In this document: piece by piece, positions 1 through 64,000 of the stretch
Layout of the letters: the number at the start of each line of letters is the position of its first letter
Numbering within the stretch: position 1 is the first letter of the stretch
NCBI RefSeq assembly: GCF_002285265.1
Contig: NZ_NSJB01000001.1
Location: 248,001-312,000, forward strand
Source of the DNA: Vandammella animalimorsus
GTDB taxonomy: Bacteria > Pseudomonadota > Gammaproteobacteria > Burkholderiales > Burkholderiaceae_C
DNA: 64,000 bases
Direction: 5' to 3'
The notes under the pieces: model-generated
What the model was told of the DNA's origin: nothing
Databases searched by the model: none
What the model saw: the letters and a program-made list of their open reading frames with translations, nothing else
Translations under genes and position numbers: made by a program

Positions 1-106
1 AGAGACCTGGGCAGAGGCTGCGGCTGAAGCTGCGCCTGCGCGCCCATCGGATGCGCCCCCCGCTGGCGCCGACCTTGGCCCCGCCGCCCAGCCGCCCGCA
101 GCCTGA
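1..106 (+). CDS. C-terminal end of an upstream gene, Ala/Pro-rich tail (partial)
   Basis: The reading frame that enters at the window edge runs without interruption to a TGA at 104-106. It encodes about 34 residues dominated by Ala, Pro, Glu and Asp, which looks like a disordered C-terminal tail. The next gene starts 14 bases later on the same strand, so the two are probably co-transcribed, and this could be a partner of the SMC-like ATPase. Nothing can be said about its fold. A chance open frame in G+C-rich DNA is possible because only 34 codons are visible. Confidence 0.45.
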   Translation, partial: ETWAEAAAEAAPARPSDAPPAGADLGPAAQPPAA

Positions 107-120
107 ACCGAACCTGCCCC

Positions 121-2937
121 ATGTTTCACCTCCAATCCATCGAACTGCTGCACTGGGACTACTGCCAGCGCCTGAGCCTGCCGCTGGACGGCGCCATCAT
201 CACCGTGGCCGGGCCCAACGGCTCGGGCAAGACCACGCTGCTGGATGCCATGCGCACCCTGCTGGGCCTGGAATGCTCGGGCGGGCGCAGCTTCAAGACC
301 TACGCGCGCCACGCCAATGCCGATGCCTCCTGGCTGCGCGCCGTGGTGGACAACCGCCCGCGCACGCGGCAAAGCTCCAGCCGCCCCTTTGCGCGCAACC
401 TGCTGTATGCCGACCAGGTCACGCTGGCTTGCCGCATCCAGCGCAACAGCGGCGACTGGCAGCGGCGCTACTACATGGCCGATGGCGACGTGGCCATCGA
501 GCAGCTGCTGGAGTTGCCCGACAAGGACTGGCTGGGCATCGAGCACTGGCGCCGCCGGCTGGAGACGGCCGGCCTCTCGCGCGCCATCGCCCGCGTGTTG
601 GCGCTGGAGCAGGGCCAGACCGACCGCCTGTGCGAATACTCGCCCAAGGAGCTGCTGCGCCTGGTGTTCGACGTGTTCGGCGACCAGGAAGTGCTGGACC
701 GCTACGAGGAAGCGCGCCGCCACCAGCGCGACGTGGCCGACGAAGCCGAGGCCGCCGCCAAGGAGCTGGCCCACGGCCAGGCCCAGCTGGCGCTGGTGGA
801 GGCACGCCTGAACCTCTACCGCCAGTACCAGGCCAAGCTGCGCGAGCGCGAGCGCCTGCACACCGAGGTCATCCCCGTGCTGGAATGGCGCGACGCGCGC
901 GAGGCCATGCTCGCTGAGGCCCGGGAGCTGCACCGCCAGCGCCTGGAGCACGGCAAAAGCCTGGCGCGCCAGCGCCAGGACCGCCAGGCGCTGCTGCAAC
1001 TGGCGCAGCGGCAAGAGCAACTGGCCGCACAGCTGGCCCAGGCCGACGCCCTGCGCAAGGCCGCGCAAGAGGCCCTGAGCGAAGCGCGCGGGCATGAAAC
1101 CCCGGTCGAGGCCCTGGTGCGCCAGGCCGACGAGCTGCACGCGCTGGCCCAGGTCGAAGGCGATGCCCAGCAACTGGCCCTGCGCGTGCAGCAACTGCAG
1201 CAGCAGCGCCAGGCGCACGAGCGCGACTGGCACACCCGCCAGCAAGAGCGCGAGGCCGCGCAGCGCGCCCTCGAACAGCTGCGCAGCGCCCGCACCGCCC
1301 CGCGCCCGGAGGACGCCACGCGCTTTGCCCAGCTGCTGCGCCAGCAGGGCATTGCCCACCACTTCGTGGCCGAGGCCATCGAAATCACCGACGAGCACTG
1401 GCGCGCCGCCGCCGAAGGCGTGCTGCGCAGCGCGCGCTGGGTGGTGGTGCTGGACGATCCCGCCGACGAAGCCCGCGCCAGCCAGCTGGCCGAGCAGCAG
1501 CGCTACCGCCACTACCTCGTGGCCGACGCCGCGCCCGCGCCCCAGCGCGTGCCGCCGCACAGCCTGCTGGCCGCGCTGCACGTGGCCGCGCCGCTGCCCG
1601 CGTGGCTGCTCAGGACGCTGGCGGCCATCCGCTGCGTGCCCGACACTGTCGCCGGCTTTGCCGCCGGGGGCGAGTGGATTACCCCGCAGGCCTACTGGCG
1701 CGACGGCCGCGGCGGGCGCAGCGTTTGGGTGCCGCCCAGCCAACACCAGTTCGGCGCCGCTGCGCTGGCCGCGCGGCGCGAATCCATCGAGCAGCGCCTG
1801 GCCGAGCTGGACGCGCAGCTGCAGGCCATCGCCCAGCGGCAGCGCGAAGCTGAGCGCCAGCTGCAGGCGGCCAAGGCCGCCGCCGCCGGCCACCGCGCCG
1901 CCGAGGAGCTGGCGCGCCGCAGCGAGGAATTTGCCACCGCGCGCAGCCAGCTGGCGCAGCTGCGCCAGGCGCGCATCAGCGCCGGCCAGCGCTACGCCGA
2001 GCTGGACCAGCAATACCAGCGCCTGGGCGAGCAGCTGCGCCAGGCGCAAAGCCAGTACCAGCAGACCCAGCAGCGCCTGCAGGGCGACGAATCGGCGGCC
2101 AGCCGCTTTGCGCGCGAATGGCAGGGCCGCCGCGATGCGCTGCGCACGCGCAGCGCCCCATCGCGCCGCCAGCGCCGCCAGTTCCCGCCGCGCTGGATTG
2201 CGCCCGAGGCCATTGCGCCGCTGCGCGAGCAGTTCACCAACGCCACGCAGGCGCGGCTGCGCGGCCAGGCCGTGGCCCGCGAGCTGGAGGAGGGCGAATG
2301 GGAAACCGACCCCAGCATCGAGGAGCGCCACACGCTGATGCTCGCCCAAGTGGCCGGCCAGCAGGCCCAGTTGCAGCAGCGCCAGGCCAGCAATGAATCG
2401 GCGCGCATCGCCGTGGACAACGCCCGCGAGCGCTACATCGACGTGCTGCGCGCCACCGTGCGCCGCTACCGCAAGAACATCACCGAGCTGGGCGAGCTCG
2501 CCGGCGTGGCCGTGCAGGCCGACACCCCGCACCTGGAAAACGACGACGCCGCGCTGCGCCAGGCCGAGCTGAGGGTGCACTTCAACTTCGACGGCAAGGG
2601 CCAGATCGGCCTGAACGACGGCGAGGCCTCGGGCGGGCAGCAGGTCATCAAGTCGCTGATCCTGCTGGTGGGCCTGCTCAAGGACGACGAAGCCTCGGGC
2701 GGCTTCGTCTTCATCGACGAGCCCTTTGCGCACCTGGACGTGCGCAACATCCAGCTGGTGGGGCACTTTCTCAAGTCCACGCGCGCGCAGTACGTGCTGA
2801 CCACGCCGATCACGCACAACGTCGAGGTTTTTGAGCCGGCCGATGTCACCCTGGTCACCGCCAAGAAAAAGCCTGGCGAGCGCTGGGCCCCGCCCATCGG
2901 CGTGCTGCAGCGCCGCGCTGCGCCCGCCCAGTATTGA
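121..2937 (+). CDS. SMC-like coiled-coil ATPase
   Basis: A 938-residue protein with the layout of an SMC/Rad50/MukB-type ATPase. The Walker A motif GPNGSGKTT lies at residues 31-39. Two long Gln/Glu/Arg/Ala-rich coiled-coil arms flank a globular middle at about residues 395-560 that resembles an SMC hinge. The C-terminal head has an ABC signature (EASGGQQ, near residue 837) and Walker B FVFIDEP followed by a D-loop AHLD at about 862-873. Such proteins use ATP to bridge or load onto DNA in chromosome organisation, repair or plasmid defence. It is shorter than canonical SMC (about 1,170) or MukB/JetC. No JetD-like nuclease follows; the next gene is an esterase. The ATG at 121 is close to the previous stop and has no clear ribosome-binding site. 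The subfamily is unresolved. Confidence 0.85.
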   Translation: MFHLQSIELLHWDYCQRLSLPLDGAIITVAGPNGSGKTTLLDAMRTLLGLECSGGRSFKTYARHANADASWLRAVVDNRPRTRQSSSRPFARNLLYADQVTLACRIQRNSGDWQRRYYMADGDVAIEQLLELPDKDWLGIEHWRRRLETAGLSRAIARVLALEQGQTDRLCEYSPKELLRLVFDVFGDQEVLDRYEEARRHQRDVADEAEAAAKELAHGQAQLALVEARLNLYRQYQAKLRERERLHTEVIPVLEWRDAREAMLAEARELHRQRLEHGKSLARQRQDRQALLQLAQRQEQLAAQLAQADALRKAAQEALSEARGHETPVEALVRQADELHALAQVEGDAQQLALRVQQLQQQRQAHERDWHTRQQEREAAQRALEQLRSARTAPRPEDATRFAQLLRQQGIAHHFVAEAIEITDEHWRAAAEGVLRSARWVVVLDDPADEARASQLAEQQRYRHYLVADAAPAPQRVPPHSLLAALHVAAPLPAWLLRTLAAIRCVPDTVAGFAAGGEWITPQAYWRDGRGGRSVWVPPSQHQFGAAALAARRESIEQRLAELDAQLQAIAQRQREAERQLQAAKAAAAGHRAAEELARRSEEFATARSQLAQLRQARISAGQRYAELDQQYQRLGEQLRQAQSQYQQTQQRLQGDESAASRFAREWQGRRDALRTRSAPSRRQRRQFPPRWIAPEAIAPLREQFTNATQARLRGQAVARELEEGEWETDPSIEERHTLMLAQVAGQQAQLQQRQASNESARIAVDNARERYIDVLRATVRRYRKNITELGELAGVAVQADTPHLENDDAALRQAELRVHFNFDGKGQIGLNDGEASGGQQVIKSLILLVGLLKDDEASGGFVFIDEPFAHLDVRNIQLVGHFLKSTRAQYVLTTPITHNVEVFEPADVTLVTAKKKPGERWAPPIGVLQRRAAPAQY

Positions 2938-2954
2938 AGAAGGATCGGAACGCC

Positions 2955-3968
2955 ATGCCCAGCGACACGCCGCTGCCCAGCGCCGCCGCCCTGGATGAGC
3001 TGCCCGGCCAGCCCTGGTGGCCGCAGCTGACCCCGCCCATGCGCGCCATCGTCACCGGCATGGCGCGCGCCCAGCGCGCGCCGCTGCACACGCTCACGCC
3101 CCAGCAGGCGCGGCAGGCCTACCGCAGCGGCGCGCAGGTGCTCGAAGAAGACCGGCCGGCGCAGGTGCAGCACCGCGATGCGCACATCCCGGCGCGCGAT
3201 GGCCATGCGCTGGCGGTGCGGCTCTACACCCCCCAGGCCCAGAGCGGCCCGGCCGCTGCGCCCTGGCCGGTGCTGCTGTACCTGCACGGCGGGGGCTTTG
3301 TCGTGGGCGACCTGGACACGCACGACGTGCTGTGCGCGCGCATCGCCCACAACGCGCAGCTGGCCGTGCTGGCGCTCGATTACCGGCTGGCGCCGCAGTG
3401 GCGCTTCCCTACGGCGCTGCACGATGGCTGGGACGCGCTGTGCTGGCTGGCGCGCCACGGCGCGCAGTGGGGGCTGGACGGCCAGCGCCTGGCCGTGGGC
3501 GGCGACAGCGCCGGCGGCACGCTGGCGGCGGTGCTGGCGCTGATGGCGCGCGATGAGACCCTGCCGCTGCAGGCGCAGTTGCTGATCCACCCGGGCACCT
3601 GCGCCTGGCAGGAGACGGCCTCGCACCAGCGCCATGCCCGCGGCCCGGTGTTGAATGCGGCGCTGCTGCAATGGTTTTTTGCCCACTACATCGACCCGGC
3701 GCAGCGCCAGGACTGGCGCTTTGCGCCGCTGCTGGCGCCCGAGGTGCAGGCCGTGGCCCCGGCGCTGTTCGTGCTGGCCGAGTGCGATCCGCTGTGCGAC
3801 GAGGCCCTGGCCTATGCCGACCGGCTGCGCATGCAGGCCGTGCCAGTGGAGTTGGAGCTCTACCGCGGCGTGGCGCACGAGTTCATCAAGATGGGCCGGC
3901 TGCTGCCCGAAGCGGCCTGGGCCCATGCGGCCATCGGCCAGTTCCTGCAGGCGCGCCTGCGGGCCTGA
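2955..3968 (+). CDS. alpha/beta hydrolase, HSL-type esterase
   Basis: A 337-residue cytoplasmic carboxylesterase of the hormone-sensitive-lipase class. The oxyanion-hole HGGG is at residues 111-114, the nucleophile elbow GDSAGG has Ser185, and the acid and base are probably Asp278 (ECDPL) and His308 (VAHEF). Length and motif order match the family. Substrates are typically short-chain acyl esters; the physiological one cannot be inferred. I chose the ATG at 2955, which is preceded by AGAAGGA, over a TTG at 2934 that overlaps the stop of the SMC-like gene. The 17-base gap suggests co-transcription with that gene, but a functional link is doubtful. Confidence 0.9.
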   Translation: MPSDTPLPSAAALDELPGQPWWPQLTPPMRAIVTGMARAQRAPLHTLTPQQARQAYRSGAQVLEEDRPAQVQHRDAHIPARDGHALAVRLYTPQAQSGPAAAPWPVLLYLHGGGFVVGDLDTHDVLCARIAHNAQLAVLALDYRLAPQWRFPTALHDGWDALCWLARHGAQWGLDGQRLAVGGDSAGGTLAAVLALMARDETLPLQAQLLIHPGTCAWQETASHQRHARGPVLNAALLQWFFAHYIDPAQRQDWRFAPLLAPEVQAVAPALFVLAECDPLCDEALAYADRLRMQAVPVELELYRGVAHEFIKMGRLLPEAAWAHAAIGQFLQARLRA

Positions 3969-4106
3969 ATGGCCTGCAAAACCGCTTATGCTTGCAGGAT
4001 TTTTCGCAGTCCGGGCAGGGCGCTGCGCATGGCCGGCCGCAATGCGCGCAGCGGCGCGCCAGCGCAGGCGCCGCGCACGGGATGCACTTCAGTTGATGGA
4101 GAACAC

Positions 4107-5297
4107 ATGCAATTCATTCGTTTCAGCGATTTGTGCGCCCAGGGCCAGGCCCAGGGCAAGCGGGTCTTCATTCGCGCAGACCTGAACGTGCCGCTCGATG
4201 AGCAGGGGCAGATCAGCGAGGACACGCGCATCCGCGCCTCGGTGCCGGCCATCCGCATGGCCCTGGATGCCGGCGCGGCCGTGATGGTCACCAGCCACCT
4301 GGGCCGCCCCAAGGAGGGGCAGCTGCTGCCGGGCGATTCGCTGGCGCCGGTGGCGCAGCGCCTGAGCGAGCTGCTGGGCCAGGAAGTGCCGCTGGCGCGC
4401 GACTGGGTCGATGGCGTGGAGGTGGCGCCCGGCCAGGTGTTGCTGCTGGAGAACTGCCGCGGCAACGTGGGCGAGAAGAAGAACGACGCCGAGCTGGCGC
4501 GCAAGATGGCGGCGCTGTGCGACATCTTCGTGCACGACGCCTTCGGCACGGCGCATCGGGCCGAGGCCTCAACCTACGGCATTGCGCAGTACGCGCCCGT
4601 GGCCTGCGCCGGCCCGCTGCTGGCCGCCGAGATCGATGCGCTGGGCAAAGCGCTGCGCGAGCCCAAGCGGCCGCTGGTGGCCATCGTGGGCGGCGCCAAG
4701 GTCTCGACCAAGCTGACCATTCTGCGCAGCCTGGCCGAGAAGGTCGATGCGCTGATCGTGGGCGGCGGCATTGCCAACACCTTCATGCTGGCCGCCGGGC
4801 TGCCCATCGGCAAAAGCCTGGCCGAGCCCGATCTGGTGGACGAGGCCAAGGCCATCATCGACATGATGCGCGCGCGCGGCTGCGCCGTGCCCATCCCGCA
4901 GGACGTGGTGGTGGCCCAGCGCTTTGCCGCCGATGCGCCGGCGCAGACCAAGCCTGCCAGCGAAGTCCTGGCCGATGAGTTGATCCTGGACATTGGCCCA
5001 AAGACGGCCGCCGAGCTGGCCGCGCAGCTGCAGCAGGCCGGCACCATCGTCTGGAACGGGCCGGTGGGCGTGTTCGAGTTCGACGCCTTCGAGCAGGGCA
5101 CGCGCACGCTCTCGCAGGCCATTGCCGAGTCGCAGGCCTTCAGCATCGCCGGCGGCGGCGACACCCTGGCGGCCATTGCCAAGTACGGCCTGGAGCCGCG
5201 CATCGGCTACATCTCCACCGGCGGCGGGGCCTTCCTGGAAGTGCTGGAGGGCAAGCAACTGCCGGCCTTCGAAATCCTGGCGCAACGGGCGCAGTGA
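4107..5297 (+). CDS. pgk: phosphoglycerate kinase
   Basis: A 396-residue glycolytic enzyme that transfers phosphate from 1,3-bisphosphoglycerate to ADP. Length and motifs fit the family: RADLNVP near the N-terminus, the substrate-binding [15 protein letters not shown] in the hinge region, and GGGDT in the C-terminal nucleotide domain. The frame stays open upstream, but ATG 4107 follows a good GGAG ribosome-binding site at 4098-4101 and gives the normal N-terminus. In many related bacteria pyruvate kinase follows pgk. Here two lipoprotein genes follow after an AT-rich gap, so the usual glycolytic neighbourhood is not kept. Confidence 0.97.
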
Positions 5298-5500
5298 GGA
5301 TGCAGCAAGGCCGCAGCGGCGGCAAAAACGTGGCTTTCCTGCCAATCACTGCCAATTTTTTGCAAACAATCGAAAAAAATTGCAGATCACTGGTGAGGAA
5401 TCGCGTATCTTGTTTTCCAATATGACATTAGGTGACTAAACGTTACTTTGTGAATAGGGGCCGCCATTTCCAGCGGCCTGTCAATACTAGGAGAGTCATG

Positions 5501-6169
5501 ATGCATCAACGCGTTTTTCATGCCGCCGCGCTGGCAGTGGCCGTCGCTGGTCTGGTGGGCTGCGGCAGCAGCGCAATCCCCCTGTCGCGCAATTTCGATC
5601 AGGCCGACCAGTACAAGGTCCGCTCGGCGCAGCATTGGAGCGTGATCAGCGCCGATGCGGCCAACCGCACCGCCGCCGCGCTGGAGGCCGCAGGCGTTAC
5701 GCAGGGTTCGCCCATTTACGTGGCCATCCCGGAGAACGCCGGCCAGTTCGAGTGGGCCTTCCGCGACATGCTGATGACGCGCCTGGTCGAGCGCGGTGCG
5801 GCCGTGCAGCAGCACCCCGTGGCTGGCCAGTACACCGTGGTTTATCACTCTCAAGTGGTGCGTCACCCCTCCAACCTGTGGGTGGGCGGCCATGGCGGGC
5901 GCGATTACTACAACCTGGGCGATGGCGTGAGCGTGCGCTATGGCCGCCACAATGTGCAGACCACGCCGCTGGCGCCCCATTACGACCACGATGGTCCGCT
6001 GCGCAGCTATTCCGGCCAGTCCGGCACGGAGCTGGTGCTGACGACTGCCGTGCTGCACAATGAGCGCTTCCTCTCGCGCACGACCGACGTCTACTATCTG
6101 GAGAATGTGGATGCCGGCCTGTTCCAAAGCAGCTTCAAGAACATCAATATGAAAGTGGTGAACCAATGA
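5501..6169 (+). CDS. lipoprotein of unknown function upstream of a FlgO-domain gene
   Basis: A 222-residue putative lipoprotein. A hydrophobic signal ends in a lipobox (LVGC, Cys21 from this start), giving a mature protein that begins Cys-Gly-Ser-Ser. The body has a Gly/His/Tyr-rich stretch around residues 125-165 and no family I recognise. AGGAG at 5489-5493 favours ATG 5501 over the adjacent ATG 5498. The stop overlaps the next start as ATGA, so the two lipoproteins are translationally coupled and probably act together in the envelope. Upstream bases 5340-5460 are unusually AT-rich and likely hold the promoter, although I could not settle on clear -35/-10 boxes. Confidence 0.8.
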   Translation: MHQRVFHAAALAVAVAGLVGCGSSAIPLSRNFDQADQYKVRSAQHWSVISADAANRTAAALEAAGVTQGSPIYVAIPENAGQFEWAFRDMLMTRLVERGAAVQQHPVAGQYTVVYHSQVVRHPSNLWVGGHGGRDYYNLGDGVSVRYGRHNVQTTPLAPHYDHDGPLRSYSGQSGTELVLTTAVLHNERFLSRTTDVYYLENVDAGLFQSSFKNINMKVVNQ

Positions 6170-6720
6170 AAGTCCAATTTCTTGCATCTGCGCTGGCTGC
6201 GGCCGCACTGGTCGCTGGCTGCGCGAATCACACCAACACCGTCCGTGTCGAGCCCAGCTACCAGGACGCGGCCAGCAACAGCTTTCTGAAAACCAACCAG
6301 AACGCCGCGCAGCAGTTGATCAGCGGCTACGACACCACGGCCTTTCAGAACAGCCCGCTGCTGGTGGCCACCATTGTGGACGTCAACGACACGCGCGTGT
6401 CCGCCCCGCTGGGCCGCACGCTCTCCGAGCAGTACGCCTCGACCCTGGCCAATGCCGGCTTGAACGTGCGCGAAATCAAGCTGCGCGGCAATGTTTTCGT
6501 GCAGGAAGGCACGGGCGAGTTGTTGCTCTCGCGCGAGATCCAGGACATCGCCAAGAGCCAGAACTCCGGCGTGGTGCTGGTGGGCACCTACTCTGCCGCC
6601 GCGCGCTTTACCTACGTCAGCCTGAAGCTGGTGCGCACGCAGGACAGCCGCATCATCAGCGCCTACGACTACACCCTGCCCAACAACCGCGACGTGCGCC
6701 GCCTGCTGCAGTCGAACTGA
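6166..6720 (+). CDS. FlgO-domain lipoprotein
   Basis: A 184-residue lipoprotein with lipobox VAGC (Cys19). The mature part resembles the FlgO family: a short segment beginning PLLVATIVDV, then LGRTLSEQ, a LRGN...GELLLSRE block and a final YDYTLPNN before the C-terminus. FlgO proteins sit in the outer membrane near flagella in Vibrio, but homologues occur outside flagellar loci. No flagellar gene lies in this window, so the role here is probably general envelope function. It overlaps the previous lipoprotein gene by four bases and is followed by a strong hairpin. Confidence 0.85.
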   Translation: MKVQFLASALAAAALVAGCANHTNTVRVEPSYQDAASNSFLKTNQNAAQQLISGYDTTAFQNSPLLVATIVDVNDTRVSAPLGRTLSEQYASTLANAGLNVREIKLRGNVFVQEGTGELLLSREIQDIAKSQNSGVVLVGTYSAAARFTYVSLKLVRTQDSRIISAYDYTLPNNRDVRRLLQSN

Positions 6721-6770
6721 TGGCTTGTGATGCCTGCGTCGGCGCTGATGGCGCAGGCAGGCGCCCATTG

Positions 6771-6806
6771 AAAAAATGCCAGCACTCCTTCGGGGCTGCT
6801 GGCATT
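6771..6806. terminator. bidirectional rho-independent terminator
   Basis: AATGCCAGCA (6775-6784) pairs with TGCTGGCATT (6797-6806) around a CTCC-TTCG-GGG apex. On the minus strand the hairpin is followed by a run of T (complement of A 6771-6776). It lies between the convergent FlgO-domain gene and azlD and can serve both. Confidence 0.8.
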
Positions 6807-6902
6807 GCTCGTTCTGGGGCCTGTGCTTGTGGGGCCAGTTCAGGGCCTGCACTGGCCCTGCACTACGATGCCCCTGCGCTGGAGTGATTGCCTCAAGGGC
6901 CG

Positions 6903-7241
6903 CTACCAGCCCAGGCCCAGGCGCAGGGGCAGATAGACCAGCATGCCGGTGACGATGGTGCCCAGGATGCCGCGGCGCAGCAAGAAATACAGGCAGGCCG
7001 CTGGCGTGGCCCAGAGCCGGGCGTCGCGCCAAGTGTCAATCAGCTGGCCATCGCTCATGAGCAGCTCCGGGATGATGACGGCCGCCAGCGCTGCCAACGG
7101 GGCGTACTTCAGGCCGCGGCGCAGCCAATCGGGCAGCGGCAGCTCGCGGCGCGGGATGACGAAAAAGGCCCGCGTGATCAGCGTCACCAGGGCCAGGCCC
7201 AGGATGGCTGCCAGGGTGTACCAGTCGTTGCTGTTGTCCAT
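6903..7241 (-). CDS. azlD: AzlD family branched-chain amino acid transport protein
   Basis: A 112-residue membrane protein with three to four hydrophobic segments and the conserved early TRAFFVIP stretch of the AzlD family (LIV-E small subunit). With AzlC it forms an exporter for branched-chain amino acids or related compounds; the small subunit is required together with AzlC. It lies 11 bases downstream of azlC on the same strand, the usual pairing, and ends before the bidirectional terminator. Confidence 0.9.
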   Translation of the reverse strand: MDNSNDWYTLAAILGLALVTLITRAFFVIPRRELPLPDWLRRGLKYAPLAALAAVIIPELLMSDGQLIDTWRDARLWATPAACLYFLLRRGILGTIVTGMLVYLPLRLGLGW

Positions 7242-7252
7242 GGGGTGCGGCC

Positions 7253-8074
7253 TTATTGCGTCTTGGTGGGCGTTTTGGTGGGCGTCTTGGCGGATGTCTG
7301 GGCGCTCTGGCGCTCGCGCACGATGCGCTGGGTGTGGTCGAACAGCAAGCCCAGCACCACGGCCGCGCCAATGGCCACCAGGATGTTGAGCCTGAGCGGC
7401 AGGCCGTAGGCCGCGATGGCCACGCCGCCGGCGACCAGCGCGGCCAGGGCGGTGTAGCGGTCCACCAGCATGGACAGCGTCACCCCCAGCAAGGCCAGGA
7501 TGCCGGCAAAGCCCAGGCCCCAGTGCATGGGGATGAAGTTGGCCAGCAAGATGCCCGCCATCGAGGGGATCTGCCAGGCCAGCCAGGTCACGCCCACGCT
7601 GCCCCAGAGGTAGGGCTCATGCTCCGGGCTGGGGCTGGGGTCCTCAAAGCGCTTGAAGAACAGCACGAACACCATGTCCGTGGCCAGGTAGGTCATCAGC
7701 AGTCGCTTGAAGGGAGGCCAGTGGCCCAGCGGCGTGCGCCACATGCTGCTGAAGATGACAAAGCGCAGGTTGACGCACAGGCCCGTCAGCCAGATCACCC
7801 ACAGCGGCGATTGCAAGGCCAGCAAGGGCAGCACCGCCAGCTGCGAGCTGCCGGCATAGACCAGCAGCGACATCAGCACCGCCATGGGCACCGACAGCCC
7901 GCTTTTCACCATGGCCACGCCCGTGACCAGGCCCCAGGCGCCGATGCCCAGCGCCACTTGCAGCTGGGCGCGCACGCCTTCGCGAAAGGCCGGATGGCGC
8001 AGCAAGGCCTGCAGCTTCGTCTGGCCAGGCGGCGCGGACTCAGGGGCGGGCGTGGGCGACAAGGGGGCGGACAT
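7253..8074 (-). CDS. azlC: AzlC family branched-chain amino acid exporter subunit
   Basis: A 273-residue inner-membrane protein with several transmembrane helices. It carries the family's early YAGSSQLA stretch and NLRFVIFSS, as in the LIV-E/AzlC family. It probably exports branched-chain amino acids together with AzlD. The N-terminal 35 residues are Pro/Ala-rich and cytoplasmic. The C-terminal tail ends in a Thr-Pro-Thr-Lys repeat encoded by three 12-bp units at 7260-7295, a likely slippage expansion. It starts 36 bases after the fmt stop and may be read from the def-fmt transcript. Confidence 0.92.
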   Translation of the reverse strand: MSAPLSPTPAPESAPPGQTKLQALLRHPAFREGVRAQLQVALGIGAWGLVTGVAMVKSGLSVPMAVLMSLLVYAGSSQLAVLPLLALQSPLWVIWLTGLCVNLRFVIFSSMWRTPLGHWPPFKRLLMTYLATDMVFVLFFKRFEDPSPSPEHEPYLWGSVGVTWLAWQIPSMAGILLANFIPMHWGLGFAGILALLGVTLSMLVDRYTALAALVAGGVAIAAYGLPLRLNILVAIGAAVVLGLLFDHTQRIVRERQSAQTSAKTPTKTPTKTQ

Positions 8075-8110
8075 GGCGTGGGGCGCTTGGGGTTGGGGCG
8101 GGGAGCGGAT

Positions 8111-9160
8111 TCAGCCGCGCGCCTGGGGCGTTGTTGGGGAGCCGGTGGCGGCAAAGCCATCCCCGGCGGCGATGGCAAAGCCGTTGAGAAACTGCTGCAC
8201 CGGCTGGCGCTTGCCGCCGGCGCGCTGCAACTGCAGCAGGCGCAGCACGCTGCCCTGGCCGCAGGCCACGTCCACGCCGTGGCGATCGACCTGCAGCACG
8301 GTGCCTGGCGCAGCCGCTGCGCCGGTGCTGGCATCAGCATCGGCGATTGGGGCCGCAGCCGGCAAGGCCTGGGCCTGCCAGATTTTCAGCGTCTGCGGCG
8401 CGCCGCCGGCTGCGGCTTGGAACAGCGCCTGTGCACCGGGGAAGGGGTCGAAGGCGCAGACCTGGCGCGCCAGCTCATGGGCCGGGCGCTGCCAGTCGAG
8501 CTGGCTTTGCGCGCGCTCGATCTTGTGCGCATAGCTGATGCCCTGTGCCGGCTGGGGCTGGCTGGGCAGCGGCGCCTGGCTCTGCTGCAGCTGCTGCAGC
8601 GCCGCGACGATGCATTGGCCGCCCAGCTGCGCCAGGCGATCGTGCAGTTGCGCCGTGCTTTCGCCGGCATGAATCGGGATGGCCTGGCGAGAGACGATGG
8701 CGCCGGTGTCCAGGCCCTCGTCCATCTGCATGATGCTGATGCCCGTTTCGGCGTCACCGGCCTCGATGGCGCGATGGATGGGCGCCGCGCCGCGCCAGCG
8801 CGGCAACAGGCTGGCGTGGATGTTCAGGCAGCCATAGCGCGGCATCTCAAGCACCCAGGCCGGCAGAATCAGCCCATAGGCGGCCACGAGCATCACATCC
8901 AGCTGCAGCGCGGCCAGCGCCTGCTGGGCGGCGGCGGCATCGGCCGCATATTTGCCATCCAGCCGCAGCCCCTGGGGCTGCAGCACGGCAATGCCTTGCG
9001 CCTGGGCCAGTTGCTTGACGGGCGAGGGCTGCAGGCGCAGGCCCCGGCCCGCAGGGCGGTCGGGCTGTGTCAGTACCACGGCGGGGCGAAAGCCCGCCGC
9101 CAGCATGGCGGCCAGGGCCTGTTGGGCAAATTCCGGCGTGCCGGCAAAAGCAATGCGCAT
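8111..9160 (-). CDS. fmt: methionyl-tRNA formyltransferase
   Basis: A 349-residue enzyme that formylates Met-tRNA(fMet) using 10-formyl-tetrahydrofolate. The catalytic residues are Asn113 and His115 in [12 protein letters not shown] and Asp151 in MDEGLDTG. The C-terminal tRNA-binding domain follows an Ala-rich linker, and an extra tail makes it somewhat longer than the E. coli protein (315). ATG 9160 gives the canonical [12 protein letters not shown] start; the open frame upstream to 9487 is antisense-like spill into def. It is downstream of def on the same strand, the standard formylation/deformylation pair. Confidence 0.96.
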
Positions 9161-9266
9161 GAAGGCTCCTGGCGTTGGGCGATGCAGGGTGAATGAAGCG
9201 CGCCCGCTGTTGCGGGCGCGTGAGGTCGGGGGCTGTGAGCGGGGCTCAGAGATTTTGGGCAGGCCC

Positions 9267-9785
9267 TCAGGCCTGGGCGGGGGCCTCGCTCTTGCTGCGC
9301 TTGAGCATCTTGGTCTTGATGCGGTTGCGCTTGAGCGGCGAGAGGTAATCGATGAACAGCTTGCCTTTGAGGTGGTCCATCTCGTGCTGGATGCACACGG
9401 CCTGCAGGCCTTCGGCCTCGATGGTGCGCCACTGGCCGTGCTCGTCCTGGGCCTTGACGTGTACGCGCGCGTGGCGCTGCACCCCATCGTAAATGCCGGG
9501 GATGGACAGGCAGCCCTCCTCGCCGCTGTGCATTTCCTCGCTGGCCCAGACCAGCTCCGGGTTGATCAGCACCTGGGGCTGGTTGCGCTCTTCGGAGACA
9601 TCCATCACGAACAGGCGCTCGTGCACGTCCACCTGCGTGGCGGCCAGGCCCACGCCGTTGGATTCGTACATGGTCTCGAGCATGTCGGCGGCGATTTGCT
9701 GGATGCGCGGCCCCACTTCCTTGACGGGGGCGGCCACCTTGTGCAGGCGCGGGTCTGGGTAGTGAAGAATGGGCAGAAGGGCCAT
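9267..9785 (-). CDS. def: peptide deformylase
   Basis: A 172-residue metalloenzyme that removes the formyl group from nascent proteins. All three signature motifs are present: GVGLAATQ (44-51), EGCLS (90-94, metal ligand Cys92) and HEMDH (134-138, ligands His134 and His138, catalytic Glu135). The start at 9785 gives the usual [15 protein letters not shown]-terminus; the frame is open for 27 more codons without family similarity. It is divergent from the LysM-domain gene, with a shared 235-bp regulatory gap. Confidence 0.97.
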
Positions 9786-9899
9786 GGCGTGTGTGAAACT
9801 CTTTTGTAAACTGTCGTTATTTTCGCCATTTTTGCCATCGATGGCCGCTGGCGCATAAAAAATCATTGATTTGTAAGGGCCATCGAATCAGAATCCATG

Positions 9900-9916
9900 C
9901 AATTTGTCACAAATTG
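9900..9916. promoter_or_regulatory. perfect 17-bp palindrome, candidate operator
   Basis: CAATTTGT and ACAAATTG flank a single central C in the AT-rich gap between the divergent def and LysM genes (9786-10020). Its shape and position suit a dimeric repressor or an overlapping promoter control site. No regulator is identified. Confidence 0.4.
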
Positions 9917-10020
9917 GGACGTTTGTTAGTAAAGCCTGCCGCAGCGCCCATGCAAGGGCCCAGTGCCCTGGCCATGCGCACCAGGCCAGCAGAGGGGGCA
10001 TTCACTTGTTGTACGACACC

Positions 10021-11247
10021 ATGAATCACATCAGAACAAATCAACGCACTGTCCGTCTTGCAAGCCCGGTGGGGAGGCTGCTGTCCGTGGCGCTGGCCTG
10101 TGCGGCGCTGCTGGGCCCTGCGGCGCAGGCGCAGAAATACCCCATCACCCAGCAGCAGCGCGCCATCGCCCAGCAGGTGGCCGCGCGCGGCATCCCGGTG
10201 CGCGAGCTCAAGGCCGATGCGCCCAGCACCTACACCGTGCGCCGCGGCGATACGCTGTGGGCCATCTCCGGCATGTACCTGCACCGCCCGTGGCGCTGGC
10301 CGGCCCTGTGGGGCATGAACATGGACACGGTGCGCAACCCGCACCTGATCTACCCGGGCCAGGTGCTGCACCTGGACGTGCGCGATGGCTATGCCCGCCT
10401 GGGCCTGGCGCCCGGTGGCGGCGGCACGATCAAGCTCTCGCCCACCGTGCGCGCCGAGCCGCTGAGCGCCGCGGCGCTGCCCACCGTGCGGCGCGACCTG
10501 ATCGAGCCTTTCCTGGTGCGCCCGTTCATCAAGAGCCTGGAAGACCTGAGCGAGCTGCCCGACATCGTGGCCTCGGTGGACGAGCGCCTGGTCATGGGCA
10601 ATGGCGACCTGATCTACGTGCGCGGCACGGACAGCGTGCCCCTGGCGGTCAAGGATGGCGCGCCGCGCAATCTGGCCATCTTCCGCAAGGCCAAGCCGCT
10701 GCAGGATCCGCAGACCAAGGAAATCCTGGGCTACGAGGGCGAATACGTGGGCCAGGCGCGCATCGTGCGCGATGAATACTTCGTCGAGCAGACCGACCGG
10801 CGCGGCCGCGTCGTCGAGGAATACCGCCCGGCCACGCTGGAAGTGACCTCGGTGGCCACGGACGTGCGCGTGGGCGACCGGCTGGACCTGATCAACGAGG
10901 AGGCCGATTACGACAACTTCGTGCCGCGCCTGCCGGCCAAGGACGTCGAAGGCCGCGTGGTGGCGCTGTACGGCGATCAGGCTGTCAAGAACGCCTCCTC
11001 GGGCCAGGTCGTGGCCATCAACCTGGGGCGCGAGGACGCCATCGAGAAAGGCCACGTGCTGCAAATCCTGCGCCAGGGCCGGCTGGCGCGCGACCCCGAG
11101 CGCGGGCGCAACGCGCGCATCCGCCTGCCCGATGAGCCCAACGGCGTGCTGCTGATCTTCCGCGTCTTCGATCGCGTCTCCTACGGCCTGATCATGGACA
11201 CGCACGACCCAGTCTCGGTGGGCGACAAGCTCGTTGTGCCCGAGTGA
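10021..11247 (+). CDS. exported LysM peptidoglycan-binding protein
   Basis: A 408-residue periplasmic protein. An N-terminal signal sequence ends near AAQA-QKYP. A LysM domain spans about residues 70-120 (YTVRRGDTLWAIS ... NPHLIYPGQVLHL), so it binds glycan strands of peptidoglycan. The remaining 280 residues, shared by betaproteobacterial homologues next to def, have no clear function. ATG 10021 is chosen because it places the signal peptide correctly; its ribosome-binding site is weak. A strong terminator follows directly, so it is probably a single-gene unit. Confidence 0.92.
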   Translation: MNHIRTNQRTVRLASPVGRLLSVALACAALLGPAAQAQKYPITQQQRAIAQQVAARGIPVRELKADAPSTYTVRRGDTLWAISGMYLHRPWRWPALWGMNMDTVRNPHLIYPGQVLHLDVRDGYARLGLAPGGGGTIKLSPTVRAEPLSAAALPTVRRDLIEPFLVRPFIKSLEDLSELPDIVASVDERLVMGNGDLIYVRGTDSVPLAVKDGAPRNLAIFRKAKPLQDPQTKEILGYEGEYVGQARIVRDEYFVEQTDRRGRVVEEYRPATLEVTSVATDVRVGDRLDLINEEADYDNFVPRLPAKDVEGRVVALYGDQAVKNASSGQVVAINLGREDAIEKGHVLQILRQGRLARDPERGRNARIRLPDEPNGVLLIFRVFDRVSYGLIMDTHDPVSVGDKLVVPE

Positions 11248-11280
11248 TCCTGCGCTGGAGGCGAGCGACAGCCTGGAAAG

Positions 11281-11309
11281 ACAAGCGGCCTGCGGGCCGC
11301 TTGTTTTTT
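11281..11309 (+). terminator. rho-independent terminator after the LysM gene
   Basis: ACAAGCGGCC (11281-11290), TGCG loop, GGCCGCTTGT (11295-11304), then five T. A perfect 10-bp stem with a U-tract 33 bases after the LysM stop. Confidence 0.92.
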
Positions 11310-11341
11310 GGCGGAGTCTCGCCGAGATCGTCAGCAGGCGC

Positions 11342-12271
11342 TCAGGCCTGCAGGCAGGTCACCACCAGGCCCAGCAGCATCAGGCCCATGCCGATTTTCT
11401 CGGCGCGGCTGAAGTGTTCGCTCAGCAGGCGGCGCGAGACCAGGTAGCTGAACGCCACTTCCACCATGCCCAGGGTGCGCACGGAGGCGGCCCCTTGCAT
11501 GGCATAGGCCGTGAACCAGGCCAGCGATGCGGCCGCGCCCATGCTGCCGGCCAGCAGCGAGATGCGCCAGGCGCGCAGCACCGGCGCCAGGCCTTGCGGG
11601 GTGCGCCACTGGATCCACAGCCCGGCCCCCAGGGTTTGCAGGGTTTGCGCGATCAACACGCCCCAGGCGCCCGACAGCCAGGGGCTGGGGGCGTTCAAGG
11701 CCAGTGCGCCGCCGCGAAAGCCCACCGTGGCGATGGCAAAGCAGCAGCCGCAGGCCAGGCCGTAGAGGGCGCAGCGGTTCATCCAGGCGGGCAGGGACAG
11801 CAGCTGATCGCGCGGCGGCAGCGACAGCAGCAGCACGCCGGCGCTGGCCACGGCCATGGCCAGCAAGGCCAGCGGCGTGGGCAGCTCATGCAGGAATACG
11901 GCGGCAAACAGCGCCAGCTGCAGCACCTCCGTCTTGCTCAGCGTGACGGCCACGGCGAAGTTGCGCTCCTTCATCGCCAGCAGCAAGGCGGCCGTGCCAG
12001 CGAGCTGGAAGACGGCGCCCAGCGCAATCCAGCCCAGGTAGACCAGGCTGATGTCGGGCAGTGCAGGGCGCTGCGCGGGCAGCAGATAGAGCAAGGCCAG
12101 CCACAGCGCGGCAAAGGGCAGGCCGTAGAGAAAGCGCACCAGCGTGGCCGGCAGAGTGCCCAGCTCCTGAATCAGGCTGCGCTGGGCCGTGTTGCGCACG
12201 GTCTGGGCCAGGGCGGCAAACAGCGTGATGGGGATCCACAGCCAGGCCAGGTGTTGCAGGGATTCGGGCAT
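11342..12271 (-). CDS. DMT/EamA family transporter
   Basis: A 309-residue inner-membrane protein with about ten hydrophobic segments arranged as two five-helix halves, typical of the drug/metabolite transporter (EamA) superfamily. Substrates of this family vary (metabolites, amino acids, nucleosides) and none can be assigned. It is on the minus strand, convergent with the LysM gene. It starts 105 bases downstream of the rdgC stop, so co-transcription with rdgC is possible but unproven. Confidence 0.88.
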   Translation of the reverse strand: MPESLQHLAWLWIPITLFAALAQTVRNTAQRSLIQELGTLPATLVRFLYGLPFAALWLALLYLLPAQRPALPDISLVYLGWIALGAVFQLAGTAALLLAMKERNFAVAVTLSKTEVLQLALFAAVFLHELPTPLALLAMAVASAGVLLLSLPPRDQLLSLPAWMNRCALYGLACGCCFAIATVGFRGGALALNAPSPWLSGAWGVLIAQTLQTLGAGLWIQWRTPQGLAPVLRAWRISLLAGSMGAAASLAWFTAYAMQGAASVRTLGMVEVAFSYLVSRRLLSEHFSRAEKIGMGLMLLGLVVTCLQA

Positions 12272-12376
12272 GGCGTGGTGTGGCAGGTGGCGCGGGAATG
12301 GGCCGGATTGTCTTGGAGGCGGCGCGGCGTGAATGGGCGCTCGATTTGACGTTTAGTGGGGTGCTTAGTCCGGCGC

Positions 12377-13270
12377 TCAAGCGGGCGCTTGCTCGCCGCC
12401 CAGGGCTTCGAGCAGTTGCGGGATGAGTTGCGACAGCTCGCCGGTGGTCAGCGCCACGTCGGTGTCGAAGTGGTCGTCGCCGCTGCCCTGGCCTTCAAGG
12501 ACGGCATCGCTCAGGGCCAGTTTTTTGATCTGCAGGGTATCGGTGAGCACGAACTGGCAGCGATCGCCCCAGCCCAGCGACAAGCGGGTGGGGCGCTTGC
12601 CGGCCTGCAGATGGCCCTGGATTTCCTCGATCTCCAGCGCGTGGCGGGCGTAGCGCACGCTGGCGCGGGTTTCGTCCGTGGCCTTGAGCTCGCACTCATC
12701 GCCCAGGCTGAAGGCGCCGGGCGCGGCCTGCTCCTGCAGCCAGGCGGCCATGGCCGAGGCCGGGGCCTCTTGCGTTTGCAGCATGCGCGGCACAAAGCCC
12801 GGCCATTGCTCGACCAGCGCGGTGAGGATGGCATCGGCGCGCTGCGGGCTGGCAGCGTCGATGACCAGCAGCTGCTGGCGCGGGTCGATCCAGACCCAGT
12901 GCCCGTGGGTTTTGGTGAAGGCCAGCGGCAGCAGGCTCAGGCGCGCCTCGTCCTTGAGGTCGCGGCGCTCTTTCTTGCCGGGGCGGCGCCCGGTCTGGGC
13001 CTCGATGGCGGCGGCCTTTTGCTCGACCTGGGCATCGACGACCGAGGCGGGCAGGATTTTGCTTTCGGTGACGTGGCGCATGATCCAGTGTCCGCCAATG
13101 GATTCGATCATGGGCGCGTGCTCCTGGCCGCGCGGGGGCAGCCAGCCGCTCGATTGCTCCTGCGTGGCGCTGCAGGGGCTGAAGCGCTGCGCCTGCAAGG
13201 CCTGGGTGGCGGCGCCCAGCTCGGGCTCCCAGCCCTGGGCGATGCGGTAGATCAACAGGTTTTTGAACAT
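12377..13270 (-). CDS. rdgC: recombination-associated protein RdgC
   Basis: A 297-residue DNA-binding protein that forms a ring around double-stranded DNA and modulates RecA activity. The N-terminus MFKNLLIYR and the block HWIMRHVTESKILPASVV are typical of RdgC, and the length agrees with the family (about 300). The start is ATG 13270; a TTG three codons upstream is less likely. The neighbours (transporter, glycerophosphodiesterase) are unrelated in function. Confidence 0.95.
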   Translation of the reverse strand: MFKNLLIYRIAQGWEPELGAATQALQAQRFSPCSATQEQSSGWLPPRGQEHAPMIESIGGHWIMRHVTESKILPASVVDAQVEQKAAAIEAQTGRRPGKKERRDLKDEARLSLLPLAFTKTHGHWVWIDPRQQLLVIDAASPQRADAILTALVEQWPGFVPRMLQTQEAPASAMAAWLQEQAAPGAFSLGDECELKATDETRASVRYARHALEIEEIQGHLQAGKRPTRLSLGWGDRCQFVLTDTLQIKKLALSDAVLEGQGSGDDHFDTDVALTTGELSQLIPQLLEALGGEQAPA

Positions 13271-13326
13271 GATTGGCAAGAGAAGGCAAGGGGCAGGCGC
13301 TGGCCCAGGGCCTGCGCCCGGCAGGG

Positions 13327-14109
13327 TCAGCGCGCGGGGGCGGGCGGCTGCGCGGCGGGGCTGAAGGCGTCAACGCGGTCGGTGATGATGCCGTCCGTGC
13401 CCATGGCTTGCAGGGCCTGGGCCTGGGCCACGTCGTTGACGGTGTAGCTCAGCGCGCGCAGGCCCAGGCAGTGGGCAGAGGCCAGGCGCTGGCGATCCCA
13501 CAGCGTGTGCTGGCAGACCAAGGCGGCGCAGCCCAGCGCCTGGGCGGCGGACAAGGCTTCTTCCTGCCATTGCGCCAGCAGCAGGGCGCGCATTTGCTGT
13601 GCGTTGACCTGCTGCGCAGCGCGCAGCGCCGCTGGCTGGAAGGAGGACAGCAGCGGCGGGGGCAGATCGGCCGGCCAGAGCGTTTGCACCAGCCGCGCCA
13701 CGGCCGCGCCGGTGGCCTCTTCGGTGCCGGGGATGGGCTTGATCTCGATGTTCAGCGCGAAGTGGTTGGCGATGCACCAGCGCATCAGCGCCGCCAGCGT
13801 GGGCAGGGGCTCGCCCGCCCAGCGCCGCCCGTGCCAGCTGCCGGCGTCGAGCTGGGCCAGCTGCGCCCAACTCCAGTGCACGGCGTCGCCCTGGGCGTTG
13901 GTGGTGCGATCGAGTTGGGCGTCGTGCATGAGGTAGAGCACGCCATCGGCGCTGAGCTTGGCATCGCATTCGAACATGCGATAGCCGTACGAGGCGCCGT
14001 GGCGAAAGGCCGCCAGGGTGTTCTCGGGCGCCAGCAGGCCGGCGCCGCGGTGGGCGATCCAGAACGGGTAGGGCCAAGCGCTGGGCGCGGCGGTGGTGGC
14101 GGAAGGCAT
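13327..14109 (-). CDS. ugpQ: glycerophosphodiester phosphodiesterase
   Basis: A 260-residue cytoplasmic GDPD enzyme that splits glycerophosphodiesters into glycerol-3-phosphate and an alcohol, salvaging phospholipid head groups. The catalytic HRG is at residues 20-22, PENT at 28-31, and the metal/acid residues in ECDAKLS and the MHD motif (His62) are present. There is no signal peptide, which favours UgpQ over periplasmic GlpQ. It ends 56 bases before rdgC begins, on the same strand. Confidence 0.93.
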   Translation of the reverse strand: MPSATTAAPSAWPYPFWIAHRGAGLLAPENTLAAFRHGASYGYRMFECDAKLSADGVLYLMHDAQLDRTTNAQGDAVHWSWAQLAQLDAGSWHGRRWAGEPLPTLAALMRWCIANHFALNIEIKPIPGTEEATGAAVARLVQTLWPADLPPPLLSSFQPAALRAAQQVNAQQMRALLLAQWQEEALSAAQALGCAALVCQHTLWDRQRLASAHCLGLRALSYTVNDVAQAQALQAMGTDGIITDRVDAFSPAAQPPAPAR

Positions 14110-14176
14110 GGGTCAAGCAGGGAGTGGGGCATGCGCGGCGCGCCGCGGCATGCCGGCCAGCCGGGGCTGGGCGGGG

Positions 14177-14680
14177 TTATTGCGGCTTGGCTGGCTCGGG
14201 CGCGCTCATGTCGGGCGCATGGCCGGAATCGTCGGCATTGCCGCCATCGTCATCGCTATGGCTGTTGCCGTGGTCATCGTGATCGTCATCGTCCTTTTCC
14301 GGCGCGAGCTTGGGCACGGCCAGTTGCAGCATGTTGACGCTGCGCGGCACGTCCTCGCCGCTTTGGCGCGAGCGAAACAGCGCGGCGCGCATCAGGAAGA
14401 TGGTGGTCACCGGCGCGGTGATGGCAATGAACAGGCCCAGCAGCAGCACGTTCAGCGCCGGGCGGCCGCTTTGTACGGAAAAGTAGGTGATGGTGGCCAG
14501 CATCAGGCACCAGATGCCGGCGGTGGTGATCAGCGCCGGGGCGTGTACGCGGGCGAAGAAGGTGGGCAGGCGCAGCACGCCCGAAGCGCCCAGCAGGCCC
14601 ACCAGGCCGCCGCACAGCGCGAAGAAGGCCACGAGGATTTCCGCCCACAGCGGCAGGTTGAAGGTGGCGGCCTCGCTCAT
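14177..14680 (-). CDS. mrpG: monovalent cation/H+ antiporter subunit G
   Basis: A 167-residue MrpG/PhaG subunit. The first 105 residues carry three transmembrane helices and family blocks such as GVLRLPTFFARVHAP. The remaining tail is unusual: a stretch rich in Asp, His, Asn and Gly (around residues 130-158) that looks disordered and could bind divalent metal. It is the last gene of the six-gene operon, and its start overlaps the stop of mrpF by four bases (ATGA). Confidence 0.92.
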   Translation of the reverse strand: MSEAATFNLPLWAEILVAFFALCGGLVGLLGASGVLRLPTFFARVHAPALITTAGIWCLMLATITYFSVQSGRPALNVLLLGLFIAITAPVTTIFLMRAALFRSRQSGEDVPRSVNMLQLAVPKLAPEKDDDDHDDHGNSHSDDDGGNADDSGHAPDMSAPEPAKPQ

Positions 14681-14958
14681 TCGATGACCTCGCCGCGCAG
14701 CAGGAACTTGGCCATGGCCGTGGTGCTGACAAAGCCCAGCAGCGCAATCAGCAGCGCGGCCTCGAAGTAGGCGCTGCTGTCGTAGTAGATGGACAGCGTG
14801 AGCATGACGTACATGCCCAGCATGTACAGGCAGTCCAGCGCCAGGATGCGGTCCTGGGCGCTGGGGCCGATCAGCAGGCGCACCGTCACCATCAGCATGG
14901 ACAGCGCGAGCATGGTCAGGGTGATGGGCAGGGCCCAGGCCAGCACGGATCCGTTCAT
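14677..14958 (-). CDS. mrpF: monovalent cation/H+ antiporter subunit F
   Basis: A 93-residue subunit with three predicted helices and the conserved GPSAQDRILALD motif of MrpF/PhaF. It is part of the multisubunit complex that exchanges Na+ or K+ for protons at the inner membrane. It overlaps mrpE upstream and mrpG downstream by four bases each, indicating translational coupling. Confidence 0.94.
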   Translation of the reverse strand: MNGSVLAWALPITLTMLALSMLMVTVRLLIGPSAQDRILALDCLYMLGMYVMLTLSIYYDSSAYFEAALLIALLGFVSTTAMAKFLLRGEVIE

Positions 14959-15464
14959 TCGAAAATCTCCATCAGGGGGCGCTCGTAGCGCTGTTTGACG
15001 GTCTGGATGACTGTTTGCTCGTCGATGCGGCCATCGAACACGTGCAGCAGCAGCGTGCTGCGGTCCATGGACAGCTCGGCCCAGGCATTGCCGGGGGTGA
15101 TGGTGACGATGGCCGCCAGCACCGCCAGGCCGTTGGGGTTGCGCATCTCCAGCGGGATGCGGATGAAGATCGAGGTGTCCTGCCGCGTCAGGCTGGGCTG
15201 CAGCAGGATGCGAATGACCAGCCAGTTCGAGTGCCAGGCATCGACCATGACGTTCAGGCACAGCCGCAGCACGGTCAGCGGGTGGCGCATGCGCTTGGAG
15301 CGCGGCCGCAGGTTGGCGCTGAAGACCGGGATGAGCAGCCCCAGCGCCAGCGCCAGCAGCGCGTTGCCCAGGGTGTAGCTTTGCGTCATCACCAGCCACA
15401 GCGCCATCAGCAGCAGCGACAGCAGGGGCGAGGGAAACAGCAGTTGCAACAGTCTGGCGATCAT
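14955..15464 (-). CDS. mrpE: monovalent cation/H+ antiporter subunit E
   Basis: A 169-residue MrpE/PhaE subunit with N-terminal membrane helices followed by a cytoplasmic domain. The TITPGNAWAELS block (compare the consensus TPGT in this family) and the C-terminal DGRIDEQTVIQ segment agree with the family. It is needed for assembly of the Mrp complex rather than transport itself. Its start overlaps the mrpD stop by four bases. Confidence 0.93.
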   Translation of the reverse strand: MIARLLQLLFPSPLLSLLLMALWLVMTQSYTLGNALLALALGLLIPVFSANLRPRSKRMRHPLTVLRLCLNVMVDAWHSNWLVIRILLQPSLTRQDTSIFIRIPLEMRNPNGLAVLAAIVTITPGNAWAELSMDRSTLLLHVFDGRIDEQTVIQTVKQRYERPLMEIFE

Positions 15465-17257
15465 GGCTTGGCCTCCAGCCCCGAAGTGCCGCTGGGCGCC
15501 GGCTCGCCAGGCGCGGCCGCTGCGCTGGCGGCGGCCTCATCGGCACTGGCCCCGGCAGAGCCTGCGGCGCTGCCAGTGGCTTGCGTGGGATAGGGCTTGA
15601 CCTGGGTTTGCAGCACCGATTGGATGTAGTCGTCGGGCGCGTACAGCGCATTGGCGGTGGTTTGCATGTAGCGCATCACGTCGTCGGCCTGCACCGTCAT
15701 GGTCACGCAGCAGCCCAGCAGCAGCGCCAGCGGAATGCCCTCGCCGATCTTGACCAGCGGCGGATTGCGGTCGTGCGAGGCCCAGAAGTGGCGGATGCCC
15801 GCGCGCGAGAGGGCGATCAGCGCCAGCAGGCCCGAGCCGATCAGCAGCGCCAGCAGCAGCCAGCCGTCCCTGCCCAGCTGCTGGCCGGAGGAACCGCCCA
15901 TGCCCAGCGGATTGAGCAGCGCCGTGAGCATGGTGAACTTGCCGATGAAGCCCGACAGCGGCGGCAGCCCGGCAATCAGCAGGGTGCAGGCCATGAAGCC
16001 CAGGCCCAGCAGCGCCACGGCCGCAGGCATGGGCCGGCCCACCAGGGCCTGCTCGCGCTCGTCCAGGTTCAGCGATTGCAGCCGGCCCTGCAGATCGGCG
16101 GTGAGAAAGGGCGCCTCGTCCTCGGCCTCGTAGGGGGCGTAGTCCGCGCCGTCGTTGCGCCAGCGGTCCATCAAATCGGCCAGCAGGAAGCAGGCGCTGA
16201 TGGCCAGCGTGGAGCTGACCAGGTAGTACAGCAGCCCGGCCGTCAGCAGGTTCTGGCCAAAGCCCATGGCCGCCAGCAGCGTGCCCGAGGAGACGATGGC
16301 GCTGTAGCCGGCCAGGTTGCCCAGCTTCTGCGAGCTGAGCACGCCGATCGAGCCCACGGCGATGGTGGCCATGCCGGCGTAGGTCAGCCACTGGCCGCCG
16401 TACTGGGCCGAGGGGCCGGCGTCGTAGCCCAGCAGCAGCGTCCACAGCCGCAGCACCATGTAGATGCCGACCTTGGTCATGATGGCAAACAGCGCGCCGG
16501 CCGGGGCGGTGGCGGCGCTGTAGGCGCGCGTGAGCCAGAAGTTCATCGGCCAGACGGCGGCCTTGATCAGCAGGGCCACGCCCAGCACGCCGACGGCCGC
16601 GTGCAGCAGCGAGCGGTCCTCGTCGGCCACGTAGGGGATGATGCTGGCCATGTGCGCCAGGTTCAGCGTGCCGGTGATGCCGTAGAGCATGGAGATGCCG
16701 ATCAGCAGCAGCGAGGAGGCCAGCAGGTTGATGGCGATGTAATGCAGCCCGGCCTGCACGCGAAAACGCCCCGAGCCGTGCAGCAGCAGCCCGTAGGAGG
16801 CGGCCAGCAGGATCTCGATGAACACGAACAGGTTGAACAGATCGCCCGTGAGGAACAGCCCATTGAGGCCCATGAGCTGCAGCTGAAACAGCGCATGGAA
16901 ATGCACGCCGGCGCGGTGCCAGCGCGCCGAGGCGTAGATGGCCGAGGCCAGCGCCAGCAGCGCCGTGAGCGTGAGCATCAGCGCGGCCAGCCGATCCAGC
17001 ACCAGCGTGATGCCGAACTGCGCCGGCCAGTTGCTCGTCAGGTACACGCCCATGGTTGCGGCCGAGCTTTGCTGGTGGCTCCACTGCAGCAGGAACACGG
17101 CCACGCCCAGCAGGCTCAGGCAGGACATCAGGCTGAGCGTGAGCTTGATGCGCTGGCGCTCCTCGCCCAGCAGCAAAATCAGCGCCGCCACCCCCATGGG
17201 CAGCAGCACGGGCGCCAGGATGAGGTGGGGCATCAGGGAGTGCAGCCAGTCTTTCAT
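15461..17257 (-). CDS. mrpD: monovalent cation/H+ antiporter subunit D
   Basis: A 598-residue polytopic membrane subunit related to complex I NuoN/NuoM proton channels. It has the conserved GDLFNLFVFIEIL and KAAVWPMNFWL segments (the latter carrying a conserved Lys), and LPPLSGFIGKF. The C-terminal 50 residues are an Ala/Ser/Pro-rich extension absent from typical MrpD. ATG 17257 gives the family N-terminus; the same frame stays open upstream through mrpC, but that part has no similarity. It overlaps both neighbours by four bases. Confidence 0.95.
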   Translation of the reverse strand: MKDWLHSLMPHLILAPVLLPMGVAALILLLGEERQRIKLTLSLMSCLSLLGVAVFLLQWSHQQSSAATMGVYLTSNWPAQFGITLVLDRLAALMLTLTALLALASAIYASARWHRAGVHFHALFQLQLMGLNGLFLTGDLFNLFVFIEILLAASYGLLLHGSGRFRVQAGLHYIAINLLASSLLLIGISMLYGITGTLNLAHMASIIPYVADEDRSLLHAAVGVLGVALLIKAAVWPMNFWLTRAYSAATAPAGALFAIMTKVGIYMVLRLWTLLLGYDAGPSAQYGGQWLTYAGMATIAVGSIGVLSSQKLGNLAGYSAIVSSGTLLAAMGFGQNLLTAGLLYYLVSSTLAISACFLLADLMDRWRNDGADYAPYEAEDEAPFLTADLQGRLQSLNLDEREQALVGRPMPAAVALLGLGFMACTLLIAGLPPLSGFIGKFTMLTALLNPLGMGGSSGQQLGRDGWLLLALLIGSGLLALIALSRAGIRHFWASHDRNPPLVKIGEGIPLALLLGCCVTMTVQADDVMRYMQTTANALYAPDDYIQSVLQTQVKPYPTQATGSAAGSAGASADEAAASAAAAPGEPAPSGTSGLEAKP

Positions 17258-17619
17258 GAGGCTTCGTTCTTCTCGGCCGAGAGGCGGCCGTCCACGTGGT
17301 CGGTGCCGGTCATGCCGCGCAGTGCCAGCAGCACCACCAGAAACAGCGCCGTGGTGGCAAAGCCGATGACGATGGCCGTCAGCACCAGGGCCTGCGGCAG
17401 CGGGTCGGCGTAGTGCAGCAAATCCTGGGGCACGCCCGGGCGCAGCACCGGCTCCTTGTCGATGGCCAGCCCCAGGCGGCTCATCGAGAAGATGAACAGG
17501 TTGACGGCATAGCCCAGCAGCGCCAGGCCGATGATGACCTGGAAGGTGCGCGGGCGCAGCAGCAGCCAGACGCCGGCGCCGGTGAGCACCCCGATGGCGA
17601 TGGACAGGACGATTTCCAT
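17254..17619 (-). CDS. mrpC: monovalent cation/H+ antiporter subunit C
   Basis: A 121-residue subunit resembling complex I NuoK, with three transmembrane helices and the GLALLGYAVNLFIF core. The segment DPLPQALVLTAIVIGFA is highly characteristic of MrpC/MnhC. It lies 14 bases downstream of the fused mrpAB and overlaps mrpD by four bases. Confidence 0.95.
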   Translation of the reverse strand: MEIVLSIAIGVLTGAGVWLLLRPRTFQVIIGLALLGYAVNLFIFSMSRLGLAIDKEPVLRPGVPQDLLHYADPLPQALVLTAIVIGFATTALFLVVLLALRGMTGTDHVDGRLSAEKNEAS

Positions 17620-17633
17620 GCGTGGCCTTTTTC

Positions 17634-20600
17634 TCAGCGGTTGTGCGGGTTCTGGGGATCGACGTTAAAGCGCGCCACGGCCTCATAGGCGGCCTTGGCG
17701 CGCATGTAGTTGACGCGGGCGGCCTCGCGCGCCTCGGCCTCCTCTTCGAGCTTGCGCGCGTGGTAGCGGTGGCCGCGCGTGGATTGGTGCGCCAGCGCGG
17801 TGAGGATCAGCAGCGTGGCGCCCACCACCACGGCAAACACGCCCAGGTCGAAGAACATGGCGCTGGCAATGTGGATCTCGCCCAGGTAGGGCAGCTGCAG
17901 GTGCGCCGTGTGCGTGGTCATGAAGGGGTAGTCCCAATAGAACGCGCCGGCGCCGGTGGCAATGGCGCAGGCCAGGCCGAAGGCGATCCAGCGGCGCGGG
18001 TACAGCGTCAGATTGGCCTCGACCCACTGCGTGCCCGAGACGATGTACTGCAGCAGCAGCCCCAGCGAGAACACCAGCCCGGCCACGAAGCCGCCGCCGG
18101 GCTCGTTGTGCCCGCGCATGAAGAAGTACACCGACACCAAGGTGGTGATGGGCAGCAGCAGCCGCACCAGCACGGCCGGCACGGTCAGGTAGCCGATGGC
18201 CGTGTCCTTGGCCTGGCGCGGGTTGAACAAGTCGGTGATCAAGTCGCCGGGCAGCACGCGCTGCTGCATGGGCAGGTCCATGGTCTCGCGCGCTGGGCGA
18301 AAGCGCCGCAGCAGCGCATACACCGTCAGCGCCACGATGGCCAGCACGACGATCTCGCCAAAAGTGTCGAAGGCGCGGAAGTCCACCAGCATCACGTTCA
18401 CCACGTTGGTGCCGCCGCCCTCGGTGTAGGCGCGCTCCAGGTAGAAGGTCGAGGCGCTGTCGTCAAACGGGCGGCTGAGCATGGCGTAGGTCAGCAGCGC
18501 GATGCCGCAGCCGGCAATCAGCGCAATCACCAAGTCGCGCGCGCGCCGCGCCTGGGCCACGCTCTGGTCAATGGCCCAGCTGGCCGGGCGGATGGATTTG
18601 TCGCGCTGGGGCAGCCAGCGCAGCCCCAGCAGCAGCAAGATGGTGGTGGCGATTTCCACCGTCAGCTGCGTCAGCCCCAGGTCCGGCGCGGAGAACCACA
18701 GAAAGCTCAGCACCACGCACAGCCCGGTGGCGCCGAGCATCACCATCGAGGCCAGGCGGTGGAACTTGGCCTGCCAGGCCGCAGCGATGGCGCAGACAGC
18801 GCCCACGAACCACAGCGCGCCAAAGCCCGGCGAGATCGGCTGCACGGCGCGCTCGCCAATGGTCAGCCCGCCATGCCACAGCGGCAGGCCCACGGCCAGG
18901 AAGGTCACCATGACGACCCAGAACATCTGCCACTGCAGGCGGTTGGTGGTCAGGCGCAGGCGCAGCGAGCGGCTGGTGCGCGTGAGCGAGGCCAGCGCGT
19001 ACTCGAAAATGCGCTGGCCCGTCAGCGTCCAGGTGAAGGCGTAATCGACCAGATAGCCCTTGCCGCGCACGTAGCGCGCCACGAAGAAAAACAGGCCCGT
19101 GCCCACCACCAGCGCGATCACGCTCATGATCAGCGGCTTGTTGATGCCGTGCCAGATGGCCAGGCTGTACTCGGGCAGCTGGCCGCCGACCACGGGCGTG
19201 GCCGCCGCGGCCAGGAAGCTGCCCACCGTCAGGTTCGGCAGCACGCCCACGGCGCAGCAAATCACCACCAGCAGGCCCACGGGCACGTTCATCCACACAG
19301 GCGGGTCGTGCGGCTTCTTGGGCAGGTCCTCGGCCTTGGGGCCGAAGAACACGTCGTAGGCAAAGTGCAGCGAATAAATGGCGCTGAAGATGCCGAAGGT
19401 CACCGCCAGCACCGGCAGGCTGGCCTGGATGTAGGCGGGCGCGTGCACCAGCACCGTCTCGGCAAAGAACATCTCCTTGGAGAGAAAGCCGTTGAAGAAC
19501 GGCACGCCGGCCATGGCCGCCGTGGCCACCAGCGCCAGCACCGTGGTCACCGGCATGAGCTTGCGCAGGCCCGAGAGGCGCCGGATGTCGCGCGTGCCCG
19601 CCTCATGATCGACGATGCCCACCACCATGAACAGCGAGGCCTTGAAGGTGGCGTGGTTCATGATGTGAAAGACTGCGGCCACGGCCGCCAGCTCGCGGTT
19701 GAGGCCAAACAGCAGCGTGATCAGGCCCAGGTGCGAGATCGTCGAATAGGCCAGCAGGCCCTTGAGATCGTTCTGGAACATGGCCATGAAGGCCGCAAAC
19801 AGCAGCGTCGTGGCGCCGACGATGCTCACAATCCAGAACCACTCCTGCGTGCCGCTGAGCACCGGCCAGAAGCGCCCGAGCAAAAACACCCCGGCCTTGA
19901 CCATGGTGGCCGAGTGCAAATAGGCCGACACCGGCGTGGGCGCGGCCATGGCATTGGGCAGCCAGAAGTGGAACGGGAACTGCGCGCTCTTGGTGAACAC
20001 CCCCAGCAGCACCAGCACCAGCACCGTGGTGTAGGCGCTGTGGTTGCGGATCTGCGAGCCGGCGGCCAGCACATTGTCCAGGTCGTAGCTGCCGACGATG
20101 TGCCCCAGCAGCAGCGCGCCGGCAAACAGGCACAGCCCGCCCGCGCCGGTGACCGTCAAGGCCATGCGCGCGCCGCGGCGCGCATCCTTGCGGTGGTGCC
20201 AGTAGCCGATCAGCAGGAAGGAAAAGATGCTGGTCAGCTCCCAGAAGAAGGCCAGCTGGATGATGTTGCCCGCCAGCACCACGCCGGCCATCGAGCCCAT
20301 GAAGGCCTGCAGGAAGGAGAAAAAGCGCGGCACCGGATCCTGCGGCGACATGTAATAGCGCGCATACAGCACCACCAGCGCGCCAATGCCATACACCAGC
20401 ATGGCAAACATCCAGGCAAAACCGTCCATGCGCATGGACAGGTTCAGGCCATAGCTGGCCAGCCAGAGAAAGTCCTGCTCGTACAGCTCGCCCCGGGCGA
20501 TGCCCGGAAAGTACAAGGCCAGCTGCACGGCGCAAAACAGCGCGATCAGGCCGGCCATCGTGGACTCGATATTGCGCGCGTTGGAAGGCAGCGCGCTGGC

Positions 20601-20657
20601 AATCAGGCTGCCAATGAACGGCAAGAGAACAATGGTACTGAGTGCGACGGGCTCCAT
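17634..20657 (-). CDS. mrpA: monovalent cation/H+ antiporter fused subunit A/B
   Basis: A 1,007-residue membrane protein combining MrpA and MrpB. The N-terminal half is NuoL-like ([29 protein letters not shown], and HSATMVKAG with its conserved Lys). The C-terminal part holds the MrpB-like domain ([14 protein letters not shown]) and a charged tail. Fusion of A and B is the mark of the six-gene (group 2, Pha-type) systems, which exchange K+ or Na+ for H+ in pH and salt homeostasis. It is the first gene of the operon mrpAB-C-D-E-F-G; the promoter must lie in 20658-20813. Confidence 0.96.
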
Positions 20658-20813
20658 GATGGGGCCGGATTCTACGGGCTTGCGCTTTGGCGGACTTTCA
20701 AAAGCGCTTCAAACCCCCATTGCAGTGGCCCCATCGCGCCAGGCAAGGGCTGCGTGAGCCTGGCCGCTGTTGGGCCGCAGGGTTTTGCAGACTTTCTCAC
20801 CGCTGCAAAGCGC
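20658..20813. other. intergenic region upstream of the mrp operon
   Basis: About 155 bases between the mrpAB start and the terminator of the next minus-strand gene. It should hold the mrp promoter. I see no convincing -35/-10 pair and no coding potential. Confidence 0.4.
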
Positions 20814-20853
20814 AAAAACGCGGCCAATGGCACAGGCCATTGGCCGCGTTTTT
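20814..20853. terminator. strong 17-bp-stem terminator
   Basis: AAAAACGCGGCCAATGG (20814-20830) and its complement at 20837-20853 flank a CACAGG loop. The stem ends in A5/T5, so it works in both directions. It lies 65 bases after the stop of the small lipoprotein gene on the minus strand. Confidence 0.9.
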
Positions 20854-20917
20854 GCAGCGCCGCAGGCCGCCCGATTCAAGTGGGCGAGTGCGGTGCGAGG
20901 ATTTTGAGGGTGGCTGC

Positions 20918-21337
20918 TCAGGGGCGGGCCAGGCGCCAGTTGCCCTCGAGCAGGCCCTCGCCCAGCCTGTCGCCGGGCTGCTTGTCCTTGGCGAAGTAAT
21001 ACAGCGGCATGCCCTTGTAGGCCCATTGCTTGCTGCCGTCGGCGCGCACGATGATGCTGTAGTCGCCCAGCGGCTTGGCCTTGCTGTCCACGCCCAGCGG
21101 CGGCCAGTTGACGGCGCACTGGTCATTGCACACCGAGGTGCCGCTGTGCGCCTTGTCCTTGGCGAAGGTGTAGAGCGTCATGCCCTTGGGGCCGATGAGC
21201 ACGCCGTCGGTGGCCTGGGTCGGGCTGACGGGCACGTTGGCAATCTCCTGCTGCGGCTCGGCCGGCTTGCGGGCGCTGCCGCAGGCAGTCAGGGCGGCTG
21301 CCAGGGCAGTCAGGGCAATCAATTGAATGGGTTTCAT
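20918..21337 (-). CDS. COG4315-type secreted-repeat lipoprotein
   Basis: A 139-residue lipoprotein (lipobox LTAC, Cys19) with two copies of the short secreted repeat found in COG4315/PF03640 proteins: GMTLYTFAKDK with CNDQCAVNWPP, then GMPLYYFAKDKQPGD. The two Cys in CNDQC are typical and may form a disulfide or bind haem or metal. Function is unknown; homologues are exported. It is a single-gene unit with its own terminator, preceded by a dispersed repeat copy. Confidence 0.88.
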   Translation of the reverse strand: MKPIQLIALTALAAALTACGSARKPAEPQQEIANVPVSPTQATDGVLIGPKGMTLYTFAKDKAHSGTSVCNDQCAVNWPPLGVDSKAKPLGDYSIIVRADGSKQWAYKGMPLYYFAKDKQPGDRLGEGLLEGNWRLARP

Positions 21338-21388
21338 GGCAAGAGCCTCCTGGGCTGATTAAAAGGAACGGGCAGTGTAAATGATGCC

Positions 21389-21637
21389 TTAGAGCGTGTT
21401 CTGCTCGCACGTTGACAAATCCAAGACCTGGCCGCTGACTGGCATCGCCATCCCGCAGGCCGCGCTCGTCATGCCCGCGCAGGCGGGCATCCAGCGCCAC
21501 CCTTGCGCACGAGCGGGGGATGGGCCAACGGCAGCGCCGCCCGCCCGCGTCGCGACTGGACACCCGCCTTCGCGGGTGTGACGAAGAACAAGCGGCACTT
21601 GCAGGAAATGCCTTCATCAGAATCGAAACCGCTCTAG
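21389..21637 (+). repeat. dispersed repeat family 1, copy A
   Basis: About 249 bp beginning TTAGAGCGTGTTCTGCTCG and ending CGAAACCGCTCTAG, so the tips form a short inverted repeat. It contains two hairpins, ATGCCCGC-GCAG-GCGGGCAT (loop slightly changed) and ACACCCGC-CTTC-GCGGGTGT. It is nearly the same sequence as 23884-24132 (opposite orientation) and 63086-63351. It lies in the gap between the COG4315 lipoprotein and the VOC gene. The open frames inside are by-products of the hairpins, not genes. Confidence 0.9.
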
Positions 21638-21847
21638 GCGCAGTTTCTCAACTCGTTCTACCCCGCAAAGTCCAGCCGGGTCGCTGGTGGCAAGTGCCCT
21701 GTGGCAGCGTGAGGCCGATGGAAGTTGTCATGATGCATCCAGGGCGCCAGCTCACCGGCACGATGCCAAGGCGGCGCTGCGCCAGATGGGCTTGCAGGGC
21801 AGCATCCGCAACGGCGGCAAAGGCCTGGAGATTGGCTGAGTGCGCGC
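21638..21847. other. intergenic remainder with a possible gene remnant
   Basis: About 210 bases between repeat copy A and the VOC gene. From about 21732 the plus strand has a short in-frame stretch ending at TGA 21838-21840 whose last residues (LRQMGLQGSIRNGG...) look protein-like, but there is no start or recognisable family. It may be the eroded end of a gene disrupted near the repeat, or chance. Confidence 0.25.
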
Positions 21848-22258
21848 TCAGCCCTTGGCCGGTGCGGCGGCAGGGCGGTGGATGGCGCAGAGCTTGTGGC
21901 CGTCGGGGTCGCGCACGTAGGCCAGGTACAGCGGGCCCATGGGGGTGTCGCGCAGGCCGGGCGGGTCTTCGACCGATTGGCCGCCATGGGCCACAGCGGC
22001 GTCGTGGAAGGCCTGCACCTGCTCGGGCGATTGGCATTTGAAGCCGATGGTGCCGCCGTTGGCGGCTGTGGCGGGCTGGCCGTTGAGCGGCTCGGTCAAG
22101 GCGAAGGTGCTGCCATCGTGGCGGTAGAACAAGCGCCATTGGCCACTGGCTGCCTGGTTGCGCGTGGCCGCAGCCGCGCCAAGCACGCCCAGCACGGCGT
22201 CGTAAAAGCGCTGCGAGCGATCGATGTCGTTGGAGCCGAGCATGATGTGGTTGAGCAT
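21848..22258 (-). CDS. VOC family (glyoxalase-like) protein
   Basis: A 136-residue protein with the vicinal-oxygen-chelate fold pattern. It begins LNHIMLGSNDIDRSQRFYDAVL, has a middle GGTIGFKCQSPEQV strand and ends near YVRDPDGHKLCAIH. These are usually metal-dependent lyases or dioxygenases or non-enzymatic resistance proteins; this subgroup is uncharacterised. The predicted metal ligands (His4, the C-terminal region) are partly present. It is separated by 60 bases from ppx on the same strand. Confidence 0.85.
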   Translation of the reverse strand: MLNHIMLGSNDIDRSQRFYDAVLGVLGAAAATRNQAASGQWRLFYRHDGSTFALTEPLNGQPATAANGGTIGFKCQSPEQVQAFHDAAVAHGGQSVEDPPGLRDTPMGPLYLAYVRDPDGHKLCAIHRPAAAPAKG

Positions 22259-22318
22259 GGATGTCCTTTCAGGATGGGGGTGGACAGGGCGAGGACGTGG
22301 CGCGGCGCTATCACTGCA

Positions 22319-23818
22319 TCACAGCACTTCGATGGCGATGTGCAGGCCGAATTTGTCCCAGGCGGCGGCTTCTTCCTGCAGCAGGTAGAAAGAGCGCGGG
22401 TATTGCTGCGCCCAGGCTTGCGGCAGACTCAGGCGCAGTGCGCCGCTTTTGCGCAGCGTCCATTGCAGTGCGTCCAGCTGCGGGCGCTGGCGGGCGTGGC
22501 ACAGCAGGGCGGCCAGGCGCAGGCACAGCAGCTGGCGGGTGAAGACGGGCTGGTCGCTGATGTCCTGGGCGACTTTCTTGAGCTTGCCGCGGTGCCCGAC
22601 GATGAGCCGCGCCAGGCGTTCGCGCTCGGAGGGCAGAAAGCCCGGGCAATCGCCGTGGCGCAGGATGTAGGCGCCGTGGTGGTGAAAACGCTCGTAGGCG
22701 ATGCTGATGCCGATCTCGTGCAGCTGCGCGGCCCATTGCAGCACCTGCAGCTCGTCCTCGCTCCAGTGGCCAGGGTCCAGCGCGGCCCAGATGTGTGCGG
22801 CCGCTTCGGCCACGCGCTGGCCTTGCTCGCGGTCGTAGCCGAAGCGTTGCAGCAGGCTGGCCACGGAGTTGTGGCGGATGTCGCGCTGCTTGGCGTCGTG
22901 GTCGTCGCGCTGGATCAGATCCAGCAGCGCGCCCTGGCGCAGGGCGCCGTCGGAGGTTTGCATGCGCTCGATGCCCAGCATCTGCATCAGCGCCAGCAGC
23001 ACGGAGACGCCGCCGCCGATGACGGGCTTGCGGTCTTCGCGCAGGCCCTCGAAACACAGCCGGTCCACGTGCTGGGCTTCGATCAGCCGGGCCTTGAGCT
23101 GCTCTACTTGGCTGCGGGTGATGGTCTGTGGCGCGCCGCCGAGCTGGTGCAGGATTTGCGCCACTGCGCCCATGGTGCCCGATGCGCCATAGACGCATTC
23201 GCGCGGGTAGCGGGCAAAGCGCGCCAGGTGCTCCTCGATGATGGCGCTGGCGGCCACCTCGGCCTTGGCGAAGGCCTTGGCGCCAAGGCGCCCGTCGCCA
23301 AAGAAACGCTGCGACCAGGAGACGCTGCCGAAGGGGAAGGAGACGGTCTCCAGCGGCGTCTGGCCGATGCCGGCGATCAGCTCGGTGGAGCGCCCGCCGA
23401 TGTCGATCACCAGGCGCTGCTCCCGCACGTTGCGCGGCAGCAAATACGTCACGCCCTGGTAGATCAGGCGCGCTTCCTCTTGGCCGGAGATGACTTCGAT
23501 CGGGTGGCCCAGCAGCTGCTGGCCGCGTTCGAGAAATTGCGCGCGGTTGCGCGCCTCGCGCAGGGTTTGCGTGGCCAGCGCGCGCACCTGGCTGGGGGCG
23601 AAGTCGCGCAGCCGCTCGCCAAAGCGCGCCAGGCATTGCCAGCCGCGCTGCATGGCCGCTTCGTCCAGGCAGCTGTCGGCATCAAGCCCGGCGCCCTGGC
23701 GCACGGTTTCCTTCAGATAGTCCACGCGCTGCAGGTGGCCGTTGTGCAGGATGCTGATTTCCAGCCGGAAGCTGTTGGAGCCCAGGTCCACAGCGGCCAG
23801 GCGTTCACCGTCTTTCAT
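22319..23818 (-). CDS. ppx: exopolyphosphatase, Ppx/GppA family
   Basis: A 499-residue enzyme that hydrolyses polyphosphate (or pppGpp) processively. The N-terminal actin-like ATPase domain shows AAVDLGSNSFRLE (phosphate 1 motif) and VIDIGGRSTEL (phosphate 2 motif), with the catalytic Glu expected in the SGQEEARL segment. The C-terminal half is HD-like (AAQLHEIGI). Length matches Ppx. In many proteobacteria ppx lies beside ppk; ppk is absent here, and the gene is preceded by repeat copy B. Confidence 0.94.
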   Translation of the reverse strand: MKDGERLAAVDLGSNSFRLEISILHNGHLQRVDYLKETVRQGAGLDADSCLDEAAMQRGWQCLARFGERLRDFAPSQVRALATQTLREARNRAQFLERGQQLLGHPIEVISGQEEARLIYQGVTYLLPRNVREQRLVIDIGGRSTELIAGIGQTPLETVSFPFGSVSWSQRFFGDGRLGAKAFAKAEVAASAIIEEHLARFARYPRECVYGASGTMGAVAQILHQLGGAPQTITRSQVEQLKARLIEAQHVDRLCFEGLREDRKPVIGGGVSVLLALMQMLGIERMQTSDGALRQGALLDLIQRDDHDAKQRDIRHNSVASLLQRFGYDREQGQRVAEAAAHIWAALDPGHWSEDELQVLQWAAQLHEIGISIAYERFHHHGAYILRHGDCPGFLPSERERLARLIVGHRGKLKKVAQDISDQPVFTRQLLCLRLAALLCHARQRPQLDALQWTLRKSGALRLSLPQAWAQQYPRSFYLLQEEAAAWDKFGLHIAIEVL

Positions 23819-23883
23819 GTCGTTTCGATGGGGCGTTGCAACAGCGCGCGATTGTAGGCAAGGGCCCGCGCCTGCGTCGGGAG

Positions 23884-24132
23884 CTAGAGCGGTTTCGATT
23901 CTGATGAAGACAGCTCCTGCAAGCGCCGCTGGTTCTCGTCACACCCGCGAAGGCAGGTGTCCAGCCGCGACGCTGACGGGGTGGCGCTGCCGTTTTCCGA
24001 TCCTCTCGTACGCAAGGGGGGCGCTGGATGCCCGCCTTCGCGGGCATGACGAAAGCGAGCTACCTGCAAGATTGCGATGCCAGTCAGCGGCCAGGTCTTG
24101 GATTTGCCAACGTTCGAGAAGAACGCGCTCTT
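23884..24132 (-). repeat. dispersed repeat family 1, copy B
   Basis: The same element as copy A but reversed. It starts CTAGAGCGGTTTCGATTCTG and ends GAACGCGCTCTT. Its hairpins are ACACCCGC-GAAG-GCAGGTGT (one mismatch) and a perfect ATGCCCGC-CTTC-GCGGGCAT. It sits between the ppx start and the stop of the iron-type alcohol dehydrogenase gene, only about five bases from that stop. Confidence 0.9.
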
Positions 24133-24137
24133 GGCGT

Positions 24138-25301
24138 TCACATGGACTCTTGCAGCAGCTGCCGGTAGTCCTGCGCGCTGGCTTCGATGGGGTTGGTGGC
24201 GTGGCAGTGGTCGCGCAGCGCGCGCTCGATGATCAGGTCGAAGTCGGCCTGCCTGACGCCCATGGCGGCCAGCCCGCTGGGCATGCCCAGCTCCTGATTG
24301 CGTGCCTGCACGGCCTGGGCCAGTTGCGCTGCGGCCTGCGCGGCGCTGGCCTGCTCGGGCAGGGCCAGGCCCATGGCCTGGGCCATGCGCTGCATGCGCC
24401 GCTCCTGCTGCACGCTGGGGGCCTGGGCGTTGAAACGCAGCACCGCCGGCAGGAAGATGGCGTTGAGCGTGCCGTGGTGCAGTTGCGGATTGATGCCGCC
24501 CAGGCTGTGGCTGAGCGAGTGCACGCAGCCCAGGCCTTTCTGAAAGGCCATGGCGCCTTGCATGCTGGCGGCCATGAGATTCAGGCGCGCCTGGCGATCC
24601 TGGCCGTGCTGCGTGGCCTGGGCGATGTGGGCCCAGCCGCGCGCCAGGCCATCGAGCGCGATGCCGTCGGCCGGCGGGTTGAAGGCGGCGGCCATGAAGG
24701 TTTCCATGCAGTGGGCGATGGCGTCCATGCCGGTGGCGGCGGTCAGCCCAGGGGGCAGGCCCAGCGTCAGCTCCGGGTCGCAGATGGCCGCGCGCGGCAC
24801 CAGGTGCCAGGAGTGAAAGCCGAGCTTGCGGCCATCGTCAACGATGAGGATGGCGCCGCGCGCCACCTCGCTGCCGGTGCCGCTGGTGGTGGGGATGGCG
24901 ATCAGCGGCGCGACGGCCTCGCTGATGCGCGGCGAGCCGCCTTCGATGGTGGCGTAGCGCGTCAGCGGGCCCTCGTGCGTGGCGGCGATGGCCACGCCCT
25001 TGGCGCAGTCGATGGCCGAGCCGCCGCCCACGGCAATCAGGCCGTCGCAGCGCTGCTGGCGGTAGCGCTGCGCGGCCGCGCGCACGGCCGCCTCGGTGGG
25101 GTTGGGCGGCGTGGCGTCGAACACGGCGCAGTCCATGCCCTTGAGCTGGGCCAGCACGCGATCGACGATGCCCGCGGCCTTGACGCCGGCATCGCTGACC
25201 AGCAGCGGGCGGGTGATGCCGATGCGCTGGCATTCGCCAGCCAGCAGGGCGATGGCGCCAAAGTCGAACTGGACTTGCGTGACGTAATTGATGAAGGCCA
25301 T
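24138..25301 (-). CDS. iron-containing (type III) alcohol dehydrogenase
   Basis: A 387-residue NAD(P)-dependent dehydrogenase. The nucleotide-binding GGGSAIDCAKG, the conserved IPTTSGTGSE and the metal-binding His region (VHSLSHSLGG ... LHHGTLNA) define the family. Substrates include short alcohols, lactaldehyde or 1,3-propanediol; the specific one is unknown. The start at 25301 follows CAGGAG and gives the usual N-terminus; the frame is open upstream but without similarity. It is downstream of the PLP enzyme gene on the same strand, 56 bases apart. Confidence 0.93.
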   Translation of the reverse strand: MAFINYVTQVQFDFGAIALLAGECQRIGITRPLLVSDAGVKAAGIVDRVLAQLKGMDCAVFDATPPNPTEAAVRAAAQRYRQQRCDGLIAVGGGSAIDCAKGVAIAATHEGPLTRYATIEGGSPRISEAVAPLIAIPTTSGTGSEVARGAILIVDDGRKLGFHSWHLVPRAAICDPELTLGLPPGLTAATGMDAIAHCMETFMAAAFNPPADGIALDGLARGWAHIAQATQHGQDRQARLNLMAASMQGAMAFQKGLGCVHSLSHSLGGINPQLHHGTLNAIFLPAVLRFNAQAPSVQQERRMQRMAQAMGLALPEQASAAQAAAQLAQAVQARNQELGMPSGLAAMGVRQADFDLIIERALRDHCHATNPIEASAQDYRQLLQESM

Positions 25302-25340
25302 GTGGGTGTCTCCTGATGCTTGTTGTTGCGGGCCGCGCAG

Positions 25341-25358
25341 AGGTCTTGAACAGGCTCT
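25341..25358. repeat. solitary end of the MITE-like repeat (family 2)
   Basis: AGGTCTTGAACAGGCTCT matches the 18-bp right end of the elements at 29643-29805 and 52503-52666 at 16 of 18 positions. Its last base is the final base of the stop codon of the PLP enzyme gene. No second end is visible, so this is either a remnant or chance. Confidence 0.5.
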
Positions 25359-26446
25359 TAGACGATCAGCTCCTGAATCTGCCGCGCGCTGGCCTCGCAG
25401 GTCTGGATGTGGCCGGCCAGCCACTGTGGGTTGTAGTAGGTGGGCAGGTAGCGCTCGCCCGCATCGCACAGCAGCGAGAGGATGGAGCCCTGCTCGCCCT
25501 GGGCCTGCATGTGCTGGGCCAGGCGCAGCATGGCCACGAAGTTGGTGCCGGTGGACGGGCCCACGCGCCGCCCCAGCAGTTGCGACAGTGCGTGCATGGC
25601 GGCAATGGATTGCGCATCGCTGACCACTTCCATGCGGTCCACCAGCGTGCGCACGAAGCTGGGCTCCACGCGCGGGCGGCCAATGCCCTCGATGCGCGAG
25701 CCCGGCGCGCTCAGGCCGGCATCGCCGCAGCGGTGGTAATCGGCAAAGACCGAGCCTTCCGGGTCGGCCACGCACAGCTCAGTGGCGTAGCGCTGGTAGC
25801 GCACGTAGCGGCCAATGGTGGCGCTGGTGCCGCCGGTGCCCGCGCCCACGACGATCCAGCGCGGGATGGGGTGGCGCTCGCGCTGCATCTGCGTGAACAT
25901 GCTTTGCGCGATGTTGTTGTTGCCGCGCCAGTCGGTGGCGCGCTCGGCGTAGGTGAACTGGTCCATGTAGTGGCCGCCGGTCTCGGCGGCGATCTGCCGC
26001 GCCGCGTCATACACCTGGCCGGCTTGCTGCACGAAATGGCAGCGCCCGCCGTAGAACTCGATCAGGGCGATCTTCTCGGGCGAGGTGCTGCGCGGCATCA
26101 CGGCCACAAAGGGCAGGCCCAGCAGGCGCGCGAAATACGCTTCGCTGACGGCGGTGGAGCCGCTGGAGGCCTCGACGATGGTCGATTGCGGGCCGATCCA
26201 GCCATTGCACAGCGCATACAGAAACAGCGAGCGCGCCAGCCGGTGCTTGAGGCTGCCGGTGGGGTGGGTGGATTCGTCCTTGAGGTACAGATCAATGCCG
26301 ACCTGGGCAAAGCGCGGCAGCGGCAGCGGGATCAGGTGCGTGTCGGCGCTGCGCTGGTAATCGGCCTCGATGCGGTCGATGGCTTGGTGCAGCCAGGCGC
26401 TGTGGCCGGCCGCCGTGGGGGAGGGGGGCGATGTGTGTTGTGGCAT
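25358..26446 (-). CDS. PLP-dependent cysteine synthase family protein
   Basis: A 362-residue fold-type II PLP enzyme. Lys67 in [11 protein letters not shown] should form the Schiff base. SSGSTA contacts the substrate carboxylate and GAGTGGT binds the phosphate of PLP. It is longer than CysK (about 310) and resembles the Cds1-like cysteine desulfhydrase or CysK2-like branch, so it may make or break cysteine; the reaction is uncertain. ATG 26446 is chosen; the 21 extra codons upstream lack similarity. The next plus-strand gene is AT-rich and unrelated. Confidence 0.88.
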
Positions 26447-26695
26447 GGGGGCCGATTCTATTGACGGCGCCCGGCTTGCGCGGCCATGCAAAGCGCGGCC
26501 ACAGGTCACTCATGGCGCGCGAAAGCCTGCAGGGCCTGTAAAGTCACTGAAAAACACGGGAATTCTGAAATGCAACTCGCTTTGCATAAAAATGCTTGGG
26601 TCACGTCGGTCGCCGTATTTCTCCGATCATGATTAAAGCCCTGAAGGGTTATTTAGCTGACTTTCTCGATTGGTTTTTTTGAATGAGTTTTTGTT
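26447..26695. other. transition from G+C-rich to AT-rich DNA
   Basis: A 249-base gap between the divergent PLP gene and the AT-rich gene. Composition falls sharply after about 26540. It should contain promoters for both genes, but no clear consensus pair is seen. There is no coding potential. Confidence 0.4.
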
Positions 26696-27250
26696 ATGTT
26701 TTTGAGCAACGTATGTAAAGTTGTGCGGCGCAAAGCTATTCCCTATGTGAATATCGTCCGCTTTGGTGTAGTTGATGGTTTTTTATGCGGGTCGGAGATC
26801 ACTGATGAGTTGTATGTGGATGGGATGTGTTTTATTGCAAGAAAGTATGTCAAGTCGCTGAAGTTTGACTGCTTTTCAATCAAAATGATGCGCGCTTTCT
26901 TTGGCTCTCTTGGCGATGATTTTTCTAATGATTTGATGGGTTGTAAAAGAGAGTTTGGTGTCATCGACAATTTGTATGACTATCTTATTGATAGAGGTGC
27001 TATTGTGGGGATTCATCTGGAGCGGGAGTCTGTGTATTCTTTTTATGCTGGCATTGTTGTTGGTTGCAGCTCTAAGTGGATTGAGATGAAGGGGATTGAT
27101 CCTTTGGGTAATTTTTATGATGGCTTGATTGATATAAAAAAGAGTCGTGTGACGAAAGTGGAATATCAAACCAGATATCTCAGGGCGCTGGGTCTCGTTG
27201 CATCTGGCTATGCTGAAAGTCCATCCCAGGCCAAAAATATTGGTGGCTGA
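26696..27250 (+). CDS. AT-rich orphan gene, internally duplicated beta-rich protein
   Basis: A 184-residue protein of no family I can name. Its base composition is far from its neighbours: two sampled 60-base lines are 43 and 40 percent G+C, against about two thirds nearby. Codon use is AT-ending, so it was probably acquired recently. The protein shows two similar blocks, about residues 20-57 (GVVDGFLCGS ... YVDGMCFIARKYVKSLKF) and 115-160 (AGIVVGCSSK ... FYDGLIDIKKSRVTKVEY), suggesting a duplicated small beta-barrel. Similar short motifs occur in orphan immunity-like proteins, but that is only an impression. There is no signal peptide or clear ribosome-binding site. It stands alone on the plus strand. 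Confidence 0.75.
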   Translation: MFLSNVCKVVRRKAIPYVNIVRFGVVDGFLCGSEITDELYVDGMCFIARKYVKSLKFDCFSIKMMRAFFGSLGDDFSNDLMGCKREFGVIDNLYDYLIDRGAIVGIHLERESVYSFYAGIVVGCSSKWIEMKGIDPLGNFYDGLIDIKKSRVTKVEYQTRYLRALGLVASGYAESPSQAKNIGG

Positions 27251-27343
27251 TAAGAAGGGCGAATAAATAAGATTCTGTAATGGGGCTGAATAGATGGGAT
27301 TTTCTCGCATCGGTACTTTGATATGCCTGTTATTGACGCGCGC

Positions 27344-27367
27344 CAGGCCCTGGCTTGCCAGGGCCTG
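27344..27367. terminator. 10-bp perfect hairpin between convergent genes
   Basis: CAGGCCCTGG, CTTG loop, CCAGGGCCTG. It lies between the convergent AT-rich gene and creD. There is no U-tract on either side, so termination is plausible but weakly supported. Confidence 0.4.
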
Positions 27368-27406
27368 CGCTGGGGTGCTGCGCACTTGTGATGACAGGCG
27401 ATGCAA

Positions 27407-28834
27407 TCAGGCCTGCGCGCTCACTTTGTCGCTGGCTTTGTTGCTGGCTTTGTCGTTGGAGGGCGCGGGGTTTGCGCTGGCCTTGCTCTGGCCGATCAGG
27501 CTGTACCAGTCGATGTGGCGTGTGCCCAGCATCAGCGCGGCCAGTGCGACGAACAGCAGCACGCTGCCCATCAGCAGGGCGTTGTCCTCGGAGCGCAGGA
27601 TGCCGTAGAGGATGCCGTACAGCGCGGTGATGCCGGCGCCAAAGGCCAGGCCGTGCAGGCGATTGCGCAGCACTGCGCCCAGGTACAGCGTGATCAGGCT
27701 CACGCAGGCCAGCGCGGCGATGCCGTAGGAAATCCAGAACGGCAGGTGTTCGGACAGCGCCACCAGCAGCAGGAAGAAGATCGACAGCGCCAGCCCCACC
27801 AGCAGGTACTGCAGCGGGTGGATGGCGATGCGCCGCGTGGTCTCGATCAGGAAGAAGGCGGCGAAGGTCAGCACGATGAACAGCAGCCCGTATTTGACGG
27901 CGCGCTCGGCCTGCACGTAGATGTTGACCGGGTCGATGAAGCTCACGCCCAGCACTTCGGCCTGCGCTGCGCTGTCATGGCCATAGCGGCCCGATGTGCT
28001 GGCGACGGCCTTGCCGGCCTTGAGGGTTTGCTCGAAGTCGCGCGCCAGGTGCGAGATTTGCCAGCTGGCGCTGTAGCCGTCGCTGCGCACTTCGCGCGTG
28101 TTGGGCAGAAAGCGCCCCTGGAAGCTCGGGTGCGGCCAGCTCGATTGCAGGTGCACGTTGGTCAGCTCGGCCGTGGGGGCGATGGACAGGTGCTGCGAGC
28201 CCATGAGCTGCAGCGCCAGCGTGAAGGGCAGGCTGTGCGGCTGGCTCAGGTCCAGCTCGCCCAGATTGGCGTGGATGGCCGGGGTGGCCAGCACCTCGCG
28301 GCTGCCGACCTGGAAGGGCAGCTCGCGCCCGTCGATGTGCAGCAGCGGGTTGTTGGTGATGCCGCGCTGGTCGCTCACGCCCAGCACCAGATAGGCCTGG
28401 GCCGAGAGGGTGCGGCCCTGCGGTTGCTGGCCCAGCCAGGCCGGCAGCGTGAACTGGCCGCTGAGCTTCCAGCTCGACTGGAACAGGTTGGCGTGGTAGA
28501 TGCCGCGCTGGCGGGTTTGCACATCGGCCTGGCCTTGCCAGTCCAGCTGCTGCGCGGGCAGCAAGTGGCGCTGCTGCCGCTGGCGCAGCTGGGTGCTGGT
28601 CTGGCCGGTCTGGGCATCGTGCACCTGTTCCTCGAATTCTTCCTGGTATTCGATCAGCAGCACCGGGCCGATCAGGGTTTGCGCGCCAGCGGCCGATTGG
28701 GCGATGTCGTTTTGCACCTTGCGGTGCAGGCGTTGGCGATCCTGCACCTGGCCATAGATCATCATCAGTGCCATTTGCAGCACGATGACCAGGGCGCCGA
28801 TGATGAATATCTTGGTTGCGAGCCGGTATTGCAT
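27407..28834 (-). CDS. creD: inner-membrane protein CreD
   Basis: A 475-residue membrane protein. An N-terminal helix (residues 8-28) is followed by a large periplasmic domain (about 30-310), then five or six C-terminal helices including the AFFLIETTRR and IHPLQYLLVGLALSIFFLLL block typical of CreD. In enterics and Stenotrophomonas CreD is induced by CreBC and helps envelope integrity; creBC are not in this window. The start at 28834 has AAGAAAGG eight bases upstream. The 3' end contains three 12-bp repeats (27424-27459) encoding an Asn/Asp-Lys-Ala-Ser tail. Confidence 0.93.
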   Translation of the reverse strand: MQYRLATKIFIIGALVIVLQMALMMIYGQVQDRQRLHRKVQNDIAQSAAGAQTLIGPVLLIEYQEEFEEQVHDAQTGQTSTQLRQRQQRHLLPAQQLDWQGQADVQTRQRGIYHANLFQSSWKLSGQFTLPAWLGQQPQGRTLSAQAYLVLGVSDQRGITNNPLLHIDGRELPFQVGSREVLATPAIHANLGELDLSQPHSLPFTLALQLMGSQHLSIAPTAELTNVHLQSSWPHPSFQGRFLPNTREVRSDGYSASWQISHLARDFEQTLKAGKAVASTSGRYGHDSAAQAEVLGVSFIDPVNIYVQAERAVKYGLLFIVLTFAAFFLIETTRRIAIHPLQYLLVGLALSIFFLLLVALSEHLPFWISYGIAALACVSLITLYLGAVLRNRLHGLAFGAGITALYGILYGILRSEDNALLMGSVLLFVALAALMLGTRHIDWYSLIGQSKASANPAPSNDKASNKASDKVSAQA

Positions 28835-28962
28835 GAGAGGGCCTTTCTTGTTGATGAGCACAGTGGCCGCAAGTGTGCTCAGCGCTTGAGAAATCCAGGT
28901 GAAGCGAAGATGAAGTGGCCGCGCCTGTCATCAAAACCCCCGCCGCGCGCATGACCAGGGCG

Positions 28963-28990
28963 AAAAAAAGCCACCGGCAAGGCGGTGGCT
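28963..28990 (-). terminator. terminator downstream of tpx
   Basis: On the minus strand AGCCACCG (complement of 28983-28990) pairs with CGGTGGCT (complement of 28969-28976), followed by seven T (complement of A 28963-28969). It lies 35 bases after the tpx stop. Confidence 0.85.
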
Positions 28991-29025
28991 GGGGGCAATG
29001 GCGAGCTGGCGCTTGGGGCAGCTTC

Positions 29026-29526
29026 TTATTGCAGCGCGGCCTTGGCGGCGGCGTAGTCGGGTTCGTTGGCGATCTCGCCCACCAGCTGGCTGTGCAGCAC
29101 GCGGTCGTTTTCATCGAGCACCACCACGGCGCGCGCGGTCAGCCCGGCCAGCGGGCCGCTGGCGATGGCCACGCCGTAGTCCTCATGGAAGGCGCGGCCG
29201 CGCAGGGTGGAGAGCATGACGACCTTGTCCAGGCCTTCTGCGCCGCAGAAACGCGCCTGGGCAAAGGGCAGGTCGGCCGAGATGCATAGCACGACGGTGT
29301 TGGGCAGGGCGCTGGCCTCTTCGTTGAAGCTGCGCACCGATTGCGCGCAGGTCGGGGTGTCGATGCTGGGGAAGATGTTGAGCACTTTGCGCTGGCCTTT
29401 GAAGTCGGCCAGGCTGCGCTCGGCCAGGTCCTTGCCCACCAGCGAGAAGGCCGGGGCCTGCTGGCCGGGGGCGGGCAGGCTGCCCTTGAGTTCGACGGGG
29501 TTGCCTTTGAGGGTGACTTGGGTCAT
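29026..29526 (-). CDS. tpx: thiol peroxidase (2-Cys peroxiredoxin)
   Basis: A 166-residue enzyme that reduces hydrogen and lipid peroxides using thioredoxin. Peroxidatic Cys60 is in [13 protein letters not shown] and resolving Cys94 in ARFCGAEG, the Tpx-specific spacing. The start at 29526 gives the typical [12 protein letters not shown]-terminus and follows a GGAG. It stands alone, with a terminator after it and a MITE-like repeat upstream. Confidence 0.97.
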
Positions 29527-29642
29527 GAGGAGCTCCAAAAAAAGAGGGCTGGGTGAAACCGCCCTGGCAGCGCCAGAGCGTGGGGGTGAGAGGCAAAGCC
29601 CGTGCATTGTCGCACCAGGCCGTGCGGGCGCTTGGCGCTGTC

Positions 29643-29805
29643 AGAGCCTGTTCAAAATCTCGGCGCGAGTGGGCAAGAAGCGGTTTGGGGTGGGCTGCAA
29701 GGCGCAAAACGCAGCCATAGCTGGGGCTATGGCGAGGTTTTGCAACGCAGCAGAGCGCCCAAATCCGCTCTCTTGACCGCCGTGCAAAGATTTTGAACAG
29801 GCTCT
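29643..29805. mobile_element. MITE-like element, repeat family 2, copy 1
   Basis: 163 bp bounded by perfect 18-bp inverted repeats (AGAGCCTGTTCAAAATCT and its complement). Taking the ends as GAGCCTG/CAGGCTC, the flanks both read TCA, a possible 3-bp target duplication. An internal hairpin GCCATAGC/GCTATGGC is present. It is close to identical to 52503-52666. It encodes no transposase, so it would need one in trans. It sits nine bases 3' of the rlmB stop codon. Confidence 0.85.
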
Positions 29806-29814
29806 CAGAACCTC

Positions 29815-30558
29815 TTACCTGAGCAGGCGCTGGCGGCGCGCTTCGTACAGGCACACGGCGCTGGCCACCGAGACGTTCAGGCTTTCCACCGCGCCTTGCA
29901 TGGGGATGTGCAGCAGCGCATCGCAGGTCTTGCGTGTGAGCTGGCGCATGCCCGGGCCTTCGGCGCCCAGCACCAGGGCCGTGGGGCCGGTGAGCTCTTG
30001 CTGGTAGAGCGATTGCGGCGCGTCGTCGCTGGTGCCCAGCACCCAGATGCCGCGCTCCTTGAGCTCGCCCAGGGTGCGCGCCAGGTTGGTGACCATGAAG
30101 TAGGGCACGGTCTCGGCCGCGCCGCTGGCGACCTTGGCGACGGTGGCGTTGATGCCGGCGGCGTGGTCCTTGGGGGCGATGACGGCATGGGCGCCGGCGC
30201 CGTCGGCCACGCGCAGGCAGGCGCCCAGGTTGTGCGGGTCGGTCACGCCGTCGAGCACCAGCAGCAGCGGCGGCTCGGCCAGCGCGTCGAGCAGCTCATC
30301 GAGGCCGCGCGCGGGCGCCAGGGCCTGCACGCGCGCGGCCACGCCCTGGTGGCCGTGGCTGCCGGCCAGGCGGGCGATGCGCAGCGCATCGGCTTCGATC
30401 AGGCGCACACCCGCTTCTTTGGCGCGGGCGATGAACTGGCGCATGCGCGCATCGCGGCGGCTGGGGTCGATCAGCACCTCGATGATGGAATCGGGCGCGG
30501 TCTTCAGGCGCACGGTGACGGCGTGAAAGCCGAACAGGACTTTTTTGGGCTCGGACAT
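29815..30558 (-). CDS. rlmB: 23S rRNA (guanosine-2'-O)-methyltransferase RlmB
   Basis: A 247-residue SpoU/TrmH-class enzyme that methylates the ribose of G2251 in 23S rRNA. The N-terminal substrate-binding domain (FGFHAVTVRL) precedes a knotted SAM domain with motif 1 DPHNLGACLRVADGAG, motif 2 LVLGAEGPGM and motif 3 IPMQGAVESLNVSVA. ATG 30558 is the family-like start. It lies 45 bases downstream of the MFS-acyltransferase gene and probably shares its transcript. In many bacteria rlmB follows rnr; that is not so here. Confidence 0.96.
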   Translation of the reverse strand: MSEPKKVLFGFHAVTVRLKTAPDSIIEVLIDPSRRDARMRQFIARAKEAGVRLIEADALRIARLAGSHGHQGVAARVQALAPARGLDELLDALAEPPLLLVLDGVTDPHNLGACLRVADGAGAHAVIAPKDHAAGINATVAKVASGAAETVPYFMVTNLARTLGELKERGIWVLGTSDDAPQSLYQQELTGPTALVLGAEGPGMRQLTRKTCDALLHIPMQGAVESLNVSVASAVCLYEARRQRLLR

Positions 30559-30603
30559 GGCAGGTTCAGTGGGGGGCGCTGGCGGCAGGGCCAAAGCGGG
30601 CGA

Positions 30604-32607
30604 TTATCCCGCGCCTGTGCCCAGGTCTGGCGCGGCGCCGTGCCCGCTCTTGCCGGCCGGCTGGGCCTGATCGAGCAATTGCTGCACGCGCGCCTGCAGC
30701 AGCTGTGGCGTGGCGCTGGCGCTGTCCATGGCCGGGCCCACGTGCAGGCCCACGCGGTTGAGCCAGCCGCGGCGCAGCGGCCGCACCATGGCCACGTTCT
30801 GGCCGCCGCGCACTTCGATGCGCGAGAAGAACGAGCCCCACAGATTGGACAGCGCCATGGGGATGATGGGCACGTCCAGGCCCTGGGCGCGGGCATCGTC
30901 CGTGATTTTGTGGATGCCGCGCTTGAAGCGCTGCAGCTGCCCGTCGCGGGTGATGGCCCCTTCGGGGAAGATGCCCAGCAGATCGCCCTCGCGCAGCACC
31001 TGGGCGGCGCGCTCGAAGGCGGCCTCGAAGGCCTGTGGGTTGTCGCGCTGCGAGGCAATGGGGATGGCCTTGGCAAAGCGGAAGATCAGCCCCAGCAGGC
31101 GGTTGCGGAAGATGCGCTCGTCCATGATGAAGTAGATCGGGCGCGGGCTGGCGGCCAGCAGCAAGATGGCATCGACGAAGCTGACGTGGTTGCAGGCCAG
31201 CACGGCCGGGCCTTCGCTGGGGATGTGCTCGCGCCCCTGGATGTGAAAGCGGTAGATCAGGTGCGTGAGCACCCAGGCCATGAAGCGCAGCAGGTACTCG
31301 GGCACCAGCAGGAAGATGTAGGCCGCAACGACGGCATTGCCGATGGCCAGCGCCAGGAAGATCTGCGGCATCGTCAGCCCCAGTTGCAGCAGCGCGGCGG
31401 TGAGCACGGCGCTGGCGATCATGAACAGCGCGTTGAGGATGTTGTTGGCGGCGATGATGCGCGCGCGGTGCGTGGGCTGCGAGCGCATTTGCACCAGCGC
31501 GTACATGGGCACGCTGTACAGCCCGGTGAACAGGCACAGCAGCAGCAGGTCGATGAGCACGCGCCAGTTGGCCGCCGCGCCCAGGAATTGCGGCACATCC
31601 AGCAGCTGGGCGGGCGCGGGCAGGCTGCGGGTGGCGAAGTACAGATCGAGCAGGAACAAGCTCATGCCGATGGCGCCCACGGGCACCAGGCCGATCTCGA
31701 CCTGCTTGCGCGAGAGCGCCTCGCAAAGCAGCGAGCCGATGCCGATGCCCAGCGCAAACACCGTCAGCAGCAGCGAGGCGACCTGGGCGTTGCCGTGCAG
31801 CACCTCCTTGGCGATGACGGGAAACTGGCTCATCAGCACCGAGCCGACGAACCACATCCAGCTGATGCCCAGCACGGAGCGAAACACCACGGCCTGGGCG
31901 TGGGCCAGGCGCAGGTTCTGCCAGGTCTCGCGCACGGGGTTCCAGTCGATGCGCAGCGCCGGGTCGGTGGGCGCCGTCTGCGGGATGGCGCGGCTGCTGG
32001 CCCAGCCCAGCACGGCCAGCGCCAGGCTGGCCAGCGTCACGTACTTGCGCCCGGGCTCGCCCAGGTCGATGAGCATGCCGCCGGCCAGGCTGCCCAGCAC
32101 GATGGAGACGAAGGTGCCCATCTCCACCATGCCGTTGCCGCCGGTGAGCTCGGCCGCGTTCAGGTGCTGGGGCAGGTAGGCGTACTTGACCGGGCCGAAC
32201 AGCGTCGATTGCAGGCCCATGGCGAACACACAGGCCAGCAGCACGGCCACGGCATCGAACCAGAAGGCCAGCGCGGCCACCAGCATGATGGCGATCTCCA
32301 GCAGCTTCAGGCGGCGGATCAGCAGCGCGTGGGCGTACTTGTCGGCCAGCTGCCCGGCCGTGGCCGAGAACAGCAGATAGGGCAGGATGAACACCGCACC
32401 AATCACCAGCCCGGCCATCTGCGGCTCCAGCCAGGCCACCTGCAGCTGGTAGGTCAGCAGCACCGTGAGGGCGAACTTGAACAGGTTGTCGTTGGCCGCG
32501 CCGATGAATTGCGTCCAGAAAAACGGCGCAAAGCGCCGCTGGCCCAGCAGCTTGAACTGGTTGACCTCATCGGCCTTGACGGGGTGGGTAGGGCGGTGTT
32601 GGCTCAT
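30604..32607 (-). CDS. MFS transporter fused to acyltransferase (LplT-Aas-like)
   Basis: A 667-residue fusion. Residues about 15-435 form a 12-helix MFS domain similar to the lysophospholipid flippase LplT. Residues about 440-640 are a PlsC-type acyltransferase with NHVSFVD (the HX4D motif) and GIFPEGAI. In E. coli LplT and Aas are separate, and Aas carries an additional AMP-binding acyl-ACP synthetase domain, which is missing here. The protein probably flips lysophospholipids inward and re-acylates them, which would suit a genome with outer-membrane phospholipase A nearby. The acyl donor is unknown. Confidence 0.92.
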   Translation of the reverse strand: MSQHRPTHPVKADEVNQFKLLGQRRFAPFFWTQFIGAANDNLFKFALTVLLTYQLQVAWLEPQMAGLVIGAVFILPYLLFSATAGQLADKYAHALLIRRLKLLEIAIMLVAALAFWFDAVAVLLACVFAMGLQSTLFGPVKYAYLPQHLNAAELTGGNGMVEMGTFVSIVLGSLAGGMLIDLGEPGRKYVTLASLALAVLGWASSRAIPQTAPTDPALRIDWNPVRETWQNLRLAHAQAVVFRSVLGISWMWFVGSVLMSQFPVIAKEVLHGNAQVASLLLTVFALGIGIGSLLCEALSRKQVEIGLVPVGAIGMSLFLLDLYFATRSLPAPAQLLDVPQFLGAAANWRVLIDLLLLCLFTGLYSVPMYALVQMRSQPTHRARIIAANNILNALFMIASAVLTAALLQLGLTMPQIFLALAIGNAVVAAYIFLLVPEYLLRFMAWVLTHLIYRFHIQGREHIPSEGPAVLACNHVSFVDAILLLAASPRPIYFIMDERIFRNRLLGLIFRFAKAIPIASQRDNPQAFEAAFERAAQVLREGDLLGIFPEGAITRDGQLQRFKRGIHKITDDARAQGLDVPIIPMALSNLWGSFFSRIEVRGGQNVAMVRPLRRGWLNRVGLHVGPAMDSASATPQLLQARVQQLLDQAQPAGKSGHGAAPDLGTGAG

Positions 32608-32661
32608 GCGGCGCTCGGCGTGGATGGGAAAGAGGGCGGGGGGCTGACAGGCATCAAGGGC

Positions 32662-33537
32662 TCAACGGCGCATGGGAGTGGCGTTATACAGCATGCGGGC
32701 AATGGGCCAGCCGGCTGCGGCGGCAAGCACATGCTTGAGGCTGTGGCCCGAGATCAGCCCGGCGCTGGCCTCGAACAGCGCGTGGTCGCCCAGCTCGCAC
32801 GCCTTGCACAGCAAATACCAGCCGATGATGGCCAGCAACCCCAGCGCCGGCATGCCTGCGCTGCGCGGCAGCCCCAGGCGGGTGCCCAGGCCAATGGCCA
32901 GCAGCAGCACCATGCCGCCGCCTTGCAGCACGCTCCAGGGCGTGAAATTGCCCGTGGCATGCCACACGGCCAGGCTGGCGCAGCTGGCGGCAAAGGTCAG
33001 CGCCGTGGCCAGCAGCGCGCTGGTATCGCAGGCGATCTGGCGCACCGCCAGGCCAACGATGGCGGCAAACACGATGCCCATGGCCAGGCGATCCCACAGC
33101 ACGCCGGCATCGTCGGGCTGCAAGTGGTAAATGCCCGAGCCCAGCGCGGTGGCGGCAAAGCCCAGCGCCGCCAGGCCGCACAGGTGCCACCACAGCGGCA
33201 TGCTGCGCACATGGGCGCGCTGCATGGCGCGGCGGTACTGCCGCATGGCCCGGGCGATGACGATGGCGGCAGCCAGAAAGCACAGATTGGTCAGCACGTC
33301 CATGGCGTTGGGCAGGCCCAGCAGGCCGCGCTGGTCGGCAAAATCGTGGTAGTGCGCCAGTTGCTGCACCGGCGGCAACAGCGCCGCCAGCAGCGTCAGC
33401 AGCGCGGCAAAGGCCAGCAGGGCCCAGCGCGCCAGCTGCTGCGCCGAGCGCGCCTGCGCCGTGTACTGGCTGCCATCGACCATGGCAAACGAGGGGGAAA
33501 AGGATGCGGCAAGCACAAAGGATTTCTTGGCGGGCAT
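32662..33537 (-). CDS. CREST-superfamily (ceramidase-like) membrane protein
   Basis: A 291-residue membrane protein with about seven helices. Motifs scattered across it match the alkaline-ceramidase/CREST pattern: DFADQRGLLGLPNAMDVLTN, then GSGIYHLQPDDAGVLWDRLAM, and a C-terminal SGHSLKHVLAA with His residues that could bind zinc. The superfamily comprises membrane hydrolases acting on amide or ester lipids; the bacterial substrate is unknown. ATG 33537 has GGAG seven bases upstream and is preferred over ATG 33483. It is on the minus strand, downstream of a 210-bp divergent gap. Confidence 0.82.
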   Translation of the reverse strand: MPAKKSFVLAASFSPSFAMVDGSQYTAQARSAQQLARWALLAFAALLTLLAALLPPVQQLAHYHDFADQRGLLGLPNAMDVLTNLCFLAAAIVIARAMRQYRRAMQRAHVRSMPLWWHLCGLAALGFAATALGSGIYHLQPDDAGVLWDRLAMGIVFAAIVGLAVRQIACDTSALLATALTFAASCASLAVWHATGNFTPWSVLQGGGMVLLLAIGLGTRLGLPRSAGMPALGLLAIIGWYLLCKACELGDHALFEASAGLISGHSLKHVLAAAAGWPIARMLYNATPMRR

Positions 33538-33747
33538 GGTGTGGCTCCAAAACAATCGGCAGGTGATGGATGGGGGTGCACATGCACCCAGCGCCGCGAA
33601 GTATCGAAACCGGCGGGCCAAAAAGTGCCTTGATTTGCTTTGGATTGCGTATTCAATGCCTTAAAGTAGCTTTTATTGATACCTTTTGCCGCTGGCAGTC
33701 CCGATCGGTAGGCCGGCTGCGCAGCACACGAGAAGAGGAGCAAGCCC

Positions 33748-34479
33748 ATGAGCACCACCCAGGACCTGGTGAGCGTCATCAAGCAGGAACTCAAGGCCAA
33801 CCGCATGACCTACGCCGATCTGGCCCAGGCGCTGGAGATGGCCGAGTCCAGCGTCAAGCGCATGCTCTCGCGCGGCGAGATGCCGCTGTCGCGCATCGAC
33901 GCCATCTGCCGCGCGCTGGGCACGGACTTTGCCGAGCTGGCGCGGCGCGTGGTCGATCAGCAGCCCGAGCTGGCGCAGCTGAGCGTGGAGCAAGAGCGCG
34001 CCGTGGTGGCCGACAAGAAGCTGCTGCTGGTGGCCGTCAACGCCATGAGCCTGTGGTCGGTCGAGCAAATGGTGGCCGCCTACCACCTCAGCGAGGCCGA
34101 GTGCGTCAAGTACCTGGCGCAGCTCGACCGCCTGGGCATCCTGGAGCTGCGGCCCATGAACCGCTACCGCCTCAAGCTGGCCAAGACCTTCAAATGGCGC
34201 CCCAATGGCCCGGTGATGCAGTTCTTTCGCGAGCACGTGGCGCTGGATTACCTGGGCGGGGCCTTTGCGCACGAGGACGAGGGCCTGTTTCTGGTGCACG
34301 GCAGCATCAGCCGCGCGGCCGCGCCCGGCCTGCTCGAGCGCATGCAGCGCCTGGGCCAGGATTTCTCCCAGCAGCACCTGAGCGACCAGAAAGTGCCGCC
34401 CGGCGAGCGCGAGGGCTACACCATGATCCTGGCGCTGCGCCGCTGGGAGTACTCGGCCTTCAAGGCCTTGCGCCGCTGA
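33748..34479 (+). CDS. XRE-family helix-turn-helix regulator
   Basis: A 243-residue transcription factor. An N-terminal HTH_XRE domain (about residues 8-65: YADLAQALEMAESSVKRML, then MPLSRIDAICRALG) is followed by a 175-residue C-terminal domain of unknown ligand, with WSVEQMVAAYHLSEAE and a region around MQFFREHVALDYLG. Homologues are common and uncharacterised in Burkholderiales. It starts after AGAAGAGGAGC and is convergent with the AsnC regulator. Its targets are unknown; the divergent CREST gene is a candidate by position. Confidence 0.9.
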   Translation: MSTTQDLVSVIKQELKANRMTYADLAQALEMAESSVKRMLSRGEMPLSRIDAICRALGTDFAELARRVVDQQPELAQLSVEQERAVVADKKLLLVAVNAMSLWSVEQMVAAYHLSEAECVKYLAQLDRLGILELRPMNRYRLKLAKTFKWRPNGPVMQFFREHVALDYLGGAFAHEDEGLFLVHGSISRAAAPGLLERMQRLGQDFSQQHLSDQKVPPGEREGYTMILALRRWEYSAFKALRR

Positions 34480-34490
34480 GCGGTTGCGGC

Positions 34491-34574
34491 CTGTGCGCCG
34501 AGCTGTGCGCCGAGTTTTGCGCGGGCCTTTGCGCTGAGCTTTGCGCCGATTACGGCGCTGACTTTGACGCTGAC
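34491..34574. repeat. degenerate 12-bp tandem repeats between convergent regulators
   Basis: Seven 12-bp units read on the plus strand: CTGTGCGCCGAG twice, then TTTTGCGCGGGC, CTTTGCGCTGAG, CTTTGCGCCGAT and two more diverged units. They span the gap after the XRE gene and run into the 3' end of asnC, whose last codons (Ala-Ser-Ala-Ser-Lys-Ser) are made of the last units. They probably arose by replication slippage. Confidence 0.8.
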
Positions 34575-35068
34575 GCCGCGCGCCCCGGCAGCGGGATGGC
34601 CGTGCCGCGCTTGGCCTGCGCGGTGGCGAAATAGGCCTTGACGTTGCGCACATTGGCCTGCTGCGTGAACAGCGCGTGCGCCAGCGCCTGGTAGTGCTGC
34701 ATGTCCAGGGTGTGCACCACCAGAATGAAATCGGGCCCGGCGCTCACGCGCCAGCACTGCTGCACCTCGGGGTGCTGCTGCAGCAGCTGCTCGAAGGCCG
34801 CCAGCGCCTGGGCGTCCTGCCGATCCAGGCTGAGCTCGACGATGCAGCACAGCCCCGGCGGCTGGCCGCTGGCGCGCGCCAGCGCCCACGGATCGACCAG
34901 CGCCACCTGGGCCGCCAGAATGCCCGCCTCGCGCAGGCGCTGCACGCGCCGCAGGCAGGTGGCAGGCGAGATGCCCACGCGCTCGGCCAGGGCCTGCTGG
35001 CTGAGCGAGGCATCGCGCTGCAGCAGTTCCAACAATTGCAGGTCGGTGTCGTCGATGCTTTTCTTCAT
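34550..35068 (-). CDS. Lrp/AsnC family transcriptional regulator
   Basis: A 172-residue feast/famine regulator. Its N-terminal HTH (DDTDLQLLELLQRDASLSQ ... VGISPATCLRRVQRL) is followed by a RAM/AsnC effector domain (SAGPDFILVVHT). Such proteins sense amino acids or similar ligands as octamers. The start MKKSIDD at 35068 is chosen. It is divergent from glmS, with an AT-rich palindrome-containing gap, so autoregulation is likely; control of glmS is possible but speculative. Confidence 0.92.
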   Translation of the reverse strand: MKKSIDDTDLQLLELLQRDASLSQQALAERVGISPATCLRRVQRLREAGILAAQVALVDPWALARASGQPPGLCCIVELSLDRQDAQALAAFEQLLQQHPEVQQCWRVSAGPDFILVVHTLDMQHYQALAHALFTQQANVRNVKAYFATAQAKRGTAIPLPGRAASASKSAP

Positions 35069-35069
35069 T

Positions 35070-35119
35070 TTTGATTGCTGAATGAAATCAAATTTCGTGA
35101 AATCCAATCAGTGAAATTT
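35070..35119. promoter_or_regulatory. paired AT-rich inverted repeats, candidate AsnC/Lrp operator
   Basis: TTTGATT (35070-35076) and AATCAAA (35086-35092) form one dyad. AAATTTC (35090-35096) and GAAATTT (35113-35119) form a second, overlapping one. They lie directly upstream of the asnC-family start codon in otherwise G+C-rich DNA. AT-rich imperfect palindromes of this kind are typical Lrp-family sites, and autoregulation is common in the family. Confidence 0.55.
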
Positions 35120-35279
35120 TACTTGAAAAATAGACCAAAAACAAAAGCAAATTTCTTTCGTCCCTGGCTAGCATGCCGCCCATGTGTGGCCCAGGCCGCC
35201 CGCCGTTGCGGGGTGGGCCGGGGCGCGTTGCGCAGATTCTTGAGCAAGGTCTGCATCCAAATCACAGGGAGAGTTGCGT

Positions 35280-37175
<1,896 letters not shown>

Positions 37176-37220
37176 GCACATTGGCGATTGCACGCCAGTG
37201 CAAGGAACACAAGAGCCTGC

Positions 37221-37269
37221 AAAAACAAGGCGCTGCTGCCACCCGGGAGGATGGCAAGCAGCGCCTTGT
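37221..37269. terminator. terminator between glmS and the lipoprotein cluster
   Basis: ACAAGGCGCTGCT (37225-37237) pairs with AGCAGCGCCTTGT (37257-37269), with an inner GCCA/TGGC extension. On the minus strand it is followed by T5 (complement of A 37221-37225), so it chiefly terminates the minus-strand lipoprotein operon and may also serve glmS. Confidence 0.8.
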
Positions 37270-37290
37270 GGCGGCTGGTTGGCTGGCGGC

Positions 37291-39168
37291 TTATCGCAGT
37301 TGCAGGCTGCTGTAGTGGTCCAGGCCCAGCGGGCCGACGCCCAGGCGGCTTTCGATGGTGTGCAGGTTGCGCAGGAACTCGGCCATGCTGTTGAAGATGG
37401 GCGTGGCCCATTGCTGGCTTGCGGCGATTTCGGGTGCGCGCTCGGGCAGTTGCTCCTGGGCTTTATTCAGATACTCCTCGTATCCCTGCTGCGAGATGCG
37501 CAGCAGGCCATCGCCCAGCAGGCTGCCGTAGTAGCGCAGTTGGAACAGCGTGCCCTGTGACTGGGCGGGCTGCTGCATCAGTTGCTTGAGCGCGGGCAGC
37601 GCGCTGGGGCCCACGGCCAGGCCGACGCCGCCCTGGCCCAGGCCCAGCCAGGCGGGCAGATGGGGCGCAGCGCTGAACGTGCCCGGCGGCAGTGGGCGCG
37701 GCTCGGCGCCCGCTTGCAGGGGCTGGCGGGCCAGCTCTTTGTCGATCAGGCTGGCGTAGGAGTGCAGGGCCTGCGGGTTGTCGCTGAGAAACAGCATGGC
37801 CACTTCGATCTCTGGCTGAGGCTGTGATGGGCCCTGGCGCAGCATGCTTTCAAAGTCCATGCCTGTGAGCATGGCGTAAAAGCCATGGATATTGGGGCCG
37901 ATGGCGTACAGCGGGGCCAGGGCGCGGGGCAGATCGGGCTGGCGCGCCAGTTGCTGCAGCGGCTGCAGCGCCAGGCAGTCGCTGCGGTGGGCGGCCAGGG
38001 CGCTGGACTGCTGTTGCAGCCAGCTGGCGAGCTTGTCCAGCCGCAGGCTCAGGCCGATTTCGAGCAGCGGCTTGACGGCGCTTTGGCCGCTTGGGGCTTG
38101 TGGCAGTTGGCCGGGCAGGGCGGCCAGGCCCTGGCGCAGGGCCTGCTCCAGCACCACGGTGCTGCGTCGCTCCTTGCGCTTGGCGTCCCAGTGGGTGATG
38201 CCGCTGGCCAGCTCGGGCAGTTGGGCGGCCAGCGCGGCGGCGTCGGCGGCGCAGCTGGGCGGCAGCGTGGTGATGCGGCGCTGCTGCGCCAGTTGGGCAT
38301 CGCTGCCCAGGCCGAACAGGGGCAGCAGGCGCTCGCTGGCCATCCAGGCGGTGACGCCGTAGGGCAGGAAGCCGTGGCGCTGGTTGACTTCGTGCAGGGT
38401 CTTGGCCTGGTAGAGGTTTTGCGCGGGCTTTTCCAGCCCGAGCAGCTGGGCCACAGGCAGGGCTGGCGTGTTGCCCGGCTCGATGGCCAGCACCAGGTGC
38501 TGGCCGATCAGCCCCAGCAGCAGCTGGGGCTGCAGTTCTTGCAGGGCTTGCTGCACAGCCTGGGCTTGCTCCTGCCCGGCGGGCAGCGGCAGGGGCGGCA
38601 GTGGCCGCTCGGACTGCGACTGGCCGGACAGCGGGATGGCCCAGTAGCTGGCGTGCTGACCGAGTTGATGTTCTTGCGGGGTGAGCTCCAGCGCGGCCAG
38701 CAGTTGTTCGATCTGCGCGCGGGCGCGCGGTACGTCATGCAAGCTGAGGCGCAGCACTGGGCGCAGCTGCACTTCGTACAGGGCGAACAAGGCATCGGGG
38801 GCCAGGCCAAAGCCTTTGAGGCCTTGCTCCTTGGCGGTGCGGTCCACCTCGCGCAGCCATTGCAGCATGCGCTGGGCGCGGGGCGATTCGGTGGTTTTCG
38901 GGTCTTCGGACAGCAGTTGCAGCAGGCTGTCCCACATGGGTTGCAGCGGGCGCAGCAGTTGCGCATCGAAGGCTTGCGCGGCCTCGGGCGGGGGTTCGAG
39001 GTTGGCCACGGCGTACAGGCTGTGCTGCGGCGCGTATTGCAGCGGGTGCTCGGTGCGCACGCTGCTGCAGGCGCTCAACAGCGCCAGCGCACTGGCGGCC
39101 AGGGCGCTGGCCAGCAGGCGCGGGCGGCGCAGGCTGGGGCGGGGGAGAAGGCGGTGGGCTACTGGCAT
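37291..39168 (-). CDS. large lipoprotein, paralogue 1 of 3
   Basis: A 625-residue putative lipoprotein (lipobox LSAC, Cys34). After the lipobox it shares an ordered set of motifs with the proteins at 40570 and 42442: a start like HPLQYAPQHSLYAVANLE, a block LYEVQLRPVLRLSLHD, LVLAIEPGNTPALPVAQLLGLEKPAQN, a Cys in PPSCAADAAALAA and another in HRSDCLALQPLQQL. The two Cys positions are conserved across the three, suggesting a disulfide. It is the most diverged copy. Related proteins may be labelled DUF3352, but I am not certain. GGAGG precedes the start. It follows pldA on the same strand. Confidence 0.85.
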   Translation of the reverse strand: MPVAHRLLPRPSLRRPRLLASALAASALALLSACSSVRTEHPLQYAPQHSLYAVANLEPPPEAAQAFDAQLLRPLQPMWDSLLQLLSEDPKTTESPRAQRMLQWLREVDRTAKEQGLKGFGLAPDALFALYEVQLRPVLRLSLHDVPRARAQIEQLLAALELTPQEHQLGQHASYWAIPLSGQSQSERPLPPLPLPAGQEQAQAVQQALQELQPQLLLGLIGQHLVLAIEPGNTPALPVAQLLGLEKPAQNLYQAKTLHEVNQRHGFLPYGVTAWMASERLLPLFGLGSDAQLAQQRRITTLPPSCAADAAALAAQLPELASGITHWDAKRKERRSTVVLEQALRQGLAALPGQLPQAPSGQSAVKPLLEIGLSLRLDKLASWLQQQSSALAAHRSDCLALQPLQQLARQPDLPRALAPLYAIGPNIHGFYAMLTGMDFESMLRQGPSQPQPEIEVAMLFLSDNPQALHSYASLIDKELARQPLQAGAEPRPLPPGTFSAAPHLPAWLGLGQGGVGLAVGPSALPALKQLMQQPAQSQGTLFQLRYYGSLLGDGLLRISQQGYEEYLNKAQEQLPERAPEIAASQQWATPIFNSMAEFLRNLHTIESRLGVGPLGLDHYSSLQLR

Positions 39169-39206
39169 GGGAAGTCCTCCGGGTGGTGGAATAGTTTTTG
39201 GGCGTT

Positions 39207-40493
39207 TCAGAAGTCCAACAGGCTCAGGCTGATCGAGAGCGTGGTGCGCTTGAGGTTGTAGTCGATCAGGCTGTCGCCATAGCCGTGAAACAGGCTGGTG
39301 CGCAGGCGCAGGTTGCTTTTGCCGCCCATGAAGCCTTGGCCCAGCGTGCGGTACCACTCCAGCCGCGCCGAGCCGCCGTTTTGTCCGCGCAGCGGGTGGC
39401 GCAGCGTCAGCGCCAGGGTGTTGCGCTGGCTGAGCTCCCAGGTTGAGAGCAACTCGGCGCGACCGATGCGGGCGCTGATGCCGGGGTTGTCGTCCTGGCC
39501 GGGCTTTTCCTTCAGGCGCTGCCAGAGCCGGGCCTGCAGCGTCCAGTGGGGGCCCAGCTCCATGCCGAGCATGGCGTAGTAGCGGTTCCAGCTGCGCGAG
39601 AGCGGGTCGCTCTGGCCGTTGGACTGGTGGTTCAGGCCCAGGCCGGCGTGGCTGAGCTGCGCGCCGCCGGGCAGTTGCCACAGCAGCGGGTAGATGTAGA
39701 TCAGCTCGGGCTCGTGGTCGGTGTTGCGAAACGGGCGCGAGATCTGGCCGTTGAAGGCCTGCCACTGGGCATTGAGCGTGTAGCCGAACCACAGCGAATC
39801 GCGCTTGGTGGGGTGGCCGCGCGTGAGCAGGTGGCTGGCGAGCTTGGTGCGCACCGACAGTTGCAGCTGCGCCTCGTGGTGCTGGTAGGGCTGGCGCGCT
39901 GGCGGCGTGTCGGCATGGGCGGGCGAGTGCGGCTGGCGGTTGACGGCGTCGCCGATGGCGATGCCAATGGTCAGCGGCCGATAGCCACGGAAGCGGAAGT
40001 TGCCGCAATCGGTGTCGGCGTCCAGCTCCCACATGCGCGCCGTGCGCCCAAAGGCGGGATTGCGGCAGCCGTCGTTGGCGCTGACGACGACGGTGGCTGG
40101 CGGCTGCAGCGCCAGCGCATCGGCGCCAGCTGGCGCGCGCAGGCCGTTGCCGCTGGCCTGGGGCTGGGCATCGGCATGGCCGCCGCCGTGGGCCGCTGTC
40201 GTCGTTACTGCCGTGGCCGTTGCCGTGGCGGCGCTGGGGGCGGATGTTTCGGGCGCGGCAGGCGCTGTTGCCAGGCCAGGCTGGCGCTGCTGCGCGGCCC
40301 ATTGGTCGTAGCAGGCCAGGCGCGCGGCATCGCTGTGGCGCAGCTGGTCGCACTGCTGCCAGTGGTGCACGGTGAGGGTGGCCGCGGGCGGCGCGGCCTG
40401 CGCCGGCTGTGCCGTGGCCGGGGCGCTGAGCGACAGGCCCAGGCCGGCGGCCAGGGCCCAGGGCAGGGGGCGGGGTGGGCGATGCGGAAGCAT
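39207..40493 (-). CDS. pldA: outer membrane phospholipase A
   Basis: A 428-residue OMPLA: a signal peptide (cleavage near ATAQ-PAQA), a long Ala/Thr/His-rich linker to about residue 130, then the beta-barrel. The catalytic segment NHQSNGQSDPLSRSWNR contains the His, the Ser two residues later and the Asn of the active site, as in E. coli OMPLA, and the Ser near the Ca2+ site. It hydrolyses phospholipids that reach the outer leaflet. The protein is longer than E. coli PldA (289) because of the linker. It sits between two of the paralogous lipoprotein genes. Confidence 0.95.
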   Translation of the reverse strand: MLPHRPPRPLPWALAAGLGLSLSAPATAQPAQAAPPAATLTVHHWQQCDQLRHSDAARLACYDQWAAQQRQPGLATAPAAPETSAPSAATATATAVTTTAAHGGGHADAQPQASGNGLRAPAGADALALQPPATVVVSANDGCRNPAFGRTARMWELDADTDCGNFRFRGYRPLTIGIAIGDAVNRQPHSPAHADTPPARQPYQHHEAQLQLSVRTKLASHLLTRGHPTKRDSLWFGYTLNAQWQAFNGQISRPFRNTDHEPELIYIYPLLWQLPGGAQLSHAGLGLNHQSNGQSDPLSRSWNRYYAMLGMELGPHWTLQARLWQRLKEKPGQDDNPGISARIGRAELLSTWELSQRNTLALTLRHPLRGQNGGSARLEWYRTLGQGFMGGKSNLRLRTSLFHGYGDSLIDYNLKRTTLSISLSLLDF

Positions 40494-40569
40494 GGGGTTG
40501 GCAGATGAAAACGCACTTGCCCAGGCAGGGCCTGGGCAAGTGCGGGGCGGATGCAGGGCGGTGGAGGGC

Positions 40570-42372
40570 TTACCTTTTCACGTCCTGGCCGCCGAGCAGG
40601 TCGAGCTGGTAGGTGAACTCCATGCCGCGCTCGGTCATCAGCCATTGCGATTCGAGGTAGTCCACTTCCGCATAGATGCTGCGCAGCGCGCTCATCAGCG
40701 GCCAGGTGATGTGGTAGTAGGCCGCCTCCCAGTCCCAGGCGGCCAAGTCCTGCAAGTCCTCCTCGGAGAAGGCTTGCAGCAGCTGGCTGTAGAACGCGCC
40801 CGATGCGCCGATGGCCATGAAGGGTGGCACGGCGGGCGTCGGGGCCTGCATCAGGGTTTCGAGCGTGGCCTTGTTCTCATCGCCCAGGGCCAGACCGATG
40901 GCGCGCTGGCCCACCATGGCCCACAGGGAATTGCCCAGGCCCAGGTCTTCGATGAGCTCGTCGGGCAACTGCTTGGCCGGGCCGCCGGGCTGCAGGCCGA
41001 CCTGGCCCAGCTCGGGCATGAAGCCTTGCAGCATGCCCAGCATGGCGCTGGGGTTGGCGCTGGCCAGCAGCAAGGTGCCGCCCAGCTTGGCCAGGTCCGT
41101 CTCCTGCGACACGTCGGCATTTTGCAGCAGCAGGCTCAGGTCGCTGAAATCGACCCGGAAGCCATGCCCCCAGCTGGAGCCCGCGTGCAGCATGGCGATG
41201 ATGGCGCCGGCGTTTGCCGCCAGCTCATTCAATGGCGCCAGGTATTGGCATCGGTAGGGCGAGGCCTGGATGGACTGGGCCTGTTTTTGCAGCAGATTGG
41301 CCACGGCGCTGGGGTTGGCGCTGATGCCGAGCGTGTAATTGCCGCGCACCGTGCCCAGGCCGGGCACTGGGGCGGGCAGGGCGCTGAAGTCCTTGGCCAG
41401 CTCTGCGTCCATCTCCAGCAGCATGTGGTAGTGCGCTTGCTTGTCGCTGAGCCTCTTGGCGCCGCCGACCAAGCGCGGGGTCTTGCTGACGGCGGCCTGC
41501 AGCTCGCTTTGGCAGCTGGCATCCAGGCGCACGCCGAAGTAGTTCAGCAGGCTGTCGCTCAGCCAGGTGGGCTGCGCTGCGGCGCTGGTCGTGCCGTTGC
41601 CTGTGCCGGCGGCGTTGGCCCCGCTCAGCAGCGCCACCAGGCGCTGCGCATCGACAAAGCCGGTGACGCCGCCGGGCAGGTATTCGTACTGCTTGTTGAT
41701 GGCCTGCATGGTGCCCGCGCCGATGAGCGATTGCGCCGGCTTTTGCACGCCCAGCAGCTGCGCCAGCGGCGCCTCGGGGCGCTGCAGGTCGATGGTCAGC
41801 ACCAGGTGCTTGCCCTGCACCGCAGCCACCAGGCGGGGCTTGAGGTAGGCGTCGGCCTCGGTCTCGGGCTGCAGATACCAGTAGGGCTGGCCATCGACCT
41901 CGGCGCTGGAGAGCTTTTCGCCCGCGCGGGCCTCGGCCTCGGCGATGAAGGCCTTGAACTTGTCGGCGTCGGCCAGCTCGATGCGCAGCACGGGCAGGGC
42001 CTGCACTTCGTACAGCGCCAGCAGTGCATTGACGTCGATGCCCAGGCTGTCAAAGCCGCCGGGGGCGTGGAGCTTTTCCTGCATCAGGCCCAGCAGCGCC
42101 TTGGCGGTCTTCAGTTTGGCCGGGTCGGCGTCCGATTCGGCCAGCACCTGCAGGGCGCGCTCCAGGCTGGGGGCGATGTGCGCGCGCAGCACTTCGAACC
42201 AGTGCTGGTTGAGCTGCTCGTAGCCCTTGGGCGCGCGCTCGAGCGAGCCAAAGGCAAAGGCGGTGTCGGCCGGCGCGTAGGCCAGCGGGATGTTCTTGCT
42301 GCCGGGGCCGCCGATGCTGGCGCAAGCGGCCAGCGCCAGGGCCAGGGCGGCGCTGAGGGCGAGTCGTTTCAT
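40570..42372 (-). CDS. large lipoprotein, paralogue 2 of 3
   Basis: A 600-residue lipoprotein with lipobox LAAC (Cys17). Shared motifs in order: IPLAYAPADTAFAFGSLE, LALYEVQALPVLRIELAD followed by KFKAFIAEAEARAG and YWYLQPE, LVLTIDLQRPEAPLAQLLG, Cys in DASCQSELQAAV, Cys in SPYRCQYLAPLNEL, and a C-terminal MTERGMEF segment. It is about equally spaced from paralogue 3 upstream (69 bases) and pldA downstream (76 bases), so the four genes look like one operon. A TTG five codons upstream is less likely than ATG 42372. The function is unknown. Confidence 0.87.
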   Translation of the reverse strand: MKRLALSAALALALAACASIGGPGSKNIPLAYAPADTAFAFGSLERAPKGYEQLNQHWFEVLRAHIAPSLERALQVLAESDADPAKLKTAKALLGLMQEKLHAPGGFDSLGIDVNALLALYEVQALPVLRIELADADKFKAFIAEAEARAGEKLSSAEVDGQPYWYLQPETEADAYLKPRLVAAVQGKHLVLTIDLQRPEAPLAQLLGVQKPAQSLIGAGTMQAINKQYEYLPGGVTGFVDAQRLVALLSGANAAGTGNGTTSAAAQPTWLSDSLLNYFGVRLDASCQSELQAAVSKTPRLVGGAKRLSDKQAHYHMLLEMDAELAKDFSALPAPVPGLGTVRGNYTLGISANPSAVANLLQKQAQSIQASPYRCQYLAPLNELAANAGAIIAMLHAGSSWGHGFRVDFSDLSLLLQNADVSQETDLAKLGGTLLLASANPSAMLGMLQGFMPELGQVGLQPGGPAKQLPDELIEDLGLGNSLWAMVGQRAIGLALGDENKATLETLMQAPTPAVPPFMAIGASGAFYSQLLQAFSEEDLQDLAAWDWEAAYYHITWPLMSALRSIYAEVDYLESQWLMTERGMEFTYQLDLLGGQDVKR

Positions 42373-42441
42373 GGGGGAGGTCTCCAAAAAAGGGGGAATG
42401 GCCCTGCGGCTGGGGGCAGCCGCAGGGCCGTGGCCGCGTGC

Positions 42442-44211
42442 TTATTTGAAGGTGATGATCTGATCCAGCTCCAGGCCGCGCTCGGAGAAGTGGTAGCGCA
42501 CCGAGGCGTAGTCGATGGCTTGATAGATCTGCGCGACGCTTTGCATCAGCGGCACCATGATGTCGTTGGCCTGCTGTGCCCCGGCGGAGTTGGCCTCCAG
42601 GCTGTTGAGCATTTGCTCGTTGAACTTGCCCAGGCTCTTGGCATAGGTTTCGCCATCGACGCGGTAGTACAGCAGCGGCTCGGGCGAGAGCGCGCTGGCC
42701 TTGAGGGCGCCTTCCAGATCGCCCTTGGCATCGGCGCCGATGCCCAGGCCCAGGCTCTTGTCGGTCATGGCGACCCAGATCGGATCCTGGCCGCCATTGA
42801 CCATGGCCGTCATCGGCGATTGCAGCTGCTTGGCCGCGCCGTTGGGCTCCAGGCCCAGCTGGGCCAGCTCAGGCATCATGCCCTGGGCCATGCCCAGCAG
42901 CGACATGGGGTTGGGCGAGGCCACGACCAGCATGCCACGCACGAGCTGCTGTTCGATGTTGATGTCGTTGAGCACCAGGCGCGCGCCTGTGAGCCAGCCC
43001 GAGGCCGCATACAGGCCGGCCAAGCTCTGGTTGAGGCTGGCCATGCCTTCGTTGAGCGGCTGCAGGTGCTCGCACTGGTAGGGGGCGGTCTGCACGGCAT
43101 TGGCCTGGGCCTGCAGGAAGCCGGCGAGCTGATCGATCTTCAGCCCGAAGCCGAACTCCAGGCCCTTCTTGGCGCTGCCCAGGCCCGGCACGGGGGCGCT
43201 GAGCTTTTGCAGCTCGCCAGCCAGGGGCTTGTCCAGCTCCAGCGTGCCGGCCACGCCCACTTTCTTGCCATCGACCTCGGTGGCGCCAACTACCAGACGC
43301 GGCGCCTTGGCCGCCAGGGCGGCAAATTCGCTGCGGCAGGCCTCGCTCCAGTTCGCCGGCGGCGGGTAAATGGACTGGCCCTCGGTGAACAGCGCCAGCA
43401 CGCGGCGCGTGTCCACCAGCATGTTGCCGCCATAGGGCTTGTAGCCATAGGCTTTCTGCAGCTCGGTCAAGGTGCCGGCCTGCAATATGGACTGGGCCGG
43501 GCGCTCCAGGCCCAGCAGTTGGGCCAGCGGCGCGGCGCTGTGCTGCGGATCGAGCGCCAGCACCAAGTGCTGGCCGACGATGGCCGTCACCAGGCGCGCG
43601 CGCTCCAGCGGCTGGGCGCTGGCCGCATCGGCGCCAGCGGCTTGGGCGGGCTGGGCCGCTTGCTCGCCCAGCGGCATGAACCAGTAGGCCTGGCCGTTGA
43701 GCTCGCCAGTCTCCAGCTTCTGGCCGGCGCGGGTTTCCACCTCGGCGATGAAGGCCCTGAACTTGTCCGCATCCTGCAGCTCCATGCGCAGCACCGGCGC
43801 GCCGCCGATTTCGTAGACGGCCCCCAGGCTCTTGAGGCTCATGCCCAGGCTGGCCAGGGTGTCGGGCTGCTGCAGGCGCTCCTTGAGCAAGTCCATCACG
43901 GCATTGGCGCGCGCGGTCTGCTCGTTTTGCTCCTCCTGGGCCAGCGCCTGGCGGGCGCGCTCCAGGCTTTGCAGCATGCCGACCTTGAATTGCTGCGCCA
44001 TGCCATTGATGGTGTCGATGTAAGCCTGCGGCGCGGGCTCCATGGCCCCGGCCACGAAGGCGGTGGCGCTGGGGGCGAAGGCCAGCGGGATGTCGGCCTT
44101 GGCAGGAGCGGCGGGCTGGGCCTGCTGCTTGCCGACCTCTGGGCTGTCCTCATTCTTGGAGCAGGCGCTCAGGGCAACGGCCAGGGCGATGGCCAGGGTG
44201 GTTTTTTTCAT
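42442..44211 (-). CDS. large lipoprotein, paralogue 3 of 3
   Basis: A 589-residue lipoprotein with lipobox LSAC (Cys17). It has the same architecture as the copy at 40570: IPLAFAPSATAFVAGAMEPAP, AVYEIGGAPVLRMELQD, KFRAFIAEVETRAGQKL, YWFMPLGE, LVLALDPQHSAAPLAQLLG, Cys in SEACRSEFAALAA, Cys in APYQCEHLQPLNE, and a closing FSERGLELDQI. It is the first gene of the cluster; its promoter lies in 44212-44697. The mature protein is likely periplasmic or outer-membrane anchored. Confidence 0.87.
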   Translation of the reverse strand: MKKTTLAIALAVALSACSKNEDSPEVGKQQAQPAAPAKADIPLAFAPSATAFVAGAMEPAPQAYIDTINGMAQQFKVGMLQSLERARQALAQEEQNEQTARANAVMDLLKERLQQPDTLASLGMSLKSLGAVYEIGGAPVLRMELQDADKFRAFIAEVETRAGQKLETGELNGQAYWFMPLGEQAAQPAQAAGADAASAQPLERARLVTAIVGQHLVLALDPQHSAAPLAQLLGLERPAQSILQAGTLTELQKAYGYKPYGGNMLVDTRRVLALFTEGQSIYPPPANWSEACRSEFAALAAKAPRLVVGATEVDGKKVGVAGTLELDKPLAGELQKLSAPVPGLGSAKKGLEFGFGLKIDQLAGFLQAQANAVQTAPYQCEHLQPLNEGMASLNQSLAGLYAASGWLTGARLVLNDINIEQQLVRGMLVVASPNPMSLLGMAQGMMPELAQLGLEPNGAAKQLQSPMTAMVNGGQDPIWVAMTDKSLGLGIGADAKGDLEGALKASALSPEPLLYYRVDGETYAKSLGKFNEQMLNSLEANSAGAQQANDIMVPLMQSVAQIYQAIDYASVRYHFSERGLELDQIITFK

Positions 44212-44697
44212 GGTTCCTCCAGTGGAAAGTGGCATGTATGTGTTGGCTGATCGGGCAGCGGCCGTGATCCAGGTGTGCGTCTACAGGGTAATTGCTTACA
44301 TGTGATGGTAGGCGCTGCTGCGTGACGTGTGAGGTCTCGGGCCGTTGGAGATGGGGCGCAGCGCCTGGGGCATGGGTGGGCCAGGAACGCAAGTGGCGCG
44401 GCGTCCGAAGCCCTTGGCAATGGCCTTTGGCTTGGCTTGGTGGTGGTTGCAGGTTGTTGTCGGGGCGCAATGATAGCGGAGCGCCATTGCGCCGCTGGGG
44501 CTGAGGATGAGCGCATGGCGAAAAGGAGTGCAAGCTGAGGCAATCATGCGTAACAAGAGTTGTCAATGCTTGCGCAAAGCTTGCATGACTGGGGTTTGCC
44601 CGCAGTGGGCCCGGACTCGCCGGCAGGCTGGCGCGATGCTCTTACAATGCCACGGCCCCAACACGATCTCCTTGCATAGTGTGAACAGGCCCTAGGC
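44212..44697. other. 486-bp divergent intergenic region
   Basis: The gap between the lipoprotein operon (minus) and hisB (plus). It holds a TACAAT at 44643-44648 that could be the -10 of the his promoter, although no good -35 lies 17 bases upstream. A 49-codon frame at 44546-44695 has no His-rich run, so it is not a classical his leader peptide. The remainder shows no coding potential. Confidence 0.4.
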
Positions 44698-45330
44698 ATG
44701 ACTTCCTCCGCTCTCGTCCCCACGCAAACCAGCGATCCTGGCGATCGCATTGCCGAAGTCAATCGCAATACGGCGGAGACCCGCATCCACGTGCGCATCA
44801 ACCTCGATGGCCGGGGCGTGTCCAATCTGCGCACTGGCATTGGCTTTTTCGATCACATGCTCGACCAGGTGGCCCGCCACGGCATGCTGGATCTGGACGT
44901 GCACTGCGAGGGCGATCTGCACATCGACGGCCACCACACGGTCGAGGACGTGGGCATTGCGCTGGGCCAGGCGCTGGCGCTGGCCGTGGGCGACAAAAAA
45001 GGCCTGCGCCGCTATGGCCATGCCTACGTGCCGCTGGACGAGGCGCTCAGCCGCGTGGTGATCGATCTCTCCGGCCGCCCGGGGCTGTTCTTCCACATCC
45101 CCTTCACCAGCGCGATGATCGGCCAGTTCGACACCCAGCTGGCCTGCGAATTCTTCCAGGGCTTTGCCAACCACGCCCAGGCCACGCTGCACGTGGACAA
45201 CCTCAAGGGCATCAACGCCCACCACCAGGCCGAAACGGCCTTCAAGGCCTTTGGCCGGGCGCTGCGCCAGGCTGTTGAGCGCGATGCGCGCATGGCCGGC
45301 ATCATGCCCTCGACCAAGGGGGTGCTGTGA
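44698..45330 (+). CDS. hisB: imidazoleglycerol-phosphate dehydratase
   Basis: A 210-residue single-function HisB (no phosphatase domain) catalysing the sixth step of histidine synthesis. The manganese-binding repeats FDHMLDQ and [10 protein letters not shown] and a second HH-containing block INAHHQAE are present. It is the first visible gene of the his cluster on this strand; hisG and hisD must lie elsewhere. ATG 44698 is used. The next ORF, 63 bases on, is not a his gene. Confidence 0.96.
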
Positions 45331-45393
45331 TGGCCGCCTGCGGCCTGGCCCAGCTGGCGTGAAGGCGCAGCCGATCAGTCTGTGGCCCCAGCC

Positions 45394-47007
45394 ATGAACA
45401 AACGCTTGCTTCTTCTTGCCTGGCTGGCCGGCTGCGCCTGCCCCGGCCTGGCGGCATGGGATTTGCCCGCCGGCTGGAGCCGCCAGTCGCAGCAGCCGGG
45501 CATCGTCAGCTACAGCCCGGCCGGGCTGGGCGGGCGCATCTTCATGGTCGTGGCGCTCGATCCGCTGCCCATGCAGGGGCAGACGCCCCAGCAGTGGACG
45601 CAGAGCATGGCCGAGCAGCTCTCGCAAGGCTACGGCAAGATCGCCGCGCGCGAGGCGCTGCAGCACAAGGCGCCGCTGTGGAGCGCCACGCACCGCATCG
45701 ACGCCCAGGGCCGGACGCTGGTGGCCACGTACACGGCCCTGCCGCTGGACGACGGGCGCGCCAGGCTGGTCTTTTTGGTCAGCGAGCAGTCCGAGGCCTT
45801 GCTGGCCCAGCACGGCCAGCAAGGCGCGCAGGTGCTGGCTGCCGCATTGGCCGAGAGCCAGCCCAGCCAGGGCGAGGCAGCCAGCCCGCTCGCGCCGCCC
45901 GCATCCCCGGCCGAACCCGTCAGCTCGGGCAAGCCCGAGCGCACGCCAGAGCACACACGGGATCGCAGCTATGCCGGCCTGGCCGCCGACGGCGCCACCA
46001 TTGGCGGCGCGTTCACCTTTGGCCAATACCTCTGCCAGGTCGAAAACGGCCGCCACCCCTACGAAGTGACGTTGGAGCTGTACCCGAACAAAGAGCTGCG
46101 CAGCAGCATGAGCCGCCTGAAGACGGGCCGCTTCAGCTACCACCCGGACAAGGGCACGGTGAACATCGACGAGAAAATCCACCTGCTGAATTTCGAATAC
46201 CGCGGCCAGGTGCAAATGGTGTCGGTGTACTTCAAGGACCGCCAGGGGCGGGCCTACATCCGGGGCGAGGATCTGGACGAGGGCCAGGGCACGACCTGCC
46301 GCCACGTCGGCCCCAGCGCCTCGCCTTCGCCCAGCGAGGAGGAGGCCGCCCAGGCTGAGGCGCGGCGCTTCAAATGGGTCACGCCGCCCGGGCAAGGCGT
46401 GCAGCTCGGCCAGATCGAGGCCATCCTGCACAGCGCCGAGTTCGTCAACGACAGCCTGGGCATGCGCCTGGAGGAGGAGCACCTGCTGCTGCTCAAGGAC
46501 GGCTGGGCCTATACCGGACTGCGCGTGCCGCCGGCCGATCTGGACGTGCGCGCCTCGCGCGCCAACGAGCCGGGGAAGTGGCGGCGCTGGCGCAAGCAAC
46601 GCGGGCAGTATCAGCTGGAGAAGGTGGACGCCTGGGAAGATGCGCCGGGCACCCCGGCGCGCCCGGCCCGCGCCGATCAACGGCTGCACGGGGCCTACAC
46701 CGCTTCCAGCTATCACGGCAACATCTACACCAGCGGCTACGCCTTCAAGGACACGCTGTATTTCAAGCGCGACGGCACGCTGGGCAGCAGCTCCAGCATG
46801 CGCGGCGGTACCACGGCGATGAACAGCGGCACCTTCAGCGCCAACGTCGCCTCCGACCGCAGCGACGAGCGCCCGGTGCGCTACCGCCTGGACGGCTACA
46901 CCCTGGAGCGCCGCTACCCCGACGGCCAGAGCACGCGCAGCCTGTTCTTCTTCTGGGGCGAGGGCGAGCAGCACATCACCATCAATGGCACGACCTACAG
47001 TCAGTAA
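45394..47007 (+). CDS. exported protein of unknown function within the his operon
   Basis: A 537-residue protein with an N-terminal export signal. It contains LAGC (Cys14), which fits a lipobox, or it could be cleaved at GLAA. The mature part has an N-terminal domain (about 25-150, resembling a stress/plasma-protein-like PsbP shape), a Ser/Pro/Glu linker, a middle beta-rich domain (about 195-310: GGAFTFGQYLCQVENGRHPY) and a C-terminal beta-rich domain (about 425-537: YRLDGYTLERRYPDG ... ITINGTTY). No catalytic motif is recognisable. It sits between hisB and hisH, the place where many betaproteobacteria carry marC. Its role and any link to histidine are unknown. Confidence 0.85.
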   Translation: MNKRLLLLAWLAGCACPGLAAWDLPAGWSRQSQQPGIVSYSPAGLGGRIFMVVALDPLPMQGQTPQQWTQSMAEQLSQGYGKIAAREALQHKAPLWSATHRIDAQGRTLVATYTALPLDDGRARLVFLVSEQSEALLAQHGQQGAQVLAAALAESQPSQGEAASPLAPPASPAEPVSSGKPERTPEHTRDRSYAGLAADGATIGGAFTFGQYLCQVENGRHPYEVTLELYPNKELRSSMSRLKTGRFSYHPDKGTVNIDEKIHLLNFEYRGQVQMVSVYFKDRQGRAYIRGEDLDEGQGTTCRHVGPSASPSPSEEEAAQAEARRFKWVTPPGQGVQLGQIEAILHSAEFVNDSLGMRLEEEHLLLLKDGWAYTGLRVPPADLDVRASRANEPGKWRRWRKQRGQYQLEKVDAWEDAPGTPARPARADQRLHGAYTASSYHGNIYTSGYAFKDTLYFKRDGTLGSSSSMRGGTTAMNSGTFSANVASDRSDERPVRYRLDGYTLERRYPDGQSTRSLFFFWGEGEQHITINGTTYSQ

Positions 47008-47079
47008 TCCCTCTCACAGCCCGCTTGCGTCGGCCATGGGCCGGCGTCTGCCAGGCATCACAACAGCGTTTCGAGCACC

Positions 47080-47745
47080 ATGAAACCCAGCCACACCCTG
47101 GCCGTCGTCGATTACGGCAGCGGCAACCTGCGCTCGGTCTGGCAGGCGGCCTGCCATGCCGCGGCCGACACCGATTGGCGCGTCGTGCTCACGCGCGATC
47201 CGGCCGTGGTCGCGCAGGCCGCTCGCATCGTTCTGCCGGGGCAGGGCGCCATGGCCGACTGCATGCGCCAGCTGCACGAATCGGGCCTGCATGAGGCCGT
47301 GTTGCAGGCCGCGCGCAGCAAGCCGCTGTTTGGCGTCTGCGTGGGCATGCAAATGCTGCTGGAGCACAGCGAGGAGGGCGGCGGCACGCCGGCGCTGGGC
47401 CTGCTGCCCGGGTGCGTGCGGCGCTTTGCCCTGGATGGCCAGCGCCAGCCCGACGGCAGCCGCTTCAAGATCCCGCAAATGGGCTGGAACCGCGTGTACC
47501 GCCCACAAGAGCACGCCGAGCACCCGATGTGGGCCGGCATTGCCGATGGCAGCTGGTACTACTTCGTGCACAGCTACTACGCCCAGCTGCAGCAGCCCGA
47601 GCACTGCGCCGGCCAGGCCGACTACGGCGGCTGGTTCACCGCCGCCGTTGCGCACGAGAACCTGTTTGCCACCCAGTTCCACCCGGAGAAAAGCGCGGAT
47701 CAGGGCATTGCCCTGTACCGCAACTTTCTGCACTGGCAGCCGTGA
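47080..47745 (+). CDS. hisH: imidazole glycerol phosphate synthase, glutaminase subunit
   Basis: A 221-residue class I glutamine amidotransferase. Nucleophile Cys87 is in GVCVGMQML, the oxyanion region LPGQGAM is at 52-58, and the His/Glu pair is in FHPEKS near the C-terminus. It supplies ammonia to HisF. It lies in the order hisB-(unknown)-hisH-hisA-hisF. Confidence 0.96.
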
Positions 47746-47792
47746 GCAGCCCTTTGCCTTTTCCCCTTTCTTTTCCCCCTTCCCTCAACCCC

Positions 47793-47821
47793 GTGCGCCA
47801 GGCGCACACATCGCTTTTTTT
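47793..47821 (+). terminator. hairpin plus T7 between hisH and hisA (possible attenuator)
   Basis: GTGCG-CCAGG-CGCAC (47793-47807) is followed seven bases later by seven T (47815-47821), just 10 bases before the hisA start. A polypyrimidine tract (about 47752-47787) precedes it. The stem is short, so read-through into hisA must be frequent; it may tune distal his expression. Confidence 0.4.
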
Positions 47822-47831
47822 CTGATCTGCC

Positions 47832-48593
47832 ATGCTGTTGATCCCAGCCATTGACCTCAAAGACGGGCATTGCGTGCGCCTTGTGCAGGGCGACATGGAC
47901 CAATCGACCACCTTTGGCGAGCAGCCCCAGCTCGTGGCCCAGCGCTGGCTGGACGCGGGCGCGCGCCGCCTGCATCTGGTGGACCTCAACGGCGCCTTTG
48001 CCGGCAAGCCCAAGAACCTGGCGGCCATCAAGGCCATCCTCCAGGAAGTGGACGGCCAGGTGCCGGTGCAGCTGGGCGGCGGCATCCGCGATCTGGACAC
48101 CATTGAGCAGTACATCGACGCGGGCATCCAATACGTCATCATCGGCACGGCGGCGGTGAAGAACCCCGGCTTTTTGCGCGATGCCTGCAGCGCCTTTGGC
48201 GGCCACATCATCGTCGGCCTGGACGCCAAGGACGGCAAAGTCGCCACCGATGGCTGGAGCAAGGTCACCGGCGTGGACGTGATTGAGCTGGCCCGCAAGT
48301 TCGAGGACTACGGCGTGGAGTCCATCATCTACACCGACATTGGCCGCGACGGCATGCTCACCGGCATCAACATCGACGCCACCGTGCGCCTGGCCCAGGC
48401 CGTGGACATCCCCATCATCGCCAGCGGCGGCCTCAAGGGCATGGACGACATCGAGCGGCTGCTGCAGGTGCAGGACGAAGGCATCGAAGGCGTGATCTGC
48501 GGCCGCGCCATCTACACCGGGGATCTGGACTTCGCCAGCGCCCAGGCGCGCGTGGACGAATTCGAGGACGGCGAGGGCGATCCGGCCGAGTAA
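47832..48593 (+). CDS. hisA: ProFAR isomerase
   Basis: A 253-residue TIM-barrel isomerase (step 4). Catalytic Asp8 is in IPAIDLKDG and the second Asp in the TDIGRDGM block near residue 175. Phosphate loops at ASGG and GRAIYTG are conserved. It is followed by hisF after 43 bases. Confidence 0.97.
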
Positions 48594-48636
48594 GGCCGAT
48601 TCAGGCCGAGCACATTGAACCGACAGGAACCCAGCC

Positions 48637-49437
<801 letters not shown>

Positions 49438-49476
49438 GGGCGGCGGCCGCCAATCCATGATCGAGAAAGTCAACGA

Positions 49477-49935
49477 ATGAGCGCCAGCAACGCCCCGGAT
49501 GAAGCCACAACCGCCCCTGCCAGCGACGACGCCTGGCTGGACGCCATCGCCTGGGACGCCAACGGCCTGGTGCCGGCCATCGCGCAGGAGAAAGACACGG
49601 GCGACATCCTCATGCTCGCCTGGATGAACCGCGAAGCCCTGCGCCAGACGGCGCAAAAAGGCCAGGCCGTTTACTACAGCCGCTCGCGCGGCAAGCTCTG
49701 GCACAAGGGCGAGGAATCGGGCCACTTCCAGACCGTGCACGCCATCCGCACCGACTGCGACAACGACGTCATCTTGCTGACCATCACCCAGCACGGCCAC
49801 CAGCCCTCCATCGCCTGCCACACCGGGCGCCACAGCTGCTTTTACCAGCGGCTGGAAAACTCCGCCTCGCCCGCCCCGCAGTGGCAGGCCGCCGAGCCTG
49901 TGCTGAAAGACCCGCAGCGCATTTACAAGCCATAG
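49477..49935 (+). CDS. hisI: phosphoribosyl-AMP cyclohydrolase
   Basis: A 152-residue zinc enzyme (step 3). The zinc ligands lie in [15 protein letters not shown] and SCFY. The N-terminal 20 residues are a non-conserved extension. It is separate from HisE, as in other betaproteobacteria. The stop is eight bases before hisE. Confidence 0.95.
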
Positions 49936-49943
49936 GCCACACC

Positions 49944-50312
49944 ATGACCGACACCCCATCCGCAGACGCTTTGTTTGCCCATCTGGCCGAAGTGTTCCAA
50001 TCGCGCAAACCCCAGCGCGGCGGCGACCCCGAGCGCAGCTACGTCGCGCGCCTGCTGGCCGAAGGCAAGGCGCCCGACGCCTTTCTGAAAAAAATCGGTG
50101 AGGAGGCCGCCGAGGTCGTCATGGCCGCCAAGGATGTGGCCAGCGGCGCCAAGCCGCAGCAGGCGCTGGTCTACGAAGTGGCCGACCTGTGGTTCCACAC
50201 CCTGGTGGCGCTGGCGCACTTCGATCTGGACGCCAGCGACGTATTGCGCGAGCTGGCGCGGCGCGAAGGCCTCAGCGGCCTGGCCGAGAAGGCCGCCCGC
50301 GCGCAGGGCTGA
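49944..50312 (+). CDS. hisE: phosphoribosyl-ATP pyrophosphatase
   Basis: A 122-residue all-alpha NTP pyrophosphatase (step 2) with the metal-binding [14 protein letters not shown] motif and the EVADLWFH helix. The start ATG 49944 is preferred to an open extension that overlaps hisI. It is the last his gene of the cluster. Confidence 0.95.
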
Positions 50313-50381
50313 AACAGCGCTGAAACAGGGCCGAAGCAGTGCGCCTGCGCCCCATTGACTTTTTCCAAGGAAGCAACTCAC

Positions 50382-50924
50382 ATGGCATCCATCTTGCTCT
50401 TCAACGCCAGCAACAGCTCCCAATCCATTCACGACAAGGTGCTCGATGCCGTGCAGCAATTGCTGCAGGCCCAGGGCCAGCAGCCCATCGAGCGCCAAAG
50501 CATGCGCGACTACGAGCTGCCCCTGCTGAGCCTGGACCGCGAGCGCGAACAAGGCTACCCCGAGCCGGCCCAGGCCTTCTACGCGCTGTTGGCAGCGCAC
50601 GAGGCGCTGGCCATTGCCTGCCCGGAGCACAACGGCTCCGTGCCGGCGGCGTTCAAGAACCTGCTGGACTGGACTTCGCGCTACGCCCGCCACCAGCCCA
50701 ACAAGATGTTCGAGGGCAGGCAGGTGCTGCTGCTGAGCACCTCGGGCGGCGCAAACGGCGGCGCCAGCAACCTGGCCCATCTGGCCAAGCTGCTGCCCTG
50801 GCAGGGCGCTGCCAAGGTCGTTACCTGCAGCCTGGGCGGCTTTTACGAGCGCTTCCCCGATGGCCAGCCCAATGAGGCCACGCGCGAGGAGCTGCAGCAG
50901 GCCGTGCAGCAATGGCTGGCATGA
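50382..50924 (+). CDS. NADPH-dependent FMN reductase-like flavodoxin-fold protein
   Basis: A 180-residue protein of the NADPH-FMN reductase fold: an N-terminal beta strand and phosphate loop (LFNASNSSQS), a middle PEHNGSVPAAFKNLLDW (family motif PEYNGS.P..LK..ID) and a LLSTSGGANGG. AAGGAAG precedes ATG 50382. It lies 69 bases after hisE and may be transcribed with it. Related gene clusters often have HIT here instead; the substrate is unknown. Confidence 0.9.
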   Translation: MASILLFNASNSSQSIHDKVLDAVQQLLQAQGQQPIERQSMRDYELPLLSLDREREQGYPEPAQAFYALLAAHEALAIACPEHNGSVPAAFKNLLDWTSRYARHQPNKMFEGRQVLLLSTSGGANGGASNLAHLAKLLPWQGAAKVVTCSLGGFYERFPDGQPNEATREELQQAVQQWLA

Positions 50925-51278
50925 CGTCACTGGCGCGGCTTTGCCGCTGCCAATAAGAAGGGCCCGGGGCAAGGCCGGCACGCATTGCGGCGCCGCCGCG
51001 TGCATCTGCGGATTCGGGCGTTCTGCGCCGCCCCTCGCAAATCCCGCCCCGATCCGCAGCGCACACCGGATTTCTGGGCCATGCAAGCCTTCCCCAGCCC
51101 AGCACTCGGCATCTGCCCTTCGCAGCCTGTGCCCGCCCATAATGGCCCTGGGAAAGTCTGCACAAGACGGCAGCGCCTACAGGGCCGCTGGCTTCTGTGC
51201 AAACCTTTGCCCCCTGGCGGGCCGCGCTGCCGTGGCGCGGCCCGTGTTGCTGTGTTTTTTTGACAGAAAGGTCATGCC
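50925..51278. other. 354-bp intergenic region with leader hairpin before the zinc ADH
   Basis: It holds a CATAAT at 51136-51141 that might be a -10, and near its end the hairpin GGGCCGCGC/GCGCGGCCC (51219-51227 and 51235-51243), followed after 11 bases by T7 (51255-51261). The hairpin lies in the probable leader of the ADH gene. No ORF of interest. Confidence 0.35.
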
Positions 51279-52376
51279 ATGCCAGCCATGATGAAAGCCG
51301 CCGTGTTCGTCGAGCCCGGGCGCATCGAAGTGGTCGATAAACCCATCCCGGACGTGGGCCCCAACGATGCCCTGATCCGCATCACGACCACCACCATCTG
51401 CGGCACCGATGTGCACATCCTCAAGGGCGAATACCCGGTCGAGAAGGGCCTGACCGTCGGCCACGAGCCGGTGGGCGTGATCGAAAAGCTCGGCAGCGCC
51501 GTCAAGGGCTACCGCGAAGGCCAGCGCGTCATCGCCGGCGCCATCTGCCCGAACTTCAACTCCTACGCCGCGCAGGATGGCGTGCCCTCGCAGGATGGCA
51601 GCTACCTCGCAGCTAGCGGCCGCTGCGGCTGCCACGGCTACAAGCTCACCGCCGGTTGGCGTTTTGGCAATTTGATCGACGGCACCCAAGCCGAATACGT
51701 GCTGGTGCCCGATGCCGAGGGCAACCTCGCGCCCGTGCCCGACGGCCTGAGCGACGAGCAGGTGCTGATGTGCCCGGACATCATGTCCACCGGCTTTGTC
51801 GGCGCCGAGAACGCCAACATCCGCATTGGCGACACCGTGGCCGTGATCGCCCAGGGCCCCATCGGCCTGTGCGCCACGGCTGGCGCGCGCCTGAAGGGCG
51901 CCACGACCATCATCGCCATCGACGGCAACGACGAGCGCCTGGCCGTGGCCAAGCGCATGGGCGCGGACGTGACGCTGAACTTCCGCAAACTGGACGTGGT
52001 GGAAGAGGTGCTCAAGCTCACTGGCGGGCGCGGCGTGGATTCGGCCATCGAGGCGCTAGGCCTGCAAACCACCTTCGAGCAGGCGCTGCGCATGCTCAAG
52101 CCCGGCGGCACGCTCTCCAGCCTGGGCGTGTACTCCGAAGACCTGCGCATTCCATTGGGGCCATTCGGCGCCGGCTTGGGCGACCACAAGATCAACACCG
52201 CCCTGTGCCCTGGCGGCAAGGAGCGCATGCGCCGCCTGATGGCGGTGATCGAATCGGGCCGCGTGGATCTCAGCCCGCTGGTGACGCACACGCGCAAGCT
52301 CGAAGACATCGCCGAGGCTTACGATCTGTTCATGCACCAGCGCGATGGTGTGCTGAAGATCGCCATCAAGCCCTGA
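51279..52376 (+). CDS. zinc-dependent alcohol dehydrogenase, secondary-alcohol type
   Basis: A 365-residue MDR-family dehydrogenase. Catalytic zinc ligands match the Clostridium beijerinckii-type enzyme: Cys41 (TICGTDVH), His62 with Glu63 (GHEPVG) and Asp167 (CPDIMSTG). The four-Cys structural zinc site is not complete. The coenzyme loop AQGPIGL is followed by IAIDGND, an acidic residue that favours NAD+. AGAAAGG is seven bases before ATG 51279. It probably oxidises a secondary alcohol or reduces a ketone. It has its own terminator. Confidence 0.9.
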   Translation: MPAMMKAAVFVEPGRIEVVDKPIPDVGPNDALIRITTTTICGTDVHILKGEYPVEKGLTVGHEPVGVIEKLGSAVKGYREGQRVIAGAICPNFNSYAAQDGVPSQDGSYLAASGRCGCHGYKLTAGWRFGNLIDGTQAEYVLVPDAEGNLAPVPDGLSDEQVLMCPDIMSTGFVGAENANIRIGDTVAVIAQGPIGLCATAGARLKGATTIIAIDGNDERLAVAKRMGADVTLNFRKLDVVEEVLKLTGGRGVDSAIEALGLQTTFEQALRMLKPGGTLSSLGVYSEDLRIPLGPFGAGLGDHKINTALCPGGKERMRRLMAVIESGRVDLSPLVTHTRKLEDIAEAYDLFMHQRDGVLKIAIKP

Positions 52377-52432
52377 CGTCAGCCAGTCAGCAAGTTTGGA
52401 CGCGCGCTTTGCGGCGCGCGGCGCACAACCAG

Positions 52433-52457
52433 CAAAGGGCCCGATTCGGGCCCTTTT
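52433..52457 (+). terminator. terminator after the zinc ADH gene
   Basis: AAAGGGCCCG (52434-52443), ATT loop, CGGGCCCTTT (52447-52456), then T. It lies 57 bases after the stop. Confidence 0.85.
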
Positions 52458-52502
52458 GGCATGGCAGGCGTGGTGTGAACCTGTGCTTTTGCGCGGGCTT
52501 TC

Positions 52503-52666
52503 AGAGCCTGTTCAAAATCTCGGCGCGAGTGGGCAAGAAGCGGTTTGGGGTGGGCTGCAAGGCGCAAAACGCAGCCATAGCTGGGGCTATGGCGAGGCTT
52601 TGCGGGCGCAGCAGAGCGCCCAAATCCGCGCTCTTGACTGCCGTGCAAAGATTTTGAACAGGCTCT
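52503..52666. mobile_element. MITE-like element, repeat family 2, copy 2
   Basis: 164 bp with the same 18-bp terminal inverted repeats and internal hairpin as 29643-29805, differing at only a few positions. The right end abuts the pncC stop codon; the flanking TCA on both sides (a possible 3-bp target duplication) supplies part of that stop. Confidence 0.85.
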
Positions 52667-53151
52667 CAGAACTCCAGCAGCCGCGCCAGGGCGTGGCGCA
52701 TGGCGGCCTGGCGGATGGCAGGGCGGTCGCCTTCGAACTGGCAGCGCTGGGCCTGCAAGGTCTGGCCGTTGCCCCAGGCGAACCAGACCGTGCCCACGGG
52801 CTTGCCGGGGCTGCCGCCATCGGGGCCGGCGATGCCGGTGATGGCCACGCTCAGCTGGGCCGGGGCATGGGTCAGCGCGCCGTGCGCCATGGCCAGGGCG
52901 ACGGCCTGGCTGACTGCGCCTTCGCGCTCGATCAAGGCCGCAGGCACGCCCAGCAGTTGCTGCTTGGCGGCGTTGGAGTAGGTCACCAAGCCGCGCTCGA
53001 ACCAGCGGCTGGAGCCGGGCAGCTCGGTACAGGCCGCGGCCAGCAGGCCGCCGGTGCAGCTCTCGGCCGTGACCAGCATGCGGCCGCTGCGCAGCAGGTG
53101 CTCGGCCAGGGCCTGCAGTTGCTCGTGCAAGGTGGGGGCGGTGGCGTCCAT
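52666..53151 (-). CDS. pncC: nicotinamide-nucleotide amidohydrolase (CinA C-terminal family)
   Basis: A 161-residue PncC that deamidates nicotinamide mononucleotide to NaMN in NAD salvage. The active-site motif TAESCTGG is at 28-35, with YSNAAKQ and AITGIAGPDGG following. It is a single-domain CinA. It lies 60 bases downstream of pgpA. Its stop codon is immediately followed by a MITE-like repeat. Confidence 0.95.
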   Translation of the reverse strand: MDATAPTLHEQLQALAEHLLRSGRMLVTAESCTGGLLAAACTELPGSSRWFERGLVTYSNAAKQQLLGVPAALIEREGAVSQAVALAMAHGALTHAPAQLSVAITGIAGPDGGSPGKPVGTVWFAWGNGQTLQAQRCQFEGDRPAIRQAAMRHALARLLEF

Positions 53152-53211
53152 GGCGTCGGGCTCGGCTCAGAAGTCAAAACATCAGGGGGCAAAGCCAGCG
53201 TCAAACCAGCG

Positions 53212-53733
53212 TCAAAACCAGTGCACGCCCAGCGCCAGCACCAGCAGGGTGCAGAAGGCGGCGACCAGATCGTCCCACAGGATGCCCCAGGCGCCGCGCC
53301 AGCCCTGGCCCTTGAAAGCCCGGTCGGCCCAGCGCACGGGATGGGGCTTGACGATGTCGAAGAAGCGAAACAGCCCGAAGGCCAGCAGTTGCAGCCAGAA
53401 GCTGCTGGGGCCCAGCACCCAGAGCACCAGCCAGAAGGCCAGGACTTCGTCCCAGACGATGCAGCCCGGGTCCTCGCTGCCGAGCATGCGGGCGGTGCGC
53501 TCGCAGGCCCACCAGCCGATGAGCAGGGCCGCCACGAAGAACCAGGCCAGCAGGGCATCGGGCGCACGCGAGAGCAGCAGCGCATAACTCAGCCAGGCCG
53601 CCAACGTGCCCATGGTGCCTGGTGAGATGGGGATGCGCCCGCAGCCCAGGCCCAGCGCAATGGCGCGCGCCAGGCGCGAGTTCAGCTTGTCGCCAAGGGG
53701 AAACGAGGAGGCGGTGCGGGACGTGGAAGGCAT
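53212..53733 (-). CDS. pgpA: phosphatidylglycerophosphatase A
   Basis: A 173-residue membrane enzyme converting phosphatidylglycerophosphate to phosphatidylglycerol. Family marks are SPGTMGTLAAW and the acidic block DPGCIVWDEVLAFW, with FRFFDIVKPHPVRWAD after it. The start at 53733 gives the right length. pgpA-pncC adjacency is common, usually with thiL, which is absent here. It is divergent from the acyl-CoA ligase gene. Confidence 0.95.
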   Translation of the reverse strand: MPSTSRTASSFPLGDKLNSRLARAIALGLGCGRIPISPGTMGTLAAWLSYALLLSRAPDALLAWFFVAALLIGWWACERTARMLGSEDPGCIVWDEVLAFWLVLWVLGPSSFWLQLLAFGLFRFFDIVKPHPVRWADRAFKGQGWRGAWGILWDDLVAAFCTLLVLALGVHWF

Positions 53734-53917
53734 GACAATAGGCGCCGGAATGTACAGGCCACCGATGGTAGCGGCAAATGCTGCCCGGACTATGTTGCCC
53801 GGGCTGCTGGTGCACCATGCGGGCATGGCCCTCTGGCTATGATTTACCGTGTCTCCCCGCCTTGCGGCGCAGGGTGCAGGGAGCGCAGCCACAACAATGA
53901 TGAAAGGAGTCACAGCA

Positions 53918-55594
53918 ATGAACCAGCACCAGCGCCCTTGGTTGGATGCCTACCCCCCTGGCGTGCCCGCCGAGATTGACCCGGATCAGTACCAGTCGCT
54001 CAATCAGCTCATCGACGAGAGCATGCAGAACTTCCGCGACAAGGCCTGCTACAGCTACATGGGCAAGGAGTTCAGCTTTGCCCAGATTGATGCCCAAAGC
54101 GCGGCCTTTGCCGCCTACTTGCAGGGCCTGGGGCTGAAAAAGGGCGACCGCGTGGCGGTGATGATGCCCAATGTGGTGCAGTACCCGGTGGCGGTGATCG
54201 GCGTGCTGCGCGCCGGGCTGGTGCTGGTCAACGTCAACCCGTTGTACACGGCGCGCGAGCTGGAGCACCAGCTCAATGACTCGGGTGCGACGGCCATCGT
54301 CATCATCGAAAACTTCGCGCAAACCCTGCAGCAGTGTCTGACCAAGACGCCCGTCAAGCACATCGTGCTCACCAGCATGGGCGACAGCCTGGGCCTGCTC
54401 AAGGGTGCGCTGGTCAATTACGTGGTGCGCAACGTCAAAAAGCTGGTGCCGGCTTTCGATCTGCCCGGTGCGGTGCGCTTCAACGAGGCGTTGCGCATCG
54501 GTCAGGGCCGCACGCTGGCGCCGGTGGCCGTGCAGTCCAGCGACATCGCCGTGCTGCAGTACACCGGCGGCACCACTGGCGTGAGCAAAGGCGCCGTGCT
54601 CACGCACCGCAACATCATTGCCAACATCCTGCAATCGGCCGTTTGGAACGAGCCGGTCATGGGGCTGATCCCCAAGGAGCAGCAACCCACCCTGGTGTGC
54701 GCGCTGCCGCTCTACCACATCTTCGCCTTCACGGTGAACATGATGCTGGGCCTGCGCAACGGTTCGAAGAACATCCTGCTGCCCAACCCGCGCGATCTGG
54801 ACAGCGTGCTCAAGGAGCTGGCCAAGCACACCTTCCACTCCTTCCCGGCCGTCAACACCTTGTTCAACGGCCTGCTGCACCACCCGGGCTTCAACACCGT
54901 GGACTGGAGCAATCTGAAGATGTCCCTGGGCGGCGGCATGGCTGTGCAGGGTGCGGTGGCCAAACTCTGGCTGGAGAAGACCGGCAGCCCGATCTGCGAG
55001 GGCTATGGCCTCTCGGAGACCAGCCCCTGCGCGACCTGCAATCCGGTGACCAACCGCGAGTTCAACGGCACCATCGGCCTGCCGCTGCCCAGCACCGAGA
55101 TCAAGTGCCTGGACGATGAGGGCAATGAAGTGCCGCTGGGCACGCCCGGCGAGATCGCCATCAAGGGCCCGCAGGTCATGCAAGGCTATTGGCAGCGCCC
55201 GGACGAGACTGCCAAGGTCATGACCGCCGATGGGTTCTTTCGCTCCGGCGACATCGGCGTCATGAACGAGCAAGGCTATGTGCGCATCGTCGATCGCAAG
55301 AAGGACATGGTGTTGGTCAGCGGCTTCAACGTCTTCCCCAACGAGGTCGAGGACGTGATCGCCATGATGCCTGGCGTGCTCGAATGCGCCGTGGTCGGCG
55401 TGCCCGACGAGAAAACCGGCGAGGCCATCAAGCTGGTCATCGTCAAGCGCGAGCCCGGCCTGAGCGAGGAGGCTGTGCGCGACTACGCCAAGCACAACCT
55501 CACCAACTACAAGCGCCCCAAGCACGTGGAGTTTCGCGATTCTTTGCCCAAGACCCCGGTGGGCAAGATCCTGCGCCGCGAGCTGCGCGACTGA
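53918..55594 (+). CDS. fadD: long-chain fatty acid-CoA ligase
   Basis: A 558-residue adenylate-forming enzyme that activates fatty acids with ATP and CoA. The AMP-binding P-loop YTGGTTGVSKGA, the GYGLSETSP motif, the FACS signature around SGFNVFPNEVEDV and the catalytic Lys in PVGKILRREL are all present. Length fits FadD (561 in E. coli). AAGGAG eight bases upstream supports ATG 53918. It is monocistronic by spacing; ppsR follows 119 bases later. Confidence 0.95.
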   Translation: MNQHQRPWLDAYPPGVPAEIDPDQYQSLNQLIDESMQNFRDKACYSYMGKEFSFAQIDAQSAAFAAYLQGLGLKKGDRVAVMMPNVVQYPVAVIGVLRAGLVLVNVNPLYTARELEHQLNDSGATAIVIIENFAQTLQQCLTKTPVKHIVLTSMGDSLGLLKGALVNYVVRNVKKLVPAFDLPGAVRFNEALRIGQGRTLAPVAVQSSDIAVLQYTGGTTGVSKGAVLTHRNIIANILQSAVWNEPVMGLIPKEQQPTLVCALPLYHIFAFTVNMMLGLRNGSKNILLPNPRDLDSVLKELAKHTFHSFPAVNTLFNGLLHHPGFNTVDWSNLKMSLGGGMAVQGAVAKLWLEKTGSPICEGYGLSETSPCATCNPVTNREFNGTIGLPLPSTEIKCLDDEGNEVPLGTPGEIAIKGPQVMQGYWQRPDETAKVMTADGFFRSGDIGVMNEQGYVRIVDRKKDMVLVSGFNVFPNEVEDVIAMMPGVLECAVVGVPDEKTGEAIKLVIVKREPGLSEEAVRDYAKHNLTNYKRPKHVEFRDSLPKTPVGKILRRELRD

Positions 55595-55713
55595 CAGCTG
55601 CCGCCCGGCGCGGCGATTGCGCAGCCGCCGGGCGTGGCGCGCGGGGGCGGAAAGTGCATAACACGTTCTATGATCGCGCTTTCTTTGTGTCTTTGTGACT
55701 TGCACGCGTGACC

Positions 55714-56538
55714 ATGCCCAACCGCACTGCTTATTTCGTCTCCGATGGCACAGGCATTACTGCCGAGGCCTTTGGCAATGCCATCCTGGCGCAGTTCGAC
55801 CTGAATGTGCGCAAGCAGCGCCTGCCATTCGTCGATACGGTGGACAAGGCCCACCAGGCCATCCGGCAGATCAACCACAGCCTGGAGTTGGAGAACAAAA
55901 AGCCCATCGTCTTCACGACGCTGGTCAACCCCGATGTGCAGGCGGTGTTCGCGCAGCACTGCAAGGGCATGGTGATGGACATGTTCGGCAGCTTCGTGCA
56001 GCCGCTCGAAGATGAGCTGGGCGCCAAGTCGCACCACCGCGTAGGGCGCTTTACCGACATCAGCAAGAGCAAGGAATACTCCGACCGCATGGAGGCCATC
56101 AACTACACGCTGGCGCACGACGATGGCCAGTCCAACATGGACTTGCAAAGCGCTGACGTGATCCTGGTGGGCGTCAGCCGCAGCGGCAAAACGCCTACCA
56201 GCCTGTACCTGGCCATGCAGTATGGGCTGAAGGTGGCCAACTACCCGCTGATCCCGGAGGACTTCGAGCGCCAGCAACTGCCGCCGGCGCTGGTGCCGCT
56301 GAAGAAGAAGCTCTTTGGCCTGACCATCCAGCCCGAGCGCCTGAGCGAGATCCGCAACGAGCGCCGCCCAGGCTCGCGCTATGCCAGCCTGGCCAATTGC
56401 CGCATGGAAGTCAGCGAGGCCGAGAGCATGATGCGCCGCGCCGGCGTGGCCTGGCTTTCGACCACGACCAAATCCATCGAGGAAATCTCCACGACCATCT
56501 TGCAGGAGCTGATGCCCGAGCGCCTGGCCGGGCGCTGA
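55714..56538 (+). CDS. ppsR: phosphoenolpyruvate synthase regulatory protein (PSRP)
   Basis: A 274-residue DUF299 bifunctional kinase/pyrophosphorylase that inactivates and reactivates PEP synthase by phosphorylation of a Thr. The N-terminus YFVSDGTGITAEAFG, the P-loop-like GVSRSGKTPTS and the PLIPEDFE block are diagnostic. A GTG two codons upstream (55708) could also start translation. ppsA, usually divergent from it, is not in the window. It is convergent with dnaQ. Confidence 0.95.
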   Translation: MPNRTAYFVSDGTGITAEAFGNAILAQFDLNVRKQRLPFVDTVDKAHQAIRQINHSLELENKKPIVFTTLVNPDVQAVFAQHCKGMVMDMFGSFVQPLEDELGAKSHHRVGRFTDISKSKEYSDRMEAINYTLAHDDGQSNMDLQSADVILVGVSRSGKTPTSLYLAMQYGLKVANYPLIPEDFERQQLPPALVPLKKKLFGLTIQPERLSEIRNERRPGSRYASLANCRMEVSEAESMMRRAGVAWLSTTTKSIEEISTTILQELMPERLAGR

Positions 56539-56568
56539 TGCCCACGGCGCTGCGCTGGCAAGAAAGCC

Positions 56569-57291
56569 TCAATGCACGGGCGCTTGGGCCTGGCGCCACA
56601 CAGTCTTGCCGTCGCTGTCCTTGTCGATGCCTTGCAGCACGGCCTCGTGCTCGGCCAGCTCGCGCTCGCTGGCGTTGAGCACCAGCAGCTGCAACTGGCT
56701 GAAATCCACGCGCACCTGGCTGTCTTGCTCCGGGCTGTCCTGCTCTTGCACGGTATCTTCGGTCAGCAGCGCGTTCTGCCCGCGCGTGAGATGCAGATAA
56801 ACCTGGGCCAGCAGCTCCGAATCCAGCAGCGCGCCGTGCAGCGTGCGGTTGGATTTGTCGATCTCGAAGCGGTCGCACAGCGCATCAAGCGAATTGCGCT
56901 TGCCGGGGAAGGCTTCGCGCGCCAGCAGCAGGCTGTCGGTGATGGCGCTGACGTAAGTGCTCAGCGCGGGCTTGCCCAGCAGCTTGAGCTCGTTGTCCAG
57001 AAAGCCCACGTCGAACGCAGCGTTGTGGATGATGATCTCCGCATCGCGCACGAAGTCCAGGAACTGCTCGACGCATTCGTCAAAGCGCGGTTTGTCGCTG
57101 AGGAATTCGCGCGTGATGCCGTGCACGCGCAGCGCATCGGGGTGGCTGTCGCGATCGACCTTGAAGTAATAGTGCAAATGCCGCCCGGTGAGCTGGCGGT
57201 TTTGCAGTTCCACGCAGGCCAGTTCGATGACCCGGTCGCCCTCGGCCACCGACAGGCCGGTGGTTTCGGTGTCCATGATGATTTGACGCAT
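56569..57291 (-). CDS. dnaQ: DNA polymerase III epsilon subunit (proofreading exonuclease)
   Basis: A 240-residue DEDDh 3'-5' exonuclease. Exo I is DTETTG (7-12), Exo II HNAAFDVGFLDNEL, and Exo III includes the catalytic His in LHGALLDSELLAQVY. The C-terminal tail contains the polymerase alpha binding segment. ATG 57291 restores the canonical MRQIIMDTETTG; the open frame upstream is spurious. It is divergent from coaBC, 97 bases apart. Confidence 0.96.
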   Translation of the reverse strand: MRQIIMDTETTGLSVAEGDRVIELACVELQNRQLTGRHLHYYFKVDRDSHPDALRVHGITREFLSDKPRFDECVEQFLDFVRDAEIIIHNAAFDVGFLDNELKLLGKPALSTYVSAITDSLLLAREAFPGKRNSLDALCDRFEIDKSNRTLHGALLDSELLAQVYLHLTRGQNALLTEDTVQEQDSPEQDSQVRVDFSQLQLLVLNASERELAEHEAVLQGIDKDSDGKTVWRQAQAPVH

Positions 57292-57388
57292 AGGCACAAT
57301 CGCGGCAAAAACCGCCAGCGTAGCACCATCTGCCGCCCCATCGGCGGCAAAATGCGGCGCTTGTGCCATTTCTCTCATCTGCCTTGCC

Positions 57389-58660
57389 ATGACCACAGCT
57401 GCCCCTGCCTTGACCGATCCCGCCGCTTTGGCGCACGAATCATCGCTGCACGGCAAACACCTGCTGCTGGGCCTGACGGGCGGGGTGGCCTGCTACAAGG
57501 CCGCCGAGCTGTGCCGCTTGCTCATCAAGGCCGGGGCCAGCGTGCAGGTGGTGATGACCGAGGCCGCCTGCGAGTTCATCACCCCCGTGACCATGCAGGC
57601 GCTGTCGGGCCGGGCGGTGTATTGCTCGCAGTGGGATGCGCGCCAGCCCAACAACATGGCGCACATCAACCTCAGCCGCGAGGCCGATGCCATGCTGCTG
57701 GCGCCGTGCAGCGCCGATTTCATCGCCCGCCTGGCGCAGGGCCGCGCCGATGAATTGCTCAGCCTGATGTGCCTGGCGCGCCCGATCGAGCGGGTGCCGC
57801 TGCTGGTGGCCCCGGCGATGAACCGCGAGATGTGGCTGCACCCCAGCACCCAGCGCAATCTGGCGCAGATCGCCCAGGACGGCGCGCTGCTGCTGGGCGT
57901 GGGCCACGGCGAGCAGGCCTGCGGTGAGTACGGTGAGGGCCGGATGCTCGAGCCCTGGCAGCTGCTGCAGGAGCTCGCAGCCCACTTCACCCCCAAGGCG
58001 CTGGCCGGGCGGCGCGTGCTGGTCACGGCTGGGCCAACGTTTGAGGCCATCGACCCGGTGCGCGGCCTGACCAACCGCTCCAGTGGCAAGATGGGCTACG
58101 CCATCGCCCAGGCCGCCTGGGAGGCCGGCGCGCAGGTGACGTTGGTCAGCGGCCCGGTGGCGCTTCAGACGCCCCATGGCGTCTCGCGCATCGACGTGCA
58201 ATCGGCGCGGCAAATGCTCGATGCCGCCGCCGCCCAGGCGCAAACGGCCGATGTGTTCATCGCCACGGCGGCCGTGGCCGATTGGCGGCCTGCCGAGGTG
58301 GCCGAGCAGAAGATCAAAAAGCGCGCCGATGGCGCCATGCCGGCGCTGCAGTTCACCGAGAACCCGGACATCCTCGCCACCATCGCGCGCAGCGACCGCG
58401 CGCGCCAGGGCCTGCTGTATTGCGTGGGCTTTGCCGCCGAGAGCGAAGACCTGTTGGCCTACGCCAGCGCCAAGCGCCAGCGCAAGGGCGTGCCCCTGCT
58501 GGTGGGCAACATTGGCCCCAATACTTTTGGTCAGGACGACAACACCATCACCCTGTTCGACGAACACGGCCACCAGCGCTTGCCGACGGCCAGTAAGCGC
58601 GTGCTGGCGCGGCAGTTGGTGCAGGAAATTGCTCGTCGCCTGCCGCGGGCCATCCAGTGA
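57389..58660 (+). CDS. coaBC: bifunctional phosphopantothenoylcysteine decarboxylase/synthase
   Basis: A 423-residue bifunctional coenzyme A enzyme. The CoaC half binds FMN and has LGLTGGVACYKAAEL, active-site His92 in NNMAHINLS and PAMNREMW. The CoaB half starts near GRRVLVTAGPTFEAIDPVR and has the SSGKMGYA and AAVADWRP blocks and KIKKRA. An N-terminal extension of about 20 residues precedes the first strand. A 19-bp hairpin follows. Confidence 0.96.
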   Translation: MTTAAPALTDPAALAHESSLHGKHLLLGLTGGVACYKAAELCRLLIKAGASVQVVMTEAACEFITPVTMQALSGRAVYCSQWDARQPNNMAHINLSREADAMLLAPCSADFIARLAQGRADELLSLMCLARPIERVPLLVAPAMNREMWLHPSTQRNLAQIAQDGALLLGVGHGEQACGEYGEGRMLEPWQLLQELAAHFTPKALAGRRVLVTAGPTFEAIDPVRGLTNRSSGKMGYAIAQAAWEAGAQVTLVSGPVALQTPHGVSRIDVQSARQMLDAAAAQAQTADVFIATAAVADWRPAEVAEQKIKKRADGAMPALQFTENPDILATIARSDRARQGLLYCVGFAAESEDLLAYASAKRQRKGVPLLVGNIGPNTFGQDDNTITLFDEHGHQRLPTASKRVLARQLVQEIARRLPRAIQ

Positions 58661-58673
58661 ATTGAATGGCGTG

Positions 58674-58731
58674 GCGCCTGCCCATGCCCAATGGTGGTCT
58701 GCCATGGCCGCTATTGGGCATGGGCAGGCGC
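58674..58731. terminator. 19-bp perfect hairpin after coaBC
   Basis: GCGCCTGCCCATGCCCAAT (58674-58692) pairs perfectly with 58713-58731 across a 20-base loop. There is no T-run, so it is either a weak terminator or a stable mRNA end. It lies 13 bases after the coaBC stop. Confidence 0.5.
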
Positions 58732-58861
58732 TCGGCCACGGCCAGCACACCACGATGAATGCAACGTCCCAGCTCGTAAAGACAGATGTTTTTGAAGCAC
58801 GTGGACTTTCCCGGACGCACAGGCTTTTCGCTGGCAAAGCCTTGCGCCTTTTTTGCGATGA

Positions 58862-60205
58862 ATGGTTTTTGATATGGAGATTTTGACGACGCGGGCGCAA
58901 GTTGTGCCAGGCCTGGAGCCCGGTAGCCCGGCGACCCGCTGGTGGATCGTGGCGCTGTGCTGCGCCATCATGATGGTGGAGGGCTTTGACCTGCTGATCT
59001 ACAGCAATGCCATCCCGGCGCTGCTGGCCGACGCAGCCATGGGCATGGACAAGGCCCTGGCAGGGCAAGTCGGCAGCATGGTGTTCGTGGGCATGCTGCT
59101 GGGCGGCGTGTGCGCCGGCCGCCTGAATCAGGCGCTGGGCCAGAGGCGCGTCATCGCGCTGGGTTTCATCGGCTTTACGCTGACCACGGCCCTGGCGGCC
59201 TGGGCCGGCAATGCCTGGCAACTGGGGGCGTTGCGCTTGCTGGCCGGCCTGGGCCTGGGCGTGGTGCTGCCCGCAGCGCTGGCGCTGGCGCGCGCACACA
59301 GCCTGCCGCAGCACAGCGCCTTGACGATCAGCATCGTCATGTCGGGCATTGCCCTGGGCGGCATGGCCGCCTCGCTGGCGGCCATGCCCATCGTCGCCCA
59401 TTGGGGCTGGCGGCCGCTGTTCCTGGCTGGCGGCGCACTGGGCCTGCTGGTGCTGCTGGCGCTCGTGCCCTTGCTGGCGCGGGCCGAGCGCCTGCAACCC
59501 ACGCCGCAGGCCGGGGCCGCGCCGCAGTCGGCACAACAGCCGGCACAACCATCTGCACCACAGCCGGCGCAGGCGCAGGCCCAGTCCTGGCGCCGCATTC
59601 TGGGCGGGGCCAGCCTGGCGGTGCTGGCGCTGGGGACTTTGGCCACGCTGGCCGATTTGCTCACCTGGTACGGCATCACCGTCTGGCTGACGCAGCTGAT
59701 GCGTGAGTTCGACATGCCATTCAATGGCGCGCTGCAGATGATGTTCACGCTCAACATCGGGGCCATCCTGGGCTCGCTGGGCACGGCCAGCCTGGCCATG
59801 CGCCTGGGCACGCGCCCGGTGGCCATGGCGGCAGGCGCACTGGCGGCGCTGTGCCTGCTGGCCATTGCCTCGCGCCAGTTCTCCGGCCAGGCGCTGCTGA
59901 TCATCGTCGCGCTGCTGGGCATGAGTGCCATCAGCGCCCAGAACCTGGTCAATGCCCTGGTCAGCGATGCCTTTCCTGTGGCCTACCGGGCCGCCGCCAT
60001 CGGCATGACGCTGGGCCTGGGCCGCCTGGGGGCGGTGATCGCGCCATCGCTGGGCGGCCACATCCTGGCCGCCGGCCATGGGCCCGAGCGCGTGCTGCAG
60101 GCGTTTGCGCTGGCCGCTGGCCTGGGCGTGCTGGTGCTGGTGTTTTTCACCCCGGCGCTGTCGCAGCGCAGCGTGGCGCGGCTGCAGTCGCCTGAAGGGC
60201 ATTGA
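58862..60205 (+). CDS. MFS transporter, AAHS (aromatic acid:H+ symporter)-like
   Basis: A 447-residue, 12-helix MFS permease. The first helix motif MMVEGFDLLIYSNAIPAL contains the DxxD-like signature of aromatic acid/H+ symporters, and GRLNQALGQRRV is the cytoplasmic loop 2-3. A Gln/Pro/Ala-rich central loop (about residues 218-243) carries imperfect 12-bp repeats. ATG 58874 is an equally possible start. The substrate is probably an aromatic or other organic acid. There is no catabolic operon nearby. Confidence 0.88.
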   Translation: MVFDMEILTTRAQVVPGLEPGSPATRWWIVALCCAIMMVEGFDLLIYSNAIPALLADAAMGMDKALAGQVGSMVFVGMLLGGVCAGRLNQALGQRRVIALGFIGFTLTTALAAWAGNAWQLGALRLLAGLGLGVVLPAALALARAHSLPQHSALTISIVMSGIALGGMAASLAAMPIVAHWGWRPLFLAGGALGLLVLLALVPLLARAERLQPTPQAGAAPQSAQQPAQPSAPQPAQAQAQSWRRILGGASLAVLALGTLATLADLLTWYGITVWLTQLMREFDMPFNGALQMMFTLNIGAILGSLGTASLAMRLGTRPVAMAAGALAALCLLAIASRQFSGQALLIIVALLGMSAISAQNLVNALVSDAFPVAYRAAAIGMTLGLGRLGAVIAPSLGGHILAAGHGPERVLQAFALAAGLGVLVLVFFTPALSQRSVARLQSPEGH

Positions 60206-60294
60206 CGTGTGCCCCCGGGCCTGCGGCCGGCCCGAGCAGGCGGCCAGCGCCGATAGAATCCTGTGCATTGCACAATCAATGGAGCCCAGCGCGC

Positions 60295-60861
60295 ATGGCG
60301 ACCCGCAAGAAATCATCCACCGAGACCGCAGGGCATGGCGACGTGCAGGGGCGCATCGTCAAGAAATACCCCAACCGCCGCCTGTACGACTTGGCGACCT
60401 CCACCTACATCACGCTGGCGGACGTCAAGCAACTGGTGATGCAGCGCGAGCCGCTGGTCGTGGTGGACGCCAAGACGGGTGAGAACCTCACGCGCAGCAT
60501 CCTGCTGCAGATCATCCTGGAGGAAGAAATCGGCGGCAGCCCGATCTTCAGCGAGACCGTGCTGGCGCAGCTGATCCGCTTCTACGGCCATGCCATGCAG
60601 GGCTTCATGGGCGCCTACATCGAGAAAACCATTCTGAGCATGGCCGAGATGCAGGCCCAGTGGATGGAGCAAAGCCGCCAGCTCCCGCCCGAGTTCTGGC
60701 GGCAATGGCAGGCCTGGGGCCAGCCCGTCATGCCCGGCGTGGTGGAAAACTACACCGAGCAATCGCGCCAGGCCTTTGCGCGCGCGCAGGAGCAAATGCA
60801 GGAAAACGTGCGCCAGCAGACGGCGCAGTTCTGGCAGCTCTTTGGCCTCAAGAGCGGTTGA
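60295..60861 (+). CDS. phaR: polyhydroxyalkanoate synthesis repressor PhaR
   Basis: A 188-residue regulator. The conserved N-terminal DNA-binding region VKKYPNRRLYDLATSTYITL is followed by the granule-associated LIRFYGHAMQGFMGAY region. PhaR represses phasin and PHB synthesis genes and binds nascent PHB granules. The gene stands alone; phaC/A/B are outside the window. GCGCATG gives the start at 60295. A terminator follows. Confidence 0.95.
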   Translation: MATRKKSSTETAGHGDVQGRIVKKYPNRRLYDLATSTYITLADVKQLVMQREPLVVVDAKTGENLTRSILLQIILEEEIGGSPIFSETVLAQLIRFYGHAMQGFMGAYIEKTILSMAEMQAQWMEQSRQLPPEFWRQWQAWGQPVMPGVVENYTEQSRQAFARAQEQMQENVRQQTAQFWQLFGLKSG

Positions 60862-60927
60862 GCGCGGCCCGGCCTGGGTGCGGATGGCTGTCAGCAAAAA
60901 GCCAGCGCCCCGGCAGCAGCGCCCAAG

Positions 60928-60958
60928 ACAAAGCGCCCTGGTGGGCGCTTTGTTGGTT
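60928..60958. terminator. terminator after phaR
   Basis: ACAAAGCGCCC (60928-60938), TGGT loop, GGGCGCTTTGT (60943-60953), then TGGTTT. It lies between the convergent phaR and NlpC/P60 genes. Confidence 0.85.
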
Positions 60959-60982
60959 TGGGGCGCAAGGGCTGCCGTGCTG

Positions 60983-61684
60983 TCAGCGCGCGCTGGCCAC
61001 CTGGGTGCTGGTCAGTGCAATGCGCCGCGCGCCATTGAAGCGCGACTGCCAATAGGCCTTTTCCATGCTCTCCACCCGGATGCGCGAGCCGGCGCGCGGC
61101 GAGTGGATGAAGCGCCCCTCGCCAATGTAAATGCCCACGTGGCTGAACTGGCGGCGCATGGTGTTGAAGAACACCAGATCGCCCGGGCGCAGCTCCTTCT
61201 TGGCAATGGCCTGGGTGGCGCGGGCCTGCTCGGCAGCCGTGCGCGGCAGGGTATGGCCCAGGGTGCGCTGGAACAGCGACAGCACAAAGCCGCTGCAGTC
61301 AAAGCCGCCTTGCAGCGAGCTTTGCCCATACGAATAGGGCTTGCCCAGATAACCCATGGCGGTGACGACCACGTCCGACATCATCAGCGTGTGCGTGTCG
61401 ATGCGCGGCGCGGCGCTGGCCTGTGGCGCAGGCTGGCCCGGCCACGGAGCGGCAGGGCTGGGGCTGCGGGCCAGCTGGGCCTGGCGCTTGGTGGCGGCCT
61501 TGTGGCGCGCAGCGGCCACGCGCTCGCCAAAGCCGCGCGCCAATGGCTTGCTGCGGGCCTGCTGGCCCAGCAGGAACTGGCCCAGAACATCTTGTCTGGG
61601 GGCCAAATCGGCGTGGGCAGCCAAGGGGCTGAACAAGGCAGCCAGCAACAAGGCGGCAGGCAGTGGGCGATGGCGGAAAATCAT
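60983..61684 (-). CDS. exported NlpC/P60 (C40) peptidoglycan hydrolase
   Basis: A 233-residue protein with a signal peptide (cleavage near AHA-DLAP), a Pro/Ala-rich linker (about 70-92) and a C-terminal NlpC/P60 domain. Catalytic Cys130 is in FDCSGFV, His182 in SHVGIYIG and a third polar residue near His194 (FIHSP). It cuts peptide stems of peptidoglycan (D-Glu to diaminopimelate in related enzymes). There is no LysM or SH3 domain. The upstream minus-strand leader contains an AT-rich inverted repeat (61713-61746). Confidence 0.93.
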   Translation of the reverse strand: MIFRHRPLPAALLLAALFSPLAAHADLAPRQDVLGQFLLGQQARSKPLARGFGERVAAARHKAATKRQAQLARSPSPAAPWPGQPAPQASAAPRIDTHTLMMSDVVVTAMGYLGKPYSYGQSSLQGGFDCSGFVLSLFQRTLGHTLPRTAAEQARATQAIAKKELRPGDLVFFNTMRRQFSHVGIYIGEGRFIHSPRAGSRIRVESMEKAYWQSRFNGARRIALTSTQVASAR

Positions 61685-62047
61685 GGTCGTAAGCCTAGCA
61701 TCAGTTCACAGAAAATCATGAGAAAATTCTTGTAACTTCATGATTTCATGCAAGATTGCAATATTTGACATTGGCGTATCAGAAACAGGGCTTGCATTTG
61801 AACACAAATTGTTCCATTTTCAAATAGTGCCCTGGCTTTGCCCCAGCAACCGGCCTTGGCATCTGCGACACCTCTTGCGCAGCGTTGTTTGCCCCGGCGC
61901 TGCAGACCCGCGATTGAGCAAAACCGCGCAAGCACGCACAATCGCCGCCCAGGTCGCCAAGCCCTGGCCTGCGCGCCGCTGCATGGCACTGGCTGGCAGG
62001 GCCGAGCGAGCGCAACTCACCGACCGCAATACAGATAGGAAAACCAC
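61685..62047. promoter_or_regulatory. divergent intergenic region with 9-bp inverted repeat
   Basis: 363 bases between the NlpC/P60 gene (minus) and the isochorismatase-like gene (plus). AAATCATGA (61713-61721) and TCATGATTT (61738-61746) form a perfect inverted repeat with 16-base spacing, 29 bases upstream of the NlpC start. The region 61690-61830 is AT-rich and probably contains the promoters; I see no clear consensus. No coding potential. Confidence 0.4.
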
Positions 62048-62650
62048 ATGCTGATGGACGCACAACAAGCGCAGCTGGTGCTGGTGGACTACCAGACCAA
62101 ACTCATGCCCGTCATCTTCGAGGCCGAGCAGGTGCTGCAACGGGCCATTCTGCTGGGGCGCCTGGCGGCCTTGTTCGACGTGCCTTGCTGGGGCACGGAG
62201 CAAAACCCCCGGCGCCTGGGCCCCAACGATGCGGCCATCCAGAGCCTGTGCCAGAAGACCATCTCGAAGATGCACTTTGGCGCCTGTGCCGAGCCCGATC
62301 TGCTGCAACTGCTGCGCCCGCCAGCGCCTGCGGGCAATGCGCGCAGCCTGCCCAAGCACCTGCAAAAAGCGCGCCCCAGCGCGCCGAATCCGCGCGAGCA
62401 AATCGTCATTGCCGGCTGCGAAGCCCACGTTTGCCTGCTGCAAACGGCGCTGGGCCTGCTGGAGCAGGACTTCGAGGTCTGGGTCGTCACCGATGCCTGC
62501 AGCTCACGCACGGAGCGCAACCGCGATGCAGCCTTCGACCGCCTGGCCGCCGCCGGCGCCGAGCTGGTAAGCGCCGAGATGGTGGCCTTCGAGTGGTGCG
62601 GCTCGGCCGAGCATCCCAAGTTCAAGGAGATGCTGGCCCTGGTCAAGTGA
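62048..62650 (+). CDS. isochorismatase-family (cysteine) hydrolase
   Basis: A 200-residue cysteine hydrolase of the isochorismatase superfamily. The acid Asp14 is in LVLVDYQTKLMP, a Lys in the ISKMHFGA block, and the nucleophile Cys in GCEAHVCLLQTA. It resembles YcaC-like proteins more than isochorismatases of siderophore operons; the substrate is unknown. ATG 62054 is an alternative start. SUKH follows on the opposite strand. Confidence 0.9.
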   Translation: MLMDAQQAQLVLVDYQTKLMPVIFEAEQVLQRAILLGRLAALFDVPCWGTEQNPRRLGPNDAAIQSLCQKTISKMHFGACAEPDLLQLLRPPAPAGNARSLPKHLQKARPSAPNPREQIVIAGCEAHVCLLQTALGLLEQDFEVWVVTDACSSRTERNRDAAFDRLAAAGAELVSAEMVAFEWCGSAEHPKFKEMLALVK

Positions 62651-62710
62651 TGGCCATGGGCCATTGGGGCAGATTTGCGGCAGCCGCTGCAGCGCGGGGC
62701 GCAACACTTC

Positions 62711-63049
62711 TCAAGCCACGTAGCTGGCCAGGCCCTGGTCTGCCGGCCAGGGCTGCCACAGGCCCTCGGGGCTGACTTCGCCGTAGCAGCGCGCCTGCAG
62801 GTCGTAGCCCAGGCAGTGGCCCTGGAAGTCGTCGCCCAGCAGCAGCTTGCCGCTGAGGGCGGCCTCGGGGCCGTAGATCTCGTGCGCGGGCACCGGGGCG
62901 CTGTAGATCATGCAGCCGCTGGCGCTTTCGCCCCAGCCGGTATCGCGCAGATAGGCCAGGTAATCGGCCGCCAGCCCGGGGTAGGCGCTGGCAATGACGC
63001 GCAGCGCGGCTTCGTCCAGACGCACGGTGGGGCTGCTGGGCTGTTCCAT
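62711..63049 (-). CDS. SMI1/KNR4 (SUKH) family protein
   Basis: A 112-residue protein resembling a compact SUKH domain: YLRDTGWGESASG near the start, then IYSAPVPAHEIYGPE, and a closing LGDDFQGHCLGYDL. In bacteria SUKH proteins are commonly immunity proteins against toxic nucleases or deaminases in polymorphic toxin systems. No toxin gene is visible here, so this is an orphan. It is convergent with the isochorismatase-like gene and preceded by repeat copy C. Confidence 0.8.
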   Translation of the reverse strand: MEQPSSPTVRLDEAALRVIASAYPGLAADYLAYLRDTGWGESASGCMIYSAPVPAHEIYGPEAALSGKLLLGDDFQGHCLGYDLQARCYGEVSPEGLWQPWPADQGLASYVA

Positions 63050-63085
63050 GGTGTCAGTACTTGTTCGCGGTTTTTGGCGATCCCC

Positions 63086-63351
63086 TTAGAGCGTGTTCTG
63101 CTCGAACGTTGACAAATCCAAGACCTGGGCGCTGACTGGCATCTCAATCTCGCAGGCGGCTCTCGTCATGCCCGCGAAGGCGGGCATCCAGCGCCGCCCT
63201 TGCGCACGAGAGGAGGGGATTGGCCAACGGCAGCGCCGCCCCGTCAGCGTCGCCCCTGTCAGCGTCGCAACTGGACACCCGCCTTCGCGGGTGTGACGAG
63301 AACCAGCGGCGCTTGCAGGAAATGTCTTCATCAGAATCGAAAGCGCTTTAG
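63086..63351 (+). repeat. dispersed repeat family 1, copy C
   Basis: About 266 bp, the same orientation as copy A and very similar. Both hairpins are intact (ATGCCCGC-GAAG-GCGGGCAT and ACACCCGC-CTTC-GCGGGTGT). It has an extra copy of a GTCAGCGTCGC unit (near 63242-63270), which accounts for the extra length. It lies between the SUKH gene and the truncated dehydrogenase gene. Confidence 0.9.
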
Positions 63352-63429
63352 GGTTTGAAAAAAGCGCGGCTTGGGCCTGCCTGCAAGGCGCAGATGGCCC
63401 AAGCCGCGCTTTGGGGCTCTCGCAGAGGC

Positions 63430-64000
63430 TCAGGCCTGCTTTTGCAGCATCTTGATGATGCTGGAGAAATCCTCGCCGCCGTGGCCGCCGATGCTGTGGG
63501 CGGCGTAGATGCTGCGGGCCATGGCGCCCAGCGGGGTGCTGGCCTTGGCGGTGACGGCGTTCTCCAGCGCCAGGCCCAGGTCCTTGAGCATCAAGTCGGT
63601 GCCGAAGCCGCCGGTGTAGCCGCGTGTGGCGGCCGATGCCTCTTGCACGCCGGGCACGGGGTTGTAGACCTCCAGCGTCCAGTTGCCGCCGGAGCTGCGG
63701 CGCATGATTTCAGAGAGCACTTTCGGATCCAGCCCGTTGGCCATGCCCAGCGCCAGCGCCTCGCTGGTGCCGATCATCAAGATGCCCAGCAGCATGTTGT
63801 TGCAGATCTTGGCGGTCTGGCCTGCGCCCACGTCGCCGGCGTGGAAGATGTTTTTGCCCATTTTCTCCAGCAGCGGGCGGGCGCGCTCCAGCGCGGCATC
63901 GCTGCCGCCGACCATGAAGGTCAGCGTGCCCGCGGCCGCGCCTGCGGTACCGCCGGAGACGGGCGCATCGATGAAATCCACGCCCTTGGCCGCAGCGGCC
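63430..64000 (-). CDS. mmsB: 3-hydroxyisobutyrate dehydrogenase-like (partial, 5' end outside window)
   Basis: The C-terminal 189 or so residues of a beta-hydroxyacid dehydrogenase. The substrate motif DAPVSGGTAGAAAGTL, the catalytic Lys in GAGQTAKICNN and a typical GTDLMLKDLGLA block with a conserved C-terminal KMLQKQA are visible. In valine catabolism MmsB oxidises 3-hydroxyisobutyrate to methylmalonate semialdehyde; tartronate semialdehyde reductase is a close relative and cannot be excluded. The NAD-binding half lies beyond base 64000. Confidence 0.88.
   Translation of the reverse strand, partial: AAAAKGVDFIDAPVSGGTAGAAAGTLTFMVGGSDAALERARPLLEKMGKNIFHAGDVGAGQTAKICNNMLLGILMIGTSEALALGMANGLDPKVLSEIMRRSSGGNWTLEVYNPVPGVQEASAATRGYTGGFGTDLMLKDLGLALENAVTAKASTPLGAMARSIYAAHSIGGHGGEDFSSIIKMLQKQA

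Follow-up and report, generated by a model that had tools for sequence, protein, structure and literature searches.

Three paralogous lipoproteins (LP1, LP2 and LP3) encoded in the window (the whole stretch of 64,000 nucleotides that was analysed) are tentatively read as new, periplasm-facing proteins which probably bind lipid or another amphiphile and which neighbour the outer-membrane phospholipase A (OMPLA) gene pldA, rather than as regulators of PldA. The family with its paralogy, its spread, its conserved Cys residues and its predicted secondary structure is established by the data below, and the reading as a whole has slightly less than even odds. Each lipoprotein has a signal peptide and lipobox followed by an ectodomain of ~550 aa, which on the periplasmic side of the outer membrane would bind its lipid or amphiphile or lay amphipathic helices on the membrane. 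pldA is an ordinary OMPLA gene, neighbouring the lipoproteins in only part of the genus. The features of the locus are as follows:

44211-42442, minus strand: LP1, lipoprotein of 589 aa (open reading frame, lipobox LSAC-S, paralogy, AlphaFold model)
42400..42429, minus strand: LP1/LP2 hairpin of 13 pairs, its T run beginning 8 bases past the stem, for which reason the terminator scan omits it
42372-40570, minus strand: LP2, lipoprotein of 600 aa (open reading frame, lipobox LAAC-A, paralogy, AlphaFold model)
40512..40544, minus strand: terminator-like LP2/pldA hairpin, 15 pairs then TTTT; picked up by the terminator scan
40493-39207, minus strand: pldA, outer-membrane phospholipase A of 428 aa (PF02253 match, residues 153-425)
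39168-37291, minus strand: LP3, lipoprotein of 625 aa (open reading frame, lipobox LSAC-S, paralogy)
37225..37269 (bounds approximate), minus strand: strong hairpin and T run 3' of LP3; partly listed by the terminator scan

The four genes lie on one strand, as the first-pass annotation had described, and its claim that the lipoproteins are paralogous was borne out. On their alignments LP1, LP2 and LP3 are full-length paralogs far beyond chance: LP1 and LP2 are 36% identical across 580 columns (E 1e-112), LP1 and LP3 28% (E 6e-39) and LP2 and LP3 28% (E 5e-27). The shared motifs and two matching Cys residues reported earlier are likewise real, since LP1 residues P47, Y133, P139, V140, C292 and C380 are among the 11 columns found to be invariant in 24 aligned family members. 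Both Cys residues are kept in all 24, and C292 and C380 of LP1 form one probable disulphide. Except for these two and one Tyr, the invariant columns are all Pro, Gly or Val, and thus no catalytic set is visible. Comparison of the halves of the proteins, profile against profile, gave nothing significant to indicate an internal duplication; once stretches common to both by construction are set aside, the best P was 0.013.

Outer-membrane lipoproteins generally carry a lipobox without Asp following the Cys, and LP1-3 agree with this rule, the residue after the Cys being S, A and S, respectively. Among the 24 aligned members the lipobox Cys is present in 17, none of which has Asp after it; the other seven have a hydrophobic N-terminus without the lipobox Cys, and outer-membrane location is therefore not general for the family. 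Within this genus the proteins are lipoproteins, with signals compatible with the outer membrane.

No Pfam or NCBIfam model matched LP1-3, so that the search for a characterised family, proposed earlier as one way of refuting the idea, returned none. Members of a family of ~550 aa without such a model are probably annotated as hypothetical proteins, and the family merits a model of its own. No relative was found among PDB sequences (best E 1.2 for LP1 and 0.77 for the profile). Within the class, the family profiles matched 16 further genera (17 genera in all), with a best E of 2.2e-105, a scattered distribution across Gammaproteobacteria (in the GTDB sense); class-level matches in G690, G744, G808 and G947 (E 1.6e-4 to 7.1e-4, about 85-103 positions) were left out of all counts. 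No relative was found in another genus among 141 sampled of the taxonomic family, and in g213, a distant and large genus, a match was found in 55 of the 60 genomes drawn. A 27% match in an Oscillospiraceae contig (L032) was rejected, being by eye a DNA polymerase frame with no profile match. All three paralogs occur together with pldA in only three close genomes. The listings and passages of the literature searched contained no description of such a lipoprotein/pldA arrangement, in agreement with the first-pass annotation, and the two PADLOC matches to defence systems (E 0.06 and 0.048) were at chance level.

The predicted structures gave a single lead, a weak one, to a known outer-membrane lipoprotein. 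AlphaFold models of LP1 (pLDDT 78.6, pTM 0.74) and LP2 (pLDDT 80.5, pTM 0.80) agree in secondary structure, but were built with the same 11 proteins and are therefore not independent. Both predict an ectodomain of ~550 aa made up of alternating strand, helix-pair and hairpin units, and for both the first-ranked Foldseek chain was TP0453 of Treponema pallidum (PDB 3k8g, 3k8h, 3k8j; E 0.015, probability 0.98, and E 0.033, probability 0.96). TP0453 affects membrane permeability and resembles lipid-binding lipoproteins of the LolA, LprG and LppX type, none of which was named among the best 50 of 380 and best 50 of 614 Foldseek matches. PMC7521688 places TP0453 at the inner leaflet of the T. pallidum outer membrane. 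It has ~250 aa compared with ~550 aa in the LPs, with no sequence match between them, and the likeness is weak (TM-score 0.40-0.42 on the target and 0.20-0.21 on the query, rmsd 8.4-10.2 A). Neither search gave a match at E <= 0.001, and the models fall short of a fold-level assignment to TP0453 (E <= 0.001 or TM-score > 0.5). It is from this resemblance that binding of lipid or amphiphile, or contact of helices with the membrane, is inferred; if the LPs do bind lipid, they would be an extra part in outer-membrane lipid upkeep. Six of the 12 helices predicted for LP1 have a hydrophobic moment >= 0.40, which would be compatible with amphipathic membrane insertion; these helices are low in mean hydrophobicity and therefore need not bind membrane.

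DUF3352 (PF11832) is similar to the LPs in length (model of 536 positions) and, presumably, in strand rhythm. Kinship was rejected, as neither LP1-3 nor any of the eight relatives scanned had an hmmscan match to it up to E 1, and PF11832 had no match at E <= 0.01 in the source genome of the window. A single weak PF11832 match was observed in G353, on a different contig from the LP of that genome.

The pldA of the cluster is, from its sequence, an ordinary OMPLA of the PF02253 family, to which the lipoproteins show no match. It scored 256.5 bits (cut-off 27; E 3.8e-76) over profile positions 3-257 of 257, and its product carries an N-terminal extension of ~150 aa. Alignment to the solved phospholipase A1 chain 7ezz_A showed that the HxSNG and SWNR blocks are kept, in whose columns lie what we take to be the catalytic His, Ser and Asn of OMPLA (H142, S144 and N156, E. 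coli numbering).

LP1 is the first gene of the minus-strand row and is divergent from a plus-strand gene at 44698, and the plus-strand gene ending at 37175 shares its 3' gap with LP3. The intergenic gaps are 69 bases (LP1/LP2), 76 bases (LP2/pldA) and 38 bases (pldA/LP3), and a scan of 36900-44900 found no promoter-like sites. A single operon, as first proposed, is doubtful because strong hairpins separate LP1 from LP2 and LP2 from pldA, of which only the latter passes the stricter terminator scan. A 70-base stretch at LP1/LP2 folded at -32.9 kcal/mol (z -3.54) and an 82-base stretch at LP2/pldA at -34.9 kcal/mol (z -5.40), the hairpin score being equalled in 0 of 300 shuffles in each case; beyond LP3, 37190-37295 folded at -56.4 kcal/mol (z -5.40). 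No strong hairpin with a T run was found in the pldA/LP3 gap. The terminator-like LP2/pldA hairpin is present in all four genomes where these genes adjoin (a stretch folded in L030, 8240-8330, z 0.00, ended before it). The LP1/LP2 gap varies: hairpins with T runs were seen by eye in G002 and G006, where the script scored nil because it disallows loops > 9 bases, the hairpin is interrupted in G008, and G001 has none. In the sole LP1/pldA gap (G004) the script found no hairpin. These patterns suggest that pldA probably shares no transcript with LP1 and LP2; it may be on one message with LP3.

Whether the lipoproteins act on PldA, as the first-pass annotation had suggested, was weighed mainly on gene linkage. 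As partners they would bind OMPLA itself, or the lysophospholipid and fatty acid that it produces, so as to activate it, restrain it or clear up after it. pldA adjoins the LPs in five of the nine genus members that have pldA, and in g213 it lies within 10 kb of a near-full-length LP match in 41 of 55 LP-bearing genomes. However, it is away from the LPs in the other four genus members, the two genes are on opposite strands in 44/44 g213 cases, none of nine other genera holding both has them within 10 kb (separate contigs in six), 10 of 80 LP-bearing genomes lack a PF02253 match, and pldA is retained in all five g213 genomes that have no LP match. Together with the hairpin conserved between LP2 and pldA, this makes a partnership with PldA unlikely. 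The expected synteny thus reappeared in one distant genus and in part of this one, and was not seen within 10 kb in the nine other genera that have both; because of the recurrence in g213, the absence of conserved linkage that was to count against the idea is not cleanly established. The tie looks loose, and interest therefore lies mainly in the lipoproteins themselves. It is possible that they and PldA share a role in handling stray phospholipid. A more elaborate form, in which outer-membrane LPs of differing specificities bind misplaced phospholipid or OMPLA-released lysophospholipid and fatty acid periplasmically and pass them on, is improbable; if true, it would account for LPs placed beside pldA in distant genomes and would supply a carrier step for OMPLA products, absent from current schemes. 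To our knowledge the periplasmic-side fate of these products is not settled.

That the LPs instead bind another envelope protein, as scaffold, chaperone or assembly factor, with pldA a bystander, has an appreciable but lesser than even chance. The large ectodomain and the lack of a catalytic set favour it, as does the finding of no gene partner common to all LP neighbourhoods among those read (listed portions, with rough gene calls in GC-rich loci that include antisense frames). Against it, no recognised envelope scaffold or chaperone was among the best 50 Foldseek matches for either model (380 and 614 in total), and the top chain was an outer-membrane-associated lipoprotein. The lipid- or amphiphile-binding reading, like either of these, is compatible with linkage by chance, for which the odds are about balanced: pldA and LP3 would have been gained or lost at a hisB-LP1-LP2 locus whose order is meaningless. 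In 9 of 10 members of the genus, LP1 is divergent from a gene presumed to be hisB, a tighter link than that to pldA and one without a likely functional tie, and LP3 is elsewhere in three of the six genomes that have it. Yet the pldA neighbour recurs in g213, and by our own post hoc arithmetic the chance that one of ten other genera would show such a neighbour is ~1-2%. Against the main reading, too, the proximity of pldA to the LPs in two distant clades is above our chance expectation.

The genes for the three large lipoproteins (LP1, LP2 and LP3) and for outer-membrane phospholipase A (pldA) were found on one strand of the window, with gaps of 69 (LP1/LP2), 76 (LP2/pldA) and 38 bases (pldA/LP3). 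The flanking gene names, hisB and glmS, are presumed.

44211-42442, minus strand, LP1, 589 aa
42372-40570, minus strand, LP2, 600 aa
40493-39207, minus strand, pldA, 428 aa
39168-37291, minus strand, LP3, 625 aa
44698-45330, plus strand, presumed hisB, divergent from LP1
35274-37175, plus strand, presumed glmS, flanking gene

The paralogy of LP1-3 proposed in the first-pass annotation was confirmed over their full length by pairwise comparison. The closest named record is that of V. animalimorsus NML 03-0146 (L029), with an LP1 identity of 92%, while the presumed glmS and hisB of locus L055 are 99% identical to those of the window. The window pldA is an ordinary member of PF02253, retaining the HxSNG and SWNR blocks of a solved phospholipase A1 chain. 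Its N-terminal extension (40038-40493, minus strand) carries a C...RLACYD motif and scores below threshold against two VasI models of type VI secretion (PF11319, E 0.054; TIGR03360, E 0.012). Two mechanical ORFs of 1292 aa (40372-44250, plus strand) and 1082 aa (37291-40539, minus strand), antisense to the cluster or passing through pldA in another frame, are in all likelihood not genes and reflect the high G+C content. The presumed hisB is separated from the presumed hisH by a gene for a secreted-looking protein of 541 aa (45382-47007, plus strand); this gene had tblastn matches in L055 and L030 and in none of the remaining 14 genus loci searched.

LP1-3 form a real and apparently undescribed family of lipoproteins of the envelope. 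Neither they nor any of eight relatives scanned reached the cut-off of a Pfam or NCBIfam model, and no match was found among PDB sequences (best E 1.2 for LP1 and 0.77 for a 24-row profile). PADLOC gave two matches, both at chance level. No description of the proteins or of their adjacency to pldA was found in the accessible literature, which included PMC5956850, PMC7521688 and PMC11278545. LP1 had matches in 10 of 60 related genomes, every one in the window's own genus (g1), and a profile matched three of 200 genomes of the GTDB family, again all g1 (1 of 141 genera). In a draw across the phylum, 12 of 398 genomes matched, namely the window's own and 11 from nine other genera of the same class. 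When 369 genomes drawn from the class were searched with a wider profile, 15 matched. They comprise that of the window, 10 more at E ≤ 3e-41, of which seven represent further genera, and four weak matches left out of the counts. Together the two draws place relatives in 16 other genera, and in one distant genus of the class (g213) 55 of 60 genomes drawn have a match. Frames of eleven relatives span 561–703 aa. An alignment of 24 members has 11 invariant columns, both Cys included; the lipobox Cys is present in 17 members, never followed by Asp, and the other seven have a hydrophobic N-terminus lacking it. In three genomes of one taxonomic family, f44 (L074, L075 and L077), the lipoprotein gene comes after a conserved neighbour (blast cluster 17), presumably pyrB.

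In a maximum-likelihood tree of 34 rows, the LP2 (8 rows, 100/100), LP3 (5 rows, 100/100) and LP1 (9 rows, 80/95) proteins of different genomes formed separate clades, so that the duplications are older than the genus split. The single lipoprotein of G003, a g1 genome, was placed beside the LP1 and LP2 clades taken together. The deep order is unsure owing to the midpoint root, uneven composition between rows and some long branches.

AlphaFold models of LP1 (pLDDT 78.6, pTM 0.74) and LP2 (pLDDT 80.5, pTM 0.80), built from an 11-row alignment of the same 11 proteins in changed order, are alike in secondary structure. Comparison of the family halves, profile against profile, gave no significant repeat. 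Foldseek found nothing in the PDB at E ≤ 0.001 for either model, the first rank in both cases being a weak match to a chain of TP0453, a Treponema pallidum outer-membrane lipoprotein. This protein reportedly inserts amphipathic helices. It is located at the inner leaflet of the outer membrane of T. pallidum (PMC7521688). Lipid or amphiphile binding is the likeliest single function of the family, a tentative assignment drawn from the weak fold match.

A single operon had been suggested on the basis of the shared strand and short gaps, both of which stand, but two of the gaps hold hairpins. That between LP2 and pldA has 15 pairs followed by TTTT. The LP1/LP2 hairpin has 13 pairs and was not listed by a stricter terminator scan, as its T run begins 8 bases past the stem. 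On a laxer score, none of 300 shuffles matched either hairpin. Across g1 genomes the same scoring found a hairpin in 4/4 adjoining LP2/pldA pairs, 4/8 LP1/LP2, 0/3 pldA/LP3 and 0/1 LP1/pldA gaps, and long-loop hairpins were seen by eye in two further LP1/LP2 gaps. Terminator-like sites are not in excess across the region (5 against 5.6 in shuffles), so it is the length and location of the stems that speak, tentatively, for termination. With the LP2/pldA hairpin ending just 18 bases before the start of pldA, it may be read through, or the gene may begin further in.

The context was compared in ten g1 genomes, one of them that of the window. In nine (the window and eight loci) LP1 and the presumed hisB are divergently oriented. 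Of the ten, all except G003 have a pldA match. Among the nine pldA-bearing genomes, pldA comes after the lipoprotein genes in five, in the order LP1-LP2-pldA-LP3 (the window's genome, G007 and G008), LP1-LP2-pldA (G001) or LP1-pldA (G004), and lies away from them in G002, G005, G006, and G009. LP3 is known in six genomes and adjoins pldA in three. The arrangement of three paralogs with pldA first noted in the window is thus present there but limited to three close genomes.

Outside g1, a PF02253 match lies within 10 kb of the lipoprotein gene in 44 of the 55 lipoprotein-bearing g213 genomes (within 1 kb in 13), always 3' of that gene and in the opposite orientation (44/44). In G963 (contig L098), G970 and G985 this match is a short remnant on the lipoprotein contig, ~5 kb from the gene, leaving 41 genomes. 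G1014 also keeps such a remnant, and in all four a full pldA, with a lower score, is present elsewhere in the genome. The other 11 have no PF02253 match (3), or one on another contig (6) or far off (2), and pldA is kept in all five g213 genomes lacking a lipoprotein match. Of 15 lipoprotein-bearing genomes from other genera, six had no PF02253 match and nine, from nine genera, had one; none of these was seen within 10 kb (three on one contig at 206 kb to 3.2 Mb, six on separate contigs). Among these six, G438 and G790 have the lipoprotein gene close to a contig end, which could conceal a neighbour. Overall, 10 of the 80 lipoprotein-bearing genomes tested (10 + 55 + 15) had no PF02253 match. 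The neighbour recurs in one of the ten other genera that carry both genes, which exceeds our expectation from chance (~1–2% by our own post hoc arithmetic). An obligate pair is disfavoured by the opposite strands and the free loss of either gene. A tie of the lipoproteins to PldA is no more than suggested. Between pldA and the lipoprotein gene, contig L083 carries a weak S41-peptidase-like gene (6242-7822; 526 aa; score 23.9 bits, cut-off 24), and genes of 485–532 aa occur on the pldA side of the lipoprotein gene in L096, L097, and L098.
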